From the NCBI RefSeq assembly GCF_004762035.2, contig NZ_SIJK02000058.1, positions 1 to 33,143 of the forward strand: a stretch of 33,143 bases of DNA, given 5' to 3'. The stretch is from Candidatus Chloroploca mongolica (GTDB taxonomy: Bacteria > Chloroflexota > Chloroflexia > Chloroflexales > Chloroflexaceae). The notes under the pieces were generated by a model that was not told the origin of the DNA, made no database searches, and was given only the letters and a program-made list of their open reading frames with translations. A program made the translations under genes and the position numbers. Shown one piece after another: positions 1-33,143 of this stretch (position 1 is the stretch's first letter; each line of letters starts with the position of its first letter).

Positions 1-670
1 TGAGCCAATCGGGCACCGGGGCAGCGGTGCGCTCGCGGGGTGGCTCCGGCTCGGCTGGCGCGGCGGGCGGATCAAGGCTGAGCCAGTCGGGTATCGAGGC
101 ATCAGCCGGTGCGCGGGACTGTTCATGAAGATCCGGAGGGGTATCAATGACAAGCCACTCAGGAAGGGCTAATTCATCCTGCGAGGAGACAGGCATCACT
201 TCTTCGTTGGGTGCCTGGGGCGTCAAGTCCTTGCTTGGAGAAGAAGGCGTATGCAGCCAGCGTGCCAACCGTTCCGCACCTTCGGGAGTATCGGACTCAC
301 GAAAAATAGCCGGGTCGGTTGGCAAGGGGACATTCACAAGCCATGTGGGCAGACCCGGTCGTTGGGAGGGGCGAAGCGCCTTGCTAGCCGGCTTGATGGG
401 CGAAGCGGGACGCACTTCATCGAGGGGATACGCCGCATTGAGGCGCTGGAGATCATGGCGAGCTGCTGCATTCGCCGGATTAAGGGCCAGGACATTTTCG
501 AGACAAGTACGGCGCTCTTCCGGGTTCGCAACCACCTCGGCCAGCCAGAGCCATGCCAGTTCATTGGTTTCATCCGCTTCAACAAGCTCCAAGAGCATCG
601 CTTCAGCTTCCCGAGCCTGTCCATGGCGGGCTGCCTCAATCGCTTGGTTCAACAGATCGGGCATGTTCAT
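1..670 (-). CDS. TPR-containing protein, partial (C-terminus beyond window edge)
   Basis: The frame is open without a stop from the ATG at 670 to the window edge, giving at least 223 residues of N-terminus. It begins MNMPDLLNQAIEAARHG, and a second ATG two codons later is equally possible. Residues 1-75 form one or two TPR-like helical hairpins (ELAWLWLAEVV, then NPEERRTCLENVLALNPAN). A proline/acid-rich, probably disordered linker follows, with repeated PDWL-type motifs (LPEWL, IPDWL, VPDWL). The N-terminus is clearly paralogous to the next gene upstream, from which it is separated by 35 bp. The function is unknown; TPRs suggest a protein-protein scaffold. Whether it also carries the zinc ribbon and membrane segments of its paralogue cannot be seen here. 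Confidence 0.8.
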   Translation of the reverse strand, partial: MNMPDLLNQAIEAARHGQAREAEAMLLELVEADETNELAWLWLAEVVANPEERRTCLENVLALNPANAAARHDLQRLNAAYPLDEVRPASPIKPASKALRPSQRPGLPTWLVNVPLPTDPAIFRESDTPEGAERLARWLHTPSSPSKDLTPQAPNEEVMPVSSQDELALPEWLVIDTPPDLHEQSRAPADASIPDWLSLDPPAAPAEPEPPRERTAAPVPDWL

Positions 671-705
671 TGAGGCAGTTCCTTACATTGGATCGCGAGG
701 CAACG

Positions 706-2475
706 CTAGTGAGGTGACAACGAATGGTCACGCCTAGCCTTGTTCGCCAGATGAGTAACCAGATCAAGATCGCCACGTACTTGCTTATTCTCGGGATCAA
801 GCGCAATGGCAGTCTTGAGGATATCAATAGCTGCATCATAAAGCTTAATCTGGGCATAGGCAAGGCCAAGCGCACGACGCACCTGTGGATCACGGGGATT
901 CTGCATCACGGCACGTTCCCAGGCGTGGGCCGCCATAAACCACATCCCATTATCACGATAGAGCAGACCGAGGTTATAGGCATCGCTGCTCGTCATCAAA
1001 CCTGTTGTGGTCATACGTATACGCCGTCCAAAAAAATCGCCATAACTGATGAGCGTCAGCGCCACAAGGGCCACGATGAAGCCAAGCCCGCCGAGCGACC
1101 CGGCTGCCTCAGCATGTGCCAGACCAAGGAGGGGGAGCACATCGCTCATGAAGCTCATCTTGGTACTGACGAGCATACCGAAGATGCTCGCAATAACCAG
1201 GCCAGTCCCAACCGTATGCAACAGATAGGCCCAGGCGCGTTTGCGCCACAACCCGATCATGATACCAAGGGTAAGCGCCGTAAAGAGAAACCTGGCAACC
1301 ATTGGGATCGTATTGATAACTGGAAGTTCCTGTTCCGCCAAACTTGCCTGCAGCACGATGATCAGAATTGAGAGAATCGTCAAGACGGCCTGACCAACCA
1401 CAAGCAAGGTATTAACACTATACATTGCAATCAAGAGAGTGAGGGCCACTGAGCGTCGCGCCTCGGGCCGTTCCCGAATCATGAGGTTCGTGTTGCATGA
1501 TGGACAGGCGTGATCGGTAAGTCGAGTAGTAGCCCCACAAAAAGGACATGGTTCTTCAGCATCTTTTTCTTCCATCGCAGTATGTCTAGAGGGGATGCTC
1601 AAGAACGAAGAGGGTGCTGGTAGCAGCACAATCGGGCGATGATCATTCGTCACCGGGGAGGCAGCAGCTGGTGGACGCTCGGACGTGACCGGCGTTGAGA
1701 CAAAGATATCGTCGACGTGACCATTCCTCAGACGTGGAGCAAACGGATCTGCTCCAGCGGGCGTCTTTGGTTCGTCCAGTTGCTGGGTCTGCGGCGCAGG
1801 CTCGGGCTCTGGATCGGCTTCAACGGCTTCTTGAGGTTCAGGGACAAGGGTCTCAAGCCAGGCGGCGAGTTGTTCTTGCTGGCTGATCAAGGGTGCTGCC
1901 TGATCACGAGACAGGCGCTGCCCCGTTGGGGTTGTCGTAAGTTGCTCGCTCGTCAACCAATCGGGGAACACCTCCAGCAACTCACGGTCAGGCTGAAAAG
2001 GCTGCTTCTCAGCGTGGTCGGGGTGGGGTACAGTGCGGGCCTCTACGGGGCGTGACGGCTCCTCTGCCCGAGCGCTGGGACGGCGAGGCACCTGACCAAA
2101 CTGGACTGACTGAGGAGCAAGCTGCTGGTCAACAAGCCAATCAGGCAAGCGCTGATTGACATCAGAGAGCATGAGATCAAGCCATTGCGCAGAGGAGGTA
2201 TCTGGTTCAGCTTCAACCCAGGGGGGAAGGCCCGTCTTGCCCTGGAGTGTGGCCAGATTGCGCTGGGCATAGGCATTGGCTGGATTGATCATCAACACAT
2301 TTTCGAGGCAAATCCGGCGTTCTTCAGGGTCATCAACCAGTTTTGCGAGCCAGAGCCATGCCTGTTCATTCTGCTCATCGGTCTCAAGCAGGGTAAGGAA
2401 GCGCGTTTTCGCTTCATCGATCTGGCCATCGTGGGCCGCCAGGATTGCCTGCGCGAGGAGTTCAGTATGCTTCAT
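706..2475 (-). CDS. TPR / zinc-ribbon membrane protein
   Basis: 589 residues with an unusual modular order. Residues 1-78 are a TPR-like N-terminus. Residues 80-300 are a long acidic, proline-rich linker with PPWV, PDWL and PDWL motifs. A zinc ribbon follows with C310-x2-C313 and C324-x2-C327. About four hydrophobic segments lie at roughly 343-380, 392-410, 415-440 and 462-480. The C-terminal TPR spans about 497-575 (NLGLLYRDNGMWFMAAHAWE). No enzymatic motif was recognised. It is probably a membrane-anchored scaffold with both TPR regions on one face, but this is inference. The start is 13 bp after the stop of the glycosyltransferase gene and the paralogous partial gene follows 35 bp downstream, so the three look co-transcribed. 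Confidence 0.85.
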   Translation of the reverse strand: MKHTELLAQAILAAHDGQIDEAKTRFLTLLETDEQNEQAWLWLAKLVDDPEERRICLENVLMINPANAYAQRNLATLQGKTGLPPWVEAEPDTSSAQWLDLMLSDVNQRLPDWLVDQQLAPQSVQFGQVPRRPSARAEEPSRPVEARTVPHPDHAEKQPFQPDRELLEVFPDWLTSEQLTTTPTGQRLSRDQAAPLISQQEQLAAWLETLVPEPQEAVEADPEPEPAPQTQQLDEPKTPAGADPFAPRLRNGHVDDIFVSTPVTSERPPAAASPVTNDHRPIVLLPAPSSFLSIPSRHTAMEEKDAEEPCPFCGATTRLTDHACPSCNTNLMIRERPEARRSVALTLLIAMYSVNTLLVVGQAVLTILSILIIVLQASLAEQELPVINTIPMVARFLFTALTLGIMIGLWRKRAWAYLLHTVGTGLVIASIFGMLVSTKMSFMSDVLPLLGLAHAEAAGSLGGLGFIVALVALTLISYGDFFGRRIRMTTTGLMTSSDAYNLGLLYRDNGMWFMAAHAWERAVMQNPRDPQVRRALGLAYAQIKLYDAAIDILKTAIALDPENKQVRGDLDLVTHLANKARRDHSLSPH

Positions 2476-2488
2476 TGCACAATATCCT

Positions 2489-3703
2489 TTACGTCACAGG
2501 CAACTCCTTTCCCCATGACGTGGTATCCCATTCGTTCAAAACCTGCTGATAGACCGCAAGGGTCAGCCATGCAATGCGTGACCAGGTATAATAGTCGCGG
2601 ATCTCATTGAGTGCAGCCCCCGCACGTGCACGAGCGATCTCAGGTCGATCGAGGGTTGCAATCACTGCATCCGCCAGCGCACCGGGATTATCAGCGGGCA
2701 CAATCAGGCCGGTAATGCCGTGTTGTACCACTTCGGCGAGGCCACCTGCATCACTGACAATCAGCGGACATGCATTCGCGAGCGCCTCAAGTGCCACAAT
2801 CCCAAACGGTTCATAGAGTGACGGAAAGATCGCCAGATCGGCGGCATGATAGAGCCGGTCGCGATCTTCATTGGTAATAAACCCGGCAAAGCGCACCGTC
2901 GATCCAATGCCGAGGGCGGCCGCACGGGCCTTCAACGCTTCAAGATAATCACCGGTACCTGCAATGACCAGCCGTGCCAAAAGCCGACGGCTAATAGTGG
3001 GCCAGGCATCAAGCAGGGTATGGAGACCCTTTTCAAAGACAATGCGACCGACATGAAACACCATCCGTTCATCATCGGCAACATAACGACGACGAAATTC
3101 AAGCCAGTGTTCCGCATCATTAAACGGAGAACGACCGATATTTACCCCATTTGGCACAATATCAATTTTATCGGCAGGGGTCTGAAAATAGTCTTGCACC
3201 TGACGCGCCATAAAATGGGAACAGACAATCACCCGCCATGCTTCATACGAGAGGTGCCATTCCAGGTCATTGATCCGATGGGCCGCGAGGCTATGGAGGC
3301 CGCCCCGCCCACGACCTCGTTCAGTCGCGTGAATCGTCGCGACAAGCGGGATCTTCCAGTGATGTTTGAGAGCTGTCCCGACGTCAGCGGCCAACCAATC
3401 GTGGGCATGAATGAGATCAAAGCGTCCGGCGGAGGACTGTAACGCGAGCGCCGCCTGGATCAGCAACTGATTGGTATGAGCGACAAAGCCAGGGAAATCT
3501 GCCCGCGGCATCTCGGGCACCTCAACCCGATGAACCGTAATCCCCTGATCCATCTCATTGAGTGGCCCCCCACTCAACCGTGGAGCAAGCACCGTGACCT
3601 GAACCCCATGTGCGGCAAGGGCAGGTACGAGTTCAGCGACGTGGCGCCCGAGGCCGCCAATGATGTAGGGAGGATACTCCCACGCAATCTGGAGCACGTG
3701 CAT
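2489..3703 (-). CDS. GT4-family glycosyltransferase, glycogen-synthase-like
   Basis: 404 residues with the two-Rossmann GT-B layout. The N-terminal motif WEYPPYIIGGLGRHV (residues 8-22) is the glycogen/starch-synthase style nucleotide-sugar loop. HVGRIVFEKGL (217-227) opens the second domain. The E-x7-E motif is E298 and E306 in SLYEPFGIVALEAL, followed by the SDAGGLAEVV phosphate-binding turn. The family transfers a glucosyl (or other sugar) residue from a nucleotide sugar to an acceptor. Placement downstream of glgC and a glgD-like gene suggests ADP-glucose-dependent alpha-glucan synthesis in the cytoplasm, but GT4 specificity cannot be read from sequence alone. Sucrose- or lipid-directed GT4 enzymes remain possible. 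It has its own likely promoter in the 56-bp gap upstream. Confidence 0.85.
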   Translation of the reverse strand: MHVLQIAWEYPPYIIGGLGRHVAELVPALAAHGVQVTVLAPRLSGGPLNEMDQGITVHRVEVPEMPRADFPGFVAHTNQLLIQAALALQSSAGRFDLIHAHDWLAADVGTALKHHWKIPLVATIHATERGRGRGGLHSLAAHRINDLEWHLSYEAWRVIVCSHFMARQVQDYFQTPADKIDIVPNGVNIGRSPFNDAEHWLEFRRRYVADDERMVFHVGRIVFEKGLHTLLDAWPTISRRLLARLVIAGTGDYLEALKARAAALGIGSTVRFAGFITNEDRDRLYHAADLAIFPSLYEPFGIVALEALANACPLIVSDAGGLAEVVQHGITGLIVPADNPGALADAVIATLDRPEIARARAGAALNEIRDYYTWSRIAWLTLAVYQQVLNEWDTTSWGKELPVT

Positions 3704-3713
3704 AGCAAAGGGA

Positions 3714-3742
3714 ATTATAGCACCCCTGTGTCGGTATCACAA
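3714..3742 (-). promoter_or_regulatory. Sigma-70-type promoter of the glycosyltransferase gene
   Basis: Read on the minus strand, TTGTGA (3737-3742) and a perfect TATAAT (3714-3719) are separated by 17 bp. The -10 box ends only 10 bp before the ATG at 3703. Transcription would therefore start about four bases from the start codon, and no Shine-Dalgarno sequence fits in between. The mRNA may be leaderless or nearly so. Confidence 0.5.
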
Positions 3743-3759
3743 GGAGCGAACGAACCTTT

Positions 3760-4968
3760 TCAGGATATGGGCAAGGCGCGCGCCACGACAAACTTCAGGT
3801 AACGCCCTTCTGGGAAGCCAGCCGGGACGGGATGGTCGCCTGGTTGACCGGTCTCGTAGACGATTTGCAGGCGTGTCCGGGTTTGCGCGGCGGCTTCGGC
3901 GAGCATGCTCCGGAAATGTTCAGGACTCATCTGGCTGGTACAACTGGCCGATACCAGCAAGCCGCCTGGTTCAAGGCAGCGGAGGGCCAGACTATTGAGG
4001 CGCGTATAGGCTCGTGAGGCCGCGTGCAAGCTACTCTTCTGGCGGGCGAAACTCGGGGGGTCAAGAATAAGCAACTGGAACAACTGGCGGGTTTTCGCAT
4101 AGCGATCGAGGAGGGCAAAACAATCTTCGGTGACAAAACGATGGTTTGATGACGCCATCCCATTGAGGGCGAGATTGGCGTCGGTAGCCTGGGCGAGGCC
4201 GTGACCACTATCGACACTGACCACCCTGGCGGCCCCACCCCGCAGGGCATAGAGTGAGAAGGCCCCGGTATAGGCAAAGCAGTTCAAGACCTCGCGCCCA
4301 CTGGCCAGGCTCTCGACCAGACGGCGATTTTCGCGATGATCGAGAAAGAGTCCGGTCTTCTGCCCACGCAAGAGATTGGCGGAGAGAAAGAGGCCGTGTT
4401 CTTGCACCACCAGTTCATCTGGTGGCATCTCGCCCCAGAGTAGGCGTACCCGGTGGGGGTGATCGGGTACCGAAGAAGGCTCATCAGTACCTTCCTCGGT
4501 CACACGTTCACGTAACACAATGCCACGCAGGTCACGATCGCAGGCGGGGAGGGCCGCTACGACGAGCGGAACAAGCGTCTGCACGCTTTCGGCATAGGTT
4601 TGGAGCACAACATAATCGCCATAGCGATCGGCGACGAGGCCGGGCAAGCCATCGCCTTCGCCATAGATCCAGCGATAAGCGGTGGTTGCGCTCTGCTCGC
4701 GGAGCGGGGCACGCAACGCCCAGGCGTCCCAGACGCGATCGGCGACCCAGGCGGCATCGGGGCACGAGGAGAGGCTAAAGATGCGCACAGCAATCGCGCT
4801 CTCTGCATCCCAGAGGCCATAGGCCAGCAGATTGCCACAGCGTACCTGCACCCAGGTACCCGAAGGCAAGCGGTCGCCGCCGCGTACATGATTGCGATAG
4901 ACCCAGGGATGCCCCTGAGCGAGGCGGCCCCGCAGGCTCGCTTCAACCGTAACCTCAGGTAGATTCAT
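3760..4968 (-). CDS. RlmI-like class I SAM-dependent rRNA methyltransferase
   Basis: 402 residues from the chosen ATG at 4968. An in-frame codon at 5055 would overlap the upstream gene by 86 bp and add a basic tail unlike the family, so I prefer MNLPEVTVEASLRGR, one base after that gene's stop. The N-terminal PUA-like domain (GHPWVYRNHV, then VRCGNLLAYGLWD) precedes a Rossmann methyltransferase with VLNCFAYTGAFSLYAL (SAM loop) and LILDPPSFARQK (catalytic DPP motif). Family members such as E. coli RlmI make m5C in 23S rRNA; the exact target base here is inferred. The gene sits inside the glycogen operon with no obvious functional link to it. Confidence 0.85.
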   Translation of the reverse strand: MNLPEVTVEASLRGRLAQGHPWVYRNHVRGGDRLPSGTWVQVRCGNLLAYGLWDAESAIAVRIFSLSSCPDAAWVADRVWDAWALRAPLREQSATTAYRWIYGEGDGLPGLVADRYGDYVVLQTYAESVQTLVPLVVAALPACDRDLRGIVLRERVTEEGTDEPSSVPDHPHRVRLLWGEMPPDELVVQEHGLFLSANLLRGQKTGLFLDHRENRRLVESLASGREVLNCFAYTGAFSLYALRGGAARVVSVDSGHGLAQATDANLALNGMASSNHRFVTEDCFALLDRYAKTRQLFQLLILDPPSFARQKSSLHAASRAYTRLNSLALRCLEPGGLLVSASCTSQMSPEHFRSMLAEAAAQTRTRLQIVYETGQPGDHPVPAGFPEGRYLKFVVARALPIS

Positions 4969-4969
4969 C

Positions 4970-6211
4970 TCAGAGGGTCGCGCCACTGGGCACAGTGCCG
5001 TTTTTGGGAAACGCCTGCGCAGCCAAGCGCGGGCTGATCGCGACATTGCGTCCAATCGTCAGACCCGCGGGGACGTGCGTATGGTTACCAATCAACGTCA
5101 GGCCCGTATTCAACCGTTCGGGGGCCTGTTGATTTGGCGTCGTTGCGTTGCCTTCACCAACAACCGTGCCCTTGCCGATATGAACCTCCTCATCAATAAT
5201 GCAGCGATCGACCACGGCTCCTTCGCCGATCCAGGCATCGCCCATAATGACCGAATCGCGCACGACCGCACCGGGGGCGACATAGACGCCAGGCGAGAGC
5301 ACCGAGCGCACGACGGTTCCATAGACACGGGCACCATCACTCAAGAGGGCATTTTCGACCTGTGCAGTTGCGCCCAATTCGACACCGGGGCGATAGGTAC
5401 TGGCGGTATGAATAACCCACTCGGGATCATAGAGATCGAGGGCGGGCGACTCGGCGAGCAGGGCCATATTCGCCTCATAGAAAGCCTGGAGCGTGCCGAC
5501 ATCAGCCCAGTAACCCTGGAAATGGTAGGCATAGGCATTGCAGCGAGTGACAATCGTGGGCAAAATATGGCGCCCAAAATCATTATCACGGCTTTTTGTA
5601 AGCAGATCGAGCAAAAACTGCTTACGGAAGACATAGATCCCCATGGACGCAAGGTTTGACTGAGCGCGGCGGGGCTTTTCCTCAAAGCGATCGACGCGGC
5701 CATCGCCACCGACGGCAACGATGCCATAGCGACGGGCCTCGTGGGGACTAACGCCACGCACAGCCATCGTCACATCGGCCTCGCGCTCTTTGTGGAGTTC
5801 GAGCAACGGACGGTAATCCATCTTGTAGATATGATCGCCGGCGAGCAAGAGCACCGCATCAACCTGTTGATCTTCAATCAGATCGAGATTATAACGAACG
5901 GCATCAGCTGTGCCCCGTTGCCAACCACCGCCATCGGGGGTAGGGGAAGGATGGAGCACGCGGAGCCCGCCGTGGGCGCGGTCGAGATCCCAGGGGCGTC
6001 CAACGCCGAGGTGGGCGTGGAGTGAACGGGGGCGATACTGAGTGAGCACCCCAACATTATAGATGCTCGAATTGATGCAATTCGAGAGCGTAAAATCAAT
6101 AATGCGATACTTGCCCGCGAACGGCACCGCAGCCTCGGTACGCTCGGCGGTCAAGATCGAAAGTGCGGGCGAGTCACCGCCAGCGAGGATCAGCGCGAGT
6201 GTGCGCAGCAT
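4970..6211 (-). CDS. GlgD-like ADP-glucose pyrophosphorylase paralogue, probably modulatory
   Basis: 413 residues. The start at 6211 follows a perfect AGGAGG (6218-6223) that overlaps the stop of glgC, so translation is probably coupled. The N-terminal nucleotidyltransferase domain aligns along its length with the neighbouring GlgC ([26 protein letters not shown]). The C-terminal left-handed beta-helix also matches ([19 protein letters not shown]). The ATP-site loop is degenerate, however. GEGTRL of GlgC is replaced by GDSPAL, so the catalytic Arg becomes Ala16. RAKP is replaced by RTEA, so the catalytic Lys becomes Glu26. Tyr97 of GlgC becomes Gln98. The sugar-phosphate side looks intact. 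It resembles GlgD of Firmicutes GlgCD or the plant large subunit, so a regulatory partner of GlgC is the best guess. Confidence 0.85.
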   Translation of the reverse strand: MLRTLALILAGGDSPALSILTAERTEAAVPFAGKYRIIDFTLSNCINSSIYNVGVLTQYRPRSLHAHLGVGRPWDLDRAHGGLRVLHPSPTPDGGGWQRGTADAVRYNLDLIEDQQVDAVLLLAGDHIYKMDYRPLLELHKEREADVTMAVRGVSPHEARRYGIVAVGGDGRVDRFEEKPRRAQSNLASMGIYVFRKQFLLDLLTKSRDNDFGRHILPTIVTRCNAYAYHFQGYWADVGTLQAFYEANMALLAESPALDLYDPEWVIHTASTYRPGVELGATAQVENALLSDGARVYGTVVRSVLSPGVYVAPGAVVRDSVIMGDAWIGEGAVVDRCIIDEEVHIGKGTVVGEGNATTPNQQAPERLNTGLTLIGNHTHVPAGLTIGRNVAISPRLAAQAFPKNGTVPSGATL

Positions 6212-6221
6212 AGAGTTCCTC

Positions 6222-7475
6222 CTAAATCGTTTCGCCGGATGCCACCTCGCGCCCGGGGAAGTGGGCCTCGTCGCGATCCGCATTGATCACCACATTGCGC
6301 CCGACGATCGTCCCTGGGGGAATATGGGATGACTTGCCAACCACGGTAATGCCCGTATTGATCTTATCGGGTTGGGCGCGGTTTGGCACCGTCAGATCGT
6401 CCCCGCTGCCGAGATGCACCCCGGCCCCCACGACGACCTGCTTATCAACAATCACGCGGTCAAGCACCGCCCCGGGGCCAATCCAAGTATCATTCATCAC
6501 GACGCTATCGCGCACAATTGCGCCTGGCGACACATAGACCCCTGGCGAGAGCACTGAGCGTTCCACTGTCCCGCGGATGGTACAACCATTGCAAATAATG
6601 GCCTGGTTGACCTGGGCCTGTGGCCCGATTTTGGCGGGAGGGCGTTCTTCGCTACGGGTACGGATCAACCAGTCGAGATCGTAGAGATCGAAATCGAGTG
6701 TGGGATCAAGCAATTGCAGACTCGTCTCCCAATACGACTGAATAGTACCGACATCAACCCAATAGCCAGCGAAGCGATGGGCATAGACGCGATCCTCGGC
6801 AAGCATCGCAGGAATGACATTCTTGCCAAAATCAATGCGAGGCTGATCGCCCTGGCCTTCCGAGAGGCGACTGATCAAGACATCGGCATTGAAGACATAG
6901 ATGCCCATCGAGGCGAGCGTGCCCTTATCGCGGTCTTTCGGTTTTTCACTAAACTCAACAATGCAACCCTCTTCATCCACGGTCATAATGCCAAAACGAT
7001 CCGTCTCTTCAAGCGGGACATCCATGACCCCAACGGTCAGATCGGCGCGATGACGACGGTGCGTCTCAAGAATCGCATTGTAGTCCATCTTGTAGATATG
7101 GTCGCCCGACAGAATGAGCACCAGATCAGCGCGACACTCGGTAATAAAGTTCACATTCTGATAGATCGCGTCCGACGTTCCGCGGTACCAACTCTGCTCA
7201 TTGCGTCCCTGGTACGGTTGCAGCAGACGGACACCACCGCGGGCGCGGTCGAGATCCCAGGGCTTGCCGATCCCGATATGGTCGTTGAGCGAGTGAGGGC
7301 GATACTGGGTCAAGACACCAACATCAAAAATGCCCGAATTGACACAGTTTGAGAGGGTGAAATCAATGATCCGATACTTGCCAGCAAAGGGGACTGAAGG
7401 TTTGGCTCGCTTCTCAGAAAGCACACTGAGCCGGGTGCCTTCCCCGCCAGCCATGATCATCGCAACGACGCGCAT
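6222..7475 (-). CDS. glgC: Glucose-1-phosphate adenylyltransferase (ADP-glucose pyrophosphorylase)
   Basis: 417 residues from the ATG at 7475, preceded by GGAAGGG. A GTG 24 bp upstream is less well placed. The enzyme makes ADP-glucose from ATP and glucose-1-phosphate, the committed step of bacterial glycogen synthesis. All key motifs are present: AGGEGTRL (R15), EKRAKP (K25), [21 protein letters not shown] (Y97), [10 protein letters not shown] (catalytic D125) and SEKP (K178, glucose-1-phosphate binding). A C-terminal beta-helix follows with hexapeptide-like repeats ([19 protein letters not shown]). The length is typical. It leads the operon glgC, glgD-like, rlmI-like, GT4. The 136-nt 5' leader back to the likely promoter leaves room for regulation, but no known riboswitch was recognised in it. 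Confidence 0.95.
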
Positions 7476-7610
7476 AACTTCCCTTCCATTGTGACACACC
7501 AGTGATCTGCCACCATGCTATCGACGGATGCCAGTTCAACCGGGAGTGACCTGAGACCACTGCCGCTGTGAAGTGGCTCATTCCACCAATTGTTCTTCAG
7601 GGCTATGCTG

Positions 7611-7639
7611 ATTGTACCCGCAATTGTCTGATGGTGCAA
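7611..7639 (-). promoter_or_regulatory. Probable promoter of the glgC operon
   Basis: On the minus strand, TTGCAC (7634-7639) and TACAAT (7611-7616) are separated by 17 bp. They lie in the 170-bp gap between the DUF2085 gene and glgC. The rest of the gap holds no gene that I can support. Confidence 0.4.
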
Positions 7640-7645
7640 TTGTGC

Positions 7646-8515
7646 CTAGCCCCCGGCAAAACGGAGCCAGGCGAGGCCGCCGGTAAAGAGCCCGGTGGTG
7701 ATCAGGGCGAGGCAGGCCGGGCGGGCCAGTTGGGTGAGCCGCGTGATCGCATTGCGGTAGCCCATGACGCTGGCGACGACGAGCAGATGCATTGTGAAGA
7801 GTTCGCTGAGGATGCCGATGACGCCAAGGAAAGCGAGCGGCCAGAAGAGCCAGCTGAGCCCGCTGTGGGCAGCGACGACAAAGATCCCGTTGAGGCCGAG
7901 CAGGGCGATGAGATCACTCCAGTCAAGTACAGCACGGGTTGGCTCGGGATTGGCGCGCAGTACCCGGTTGAAGACAAAGAGGATGATCGGCGTCAGGGCC
8001 AGCCCAAAAAGTGCCCCGGTGATCGTGCGCAGGTCATTGCGCGGGGGGTAGAAATAGACGCGCCCGGTATCTTCGAGCAGCGAGTTGAGGCCATCGCCAA
8101 CCATGGTCAGCATAAAGAGGCCCAGGATGAGCAAGATCGGGCGCGAGGGCAGGGCGGCGGCGCGCCCCAGGCCGCGCCCAAAGAGGTACGCGAGCGAAAT
8201 GAGGTAGGCACTGTAGATGCCAAGATTGCGCGCACAGACGGGAAGTTCGCGCCCGTCGATGACGATCGTATGCTTCTGGGCAACCAAGCCATGCACCGTC
8301 GCATAGAGCTTCCATTCGAGCGTCGCGCCTGGCCAGAAGAAGAGCACCAGCAAGAGTGCCGCAACCATGGCAAGAAAGAGCACCTGCCAGAAGCGTTCAC
8401 CCGCCTGGATGCGCCCGACACGAGTGTCCCTGGCCTGTTGTTGCTCGATGCGCTCGCGTTCGGCAATGCGCTCACGGGCCAGTTCGATAATCTTATCAGG
8501 TGACTCTTGGCTCAC
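7646..8515 (-). CDS. DUF2085-family integral membrane protein
   Basis: 289 residues. An N-terminal charged helix (residues 1-42, rich in Glu, Arg and Gln) is followed by about six hydrophobic segments. The soluble stretch HTIVIDGRELPVCARNLGIY, with its conserved Cys-Ala-Arg, and the later GDGLNSLLEDTGRVYF match the signature regions of DUF2085 proteins. These are poorly characterised membrane proteins common in Chloroflexota and Firmicutes, and no biochemical role is known to me. Its start lies 5 bp after the stop of the C39-like gene, so the two are probably one transcript. The convergence with a long open frame on the opposite strand is a codon-bias shadow, not a second gene. Confidence 0.75.
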   Translation of the reverse strand: MSQESPDKIIELARERIAERERIEQQQARDTRVGRIQAGERFWQVLFLAMVAALLLVLFFWPGATLEWKLYATVHGLVAQKHTIVIDGRELPVCARNLGIYSAYLISLAYLFGRGLGRAAALPSRPILLILGLFMLTMVGDGLNSLLEDTGRVYFYPPRNDLRTITGALFGLALTPIILFVFNRVLRANPEPTRAVLDWSDLIALLGLNGIFVVAAHSGLSWLFWPLAFLGVIGILSELFTMHLLVVASVMGYRNAITRLTQLARPACLALITTGLFTGGLAWLRFAGG

Positions 8516-8520
8516 AGATC

Positions 8521-9576
8521 TTACACCCAGGCATCATCCGCCGTAGGCTCGGGACGCGGCCACCCCGGCGGATAGAGAAGATAGACTGTTCCCGATGAAG
8601 CCCGTTGCCAGCACGTAAAGAACTGGTCGGCGCGGTAGGAACGCAAGACTTGCACTTCTTCATAACTTGCTGGTTCGGCGGTCAAGACGCGTCGTCCATG
8701 GGCAAAGCCGCGTACGAGCGTGAGATGTCCGTTACTCGGCACCAGTGCGCCCTCGAGCTCGCCCTCGTGCCAGCCGAGGCTGGCGATCACCGGAACACCT
8801 GCGGTGATCCAGCGGGCAAGTTGCGCCAGGCTGTCGAGGCGCGTGATGTAGGCTGTCAGCCCGTGTGCGGCGGCAAAAGCGGTATTGAACGCCCAGTTGC
8901 CGGTACCCTGCCAGGCGGGATCGTTGACCATTGGTACCACCAGATCGGGGACACAGGCCGGGTCGCGGAAGGGTGCAAGGCGCGGGTCGCCGGTCTGTTC
9001 GTGCCAATACGCCAGGGCCATCGCGAGGGCAACCGGGCTACACCAGCCTTCGCCGCCGACGTAGGCGTACTGCGGCAAACGCAACGGCACCGACAGCGCA
9101 GTCTCGGGGAGAGCCTCGGGAAGCGGCGCAGGAGGCAGCGCGTTTGAGGTCACACAGAGCGTCAGGGCCTCAAGGTCGGGCATGTCGGCCCCGGGCTTGC
9201 CACCGAGCACGATCCGCGGGCGCACCGTCACCGCGGGGGCCGTGATGACCAGGGTATCGGTTGCAACAGAAGCAATGGGCGTGCGCTGAGCCGCAAAGCT
9301 GGTTCGTTGCGAACCTGCGCGTGCGTCATCCCAACGGCCCATGCGATAGAGCGAAGGCGGCTCATGCGCTGCCGTCACCTCGAGTTGCACCTCAATCCAG
9401 CTCTGCTCAGGCGTATCAGCGGCCCATGACGGAATCAGCTCACTCGCACCGGCAAAAGCGAGCTCAGGCCCAACGAGCACAATGCGTGCCGCGGGATCGT
9501 CGTCAACAGTGGGAGCGGCACGTTGCCAACCCGCAAGCTCATCGGACGACCAGGATTTACTTTGATGACGTGACAT
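8521..9576 (-). CDS. C39-like papain-fold peptidase domain protein
   Basis: 351 residues. The first 165 residues are a variable, beta-rich region without a recognised fold. The C-terminal half is a Peptidase_C39-like domain: LPQYAYVGGEGWCSP carries the nucleophile-position Cys179, and SNGHLTLVRGF carries the His284 position, with an acidic residue near AEPASYEE as a possible third member. No signal peptide or membrane segment is evident, so it is probably cytoplasmic. C39 domains of bacteriocin exporters cleave double-glycine leaders, but stand-alone C39-like proteins in actinobacteria and Chloroflexota have unknown substrates. No ABC transporter or leader-peptide gene is nearby. A perfect TATAAT lies 44 bp upstream of the start. 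Confidence 0.7.
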   Translation of the reverse strand: MSRHQSKSWSSDELAGWQRAAPTVDDDPAARIVLVGPELAFAGASELIPSWAADTPEQSWIEVQLEVTAAHEPPSLYRMGRWDDARAGSQRTSFAAQRTPIASVATDTLVITAPAVTVRPRIVLGGKPGADMPDLEALTLCVTSNALPPAPLPEALPETALSVPLRLPQYAYVGGEGWCSPVALAMALAYWHEQTGDPRLAPFRDPACVPDLVVPMVNDPAWQGTGNWAFNTAFAAAHGLTAYITRLDSLAQLARWITAGVPVIASLGWHEGELEGALVPSNGHLTLVRGFAHGRRVLTAEPASYEEVQVLRSYRADQFFTCWQRASSGTVYLLYPPGWPRPEPTADDAWV

Positions 9577-9620
9577 ACGGAAGGCTCGTACTCTTTTTCA
9601 TGAACCCATAGCATTGTCCT

Positions 9621-9626
9621 ATTATA
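9621..9626 (-). promoter_or_regulatory. -10 box upstream of the C39-like gene
   Basis: TATAAT on the minus strand, 44 bp before the ATG at 9576, in a 105-bp gap that otherwise looks empty. I could not find a matching -35 hexamer at 16-18 bp, so support is partial. Confidence 0.3.
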
Positions 9627-9681
9627 CCCTGAGCACAGAGCGTGTGCTTTTGCTCGAAGAGAAGGATTTATGTGAAACCGA

Positions 9682-9978
9682 TCACCAGGTACGGTCATAA
9701 TTCACCTTCAGTTTATCAAGGATAGCCTGGGTCAGATCAATGTCCAGCAGATAGGCGAGTTGAAAGAGATAATTCGCCACATCAGCCAGCTCGCCAGCCA
9801 GCGCCGCCTTATCGGCAGGCTCATCACCAAACTGAAAATGCTCTAGCAATTCGGCTGCCTCGATCACCACCGATGTCGCAATATTGCGCGGCGTTTGCGG
9901 GAACTTTGTATCGTCAGCGTACCATCCCTTAGCGGTCACAAATTCATTGATTACTCGCGTGAGTTCGTCAATCGTCAT
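9682..9978 (-). CDS. MazG-like nucleotide pyrophosphohydrolase
   Basis: 98 residues, the size of single-domain all-alpha NTP pyrophosphatases of the MazG/DCTPP1 (RS21-C6) superfamily. The metal-binding signature is complete: E40 and E43 in EAAELLEHF, then E63 and D66 in ELADVANY. KFPQTPRNIATSV is the usual N-terminal helix. These enzymes hydrolyse non-canonical or excess (d)NTPs to the monophosphate and pyrophosphate and act in nucleotide-pool cleaning. The substrate cannot be told from sequence. The start is preceded by GGAAGGAAG. The 5' region is occupied by a large palindromic repeat. Confidence 0.85.
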   Translation of the reverse strand: MTIDELTRVINEFVTAKGWYADDTKFPQTPRNIATSVVIEAAELLEHFQFGDEPADKAALAGELADVANYLFQLAYLLDIDLTQAILDKLKVNYDRTW

Positions 9979-9995
9979 ACATCTTCCTTCCTCAG

Positions 9996-10070
9996 TTTAT
10001 GGTTCGTTGTGGTGGCTTCGCCGCCACAACGAACCATAAACTCTCATCGAGCGGCGAAGCCGCTCCACAC
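9996..10070. repeat. Composite palindromic element, copy A (REP-like)
   Basis: Two adjacent hairpins. The first has 21-nt arms (9996-10016 and 10020-10040, loop TTC, one G-T pair). The second has 7-bp arms GAGCGGC and GCCGCTC (10049-10065, loop GAA) and is followed by CACACC. The same order and near-identical second hairpin occur at 24391-24465. It lies between the divergent mazG-like and small-protein genes. Confidence 0.7.
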
Positions 10071-10076
10071 CAGAAC

Positions 10077-10109
10077 ATTATTGGGGCCAAGCCCCAATAA
10101 TGGTACAAT
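10077..10109 (+). promoter_or_regulatory. Promoter overlapped by a perfect inverted repeat
   Basis: TTGGGG (10081-10086), a 17-bp spacer and TACAAT (10104-10109) precede the small-protein gene. The -35 box and most of the spacer lie inside a perfect inverted repeat with 11-bp arms (10077-10087 and 10091-10101, loop CAA), so the site could be an operator. A strong Shine-Dalgarno, AAAGGAGGT, follows at 10122-10130. Confidence 0.45.
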
Positions 10110-10136
10110 ACCCCTACATTTAAAGGAGGTATTGCT

Positions 10137-10352
10137 ATGGTAACGGTTGAACAAATTATTGCCTACTGTGAACGGACGCTTGCGGCACGTTTTCTGGCGA
10201 ACGATCAGGAAGGGTTGCGCCGTTTGCAACTCGCCCTTGGGGTGCTGATCGAAGCGGCCCAGGAGGCCGGCGATCAAGAGACAGGGATGCGTTTGCGCGT
10301 CCTGGCTGCCCATGCCGCCAATCGGCGTGAGGGCCTCCAGGATGAGGATTGA
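10137..10352 (+). CDS. Small alpha-helical protein of unknown function
   Basis: 71 residues. The ATG stands 6 bp after a near-consensus AAAGGAGGT and about 28 bp after a likely promoter, so expression is well supported. The sequence begins MVTVEQIIAYCERTL and is almost entirely predicted amphipathic helix, with a single Cys at position 11 and no membrane segment. I do not recognise the family. It is followed after 6 bp by the threonine ammonia-lyase gene and is probably co-transcribed with it. Confidence 0.75.
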   Translation: MVTVEQIIAYCERTLAARFLANDQEGLRRLQLALGVLIEAAQEAGDQETGMRLRVLAAHAANRREGLQDED

Positions 10353-10358
10353 GTTGAT

Positions 10359-11597
10359 ATGAGCACCACGGTGAGCCTGGCTGATATTCAGTCGGCGCGG
10401 CGAACGCTGCGCGATGTGATTCTGGCGACGCCTGTTATTCCAGCTGCCCGCCTTTCGTCCGAGTTGGGGGCCTCAGTCTATTATAAGGCGGAAAATACGC
10501 AGCATAGCGGCTCATTCAAGATCCGTGGGGCCTACAATACGATCAGTCACTTGAGCCGTGAAGAGAAGGCCCGCGGGGTTATTGCTCCCTCAGCCGGCAA
10601 CCACGCCCAGGGTGTTGCGATGGCGGCCCAACTCTGTGGAGTACAGGCCGTGATTGTGATGCCTGAACGTGCCCCGTTGACCAAGGTTGTCGCGACGCGC
10701 CGCCTTGGGGCCGAGGTGGTGCTGGCTGGTGCGGGCTTTGATGAGGCGGTCGCCCACGCACGGATGCTGCAAGAGCAGCACGGCTATACGTATGTGCATG
10801 CGTTTGATCACCCACGGGTCATTGCCGGTCAGGGCACGATTGGCTTTGAACTCGCCGAGGCGTTACCTGATTTACAGACGCTTGTCGTGCCGATTGGCGG
10901 CGGTGGGCTGATCAGCGGGATCGCCATTGCGCTCAAGGCGCTCTTGCCCATGGTACGCATTATTGGGGTGCAGGCGGCCGGCTGCGCCCCTGTGCCCGAC
11001 TCGCTCGCCGCTGGTTGCCCGATCAGGCTCGCCACCGCACGTACAATTGCTGACGGAATCGCCGTCAAATCTCCAGGTGAATTGACCTTGCCCATCATTG
11101 CCGAACTCGTTGATGATGTGGTTACCGTTGATGAAGACGAGATTGTCTTTGGCATTGCCCATGTGGTGCAAAACAGCCGTCTGGTCGTTGAGGGGGCGGG
11201 GGCTGCTGGGGTTGCCGCGCTACTTGCGGGCAAGGTGGCGCTGCAACCAGGCGAGGTTGTGGCGACGATTTTGTGTGGGGGCAATATCGATAGCAACCTG
11301 CTCACCAGGGCGCTCGAGACGGCGTTGGTGCGCCAGGGGCGTTACTTGCTGCTGCGCACGAGTGTGGATGATCGTCCTGGTGGTCTGGCAGGGCTGGTGA
11401 ATCGTGTTGCCGAAGTCGGGGCCAGTGTGCTCGACCTCTTTCATCGGCGCGCCATGTGGCGTGTCCCTATTGATCGTGCTGGCGTCGAACTGGTGCTTGA
11501 AGTGCGTGATGAAGAGCACGCCCAAGCTGTCTTTGATCACCTGGCGCACCACGGGTATAGCTGCGAACGCGGGGATGTAGGATCTTGGCCTGTTTAA
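10359..11597 (+). CDS. ilvA: Threonine ammonia-lyase (threonine dehydratase)
   Basis: 412 residues, a PLP-dependent fold-type II enzyme converting L-threonine to 2-oxobutanoate and ammonia in the cytoplasm, the entry step to isoleucine. The PLP lysine lies in SGSFKIRGA. APSAGNHAQGVA is the substrate/PLP loop and PIGGGGLISG is the phosphate-binding glycine loop. A single C-terminal ACT-like domain (about 330-408, LLRTSVDDRPGGLAGLVNRV) may bind a regulatory amino acid. The length matches the short, one-ACT class rather than E. coli IlvA, so a catabolic (TdcB-like) or biosynthetic role is equally possible. It follows the small-protein gene and ends at a strong hairpin. Confidence 0.9.
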   Translation: MSTTVSLADIQSARRTLRDVILATPVIPAARLSSELGASVYYKAENTQHSGSFKIRGAYNTISHLSREEKARGVIAPSAGNHAQGVAMAAQLCGVQAVIVMPERAPLTKVVATRRLGAEVVLAGAGFDEAVAHARMLQEQHGYTYVHAFDHPRVIAGQGTIGFELAEALPDLQTLVVPIGGGGLISGIAIALKALLPMVRIIGVQAAGCAPVPDSLAAGCPIRLATARTIADGIAVKSPGELTLPIIAELVDDVVTVDEDEIVFGIAHVVQNSRLVVEGAGAAGVAALLAGKVALQPGEVVATILCGGNIDSNLLTRALETALVRQGRYLLLRTSVDDRPGGLAGLVNRVAEVGASVLDLFHRRAMWRVPIDRAGVELVLEVRDEEHAQAVFDHLAHHGYSCERGDVGSWPV

Positions 11598-11601
11598 TTT
11601 C

Positions 11602-11648
11602 TTTCGCTGGAACAACAGCCAGCGTAGCTGGCTGTTGTTCCAGCGAAA
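11602..11648 (+). terminator. Long perfect hairpin after threonine ammonia-lyase
   Basis: Perfect 22-bp arms (11602-11623 and 11627-11648) with a GTA loop, starting four bases after the stop codon and ending in an A/T-flanked stem. The core CAGCCAGC-GTA-GCTGGCTG resembles the one at the window's right end. A true U-tract is short, so termination strength is uncertain. Confidence 0.55.
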
Positions 11649-11664
11649 AAGGTAACTGTTCACA

Positions 11665-13068
11665 ATGCTCACACGACTGCGGCAATTTCGTGGGGTAGAG
11701 TTTCAATTGCTCTTCACGGTGCTAGTCTTCTTTGCAGCAGGTTATACGCTGGTAATGCTGGCGACCCGTCAGCGAGAGTTTGTCGCCACGCTGCCCGGTC
11801 TGCTGACGATCCTCTGGCCCTCGGCGCTGCCATTGCTGCTCTTTATTGCCGTGTCGATTGGCCTGGGTTTCAAGAGTCCGCATGCCGACCAGGTGCTGTT
11901 GCCACTGGTTGCGTTGCTCGCCGGGTTGAGCCTGATGCTGACCGCCCGCCTTGAGCCGAGCCTCAATGTACGCTACTTGTGTACTGCGGTTGGGGGTGAA
12001 GTCTTTCCCTGTTACGAAGGTATCGCGAGCAAACAGTCACTCTGGGTGACCCTGGGGGTGCTTGGCCTCGCGGCGATGCTCTTTGTACCCTGGGATCGCA
12101 TCCTGATTCGCTGGCTCAAGCTCACGTTGCTCGATGTGCTCGATAACTACCGCTATCTCTGGTTGACAATCGGACTTGTTCTGATCTTTGCCACGTTTTT
12201 GTTTGGGGTTGACCCGAATGATAGTGGCGTCAAGGTCTGGTTCAATTTTGGCTTTTTTTTCTTTCAACCGTCCGAGTTGCTCAAGATTATTCTGGTGATC
12301 TTTCTGGCGTCTTACCTCAATCAGCATCGCGAAGTGGTTGCCGCTGGCTATCGTCTCGGTCCGCTGACGTTGCCGCCGTTGCCCTATCTGGTGCCCCTCC
12401 TGGGGATGTGGGGCATTGCTATGGGCACCATTGTCTTTCAGCGCGATCTTGGGGCGGCTCTTTTACTCTATGGCGTCTTTCTGGCAATGCTCTATATTGC
12501 GACCGGACGAGCCTGGTATGTTCTGGCTGGGATGCTCGCCTTTGGCATCGGAGCCTATGTGCTCTACCAATTGCTGCCGATTGTTTCGCTGCGCGTCCAG
12601 ATCTGGCTTGATCCATGGGCCCAGGCGCAGAACCGGGGCTATCAGATTGTTCAGGCGATCTATGCGATGGCCTCCGGCGGCGTCTTCGGCCAGGGTCTCG
12701 GCATGGGGGTGCCTGCCGTCGTTCCAGCCATCCACACCGATTTCATCTTTACGGCGATTGGTGAAGAGATGGGCCTGATCGGGACGCTGGCAGTGCTGAT
12801 TGCTTATATCCTGCTGATTTTTCGTGGCTACCATATTGCGCTGCGTATCCCCGGTCGTTTTCGCGGGTTCGAACAATTGCTTGCCATTGGCCTCACCACG
12901 ATTATTGCGGTGCAGACCCTCATTATTATCGGGGGCAATCTCCGCCTGATTCCCCTCACTGGGATTACCCTCCCCTTCATTTCGTATGGCGGCTCATCGG
13001 TGCTGATCAACTTCATCATCGTCGGCTTATTGATGCGCATCTCTGCGACCGCTCACGCTCAGCCTTGA
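11665..13068 (+). CDS. FtsW/RodA/SpoVE-family peptidoglycan glycosyltransferase
   Basis: 467 residues of polytopic membrane protein with ten or more hydrophobic segments. The SEDS-family core is clear: WFNFGFFFFQPSELLKI, the catalytic-region FQRDLGAALLLYG with its essential Asp, and near the C-terminus GITLPFISYGGSSVL. Members polymerise lipid II into glycan strands for elongation (RodA) or division (FtsW). No penicillin-binding-protein partner gene lies beside it here, so I do not choose between the two. The loop around residues 110-125 (YLCTAVGGEVFPCYEG) contains two Cys and is unusual. It starts 16 bp after the hairpin that closes the threonine ammonia-lyase gene. Confidence 0.85.
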   Translation: MLTRLRQFRGVEFQLLFTVLVFFAAGYTLVMLATRQREFVATLPGLLTILWPSALPLLLFIAVSIGLGFKSPHADQVLLPLVALLAGLSLMLTARLEPSLNVRYLCTAVGGEVFPCYEGIASKQSLWVTLGVLGLAAMLFVPWDRILIRWLKLTLLDVLDNYRYLWLTIGLVLIFATFLFGVDPNDSGVKVWFNFGFFFFQPSELLKIILVIFLASYLNQHREVVAAGYRLGPLTLPPLPYLVPLLGMWGIAMGTIVFQRDLGAALLLYGVFLAMLYIATGRAWYVLAGMLAFGIGAYVLYQLLPIVSLRVQIWLDPWAQAQNRGYQIVQAIYAMASGGVFGQGLGMGVPAVVPAIHTDFIFTAIGEEMGLIGTLAVLIAYILLIFRGYHIALRIPGRFRGFEQLLAIGLTTIIAVQTLIIIGGNLRLIPLTGITLPFISYGGSSVLINFIIVGLLMRISATAHAQP

Positions 13069-13076
13069 TATGGTTT

Positions 13077-13096
13077 TTTGACGCAAAGGCGCAAAG
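13077..13096 (+). repeat. GCAAAGGC-type dispersed repeat, copy 1
   Basis: Contains TTGACGCAAAGGCGCAAAG just downstream of the FtsW/RodA-family stop. Related copies lie near 16.85, 17.5, 18.65, 19.7 and 22.1 kb. The rest of the 13069-13388 interval holds the promoter and leader described next. Confidence 0.55.
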
Positions 13097-13170
13097 ATGC
13101 GTGTGGAGATGCCGTCAGCCCTGCCCCCCCGGATGGATGGGACTAGCCAAAAACAGGACTTATGGTAGAA

Positions 13171-13200
13171 TTGCCATGCAACTATTTGATCGTGTATAAC
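13171..13200 (+). promoter_or_regulatory. Strong sigma-70-type promoter upstream of the HD gene
   Basis: TTGCCA (13171-13176, five of six consensus bases) and TATAAC (13195-13200, five of six) are separated by 18 bp. Transcription would begin near 13207, about 180 nt before the ATG at 13389. A tract of alternating TA follows directly (13201-13215). Confidence 0.55.
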
Positions 13201-13225
13201 GTATATATAGTATACCGAGTCGTGG

Positions 13226-13377
13226 GCGATCAATGAGGATCGCAGTACTCAGTCTGGGAAGAGTATTGTGCTCCCGCTGATAAGTTCCTCCAGTTGAGGA
13301 AGCGGGTAGAGGTGTCTGTTGGTGGGTAAGTTACCCGTTGCAATGTACTGGAGCGACTTCCAGTTCCCTGAGGAGGG
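13226..13377 (+). promoter_or_regulatory. Candidate structured 5' leader or small RNA
   Basis: The approximately 180-nt leader can fold into several separate stems. These are GCGATC/GATCGC (13226-13243); CCCGC plus TTCCTC against GAGGAA plus GCGGG with a one-sided 7-nt bulge (13273-13306); GGGTA/TACCC (13324-13336); and CTGGA/TCCAG (13348-13363). A long-range stem pairs CTCAG and GGAA (13248-13260) with TTCC and CTGAG (13364-13372). The last stem runs into the Shine-Dalgarno GAGGAGGG (13370-13377), so folding could hide the ribosome site. I do not recognise a known riboswitch or 6S RNA. Stems were found by eye and their energies were not calculated. Confidence 0.4.
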
Positions 13378-13388
13378 AATAAGATCCC

Positions 13389-13925
13389 ATGAATCATGCT
13401 GCCTTGATTGCCGATTTGCTTGCGCATCCGCGGGTTGTTGAAACTCGTCACCATTTGCACCACAGTGTCTCGAAGCACGACCATATGCTGCGCGTTGCGC
13501 GCTATTCGTATGCACTGGCGCCGTTGATGGGTGCCGATCAGCGTACGGCGACGCGGGCGGCAATTCTCCATGATCTCGATTCGCGCCTTGGGACGCTGAC
13601 AACCCACGGGGCGATCGCAGCGCGTGTGGCCGCTGAACTTGGGGAGGGCGAAGAGGTGTCGCAGGCCATTGTGAGCCATATGTACCCCCTTGGGCCTCGT
13701 CCGACGACCCGCGAAGGCTGGGTGCTTGCCGTGGCCGATAAGATTGCGTCAGTGACCGATCTGACCACGTTTGTCAGTGGTCTTTTTACTGGGCAGAGCA
13801 TTCAGATGCGGCGGCAGTTGTGCGCGTCTGATCCGTTTTATGCGGCCCGCCATTCCGGCCGCCGTCGCCGCCAGTTGATCACCCGTCTCTGGCGCCGCGA
13901 GGGCCGTCAGGCACTTTCGCAATAG
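13389..13925 (+). CDS. HD-domain metal-dependent phosphohydrolase
   Basis: 178 residues. HD-superfamily metal and catalytic residues are present: H30 in SKHDHMLRVARY, H61-D62 in AAILHDLDSR, H97 in IVSHMYPL, and D117 in AVADKIASVTD. The order H...HD...H...D and the size match stand-alone HD hydrolases of the kind seen in Firmicutes, whose substrates (nucleotides or nucleotide second messengers) are mostly unknown. The C-terminal 30 residues are strongly basic (HSGRRRRQLITRLWRREGRQ), suggesting nucleic-acid or membrane contact. It is monocistronic, with its own promoter, a long leader and a 24-bp hairpin terminator shared with the convergent gene. Confidence 0.8.
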   Translation: MNHAALIADLLAHPRVVETRHHLHHSVSKHDHMLRVARYSYALAPLMGADQRTATRAAILHDLDSRLGTLTTHGAIAARVAAELGEGEEVSQAIVSHMYPLGPRPTTREGWVLAVADKIASVTDLTTFVSGLFTGQSIQMRRQLCASDPFYAARHSGRRRRQLITRLWRREGRQALSQ

Positions 13926-13945
13926 TTTCGCCCTGAAAACGAAAA

Positions 13946-14003
13946 CTGTTGGTGCAGAACGATCCGAGCTTTGCTCGGATCGTTCTGCACCAACAGCCTT
14001 TTT
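13946..14003 (+). terminator. Bidirectional terminator between convergent genes
   Basis: Perfect 24-bp arms (13946-13969 and 13973-13996) with a TTT loop, followed by CCTTTTT on the plus strand and, read the other way, preceded by a GAAAAC tract. It separates the HD gene from the converging TVP38-like gene and should stop transcription from both sides. Confidence 0.75.
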
Positions 14004-14736
14004 ATGCCTCCTGGTTCTCTTTCTGCCGCAAGAACCGCGAGATGAGCAACCCGCTGAAAAAGAGTACCACCGAGAGAACGAGCGTCCACGGATTGATGGC
14101 TGAGATGCTGAAGTTGCCGGCAAAGATGTCGTCAATGTTCAGTGATGCGCCGGCAAGGACAAAGGTGAGCGTGCCTGGCAACGAGCCGAGGATGCTGGCA
14201 AGGATGTAGGGTCGGTACGGTACCCGCAAGAAGCCTGCCATATAGTTGACCAGGTCGTACGGCAGGTAGATCAGCCGCATCACCAGGATTGTGCTAAAGG
14301 CGTTGCGCCGCAGCCGCTCGGCATACCGGTTCATAAGGTTGCCTGTAGCGGCCTCGTTGCCCTCGGGCAAGACCCCCTTGCCAAAGACCCGCCCAAAACC
14401 GTAGGCCAGCGTCGCCGACATATTCGAGCCGATGATGACAAAGATTGTTCCCCAGAACGGCCCCCAGATGGCACCACCGATCAGGGTAACGACAATCGCC
14501 GAGAAGAAGGCGAGTGGCCGTAACGTGTAGATCAGGATGTAGAGCAACGGTCCAACCGGCGTGCGCAGCAGGTCGATCAGGTCGTAGAGCGTGTCGGTTG
14601 GCGAGCGCCCGGTGATCAGGCTATAGCCGAGAAACGTTCCAACCAGAGTGAGCCAGATGAGGGCGGCGAGGCCTTTTTGCCAGTGCCGCGCCCAGAACGG
14701 CGTGCGCTCAGGCACGCTACGTGATGTGTCTACCAT
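14002..14736 (-). CDS. TVP38/TMEM64 (DedA-superfamily) membrane protein
   Basis: 244 residues with about five or six hydrophobic segments. The VTT-domain signature is visible: LIGGAIWGPFWGTIFVIIGS (glycine-rich re-entrant region), then MSATLAYGFGR, and RLIYLPYDLVNYMAGFLRV in the second half. Family members are inner-membrane proteins, and related DedA/TMEM41-type proteins are linked to lipid scrambling or flipping. The gene starts 8 bp after the stop of a CDP-alcohol phosphatidyltransferase, with GAGGAG at the right distance, so the two form an operon. That pairing supports a phospholipid-related role by context only. Confidence 0.85.
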   Translation of the reverse strand: MVDTSRSVPERTPFWARHWQKGLAALIWLTLVGTFLGYSLITGRSPTDTLYDLIDLLRTPVGPLLYILIYTLRPLAFFSAIVVTLIGGAIWGPFWGTIFVIIGSNMSATLAYGFGRVFGKGVLPEGNEAATGNLMNRYAERLRRNAFSTILVMRLIYLPYDLVNYMAGFLRVPYRPYILASILGSLPGTLTFVLAGASLNIDDIFAGNFSISAINPWTLVLSVVLFFSGLLISRFLRQKENQEA

Positions 14737-14744
14737 GCGTCTCC

Positions 14745-15353
14745 TCAGAGATTGCGTAAGGCCCAGATCAGGCGTTGCCCGGCGGTGATCACGACGAGCA
14801 CGGCCATCAGGCTAAAGAGCGGCACGAGCGCCCCCGGCATCAACAGAAAGAGGGTGTAGCAAACAACGGTCTCGGCCCCCTCGATGAGGCCCCCAGGCAT
14901 CGTGACCGTCGTTAACTCACCCTGCTTGCGTGCGCCGGCCTGCCGTTTTTCGAGCAGGGCGGCCAGGTACATCCAACTGGCCCCGTTGAGATAAAAGCTA
15001 GCGAGCAAGGCGGCTAAGGCAAGATACCCTGCCGGCGTATTGACTGCGAGCGCCAGACCTATCGGAATAGCTGCATAAACCAGATGATCAAGCAGGATAT
15101 CCAGATACGCCCCCAGATCGCTCTGCTGATCAGTCAGGCGCGCCAGCGTACCATCCAATCCATCCAGGATCCGATTGACCGCCCAGAGGATCAACGCGGC
15201 GACATAGAGCCCTTGCCATGCCGCAACCGCTGCGGCAACGCCAACAATTGCTGCGACGACCGTGACACTCGTTGGGTGAATGCGGCGCAAGGGCCCTCGC
15301 ACCAACGGACCAAGCAGGCTCTCTTTTGGTTCGCGTAGCGCTTTGTCAATCAT
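14745..15353 (-). CDS. CDP-alcohol phosphatidyltransferase
   Basis: 202 residues from the ATG at 15353. A GTG nine bases upstream is too close to the GAGGG ribosome site. The CDP-alcohol phosphotransferase motif D-G-x2-A-R-x8-G-x3-D-x3-D is complete in DGTLARLTDQQSDLGAYLD plus the final Asp of ILLDH. About five hydrophobic segments place it in the membrane. Such enzymes exchange CMP of a CDP-linked lipid or alcohol for another alcohol. Whether the product is phosphatidylglycerophosphate, phosphatidylinositol phosphate or something else cannot be read here. It is first in an operon with the TVP38-like gene. Confidence 0.85.
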   Translation of the reverse strand: MIDKALREPKESLLGPLVRGPLRRIHPTSVTVVAAIVGVAAAVAAWQGLYVAALILWAVNRILDGLDGTLARLTDQQSDLGAYLDILLDHLVYAAIPIGLALAVNTPAGYLALAALLASFYLNGASWMYLAALLEKRQAGARKQGELTTVTMPGGLIEGAETVVCYTLFLLMPGALVPLFSLMAVLVVITAGQRLIWALRNL

Positions 15354-15397
15354 GGAATACACCCTCTTGTGTTACGCTTGCCCATTCTGGCACGCTG

Positions 15398-15406
15398 AGT
15401 ATACCA
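15398..15406 (-). promoter_or_regulatory. Extended -10 promoter of the phosphatidyltransferase operon
   Basis: Minus-strand TGGTATACT, a TGn-extended -10 box 44 bp upstream of the ATG. No good -35 hexamer was seen, as is common for extended -10 promoters. The same TGGTATACT occurs before the Nudix gene at 24508. Confidence 0.4.
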
Positions 15407-15493
15407 GAGCACCTGTGGGTCGACTGTAATCAATCTTACGTTGGGGATGTGGCGGGGGCCGCGTAATTGTTCAGCTTTCTCCTGGGAGACCTG

Positions 15494-15737
15494 GCAGGCG
15501 GGTGCCACCCGGAAGGGCGCCGATGTCCATGGCACGCCTGCGCACCGCCAGACCTCGCAGGTGGGGCGTGGTGGACAGAAAGCTTCCGGGAAGCTCTGCA
15601 AGCTTCCCGGAAGCTTTCGGTGCCCACAGTCCTGCGCACCGACGCAACCGCGATCTGGAATGACGGAGGGCGAATGGGAGCCAGGGCTACGCTGAAAATG
15701 AGGGAACGTGGTTCCCCCATTTTCAGCGTAGCCCTGG
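15494..15737. repeat. Cluster of three palindromes in a 600-bp gene-free stretch
   Basis: The gap 15354-15949 has no supportable gene. It contains three hairpins: an imperfect one (15494-15506 against 15531-15541), a perfect 17-bp-arm one (15578-15594 and 15602-15618, core GCTTCCGGGAAGC), and one with arms of about 27 bp and one mismatch (15681-15707 and 15711-15737). They look like inserted repeat units rather than terminators, since no gene ends here. Beyond 15737 I see only a possible promoter. Confidence 0.55.
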
Positions 15738-15754
15738 AATGGTAGCTTGCTGAC

Positions 15755-15783
15755 TTGCTGGGAAACCCGGTAAAGCGTATGAT
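15755..15783 (+). promoter_or_regulatory. Possible promoter upstream of the flavoprotein remnant
   Basis: TTGCTG (15755-15760), 17 bp, TATGAT (15778-15783). It is about 165 bp before the truncated ferric-reductase-like gene. It may be the leftover promoter of the intact ancestor or chance. Confidence 0.25.
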
Positions 15784-15949
15784 GTAAACTACTCGTTCGC
15801 TTCGGTTTATGTGGATGTTGGCTCTCTTGAGGGCTCAGTTCATCCTATGTCCAAGGTTGTATCTATACCCTTAGCATAGTCTCATGGAACGTGGATAGAG
15901 TAGTTCCAGGCAACATTTCTGAGGAGACCAATGATCACTCTGCCTGGGT

Positions 15950-16765
15950 GTGCCATATATCCTTGGCGGTGCCCACGCAATTGTCGCCCAGGGCGACTGG
16001 TATCTGTGGCTGCTGACGCTTGCCGGCGGCTACGCCTGGGCCTACAGCTCATTCCTCTATCGCCGGTGGGGACCGCGCCACAGTGGGACGATTCACCGTG
16101 TCACCAAACTCCACGGTGTCACCGAGTTGACGATCACGTTGGACCAGCCACACCAGTTTCAGCCGGGGCAATTCGTTTTTCTCGCCGTCACACGCTCTGC
16201 GGTCGGCCTGCCCGATGAACAACACCCCTTCTCGATCTCCGCCATTGTAGACGAGCGAAGCTTTCGCCTTTCAGCGAAGCGCCTGGGCGACTACACGGCC
16301 CGCCTGGCGGATCTGGTTCCCGGCGACGAAGTGATGGTGTTCGGCAGTTACGGCACCTTCGGAGCGCGCGGTCTGGCGACAGGCAAGGCTGCACTCTGGA
16401 TTGCAGGCGGGATCGGGATCACGCCCTTCTTGAGTCTGTTACGCCACCTAGCCGAGGGCAAAGCCGCACACTCCGGCGACATCCGGTTTGTCTGGTCGGT
16501 GCGCGACCAGGCTGACGCGATCTACCTGGAGGAGATCCTGACGCTGGCGGACAGGCTGCCACAGGTTCACTTCCACCTTCACGTAACCACGACCGATGGA
16601 CGACTGACGGCGGAAGGGCTCGAAGCAGTGACCGGCGACGATGGAACAGCGCGCCGCATCCTGCTCTGCGGACCGACGCCAATGATGCATGCGCTCAAAA
16701 CGCAATTCGTCGCGCGAGGTGCCCGCCGCAGCCAGATCATCAACGAAGAGTTCGCCCTCCGCTAG
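15950..16765 (+). pseudogene. 5'-truncated ferric-reductase-like flavin oxidoreductase
   Basis: 271 codons from a GTG with no ribosome site. The protein starts within what should be the last membrane helices of a ferric-reductase-like domain (GDWYLWLLTLAGGYAWAYS). It then has a complete FAD/NAD(P)H reductase module: PGQFVFLAV and HPFSISA (flavin), GSYGTF, GGIGITPFLSLL (pyridine nucleotide) and LCGPTPMM, ending normally in NEEFALR. Family members are usually about 400-450 residues with six helices and two haems, so roughly 150-180 residues are missing. A well-placed GAGGAG and ATG at 15931 are in a different frame, so even an N-terminal start would need a frameshift. A soluble reductase expressed from this remnant is possible but less likely. 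Confidence 0.65.
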
Positions 16766-16832
16766 TACGGAAATGCCACGCGCTGTCACTGCATCGATGG
16801 CGGACAGGTGCTAGGATGAAAGCCCGGAATGT

Positions 16833-16917
16833 GTAACGCAGAGGCGCAAAGGCGCAAAGGCGCAGAGGAGTGGCGCACCAACCTCTGCGTCTCCCCATCT
16901 TTGCGGCTCTGCGTTAC
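16833..16917. repeat. GCAAAGGC-type dispersed repeat, copy 2, with inverted ends
   Basis: An 85-bp unit with ends GTAACGCAGAG and CTCTGCGTTAC in inverted orientation. The left half is built of tandem GCGCAAAG/GCGCAGAG units. It sits directly before the nucleotidyltransferase gene. Confidence 0.65.
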
Positions 16918-16956
16918 AATAATCAAGCCAAGCCCCACAGAGAAGGAAGGATGAAG

Positions 16957-17487
16957 ATGGTCACTGAACGGCCCGATCCCGAGCGAGATGCTCTGCTGAT
17001 CACGACCTTCGCACCCGGATTGAGTCAGTATCTGCCAAACACGGCCGCGCTGCTCGGCACGGCCAACCTTGTGCTCCACCCGGCAGTCGAGCGCCTGATC
17101 CTCTCTGGTTCCCGCGGACTCGGCGGGACACCACGCCCTGAGTCAGACCTTGATGTGAGTCTGATCATTGCCGCTACGTCACTACCTGCCGCCGAGCCTG
17201 CACGCGAGCAATTGCTACGCAGCGTCTTGGAGGTCACCCTGTCGAGGTGGCAAGGCGCAGTAGAGTGCGACCTGGCAGCGATCTTCCCTCTGCATACCTG
17301 TGGACTGCGTTGTTTCGCCGGCTTGCAACACGCGCCGCCGCCGTGTGCCCACCCGCTGGGCTGTCGCTTCGGCATCTTCAAGCTCCAGAAGGGCTTTGAT
17401 GGCTACGTGCCCTGGGAGGGCGTCGATCTGAAGCGCCTGTACCCAATCCTGGAAATCTGGCAGAGCGCAGGCGGCCCGCCGTCCTAG
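16957..17487 (+). CDS. Nucleotidyltransferase-fold protein (pol beta superfamily)
   Basis: 176 residues from the ATG at 16957, which is correctly spaced from AGAAGGAAGG (16941-16950). An ATG at 16951 abuts it. The signature of the nucleotidyltransferase superfamily is present: GSRGLGG (51-57) then SDLD (63-66) supplying metal-binding D64 and D66. A possible third acidic residue is in VECDLAAIF. The C-terminal part has a Cys-rich stretch (HTCGLRC) and FKLQKGFDGY. It would transfer a nucleotide to an unknown acceptor. No MNT/HEPN toxin partner is adjacent. It lies between two dispersed repeats and faces a decayed biosynthetic remnant on the other strand. Confidence 0.7.
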   Translation: MVTERPDPERDALLITTFAPGLSQYLPNTAALLGTANLVLHPAVERLILSGSRGLGGTPRPESDLDVSLIIAATSLPAAEPAREQLLRSVLEVTLSRWQGAVECDLAAIFPLHTCGLRCFAGLQHAPPPCAHPLGCRFGIFKLQKGFDGYVPWEGVDLKRLYPILEIWQSAGGPPS

Positions 17488-17498
17488 GTGCAATCCCT

Positions 17499-17533
17499 CT
17501 CTGCATCTCCCCGCCTCCCCGTCGCTGCGTTAC
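17499..17533. repeat. GCAAAGGC-type dispersed repeat, half copy
   Basis: Contains CTCTCTGCATCTCCCCGCC and ends in GCTGCGTTAC, matching the right half of the 16833-16917 unit. Together the two copies flank the nucleotidyltransferase gene. Confidence 0.45.
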
Positions 17534-18257
17534 AACGCACCTGCCTCGAACCAGCAGAGAAAGGCGCCGATCATGAACCCGCGCTGGAGGATGCCTTGAT
17601 AGGTGATGTAATCTGTCCGAGTTGCCCCGGCGCTTGCTGGTAGACGTTCGAGCAATTCCCGCATCCTGGTCAGGTCGAGCACCTGACATGCCAGGTCGCT
17701 TCGTTCGAGTCGCTCCAGTTCGGCATGGAACTGTTCACGTGCGCCGCTCAGTCGCTCGAACCAGTCGGCGGCCTGCATCCCGCGCAGGCGATTGCGTAGC
17801 ACCGAGGATGGCAGTTGCCCTGCAAAGGCGCGGCGCACCAGGCTGCGTGACTCGCCGTTGCGCCAGAACTGGGTTTCCGGCAGCGCCAGGCAGAACTCGG
17901 CGAGCCGCACATCGGCGGTGGGCGACCGCATATCAACGCCAAAGCGAGCCCGGTAGGCGCTGATGTACGGCCCGAAGTCTTGGGTGACCAGGGCATCGTA
18001 GCGCACGCGGCGCGGATCACGGCTGAAGCGTTGCCAGAGGCGGTCGTCGTGGTGATGCGCCAGTTCCGGCACGCCGTGCTGTGCGGCAAACTGCGGGTTG
18101 ATCACTTGGAGCGCAACGGGCGTTGGGCTGACGAGGTGATCCGCAACGATGCGGCTGAAAAGGCCGTGGAAGGCTTCCAGATAAGCCTCGTCGCTGCCCA
18201 GGTGCAACGTATGCGTCAGGTCGGACTGCCAGTAGTTGTCGGTGCGCACGCCGCTGT
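17530..18257 (-). pseudogene. Asparagine-synthase-like (possibly lasso-cyclase-type) remnant lacking its ATP motif
   Basis: About 240 codons remain open. DNYWQSDLTHTLHLGSDEAY and the following EAFHGLFSRIVADHL resemble the stretch just before the ATP-pyrophosphatase loop of class B asparagine synthetases. The sequence then passes directly to VINPQFAAQHGVPE and a normal C-terminal half (DALVTQDFGPYISAYRARFG, SPTADVRLAEFCLALPETQF). The SGGxDS ATP-binding motif and the residues after it are absent, which suggests an internal deletion. The N-terminal domain is also missing, being replaced by the TylF-like sequence upstream. Without the ATP site, amidation or macrolactam formation should be impossible. 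The lasso-cyclase link is a guess from overall resemblance. Confidence 0.65.
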
Positions 18258-18572
18258 GATCGTCGCCCCACCGCGCCACACGCCCGTCTCGATCAGATCA
18301 CCGGGCACACCGTCGGCCAGCACCTGCTCGATGCAGGCTTGCAGGTTGTTCATGCGGCGCAGACCGATCATCGAATGCGCCTGGCTGGGAAGATCGCGCC
18401 CCATCTCGCGAAACGTGGCGAGATACCGTTCAGTTTTGTAGCCACCGATGGGCGGGGCTGCGGTCGGCGGGTCTTCATAGATCATGCCTAGCAGACAACG
18501 CTTGAGCAGTTCCAGATACATCTGGCGCAGGTCAGATGACGGTGTTGGCAATGAATCGATGGGCAATGTCAT
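18258..18572 (-). pseudogene. TylF/MycF-type O-methyltransferase, N-terminal remnant
   Basis: About 105 residues match the N-terminus of TylF/MycF-family macrocin-type O-methyltransferases: YLELLKRCLLGMIYEDPP, then GRDLPSQAHSMIGLRRMNN and DGVPGDLIETGVWRGGAT, which is the SAM-binding motif I region. The similarity stops just after GGATI (near 18258). The frame then runs into 13 unrelated residues and a stop, while the asparagine-synthase-like frame begins. A single deletion that joined two neighbouring genes explains this best. The family normally has about 250 residues, so the rest of the methyltransferase domain is gone. Confidence 0.65.
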
Positions 18573-18628
18573 GTGGGCTAGCCCCTTCTTTTAACCCTGG
18601 CTATGATACCAGTCATTGGCCTTGTTGC

Positions 18629-18713
18629 GTAACGCCGAGGCACCGAGGTTTGTGAGTGCGCCTCTGATTGTACCATGCCAATGGATCGCTGCCTCTGCGC
18701 CTTTGCGTCAAAG
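18629..18713. repeat. GCAAAGGC-type dispersed repeat, copy 3
   Basis: Starts with GTAACGCCGAGGCACCGAGG and ends with CCTCTGCGCCTTTGCGTCAA, so it has the same inverted-end plan and length (about 85 bp) as 16833-16917. Confidence 0.5.
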
Positions 18714-18753
18714 ACGATTGCCGCCAAATCTTGCGCTTGACGCCCTGTGGGTT

Positions 18754-18776
18754 CGAGCGTGATCGTGTCACGCTCG
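18754..18776 (-). terminator. Hairpin downstream of the HNH gene
   Basis: 9-bp perfect arms CGAGCGTGA and TCACGCTCG with a 5-nt loop, five bases past the HNH stop codon. There is no U-tract, so it may protect the 3' end rather than terminate. Confidence 0.35.
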
Positions 18777-18780
18777 GCTG

Positions 18781-19221
18781 CTACAACTCTAGGACGGTGG
18801 GGGGATGTTCGCCGACGCCAAGCAGCAGACGGCGCAGATTCACGACGCCAGCCCGATTCAGCAGCAGGTTAACAACCGTCGCACGGCCAGTCGGGGTGAG
18901 GCCGACCATGATCAGCAGATCAGCGCTCCAGGCAAAGTGGTCGCTCCAGCGATCACGGCGCGGGTTATACAGTGGGGCGATCAACCCGCTCACCGGGTCA
19001 AATGCCTCAGTGTGGTTGTACTTGTGGTTGTTGCAGCCCTGGCAGGCCAGCGCGAGGTTCTCAAACGCCGTCTGGCCACCCTTTGCACGCGGGAGCACAT
19101 GCTCGACTGAAAGGCGTTGGGTCGCGTAGCGCGCAGGACTCAGGCAGTATTCGCAGCGGTCACGTGCGCGCTCGACCACCAGCGCCCGCAATTCCGCGTT
19201 GATGCGGGGCGTTTCAACCAT
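18781..19221 (-). CDS. HNH endonuclease family protein
   Basis: 146 residues from the ATG at 19221, which overlaps the end of the upstream gene by 8 bp. An upstream extension would overlap it much more. The zinc-finger HNH core is complete: CEYC, then SVEHVLPRAKGG (E-H of the HNH), ENLALACQGCNNHK with the second Cys pair and the Asn/His. The C-terminal part (FDPVSGLIAPLYNPRRDRWS, then GLTPTGRATVVNLLLNR) is typical of a widespread HNH group in cyanobacteria and Chloroflexota. It should cut DNA, but its target and purpose are not known. It is translationally coupled to the 132-residue protein, which could be its partner. Confidence 0.85.
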   Translation of the reverse strand: MVETPRINAELRALVVERARDRCEYCLSPARYATQRLSVEHVLPRAKGGQTAFENLALACQGCNNHKYNHTEAFDPVSGLIAPLYNPRRDRWSDHFAWSADLLIMVGLTPTGRATVVNLLLNRAGVVNLRRLLLGVGEHPPTVLEL

Positions 19222-19612
19222 ATGCTGGAGTCCTGATGCCAAGCGCGTCCATGAGTATACCAACCGTCGTCTGCCGCACCCGGGCAAGCTCCTGCAATGC
19301 CTCCAGCCGCTCGGTGTCACGCTGTTCGATCACGTCGGTCATCGCGATGAGCTCCTGCAGCTCCGTCGGCGTGATCGTTTCTGCCTGGCGCTTTGCCACG
19401 AGCGCATCGAAACGAGCCTGTTGGGCCGGATCGAGGTGGGCTGCATTGATGATGAGCAGGAGCGCCGTCTCATTAGCGTCCAACTGTCCTCCCGCACGGC
19501 GGGTACGAAGCGCGATGACTTGCGCCACAAAGGTCTCGAGCTCATTGGCTGGAAGCCGCTCGACTGCTCGTAGCAGCTGCTCTGTTGAGATCTCAATCGG
19601 AATTGTGCTCAT
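19214..19612 (-). CDS. Helical protein of unknown function coupled to HNH endonuclease
   Basis: 132 residues, begins MSTIPIEISTEQLLRAVERL, with GAGGAC upstream. It is predicted to be nearly all alpha-helical and charged, with segments such as ELETFVAQVIALRTRRAGG and PTELQELIAMTDVIEQRDTE. There are no catalytic motifs, Cys pairs or membrane segments. Small helical proteins of this kind are often found just upstream of HNH genes in Chloroflexota and cyanobacteria, to my recollection. An antitoxin or specificity partner is possible but unproven. Its last 8 bp overlap the HNH start. Confidence 0.75.
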   Translation of the reverse strand: MSTIPIEISTEQLLRAVERLPANELETFVAQVIALRTRRAGGQLDANETALLLIINAAHLDPAQQARFDALVAKRQAETITPTELQELIAMTDVIEQRDTERLEALQELARVRQTTVGILMDALGIRTPAYG

Positions 19613-19688
19613 GGGCCTGTCCTCACCTTATGCCATGGTACTTCGCTGATTCTACCACGTCTGGCCCATCATAACATTCCAGGTGCCA

Positions 19689-19718
19689 CACTCTGCGCCT
19701 TTGCGCCTTTGCGTCAAA
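19689..19718. repeat. GCAAAGGC-type dispersed repeat, copy 4
   Basis: Contains CTCTGCGCCTTTGCGCCTTT followed by GCGTCAAAAC, the reverse-complement form of the 13077 copy. It lies upstream of the thiamine operon promoter. Confidence 0.55.
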
Positions 19719-19748
19719 ACACTGCCCCCCAAGCCCACCAAAATAGCG

Positions 19749-19754
19749 TATAAT
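19749..19754 (+). promoter_or_regulatory. -10 box of the thiamine-uptake operon
   Basis: Perfect TATAAT 38 bp before the riboswitch P1 stem. No convincing -35 hexamer at the usual distance. Confidence 0.4.
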
Positions 19755-19791
19755 ACCCTCAACAATTAATGATGTGCGCCAGCAAGCGCAC

Positions 19792-19887
19792 ATGCTGGGG
19801 GGGCCAGGCGAGCCTGGCTGAGAGTGTGGCCCATAATGCCACTAACCCTTCGAACCTGACCTGGGTAGTACCAGCGGAGGGAAGCAT
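19792..19887 (+). promoter_or_regulatory. TPP riboswitch (THI element)
   Basis: The conserved thi-box strings are in the right order: GGCTGAGAG (19816-19824), ACCCTT then GAACCTGACCTGGGTA (19845-19867) and TACCAGCGGAGGGA (19868-19881). P1 is closed by ATGCT (19792-19796) with AGCAT (19883-19887). It binds thiamine pyrophosphate and, with the hairpin that follows, should turn the operon off when the cofactor is plentiful. Confidence 0.95.
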
Positions 19888-19900
19888 CTACGGTGTGTTG

Positions 19901-19944
19901 ACGGCCGTTGCTCCTTCGTTGGGGCAATGGCCGTTTTGTTTTGT
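19901..19944 (+). terminator. Expression-platform terminator of the TPP riboswitch
   Basis: ACGGCC (19901-19906) pairs with GGCCGT (19929-19934), with extra pairing TTGC/GCAA inside, followed by the T-rich TTTGTTTTGT. This is an intrinsic terminator placed between the aptamer and the first gene, implying transcriptional control by TPP. Confidence 0.75.
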
Positions 19945-19957
19945 CGAGAGGAGGAGT

Positions 19958-20254
19958 ATGGCACCGATTGCTGTGAGTTTTCAGGTTTTGCCCAGTGGTC
20001 TCGCGGATAAGGCGGCGACCTATGCCGCCGTTGATGCGGCGATTGCGGTGGTGGCCGCCAGTGGTTTGTCCTATCGCGTGTCGTCGATGGAGACGACGCT
20101 TGAGGGTGAGTACGATGCGGTGATGGCGGTGATCAAGGCGGCGCAAGAGGCGGTGGTGCAGGCCGGGGCTGCGCGGGTCTTTACGTTGATTAAGGTTGAT
20201 TATGATCCGCTTGGCTCGTCGATCGAGGAGAAGTTGGCCAAGTATGGCGGCTAG
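19958..20254 (+). CDS. Thiamine-binding protein, MTH1187/YkoF-like family
   Basis: 98 residues from the ATG at 19958, preceded by AGAGGAGGA. Longer in-frame starts would run back through the riboswitch. The sequence (YAAVDAAIAVVAASGLSYRV, then SMETTLEGEYDAVMAVIKAA and GAARVFTLIKVDYDP) fits the ferredoxin-like thiamine-binding fold of the MTH1187/YkoF superfamily, which binds thiamine or its hydroxymethylpyrimidine part in the cytoplasm. It is the first gene of the TPP-controlled operon, and its end overlaps the permease gene by 11 bp. Confidence 0.85.
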   Translation: MAPIAVSFQVLPSGLADKAATYAAVDAAIAVVAASGLSYRVSSMETTLEGEYDAVMAVIKAAQEAVVQAGAARVFTLIKVDYDPLGSSIEEKLAKYGG

Positions 20255-21026
20255 CCGCCGTTTGGCCCTGATGCGCCAGGTGCTCCACCAGTGGCTGCCT
20301 CCGGCGATCCTGCTGACCAGTCTGCTGGTGGTGTGGGAGGTGCTGGTGCGTCTGTTTGATGTGCCGGTCTGGCTCTTGCCCGCGCCTTCGCGGGTGGGCC
20401 AGACCTTTGTCGAGAGTCTGCCGATCCTTGGGGGGCACGTGGTCGCGACGCTGCGGGTGACGGCGCTCGGGGCGGGCCTGGCGCTCGTCACGGGGATCGG
20501 GCTTGCCCTGGCGCTTGATGCGGTGCCCCTGATCCGGCGGGCGGTCTATCCGTTGCTCGTCGTTTCGCAGACGGTGCCGATTGTCGCGATTGCCCCGTTG
20601 CTTGTGATCGGCCTCGGTTTCGGCCTGCTCCCCAAGGTGCTGGTGGTGGCCCTGGTTACCTTTTTTCCAATAACGGTTAGTCTCGCCGGCGGCTTGCGTG
20701 ATGCTGACCGTGATATGGTGCGGCTGTTTCAGGCGATGGATGCTAGCTATTGGCAGACCCTGCGTCTGCTGCGCTGGCCCGCCGCGTTGCCTTCGTTCTT
20801 TCGTGGCCTGCGCATCGCGGTGACCTATAGCGTCATTGCCGCGGTGATTGCCGAATGGATCGGGGCCGAGGCGGGCCTCGGGGTCTATATTGCGCGTTCG
20901 TTGCGCGCCTTCCGCACCGATCAGGTCTTTGTTGCGGCCCTCGTTACGTCGCTGTTGACCCTGATCCTCTTTGCGCTGCTCGTCGTGCTCGAACGTCGTT
21001 TGCTTGCTTGGAAAGGAACTGAATGA
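20244..21026 (+). CDS. thiX: ABC transporter permease, ThiX-like
   Basis: 260 residues from the ATG at 20244, which lies within the end of the preceding gene. GAGGAG is 13 bp upstream. It has about six hydrophobic segments and the BPD_transp_1 fold typical of nitrate/taurine/HMP-type importers: LLPAPSRVGQTFVESLP near the start, and the EAA-loop region DADRDMVRLFQAMDASYWQT followed by LPSFFRGLRIAVTYSVIAAV. It should form the membrane channel for a thiamine precursor together with the substrate-binding lipoprotein encoded next (4-bp overlap). The cognate ATPase is not encoded in this operon. Confidence 0.85.
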   Translation: MAASRRLALMRQVLHQWLPPAILLTSLLVVWEVLVRLFDVPVWLLPAPSRVGQTFVESLPILGGHVVATLRVTALGAGLALVTGIGLALALDAVPLIRRAVYPLLVVSQTVPIVAIAPLLVIGLGFGLLPKVLVVALVTFFPITVSLAGGLRDADRDMVRLFQAMDASYWQTLRLLRWPAALPSFFRGLRIAVTYSVIAAVIAEWIGAEAGLGVYIARSLRAFRTDQVFVAALVTSLLTLILFALLVVLERRLLAWKGTE

Positions 21027-22024
21027 TGCGCTGGTTGATGCTTGTGATCCTGTTGGCGCTCGGGCTGAGCGCCTGTGGCGGGGATCGTCCGGGCGAACGT
21101 TCTCCCACAACAACCGATCCCGAACCGACCCGGTTGCGCGTTGGCCTCGACTGGACACCCAATACCAATCATACTGGGCTCTATGTTGCCCGTGACCGCG
21201 GGTTCTATCGTGAGCAAGGGCTTGAGGTGGAGATTTTGCAGGCCCAGGAGGGCGGGACCGTCGAGCAACTGGTGGCGACCGGGCGGCTCGATCTTGGCAT
21301 TTCGTATCAAGAGGCCGTCACCGAGGCGCGGGTCGTTGGCTTGCCGATTGTCTCGGTGGCGGCGATTATTCAGAGCAATACGAGTGGTTTTGCCAGCCGC
21401 GCCGCAAAGGGTATCACCACGCCGGCTGACTTTGCCGGGCATCGTTATGGTGCCTGGGGCTCGCCGGTCGAGCAGGCGGTGATCGCCGGCTTGATGGAGT
21501 GTGTTGGCGCCGATGCCAGCCAGGTGCAATTTGTTGATATTGGCTCAAGTGACTTTTTTGTCGCCACCGAACGTGATGCGATTGACTTTGCCTGGATCTT
21601 CGCCGGTTGGACCGGCGTCGAGGCTGCGCTGCGTGGTATTGATCTGAATATTGTTATGATCCAAGATCTGAATTGCATTCCCGATTACTATACACCCGTG
21701 CTCATCACTAGCGAAGAGTTGATTGCCACCCAACCTGATCTGCTCAGGCGTTTTATGGCTGCAACCAGTGCCGGGTATCAGTATGCGGTTGAAGAGCCGG
21801 ATGCAGCCGCGACGATCCTGTTGCAAGCCGCACCTGAACTCGACGCCGAACTCGTTACCCAGAGCCAGGTCTATCTCGCCAGCGAATATCAGGGCAACGC
21901 ACCGCGCTGGGGCGAACAGCGCGTCGAAGTCTGGCGCGACTACGCCCAATGGATGGTCGACCGCGACCTGTTGAGCACGATGATCGACCCCGAACAGGCC
22001 TTCACCAACGCCTTTTTGCCGTGA
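21023..22024 (+). CDS. thiY: ABC substrate-binding lipoprotein, ThiY-like (NMT1/THI5 family)
   Basis: 333 residues. The signal sequence MMRWLMLVILLALGLSACGG has a lipobox with Cys18, so the mature protein is lipid-anchored. The NMT1/THI5-like domain opens with LRVGLDWTPNTNHTGLYVA and EQGLEVEILQAQEGGTV, close to proteins binding the pyrimidine precursors of thiamine (for example formyl-aminopyrimidine). The TPP riboswitch upstream independently supports a thiamine-precursor substrate. The exact ligand (HMP, formyl-aminopyrimidine) is inferred. Its start overlaps the permease stop by 4 bp. It is last in the operon and is followed by an inverted repeat between convergent genes. Confidence 0.9.
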   Translation: MMRWLMLVILLALGLSACGGDRPGERSPTTTDPEPTRLRVGLDWTPNTNHTGLYVARDRGFYREQGLEVEILQAQEGGTVEQLVATGRLDLGISYQEAVTEARVVGLPIVSVAAIIQSNTSGFASRAAKGITTPADFAGHRYGAWGSPVEQAVIAGLMECVGADASQVQFVDIGSSDFFVATERDAIDFAWIFAGWTGVEAALRGIDLNIVMIQDLNCIPDYYTPVLITSEELIATQPDLLRRFMAATSAGYQYAVEEPDAAATILLQAAPELDAELVTQSQVYLASEYQGNAPRWGEQRVEVWRDYAQWMVDRDLLSTMIDPEQAFTNAFLP

Positions 22025-22053
22025 TACGTTGCTATACCAAGGAAACAAGGAAA

Positions 22054-22131
22054 TTTGACGCAAAGGTGCAAAGGCGCAAAGTCATGCAAGGAGATGCATC
22101 AAACCTTCGCGCCTTCGCGCCTTTGCGTCAA
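22054..22131. repeat. GCAAAGGC-type dispersed repeat, copy 5, between convergent genes
   Basis: Left end TTTGACGCAAAGGTGCAAAG and right end GCGCCTTTGCGTCAA are inverted around a short spacer, giving an imperfect hairpin of about 78 bp. It fills the space between the thiY-like stop and the stop of the DUF4350 gene, so it may also act as a terminator for both. Confidence 0.65.
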
Positions 22132-23273
22132 TTCGTGTTACGCACCCCATCGATCGCGGCGACGATCTGTAACAACGACGCTTCATCGGTGGCGGGGTCG
22201 TTGAGCCGGTTCAACAGGTCGCGCACATTTTCCGCAAGCGCGGGATGCACCGCTTTGATCGTCGCCAGCAGGGTCGCATCGTCGCAATCGGGGCTCAGGC
22301 CATAGCTGTGGGTCAGGTGCCGACGTAGCGTGGCGCGGTAGTGGTCGCGCAGGTACTCACGTTTGCCCGCCCGCCGCAACAGGCCCGCCATGCTTGCCAG
22401 GTATTCGGCGCTGCTCCGCCGATCCGCCTCGGCCCGCAACGGGATCGGCTGACCAAAACGGCGTCCGGTCAGCACAAGGTAGCCAGCAACAATGCCGCCA
22501 AGGTAGAGCGTTGCCCAGCCCCACGGGGTGCCGAGTAGCAGGGTGCGCATGCTTGGTTCAACGAGAAACCCGTGATGGATCTCGTCAAAAACCACCGTTC
22601 CACCGGGCGGGATGCGGCGCAGCATATTCACGACGACGGCAGCATGATCACGTTCACGCAGCCCGCGGTTCGAGAAGGGTTGCGCACTTGTGATGGCAAA
22701 GATATAGCCCTCGCCGTGCTGGACGCCGATCATCACCGGGGTCGCGTTGCTGCCCGCGAGTGGGGCGAGATCCGTCCGTTCACTCGTGATCATGCTGCGG
22801 GTCTGCACATTGAGTTGCGTGGCGGCAGGCGCACCCAGCGCCGGTTGCAGGATCGGTGCGCGTCCGAATGCGCCTTCGGCGGGCAATGGCTCAACCTTCA
22901 GGTCAAAAGCTTCCAGCAGGGAGGCTGCAGGGGCATTGAGCCCAGAGCGCGGCTCGACGATCAGCAGGGTGCCGCCAGCCTCCACCCAGGCGGCTACGGC
23001 TGCGGCATCGTCGCGGCTGTAGCGTTCGCGTGGATTGAAGACCACCAGGAGATCGACGCGTGGATCGACTTCAAACGCCCGATATTCGAGCCGCTCCACC
23101 CGATATCCCAGACTCCCCAGCCACCGATAGAGCGCGAGCGTCCCCCCAGCCTCAGAAGAACGACTACTGCCATTGCCGCCGGGCAAGCCCTCGCTGCGGC
23201 CCGGGCCCAGGCCAATCAGGGCCACCAGGCCAGCAAAGAGCACCACCAGCAGCATGAGATCGCGTCGTATCAT
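22128..23273 (-). CDS. DUF4350-domain membrane-anchored protein
   Basis: 381 residues. An N-terminal membrane helix (LMLLVVLFAGLVALIGLG) is followed by an extracytoplasmic DUF4350 domain: GGTLALYRWLGSLGYRVERL, VFNPRERYSRDDAAAVAAWV and GGTLLIVEPR, a GATase-like alpha/beta pattern. FDEIHHGF precedes a second membrane segment (about 232-250, WATLYLGGIVAGYLVLTGRR), and a cytoplasmic helical tail ends the protein. In many bacteria DUF4350 genes lie with MoxR ATPase, DUF58 and DUF4129 genes. Here only DUF4129 precedes it, 6 bp upstream. The biochemical role is unknown. Confidence 0.8.
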   Translation of the reverse strand: MIRRDLMLLVVLFAGLVALIGLGPGRSEGLPGGNGSSRSSEAGGTLALYRWLGSLGYRVERLEYRAFEVDPRVDLLVVFNPRERYSRDDAAAVAAWVEAGGTLLIVEPRSGLNAPAASLLEAFDLKVEPLPAEGAFGRAPILQPALGAPAATQLNVQTRSMITSERTDLAPLAGSNATPVMIGVQHGEGYIFAITSAQPFSNRGLRERDHAAVVVNMLRRIPPGGTVVFDEIHHGFLVEPSMRTLLLGTPWGWATLYLGGIVAGYLVLTGRRFGQPIPLRAEADRRSSAEYLASMAGLLRRAGKREYLRDHYRATLRRHLTHSYGLSPDCDDATLLATIKAVHPALAENVRDLLNRLNDPATDEASLLQIVAAIDGVRNTN

Positions 23274-23279
23274 GCCGGG

Positions 23280-24212
23280 TTACTCCACTGCCTTGCGTAG
23301 AGCCTCGACCTGCTGTTCGACCTCGGCATATCCATGTGCATCGAGCGGCGCTTGGCCGTACCAGACGCGATCAGTAAGCTCAACCACCGGCGCGAGATGT
23401 TCCTGCGCAACCGGTTCTTCGTGCAGCCGTTTCAGGTGTTCGCGGTTGGTCTGGTGCGGATCGTAGCGCAGGCGGCCACGCTCATCAAGCCAGAGCAGCG
23501 AAGCAAGGGCGAGCATCCGGGCCGCCCCGCGATAGTCGCCGGCTTTGGCCAGGCTCGCGGCCTGGGCGCGGGCATCAGCCGTATCGCGGGCGGCGCGTTC
23601 GGCGGGACTCGCCAGTTCAGCCTCGACCTGCAGGGTTCGTCGCAGCCCCCGCACCCAGAAGACGAGCACCACGATAAGGAGCGCCGCCCCCGCCGCCGTC
23701 AAGAGCCAGGAGGTCAACGTGCCAGCCGGCCCCGCCGCTGTTTCGGCCACAGGTTGCGCAAAACGCCCAAGTTGTTCAAAAAGCCATGTGAGAAACTGAT
23801 CAAACCAGCCGGGCTCACGCGGGGCTTGTTCACGGTCGGCAAAGGGTGGCGCGGCCAGAATCGGTTCCAGGCGCTCGAGCGCATCAACTGGTTCCACCTC
23901 AAGCGGCACCGCGAGCGCATCAAGCAGCGCCCCCATGCGTCCGGCAATCAACGGCAGATCCGGGTTCGCACGCGCCAGTTCCTCTGTCAACCAGGTTGTC
24001 TCAACGGGCGCCAGCGTCCCATCAGGCATCACCACTTCTGAGGTTCCCGCGAGCACCTGGGCGATCTGCTCAACATCCAGGCGATCCCCGCGCAGCGCCG
24101 CCGCCCGCCCCTCGCGCAACAGCCGCTCGTAGCTTGCGAGATCCAGCGATTGCGCCTGGGCATGGGCCAGCGTGGGCATCATCAATACGATCAAGATGCT
24201 CACGATCACCAC
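23280..24212 (-). CDS. DUF4129-domain membrane protein
   Basis: 310 codons if it starts at the GTG at 24212, eight bases after AAGG. The start is uncertain because the frame stays open through an inserted palindromic element immediately upstream. VVIVSILIVLMMPTLAHAQA looks like a signal peptide with an AHA cleavage site, although a basic N-region is missing. A helical extracytoplasmic domain (25-150) leads to a membrane helix (LLTAAGAALLIVVLVFWVRG). The C-terminal cytoplasmic DUF4129 domain has DYRGAARMLALASLLWLDER, DPHQTNREHL and LTDRVWYGQ. It forms a two-gene unit with DUF4350. The insertion may have removed the native start and promoter. Confidence 0.75.
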   Translation of the reverse strand: MVIVSILIVLMMPTLAHAQAQSLDLASYERLLREGRAAALRGDRLDVEQIAQVLAGTSEVVMPDGTLAPVETTWLTEELARANPDLPLIAGRMGALLDALAVPLEVEPVDALERLEPILAAPPFADREQAPREPGWFDQFLTWLFEQLGRFAQPVAETAAGPAGTLTSWLLTAAGAALLIVVLVFWVRGLRRTLQVEAELASPAERAARDTADARAQAASLAKAGDYRGAARMLALASLLWLDERGRLRYDPHQTNREHLKRLHEEPVAQEHLAPVVELTDRVWYGQAPLDAHGYAEVEQQVEALRKAVE

Positions 24213-24226
24213 GCCCCAGACCTTAA

Positions 24227-24344
24227 AGGCTGTCTGAAAAGGCGACGGTTTGCTTCGGAGTGCCGGCTTTAGCCGGCTAAAGCCGGCACTCCAAGGGCAC
24301 ACTACGTGGTGGCGAACGATGCTGACACCCTTTTCAGACAGCCT
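24227..24344. mobile_element. MITE-like element with 16-bp terminal inverted repeats
   Basis: AGGCTGTCTGAAAAGG (24227-24242) and its exact complement (24329-24344) bound 118 bp with no coding capacity. Ends of this form are typical of IS elements. Inside lies a perfect 36-bp palindrome (24257-24292, arm GGAGTGCCGGCTTTAGCC). No clear target-site duplication was seen. It lies 15 bp upstream of the proposed DUF4129 start. Confidence 0.65.
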
Positions 24345-24365
24345 CTCAGGGCTGAGGCAACGGCG

Positions 24366-24465
24366 TTGGGGTTGCGTCCCAAACCCCAGTTTTTGGTTGG
24401 TGTTGGCGGCGAAGCCGCCAACACCAACCAAAACATCTCGTGGAGCGGCGCAGCCGCTCCACACC
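24366..24465. repeat. Composite palindromic element, copy B (REP-like)
   Basis: Three hairpins: TTGGGGTT/AACCCCA (24366-24388); perfect 20-bp arms with loop GAA (24391-24433, inner core GGCGGC-GAA-GCCGCC); and GGAGCGGC/GCCGCTCC (24442-24460), followed by ACACC. The second and third modules and their spacing match copy A at 9996-10070. Confidence 0.7.
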
Positions 24466-24507
24466 CCACTCCAGGCCTTGAGCTTGGCAAACAGACTTGA
24501 TCCAACT

Positions 24508-24516
24508 TGGTATACT
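24508..24516 (+). promoter_or_regulatory. Extended -10 promoter of the Nudix gene
   Basis: TGGTATACT, a TGn-extended -10 box ending 29 bp before the ATG. A TTGGCA at 24484-24489 is too far (21 bp) to be a normal -35. Confidence 0.45.
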
Positions 24517-24545
24517 AAAAAGATATACATTGAAAGGCCGGACCT

Positions 24546-24959
24546 ATGTCTATTCGTGCGGTAGGGGCCGTGGCCTTGCGTGGCACGTCCACCGGGCACA
24601 TCGAAGTCTTGCTCATCAAAAAGCGTGGTGGCATGTGGACACTTCCGAAAGGCCGGGTCATGCCAGGTGAAAGCGACGATGACGCGCTTCGCCGTGAACT
24701 GTACGAAGAGACTGGACTGCGTGGTGAGGTTGGTGAATCAGTGTCACAGGCCTTTTACCGCGTTGTCAAAGCTGGTCGGCGTCGGCGCAAAGTCGTTGCC
24801 TATTATCTTATTGTACAGCCAACCGGCAATCTTCGCCCTGGCAAACACGAAGGGATTGAAGCTGTCCGCTGGTTCGAGGTCTCACGCGCCCTCAAGCGTA
24901 TTGGCCGCCCACGGGTACGGGCTGTGCTGCAAGCCGCAATGACCCTGCTCAATCCATAA
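24546..24959 (+). CDS. Nudix hydrolase
   Basis: 137 residues. The complete Nudix box G-x5-E-x7-R-E-L-x-E-E-x-G-L runs from G36 to L58 (KGRVMPGESDDDALRRELYE and following). N-terminal RAVGAVALRG and the WTLPKGR lead-in are typical. The family hydrolyses nucleoside diphosphates linked to another moiety, for example oxidised nucleotides or diadenosine or inositol polyphosphates. The strongly basic C-terminal half (KAGRRRRKVVAYY, ALKRIGRPRVR) resembles Ap4A/diphosphoinositol-type Nudix proteins, but the substrate is not determined. It is monocistronic and converges with the KimA-like gene, whose stop is only 10 bp away. Confidence 0.9.
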   Translation: MSIRAVGAVALRGTSTGHIEVLLIKKRGGMWTLPKGRVMPGESDDDALRRELYEETGLRGEVGESVSQAFYRVVKAGRRRRKVVAYYLIVQPTGNLRPGKHEGIEAVRWFEVSRALKRIGRPRVRAVLQAAMTLLNP

Positions 24960-24969
24960 GATCAAGCCA

Positions 24970-26823
24970 TCACCGTTCGAGTTTGTACGGCACGCTGATC
25001 ACGGTCTTGCCGGCCCGAAACATCAGCGCCGCACGTAACAATAAACCAGTCTGATTATGCAGTAAATGTTCCCACCAGCGTGATGGAATAAACTCAGGCA
25101 AAATCACCATCACCTGGTCATCACGATAACGCCCCTCGATCTCCTGGACATATTTGAGCACGGGGGTCACCAGCGAACGATAGGGTGAGTCGAGCACGAC
25201 CAGCGGCACATCGCAGCCCCATTCCTCCCAACGTGCTTTGATCCGCATGCCCTGGTCTGGTTCAAGGTTGACATAAACAGCGGTTACATTGTCTGGGGCA
25301 AGCGCCCGCCCCAGTTCTAGCGCTGGCAGCATCCCCTTGTGAACCCCGCTGACCAGGACGACCGCCGTCAGGCGGCGAATCGGTTGCGGACGGACAGCCG
25401 TGGTCAACGAGAGTTGTTCGGCCACGCGCGTATAATGACGGGCGATCACCTGAAAGCCCAGAACCAGGATTGGAATCACGATGATCACAAGCCAGGCCCC
25501 GTGGATAAACTTGGTGAGCACCAGCATCACCAGCACTACACCGCTGAGCAACGCCCCGATCCCACTGATCAATGCCGCTCGCTCGCTGCCGTTGGTCTGA
25601 GTACGCAGATTGCGGCGCACCATCCCGAGTTGTGAAAGGGTAAACGAGGTAAAAACACCGAGTGTATAAAGCGGCAGCAGCGCAATGGGATTCGCTTGGA
25701 AGAGCACGACGAGCAACGCGGCTGCAATGCCAAGCACCAGAATGCCATTGGAAAAGACCAGGCGCTCACCGCGGTTGGCAAGCTGGCGGGGCAAAAAGCG
25801 ATCACGCGCCAGGAAGAAGGCCAGCCGTGGAAAATCGGCATACCCTGTATTCGCCGCGAGCACCAGGATCAACGCCGTCGCAACCTGGAGCAGAACATAG
25901 ATCGGGCCGATCCCAAAGACGCCTCGGGCCAGTTGCGAAAGCACCGTCTCGTTCGTTACACTATTTGGCGTCACCCCGTAGAGGTTCGCCAGATAGGTGA
26001 CCCCAAGAAACATCGTCACCAACAGCACGATCATCACCGTCAGCGTATTGGCGGCATTGCGTGCTGCCGGTGGTTTGAAATCCTGGACGTTATCGCTAAT
26101 CGCTTCGATCCCAGTCAAGGCCGTACAGCCTGCCGCAAACGCCCGCAGAATCAGCCAGACACTGATCAATTCGGCGTTAACCGGCGGATCGATGCTGGCC
26201 GGTGGGGGAAGATCGGGCGCTCCAACGATGAAATAGCGGATCAAGGCATACGCGATCATGCCTAAAATGCTGAGCACAAAAATATAGGTGGGCAGCGAGA
26301 AGAGGAACCCTTTATCGCGAATGCCGCGCAGGTTGAGCAACGTGATCGTCGCAATGAAGAGGAGTGCCAGCCCCACCCCATACTCGCGCAGCCCTGGATA
26401 GCCGAGTGCCCCCGCAAGCGAGGTGATTGCCGCCACCCCGGCCGAGATGCTCACCGCTACCGTCAGTACATAGTCAACAAGCAATGCCCCCGCTGCCACA
26501 AGCCCCGGCACAACCCCGAGGTTTTCACGGGCCACAATATAGGCCCCACCCCCACCCGGATAGGCCTGGATTGTCTGGCGATACGAAAAACCGACAATAA
26601 CCAGCAAGGCCGCAATTGCAAGGCTGATCGGTAGGGAAAGACCGAGGGCAAAGGTGCTCCCGATGATCAAAACTGCCAGGATTGCTTCGGTTGCATAGGC
26701 GACCGACGAGAGGGCATCTGACGAAAAGACCGCGAGGGCGGTATGTTTCCGCATCTGGTCGCGGTTCTGCGACTCAGTTGGGATCGGTTTGCCCAGTAAC
26801 AGCCGTTTTAATGACGAAGACAT
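24970..26823 (-). CDS. APC-superfamily permease, KimA-like potassium transporter
   Basis: 617 residues from the ATG at 26823 (GGAG about 12 bp upstream). Further upstream the open frame is only a shadow of bchZ. The N-terminal cytoplasmic stretch KRLLLGKPIPTESQNRDQMR and FSSDALSSVAYATEAILAVL, the PGGGGAYIVARENLG helix-3 loop, about twelve membrane helices and a 150-residue cytoplasmic C-terminal domain (VLVSGVHKGMLPALELGRAL, VILPEFIPSRWWEHLLHNQT) match the KimA/YdaO group, which imports K+ with protons and in Bacillus is inhibited by c-di-AMP. The C-terminal domain with its adenine-nucleotide-binding-like fold fits this. Assignment to amino-acid transport cannot be excluded. Confidence 0.85.
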   Translation of the reverse strand: MSSSLKRLLLGKPIPTESQNRDQMRKHTALAVFSSDALSSVAYATEAILAVLIIGSTFALGLSLPISLAIAALLVIVGFSYRQTIQAYPGGGGAYIVARENLGVVPGLVAAGALLVDYVLTVAVSISAGVAAITSLAGALGYPGLREYGVGLALLFIATITLLNLRGIRDKGFLFSLPTYIFVLSILGMIAYALIRYFIVGAPDLPPPASIDPPVNAELISVWLILRAFAAGCTALTGIEAISDNVQDFKPPAARNAANTLTVMIVLLVTMFLGVTYLANLYGVTPNSVTNETVLSQLARGVFGIGPIYVLLQVATALILVLAANTGYADFPRLAFFLARDRFLPRQLANRGERLVFSNGILVLGIAAALLVVLFQANPIALLPLYTLGVFTSFTLSQLGMVRRNLRTQTNGSERAALISGIGALLSGVVLVMLVLTKFIHGAWLVIIVIPILVLGFQVIARHYTRVAEQLSLTTAVRPQPIRRLTAVVLVSGVHKGMLPALELGRALAPDNVTAVYVNLEPDQGMRIKARWEEWGCDVPLVVLDSPYRSLVTPVLKYVQEIEGRYRDDQVMVILPEFIPSRWWEHLLHNQTGLLLRAALMFRAGKTVISVPYKLER

Positions 26824-26843
26824 AAAATCTGCGCTCCAGTGCG

Positions 26844-26898
26844 TCAAGGTCGCACAATCTGCGACCTTGATCGTAGCACCAGACCTGTTGTGATTCAA
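26844..26898 (-). promoter_or_regulatory. KimA-like gene promoter with downstream inverted repeat
   Basis: Minus-strand TTGAAT (26893-26898), 17 bp, TACGAT (26870-26875). Immediately downstream is a perfect inverted repeat with 11-bp arms TCAAGGTCGCA and TGCGACCTTGA (26844-26870) around 5 bp. It spans the expected transcription start, so it could be a repressor operator or a 5' hairpin. Confidence 0.45.
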
Positions 26899-26924
26899 TG
26901 ATCTAAGGTAGAGGTTTAATTCTT

Positions 26925-27025
26925 GTGGGGCGCGGCGGCTTTGCCGCCGCGCCCCACCAGGTGCTGGTGCTGTGCTGGTGGGGCGCGTATCGGGCGGGTT
27001 CGCGTTGCACCGCGCCCCGTCCCAC
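26925..27025. repeat. GC-rich palindromes downstream of bchZ
   Basis: A perfect hairpin with 15-bp arms (26925-26939 and 26943-26957, loop TTT, core GGCGGC-TTT-GCCGCC) and a second imperfect one reusing GGTGGGGCGCG (26977-26987) against CGCGCCCCGTCCCAC (27011-27025). The GGCGGC core is shared with the composite elements. It may terminate bchYZ transcripts, though no U-tract follows on that strand. Confidence 0.55.
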
Positions 27026-27037
27026 AAGACGTGATCG

Positions 27038-28558
27038 TTACCCCTGGCGGATCGCTTCTTCGATGATCGGCAGTGAAACCTCAGTGAGCCCACGGGTGCG
27101 GGCCATGCTTTCGGCGGCCTGGCGCAGTGACCGGCTCGCGCTGATGCGGGCCAGGAAGGGCACCTGTTCAATGGCTGCGTTGAGCCGCTCGGTGGCCTCT
27201 GTGCTCCACGGCATGGTGCGGCTGGCCGCCTCCTTGTCTGCGTTGGTTGACGGTGGCCCGGGCGGTGGTCCTTGCGGTGGCCCGCCTGGACCGCTCGGCG
27301 GCTTGATCGTCTCGACCGGCAAGAAGTTGAAGACCATATCGTAAAAACGGTTGACCAGTTCTTGCATGATGTTGGCGGCACCAGCATAGCCCATAAAGGG
27401 CGTGCCGGTGGTGCGCCGCACGACTGGCCCCGGGAAGGTTGAGGGAATATAGTGGGTTGCCCGCGCATTCGCTTCGGCCAGGTAGATCTTTTCGTTGATG
27501 CTGCCAAAGACAAACGCGGGGGCTTTGGTGTGCAGCCGTTTGCGAATCTCGATATTGTCGGGTTCGTCTTCGCGCCGCGGACGCCCCGAACTCCACGCGA
27601 TCTTCATGCCGAGTTCTTCGCCAAGCAGTTGCCGCAACCCTTCGACATAACTCCGCCCGCCCACAATCGCACAGTCAACCGTCGCAAACCAGTCGCTCTG
27701 TGGGCCTCGCCAGAGATCCCAGACAGGCTGGAGAGTGGTACGCTTTTCGCGTTCGATGAAGGCTTCTACTTCGGCGGTTGGCGTGCCGATGAGGGCACCG
27801 AGTTCGCGCAGGAAAGCGGTGGTGCCAAAGACGCCAAAGGGCGCAAAAAGGTAGGGTCGCTCGAGTGCCTGCGCCAGCGGTTCGCCAAACTCGCGGTAGA
27901 GCACGACATTCACCGCTGCGTCAGCTAGGTGTGGCGTCGCCGCGATGCTTCCCTCATACGGATAGACCAGATTGATCTCGCCGCCAATGCCGGTGATGAG
28001 CCGACGCACTTCGTGCAAGTCGGCGGGCGCATTGAAGCATCCCAGCGATGGGCCAAGAATATTGACGAGCTTGGGCGAACGCGGCGGCGCCTCAGGGGCG
28101 ACAAAAGGCCGCCCATACTCTTCCCAGGCAAAGAGCAACGCCCGATCCCGCCCGGTCCACTCATCCTGCTCGAGCGACTGGCTCCAGAAAAAACGGGCTT
28201 CGGGATCGATCTGCGCCACCAGACGCCCGTGATCTGCGCTGATCATCTCGCTCTCGGCGGTCGAGACCACGACCAAGCGTTTCCCTTCGAGACTGCCAAT
28301 CGTGCGAAGGTCATCAATCGTTCGGATCAGGGCCTTTGCGGTACCATTGATCACATCTTCTTCGCGGATCGAGGTGGGCGTCAGATTATCCATATGGGGC
28401 AGCGCATCGGTATAGTCGGTGACGGCCATGCCCAGCAGGTTGTAGCAACCGATGGGGGCATCGCAGACAATATGGATATCAGGAAAACAGCCAAAGACCC
28501 AGGAAGCGCCCCAGTAGGACGACGAATCAGAAATATCTCTGATCAACTGAATAGTCAT
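27038..28558 (-). CDS. bchZ: Chlorophyllide a reductase subunit Z
   Basis: 506 residues of the nitrogenase-like NifK/BchB/BchZ family. With BchY it forms the catalytic heterotetramer that, fed electrons by the BchX iron protein, reduces ring B of chlorophyllide a to give the bacteriochlorin. The N-terminus has SSSYWGASWVFGCFPDIHIV and CDAPIGCYNLLGM, in which Cys38 is the likely iron-sulfur cluster ligand from this subunit. The nitrogenase-like core runs to about residue 410. The C-terminal PCP_red-type domain (MPWSTEATERLNAAIEQVPF onwards) is joined by an unusually proline/glycine-rich linker (PPSGPGGPPQGPPPGPP). It starts 3 bp after bchY. No bchX gene is in the window. Confidence 0.93.
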   Translation of the reverse strand: MTIQLIRDISDSSSYWGASWVFGCFPDIHIVCDAPIGCYNLLGMAVTDYTDALPHMDNLTPTSIREEDVINGTAKALIRTIDDLRTIGSLEGKRLVVVSTAESEMISADHGRLVAQIDPEARFFWSQSLEQDEWTGRDRALLFAWEEYGRPFVAPEAPPRSPKLVNILGPSLGCFNAPADLHEVRRLITGIGGEINLVYPYEGSIAATPHLADAAVNVVLYREFGEPLAQALERPYLFAPFGVFGTTAFLRELGALIGTPTAEVEAFIEREKRTTLQPVWDLWRGPQSDWFATVDCAIVGGRSYVEGLRQLLGEELGMKIAWSSGRPRREDEPDNIEIRKRLHTKAPAFVFGSINEKIYLAEANARATHYIPSTFPGPVVRRTTGTPFMGYAGAANIMQELVNRFYDMVFNFLPVETIKPPSGPGGPPQGPPPGPPSTNADKEAASRTMPWSTEATERLNAAIEQVPFLARISASRSLRQAAESMARTRGLTEVSLPIIEEAIRQG

Positions 28559-28561
28559 ATG

Positions 28562-29875
28562 CTATGCTTCCTCCTCAGAAGCAGGCGGGGCAAAGAAATC
28601 GACCATGCGCTGGTAGAGCGGCTGGCGATTCATTAAATCACGCACAAAGGTGAGCGAGCCCATCACTCCGGCGGCAAGGAAGAGGGGGCGGACACTCAGG
28701 ATATTGGTATAGTAGACCGACGGAATCGCAAGTTCTTTGGCATGCGCGGCGAGCGTGGTCGTGCCAATGACAAGGTCAAAGGTCCAGTGCTCCATCGCCG
28801 CCTTATCGTCCTCAATCGCCTTGCGATAGACAATAGCCTCGGTGCCACGGGCTTTGAGCCAGGCTTCATCGGCGGCGGTCAGCATGCTCGGGCCGATGCT
28901 GGTACTGATGTAGGGCACGTGGGCGCCACCCTCCACCAGCAGACGGGCATAGAGCATCTCGTTGCCCTCATACCCCGAGAGCATAATCGTGGCGCCTTTG
29001 AGCGGCTGACTGGCGAGGAAACCCTTGATTACGGCAACCTCTTCCTCGGCCACCCGTTCGACGAGATCTTCATCGAGGTCGAGCGCTGCGCCAACGGCTC
29101 GCAGCCAGGCGACACTCCCTTCGGCCCCAACGGGCGCACCCGAGACGACGCCGACCCCTCGTTCACGCATCAGGCTCACGGTTTCACGGTAGAAAGGATG
29201 GACGGCGGCCACGGCAGCAGCGCGTCCAGCCAGTTTCAACTCATCAACGTGGCGCCCCGGCAGGGTTGTCATCAAACGCCCGCCCATCTTGCGCAGTACC
29301 CCATCGATCAGTAGTGGGTCAGCGGGAAAGACTTCACCAAGCAACGCCAGCGTGCCCGGCTCGGTCTCGGCACTCGGATCGAGAAACCGACGCATCACCG
29401 CCGCCAGGGCAATATCTTTGGCCTCGGGATGGGAATGGATTGCATAGGCTGGTACCCGCACCAGCACGACCGGCTTGCCATCAATCTCGGTCGGCAGCAA
29501 CTCCTCGGCGAGCCCGGCTGTCTCGGCGACACAGAGCGAAAGCACCGGAATGACCGAGACATTCTGCTCTTTCGCGGCCTCCTTGATCGCGGCCAGGGCG
29601 GCCTCTTGTACCAGGCCACCCGAAAGCTCGGCGGTGCCGAGGGCGGGGGCAATAATGCTCTTGCGCGAGGCATAAAAATGGGTCACAAAGGTCAACCCAT
29701 AGAGGCATCCGGTATCGGTAATCATCGCTGGTTGCGCACCCTCGATCCGCGAGAGCACGCGCAACGCACCAAACGCAGGGCACATCGTCTGCGGATGAAG
29801 CTTGCATGTCCCCTCTTTGAATGGCTCCTTTGGTGTCGCATCACCGGCAGGAGTCAATGGTATTAGTTCAGCCAT
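28562..29875 (-). CDS. bchY: Chlorophyllide a reductase subunit Y
   Basis: 437 residues of the nitrogenase-like NifD/BchN/BchY family, partner of BchZ in chlorophyllide a reductase. Candidate cluster cysteines are Cys32 (QTMCPAFGALR), Cys57 (TDTGCLYG) and Cys115 (VLSLCVAETAG). The core contains GTAELSGGLVQEA and MLSGYEGNEMLYARLLVEGG. The length is typical. AAAGG sits 12 bp before the ATG, and a TATAAT lies 45 bp upstream. It is the first gene of a tight two-gene operon with bchZ and is divergent from a two-component system, which suggests a possible regulatory relationship. Confidence 0.93.
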   Translation of the reverse strand: MAELIPLTPAGDATPKEPFKEGTCKLHPQTMCPAFGALRVLSRIEGAQPAMITDTGCLYGLTFVTHFYASRKSIIAPALGTAELSGGLVQEAALAAIKEAAKEQNVSVIPVLSLCVAETAGLAEELLPTEIDGKPVVLVRVPAYAIHSHPEAKDIALAAVMRRFLDPSAETEPGTLALLGEVFPADPLLIDGVLRKMGGRLMTTLPGRHVDELKLAGRAAAVAAVHPFYRETVSLMRERGVGVVSGAPVGAEGSVAWLRAVGAALDLDEDLVERVAEEEVAVIKGFLASQPLKGATIMLSGYEGNEMLYARLLVEGGAHVPYISTSIGPSMLTAADEAWLKARGTEAIVYRKAIEDDKAAMEHWTFDLVIGTTTLAAHAKELAIPSVYYTNILSVRPLFLAAGVMGSLTFVRDLMNRQPLYQRMVDFFAPPASEEEA

Positions 29876-29895
29876 GAAGCAGTAACCTTTGTTTC

Positions 29896-29926
29896 GTTCA
29901 CGAACAGTCTGTTCATCGCCATTATA
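29896..29926 (-). promoter_or_regulatory. bchY -10 box with nested inverted repeats (possible operator)
   Basis: On the minus strand a perfect TATAAT (29921-29926) is present without a clear -35, which could mean activator-dependent initiation. Between it and the ATG lie overlapping GTTC/GAAC half-sites: GTTC-AC-GAAC (29896-29905) and GAACA-GTC-TGTTC (29902-29914). These would fall just downstream of the transcription start. Confidence 0.4.
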
Positions 29927-29977
29927 ACGTCACTTGCTTGCTTTATGTGCAGCTTTTTTCACAAGAATCGCCGCTGC

Positions 29978-30007
29978 TTGCCGGGGCATGCAACGCCGTG
30001 CTATACT
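29978..30007 (+). promoter_or_regulatory. Promoter of the two-component operon
   Basis: TTGCCG (29978-29983), 18 bp, TATACT (30002-30007) with TGC immediately before it, giving an extended -10. It lies about 50 bp from the bchY -10 box on the other strand, so the divergent region is compact. Confidence 0.5.
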
Positions 30008-30034
30008 AGCGACAAGCATTGTTGCAAGGGAGAA

Positions 30035-31063
30035 ATGGTTGTGAGTTCAGCACCGTCAGCGCTCCTTGAAGCTGCGCAGGCGCTCATTACTGATCAAATT
30101 GCCCATTTGCGAACCTTACATCAGTCGGCCCACCAGCGTTTGACCCGTCTCGAGGCTGAGTTGCGTGCGGCCGAGCGCCAGCTTGATGAACTGGTGATGC
30201 AGGGGCGTTTTCTTGTTGAACGCGGTCAAACAGTCACGCCAGGCCTCACCCAGCGCGAACAACAGGTGCGCAAAGACTATGAAGTGCTCAGTGGTGAACA
30301 TGCGACCCTGCGCCATACCCTCCGTCAACTTGATCAGCTTATCCGCCAAATCGAGATGAGCAGTGCGACACTGAGTGGGAATAGCGAGGGTGAACCGGCT
30401 GATCCATGGGCGCAGGCGCTGCGGGCGCAGGTGATCATGGGTCGCGAAGAGGAACGTCAGCGTCTGGCGCGTGAAGTACACGATGGCCCGGCACAGGTGC
30501 TTGCCAATGGGTTGATGGGGGTCGAACGTTGCCAGACGCTCCTGGCGAGCCAGCGCTTCGCTGAACTCGGGGTCGTCCTTGATCAACTGGGCGAAAATGC
30601 GCGTGAAGGGCTGCGAGAGGTACGCAGCTTTATTGCCGAGTTACGCCCGGCCAAACTTGATGAACACGGTTTGCGTGGGGCCTTGCTCGAATATATCCGC
30701 CGTTACCACGAGATCGTCAATGCGTCGGTGAAGGTTGACATCGATGCCCTGCCACGCCTGCCTGCTGAAATCGAAATTGTGCTCTATCGCCTGGTTCAAG
30801 AAGCCCTCCAGAATGCCAGGAAACATGCTCCGGGTGCCCCGATTGTGGTGCATTTGCATCTGCATCAGGGCAACCTGCTGTTGAGCATTCGTGACGAAGG
30901 GCCGGGCTTTGATCCCCGTGAAGTGATCCGCCGTGCTGGTCGTGAAAGTTGGGGCCTAACCAGCATGCGTGAACGCGCTGAGTTGATCGGCGCCCATTTT
31001 GTCGTCACGACGCGCCCTGGGCATGGCACTGAGGTGACGGTCAGTTTGCCAATGGTGAAATAG
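30035..31063 (+). CDS. DegS-like soluble histidine kinase (HisKA_3 type)
   Basis: 342 residues without membrane segments. Residues 8-110 are a long coiled coil (HLRTLHQSAHQRLTRLEAEL, then QLDQLIRQIEM), as in DegS of Bacillus. The HisKA_3 dimerisation domain carries the phospho-accepting His149 in REEERQRLAREVHDGPAQ. The HATPase has an N box QEALQNARKHA, G1 DEGPGFD and G2 GLTSMRERA. It should be a cytoplasmic kinase for the response regulator encoded 2 bp downstream. A GTG at 30041 is better spaced (8 bp) from GGGAG than this ATG (2 bp) and may be the real start. Confidence 0.9.
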   Translation: MVVSSAPSALLEAAQALITDQIAHLRTLHQSAHQRLTRLEAELRAAERQLDELVMQGRFLVERGQTVTPGLTQREQQVRKDYEVLSGEHATLRHTLRQLDQLIRQIEMSSATLSGNSEGEPADPWAQALRAQVIMGREEERQRLAREVHDGPAQVLANGLMGVERCQTLLASQRFAELGVVLDQLGENAREGLREVRSFIAELRPAKLDEHGLRGALLEYIRRYHEIVNASVKVDIDALPRLPAEIEIVLYRLVQEALQNARKHAPGAPIVVHLHLHQGNLLLSIRDEGPGFDPREVIRRAGRESWGLTSMRERAELIGAHFVVTTRPGHGTEVTVSLPMVK

Positions 31064-31065
31064 CT

Positions 31066-31782
31066 ATGTTAAATCCGATCCGTGTGCTGATTATTGATGA
31101 CCATCCCCTCTTTCGCCAGGGCATTCGCTGGAGTCTCTCGGATGCCGACGATATTGAGGTGGTTGGTGAGGCTGAAAATGGGCAAGAAGCCTTGAAGTTG
31201 ACGGAGTTGTTGCATCCTGATGTGGTGCTGGTTGATATTAATTTGCCCGGGCTCAATGGCCTCGAAGTCGCCCGCGTGATCAAACGCCGTGCGCCACGCA
31301 TGGGCATTATCGTGCTGAGTGTCTATGAGGACGATGACCAGCTCTTTCAGGCGATCAAGGTGGGCGCTTCCGCCTATTCGTCCAAAGATGTGCATCCCGA
31401 AAAGCTGCGGCTCTATATCCGTGAAGTCGCCCTGGGCAAGTATTTGATCAATGATGTGGTGCTCGCCAGGCCCGTCGTGGCAAGTAGGGTGCTGCATCAG
31501 TTCCGTGAACTCGCCAGCAGCGAAGATGAACAGACAAGCGAGCTCTTTGCCCCCCTGACGAGTCGTGAAATCGAGATTCTTGATTGCATCGCTCGCGGCC
31601 TTTCCAATAAAGAGATTGCCAGTGAATTGAATATCAGCAGTCAGACGGTCAAGAATCATATTACGTCCATTCTTTCGAAGCTTCAGGTCAATGACCGTAC
31701 GATGGCCGTGATCTATGCGATCAAGCGGGGCTGGATCAAAATGGGCTATAATGCAGAAGATGAACCTGCTCCGGCTGAATAA
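31066..31782 (+). CDS. NarL/LuxR-family response regulator (DegU-like)
   Basis: 238 residues. The receiver domain has the acidic pocket D11-D12 (IIDDHPLFRQG), the phospho-accepting Asp57 (LVDINLPGLNG), Ser85 in VLSVYED and Lys107 in SSKDV. After a linker of about 30 residues comes a LuxR-type helix-turn-helix: LTSREIEILDCIARGLSNKE, then IASELNISSQTVKNHITSIL. It should bind DNA when phosphorylated by the neighbouring kinase. Its targets are unknown; the divergent bchYZ operon is one candidate. It is followed after one base by the aminopeptidase gene. Confidence 0.93.
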   Translation: MLNPIRVLIIDDHPLFRQGIRWSLSDADDIEVVGEAENGQEALKLTELLHPDVVLVDINLPGLNGLEVARVIKRRAPRMGIIVLSVYEDDDQLFQAIKVGASAYSSKDVHPEKLRLYIREVALGKYLINDVVLARPVVASRVLHQFRELASSEDEQTSELFAPLTSREIEILDCIARGLSNKEIASELNISSQTVKNHITSILSKLQVNDRTMAVIYAIKRGWIKMGYNAEDEPAPAE

Positions 31783-31783
31783 G

Positions 31784-33019
31784 ATGAACACTATGCAAGA
31801 TCTGGACAAATACGCTGATGTGATTGTTCGTGTTGGCCTCAACCTTCAGGCTGGGCAGCGCCTGATTATTCGTGGCGATTTGCAGACGGCGGCGCTGATA
31901 CGTGCTGTTGCTCGTCGTGCCTATCAGTCCGGGGCGCGACTCGTTGATGTGATCTGGGGCGATGAGCAGTTGATGCTGGTGCGCGCCCAGGAAGCCCCGC
32001 GCAATTCCTTTGACGAAGTACCTGCCTGGCTGCCCCAGGCGATGCTGGGCTATCTCGAAGCCGGGGATGCCTTGCTCTCCATCCATGCTGCGACCCCAAC
32101 CTTGCTTGCGGGCCAGAATCCCGAAGTGATCAGTACGATGATGCGCGCCAATGCACAAGCCTCCAAACCAGTCAGTGAACTCGTCCAACGCAATGCGTCG
32201 GCCTGGACGGTTGTTGCGTTTCCGACCCCAGGCTGGGCCGCGCAGGTCTGCCCCGATCTTTCCCCTGATCAGCAGATGGAGCAGCTTTGGCATGCGATTG
32301 CTACCGCGTGTCGCCTTGATGCACCTGACCCGGTTGTGGCCTGGCAACGCCATGTGCAGGAACTTGATGCGCGTAGCGCCTATATGAACGAGCGGCGCTA
32401 CCAGGCGCTTGTCTACCGTGGCCCTGGCACTGACTTGACGGTCGGTCTGGCCGATGGGCATCTGTGGGCCGGCGGTGGCTCGGTCAGTGAACGCGGCCAG
32501 GCTTTTGTCCCGAATTTACCGACCGACGAGATCTTTTCGCTGCCGCACGCCCAACGGGTCGAAGGCGTGTTGCGTTCCTCGCGGCCCCTCAATTATGGCG
32601 GCAACCTGATTGACGATTTCACGCTGCGTTTCGCGCAAGGGCGCGTGACCGATCTCAGTGCATCCGTTGGCGAAGAGACCCTGCGTCGTCTGGTGGCAAC
32701 TGATGAAGGTTCCGCCCGCCTGGGTGAAGTCGCTCTGGTGCCCGTCAGTTCGCCGGTTGCCCGTACTGGTCTGCTCTTTGCCAATACCCTCTTTGATGAA
32801 AATGCCGCCAGCCACCTCGCTTTTGGCAATGGCTACCGCTTCTGTGTCGAAGGAGGTTCCGCCCTCAGTGACGAAGCCTTTGCTGCTGCCGGGGGCAACC
32901 TCAGCATTGTCCACGTCGACTTCATGCTTGGTTCTGCCGAGCTTGACATTGATGGCCTCAATGCCGATGGCAGCATCGAGCCGGTGATGCGCTCGGGTGA
33001 GTGGGCGTTTGCCATCTAG
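31784..33019 (+). CDS. M29-family (thermophilic) metalloaminopeptidase
   Basis: 411 residues from the ATG at 31784, one base after the regulator's stop. A second ATG three codons later is also possible. The family has a metal site of two Glu, His, Tyr/His and Asp. Candidate residues are visible in LPTDEIFSLPH, TDEGSARLGEVALV, DENAASHLAFGNGY and IVHVDFMLGS. The N-terminal YADVIVRVGLNLQAGQRLII is the usual start of AmpS/aminopeptidase T proteins. It removes N-terminal residues from peptides in the cytoplasm. It forms the last gene of a three-gene unit with the two-component system and ends at a 26-bp hairpin. Confidence 0.92.
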   Translation: MNTMQDLDKYADVIVRVGLNLQAGQRLIIRGDLQTAALIRAVARRAYQSGARLVDVIWGDEQLMLVRAQEAPRNSFDEVPAWLPQAMLGYLEAGDALLSIHAATPTLLAGQNPEVISTMMRANAQASKPVSELVQRNASAWTVVAFPTPGWAAQVCPDLSPDQQMEQLWHAIATACRLDAPDPVVAWQRHVQELDARSAYMNERRYQALVYRGPGTDLTVGLADGHLWAGGGSVSERGQAFVPNLPTDEIFSLPHAQRVEGVLRSSRPLNYGGNLIDDFTLRFAQGRVTDLSASVGEETLRRLVATDEGSARLGEVALVPVSSPVARTGLLFANTLFDENAASHLAFGNGYRFCVEGGSALSDEAFAAAGGNLSIVHVDFMLGSAELDIDGLNADGSIEPVMRSGEWAFAI

Positions 33020-33024
33020 GTGTT

Positions 33025-33079
33025 CTAGCTTTGCACCCCAAAAAGCCAGCATCGCTGGCTTTTTGGGGTGCAAAGCTAG
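33025..33079 (+). terminator. Long perfect hairpin after the aminopeptidase gene
   Basis: Perfect 26-bp arms (33025-33050 and 33054-33079), loop ATC, core AAAAAGCCAGC and GCTGGCTTTTT, five bases after the stop codon. The stem contains its own T5 tract on both strands. The remaining 64 bases of the window show no feature. Confidence 0.65.
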
Positions 33080-33143
33080 TGTGCCTGCGGCAGGGCTGAT
33101 GCAAAGTCAGAGTCAGCAGCGGCAACCGACACCATGTGAACAC

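Follow-up and report, generated by a model that had tools for sequence, protein, structure and literature searches.

The window analyzed here, a stretch of 33,143 nt from the Candidatus Chloroploca mongolica genome, holds a small gene whose product had been called an HD-domain hydrolase in an initial annotation made from the sequence alone. That assignment is borne out: the ATG at 13389 opens a frame for a 178-aa protein that matches Pfam PF01966 at E 8.8e-11. In Chloroploca, the gene is preceded by an FtsW/RodA-type gene and followed by a convergent VTT-domain gene. The features of the locus are as follows.

13163 to 13171, + strand: extended -10 of promoter 1, TGGTAGAAT; a 9-mer of this type occurs in 21/30 orthologue upstream regions
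13171 to 13200, + strand: promoter 2, TTGCCA-N18-TATAAC, read from the sequence; a TTGNNN-N18-TATAAC type in orthologue loci
13220 to 13226, + strand: possible closing helix, 5' arm; pairs in the minimum-energy fold with 13386–13392 around the start codon; counterpart in L041
13224 to 13287, + strand: conserved core RNA element, 64 nt; match of covariance model R1, of which the window copy is a training row
13226 to 13243, + strand: palindrome GCGATC-N6-GATCGC, an alternative small hairpin (structure A); exact in 6/10 leaders
13234 to 13276, + strand: core hairpin (structure B) with P1, P1b, P2, and a 10-nt loop, supported by alignment covariation
13273 to 13306, + strand: genus-specific hairpin CCCGC..GCGGG with TTCCTC/GAGGAA, read from the sequence; competes with the 3' strand of P1
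13364 to 13379, + strand: predicted hairpin TTCCCT-GAGG-AGGGAA holding the Shine-Dalgarno sequence; its only change in three genomes (13370) falls in the loop
13389 to 13925, + strand: HD-domain phosphohydrolase gene, 178 aa
13948 to 13994, no strand assigned: long inverted repeat from the consensus scan, 20 pairs counted (the tool maximum), T-rich tails on both strands

Judged by its sequence, the inverted repeat at 13948–13994 is probably a bidirectional terminator between the convergent genes, and the HD gene is therefore probably transcribed alone. The surroundings of the gene are different in several relatives (L070, L071, L074, L081, and L085), where the nearby genes are ones that we take to be lipB-, lipA-, AI-2E-type transporter-, or XRE-cupin regulator-like. 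The HD protein itself is widespread, with matches in 49 of 61 genomes searched (own genome included) and, for the order, in 59 of 82 genomes at E 1e-40. Because its catalytic-type HD residues are invariant, it looks like an enzyme. Many members of the family, including Chloroflexus orthologues with short leaders, also carry an arginine-rich C-terminal region. The AlphaFold2 model is confident (mean pLDDT 90.4), and the first PDB matches listed by Foldseek include glycyl-tRNA synthetase beta subunits (at the top), PgpH, an HD hydrolase, and YqeK, none of them reaching E 0.001. Pfam tRNA_synt_2f matches the protein at E 3.4e-5, under its curated cut-off, and the scores for the NCBIfam models of YqeK and glycyl-tRNA synthetase beta also fall under their curated cut-offs. 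A profile search with the protein returned, at about 1e-5, two HD-type proteins with no assigned function and one glycyl-tRNA synthetase beta subunit.

The promoter proposed upstream of the leader is present exactly where it had been placed, with TTGCCA at 13171–13176, an 18-nt spacer, and TATAAC at 13195–13200. Upstream of it lies the extended -10 element TGGTAGAAT, which had not been mentioned before. The 9-mer of this type is more widely kept than TTGNNN-N18-TATAAC, which by reading stands directly behind the 9-mer in 11 of 30 orthologue rows and anywhere upstream in 13 of 30. The consensus scan pairs TGGTAGAAT with TAGCCA as its -35, a combination found once against 0.7 expected and thus no evidence on its own. 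Since there are two -10 elements, transcription may start at two sites, which their positions would place near 13178 and 13207. At most loci that bear the core element, the 9-mer lies inside a block like CAGGACYYATGGTAGAATTG. Upstream of the HD genes in L056, L057, and L061, a GCAACC..ACGTCTG block persists even with the TATAAC site lost; this block may be a regulator site or the 5' end of the transcript.

The initial annotation had singled out the leader for its organized fold. Compared with shuffled sequences, its folding energy is low: positions 13200–13400 fold to −71.7 kcal/mol (z −3.25), and 0 of 200 shuffles were as low. However, the leader does not exceed chance by folding alone, since 18 of 93 upstream 200-mers of its own genome, taken from 19 stretches, have z-scores as low as that of the leader, whose own, slightly different 200-mer in this control scores −2.67; one control stretch contains the leader itself, so that one of the 18 may be the leader. 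Its z-score is therefore not outside the genome's own upstream background of 93 regions. Many of the low-scoring regions are probably terminator hairpins of preceding genes. Three of the 93 (L154, L155, and L146) fall below z −8, well beyond the leader. Single-sequence folding scores thus mean little in the Chloroploca genome, where cross-genome comparison can separate an element from the background. On the sequence evidence, the leader is real, and its support is this comparison between genomes, not folding stability.

Within Chloroploca, the leader is 96–97% identical, and the fourfold sites of the HD gene are 82–87% identical (84/103, 90/104, and 88/104), so the leader is the more conserved of the two. 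Ten positions vary between 13209 and 13388 among the three Chloroploca genomes, and they fall mostly in loops: three alternative folds pair 3, 1, and 3 of them (P 0.027, 0.003, and 0.073, respectively). Shortly before 13209, positions 13204 and 13205 vary as well. These aligned sequences show a leader under constraint.

Several helices had been drawn by hand in the Chloroploca leader, and they fared differently. The stem at 13273–13306 is present as sequence complementarity; it is invariant in the three Chloroploca genomes and has no counterpart outside the genus. A closing helix had been described as ending inside the ribosome-binding site. The minimum-energy fold does contain such a helix (13220–13226 with 13386–13392), but it covers the start codon, not the ribosome-binding site. 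L041 is the sole leader with a counterpart, CCGUGGG/CCCAUGG; none was seen in L043–L047 or L051. The long-range helix 13248–13372, which we reconstructed as 13248–13251/13369–13372 plus 13256–13260/13364–13368, had to be abandoned: L040 carries G>A at 13257 and L039 carries G>A at 13370, and each change breaks the helix without compensation.

Conservation across genera was followed at 30 of the 51 matches to the HD protein, whose upstream regions were oriented and read. The core element precedes the HD gene at 10 of these loci, in four genera (three Chloroploca genomes plus seven other genomes of three genera). Conservation of the leader upstream of HD orthologues, on which the initial annotation had staked its proposal, is thus found at a third of the loci, but the other 20 lack the core. 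In all 10 core loci, GCGATC starts 24–32 nt after TATAACG; its invariance is partly due to selection, because the rows were picked by eye for a long leader carrying GCGATC. A hairpin can be drawn in all ten, consisting of P1, an AU bulge, P1b, and a P2 of variable sequence. The downstream half of the Chloroploca leader is not kept outside the genus. Orthologues in Chloroflexus, Oscillochloris, and Herpetosiphon have no core upstream, and those of Chloroflexus and Oscillochloris have short leaders. On a tree of the 30 HD proteins, the leader rows lie inside a group of 14 rows (drawn open; support 80/79), and the leader label requires 4 changes versus 8.5 with shuffled labels, so that the leaders are clustered. 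The simplest reading, which is not proven, is a single origin with losses in L049, L042/L050, and L059.

Structure B comprises P1 (13234–13239/13272–13276), P1b (13241–13245/13266–13270), P2 (13247–13250/13261–13264), and the loop 13251–13260. Its pairs were counted on a standard MAFFT alignment made without regard to structure, and compared with 500 shuffles; the basis is eight distinct species-level rows, some of them close kin, and these sequences are also the ones in which the structure was first recognized. The fraction of paired cells is 81.4% (0/500 shuffles as high), 8 of 16 pairs are changed on both sides (shuffled mean 4.9; 18/500 as high), and 13 cells carry a change on both sides (shuffled mean 6.4; 1/500 as high). 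Further standard pair types did not exceed the shuffles (18 versus 17.3; 217/500). Six slid controls of structure B all scored lower. Some Chloroploca cells count as unpaired because P1 in that genus sits one base off the consensus register. Covariation is seen in the core hairpin. Of the two stems for which the initial annotation had proposed looking for it, 13273–13306 shows no change within the genus, and 13248–13372 is contradicted by the genus-level changes. Taken together, the alignments show conserved promoter elements and hairpin pairs that covary among the leaders of four genera.

Which fold is preferred depends on how the rows are weighted. With 8 rows (L039 and L040 dropped), RNAalifold returns structure B at z −4.4, and 1 of 500 column-shuffled alignments is as good; with the 7 rows other than Chloroploca, it returns structure B again, with compensatory changes in 8/16 pairs. 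With all 10 rows, three of which are the near-identical Chloroploca rows, it prefers structure A, two simpler hairpins including GCGATC/GATCGC (z −4.6; 0/500). Single-sequence folds also depend on the length considered. Structure B appears in 9/10 of the 64-nt cuts and in 8/10 whole leaders (A in L051, neither in L046), and the 82-nt cuts give B in 4/10 and A in 6/10. Both folds are accessible, which fits a switch yet weakens the claim for either one alone.

A covariance model trained without Chloroploca (R2) gave 13224–13285 as its best match in the 33-kb window (19.2 bits, E 0.011). In its own 6.3-Mb genome, the window copy is again first, at E 2.0; the homologous site ranks second in one sister genome (E 1.9) and third in the other (E 1.2). 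A sequence-only model built from the same rows did not list the window copy in the window at E 10. The window copy thus has the look of a diverged relative that is recognized by its structure where one would expect it, and its own statistical weight is weak. The model trained on all rows (R1) scores the ten HD leaders, its own training rows, at 52–74 bits. With strict filters, a search of 82 order and 158 class genomes gave nothing else above 32 bits among the matches listed. Two lower candidates were set aside: G014:C150 (31.7 bits), which appears to sit in an open frame, and G151:C4 (31.5 bits), which lies inside long ORFs. DNA similarity does not extend far, the best match beyond the genus having E 0.007 over 20 bases, near chance across 61 genomes; within the genome itself, no further copy was convincing (next best E 0.3).

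The view that the leader fits no known class is upheld by Rfam 15, which has no family at the leader at its gathering cut-off. Up to E 10, the interval 13050–13500 yields SmY (opposite strand, 21.4 bits versus 39) and mir-7398 (15.8 versus 44), both under the cut-off. The window's only match above its Rfam gathering score is a TPP riboswitch at 19787–19899 (+), with 70.1 bits. The leader was also rightly said not to be 6S RNA: RF00013 has no match there, and its single match in the genome at E 0.001 lies elsewhere (G000:C115:22751–22921, L159; 57.6 bits). ARAGORN found 0 tRNA or tmRNA genes in 13050–14050. The scan found no terminator-like site in the leader; the six listed in 13000–14050 sit at 13761–13782 and 13948–13994. 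This argues against termination control and also against a stand-alone small RNA, a suggestion of the initial annotation that we do not retain, there being no terminator-like site before 13389 and 6S RNA being encoded elsewhere. A covarying structure upstream of the same gene, the mark of a cis-regulatory leader, occurs at 10 of 30 loci, which are few sequences. We found no account of the leader in the literature that we covered on Chloroploca, Chloroflexi structured RNAs, Chloroflexus transcript maps, and HD leaders, which included few subscription journals.

Our preferred explanation, for which we judge the balance to be about level, is that this stretch serves the HD mRNA as its 5' untranslated leader and works as a cis-regulatory RNA, restricted to one lineage, by which translation of the HD protein is controlled. 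A trans-acting factor or a ligand would bind the core hairpin, which carries GCGAUC and the AU bulge. In Chloroploca, the downstream half would then decide whether the Shine-Dalgarno hairpin (13364–13379) and the start-codon helix (13220–13226/13386–13392) stay closed, and the closed or open state would set translation of the HD protein. The competing core folds A and B, which share the GAUCGC strand, would constitute the switch. Translation is the likely output because the downstream half carries the Shine-Dalgarno hairpin and the possible start-codon helix. Start-site occlusion itself is a prediction: the unpaired probabilities around the start are intermediate in the window (0.45 and 0.33) and vary among species.

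It is useful to weigh this explanation against others. First, the HD protein or another RNA-binding protein could bind the core hairpin and repress translation of its own mRNA. In the order and class genomes searched under strict filters, the element was found solely before the HD gene, the top structure matches of the HD fold are glycyl-tRNA synthetase beta subunits (with the sub-cut-off tRNA_synt_2f match), and the arginine-rich C-terminal region is present in many members. However, that tail also occurs in the Chloroflexus orthologues with short leaders, the invariant catalytic-type residues make the protein look enzymatic, and no Foldseek match reaches E 0.001; we regard such autogenous control as unlikely. 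Second, the stem-loops could passively stabilize or insulate the 5' end, protecting a short monocistronic mRNA without any sensing. A hairpin kept while many stem letters change would suit this role, as would the strong terminator-like repeat after the gene and the abundance of strongly folding upstream regions in the genome. Stability alone would not need the shared GCGAUC and AU bulge, although GCGAUC served to pick the rows, and we hold passive protection, too, to be doubtful. The boldest reading would be a new class of regulatory RNA, in which a small arginine-tailed HD enzyme with a GlyRS HD-like fold acts as a switch on its own translation by binding the core hairpin of its mRNA, or the hairpin itself directly senses the enzyme's nucleotide substrate. 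This we offer as speculative, with a small chance of being right.

A small-molecule riboswitch, with the core as an aptamer that recognizes a hydrolase substrate or product, for example a nucleotide, seems improbable to us. The conserved GCGAUC and bulge beside covarying helices, as well as the two competing folds, would be in keeping with an aptamer, but the core is a single hairpin without a multi-helix junction. Known riboswitches usually recur before several genes, and this element was found in one part of the family, before one gene, and has no Rfam match. The near-fixed distance of the palindrome from the promoters admits a different reading, in which GCGATC-N6-GATCGC is a repressor site in the DNA and the RNA folds are incidental. 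The spacing of GCGATC behind TATAACG in 10/10 loci and the exact palindrome in 6/10 speak for an operator. Against it, the both-sided changes in P1, P1b, and P2 lie mostly outside the palindrome, and no palindrome regulon is seen, because the other two of the three exact sites in the genome sit within long ORFs; a DNA operator is thus quite improbable. Coding of the conserved stretch, as an upstream ORF or N-terminal extension, is very improbable: a 15-codon ATG ORF exists at 13233–13280 in the window, an in-frame GTG stands in L041 and L044, and some frames there continue into the gene, but 5/10 rows (L043, L045, L046, L047, and L051) lack such a start, both L040 changes within the ORF (13255 and 13257) alter the amino acid, and L041 and L044 do not share the frame that continues into the gene.

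Translational control by the leader, if true, may be relevant in several ways. To our knowledge, the phylum has few characterized RNA regulators, and the leader would add to it a small covarying RNA that is absent from Rfam 15. It would also draw attention to an uncharacterized HD phosphohydrolase whose abundance is under cellular control. Disrupt-and-restore mutations could be aimed directly at the covarying pairs. What is new is a leader RNA, of a known kind of element, that covaries, is restricted to one lineage, and has no Rfam family; it is represented by few sequences.

Finally, the leader can be set beside known systems. 6S RNA is about 180 nt long with a closing helix, and the leader shares that length and a closing helix, but has no RF00013 match. 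The HD protein resembles the HD domains of YqeK, PgpH, and glycyl-tRNA synthetase beta in its fold matches, but falls below the NCBIfam cut-offs for YqeK and the synthetase subunit. Chlorobi-RRM is reportedly linked to the leaders of RRM proteins. Both Chlorobi-RRM and Chloroflexi-1 come from the comparative survey of Weinberg et al. 2010 (PMC2864571); such leaders belong to another lineage and gene, and no Rfam model matches the HD leader, but they are likewise small, lineage-restricted, covarying RNAs before one kind of gene, with function unproven. The leader differs from translational riboswitches and autogenous leaders in that conservation of its downstream half ends with the genus and its ligand or protein is putative. 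In translational riboswitches and autogenous leaders of the ribosomal-protein type, a structured core is followed by occluded translation signals, the Shine-Dalgarno sequence and the start codon, and the HD leader is like them in its predicted occlusion of both sites downstream of a conserved core.
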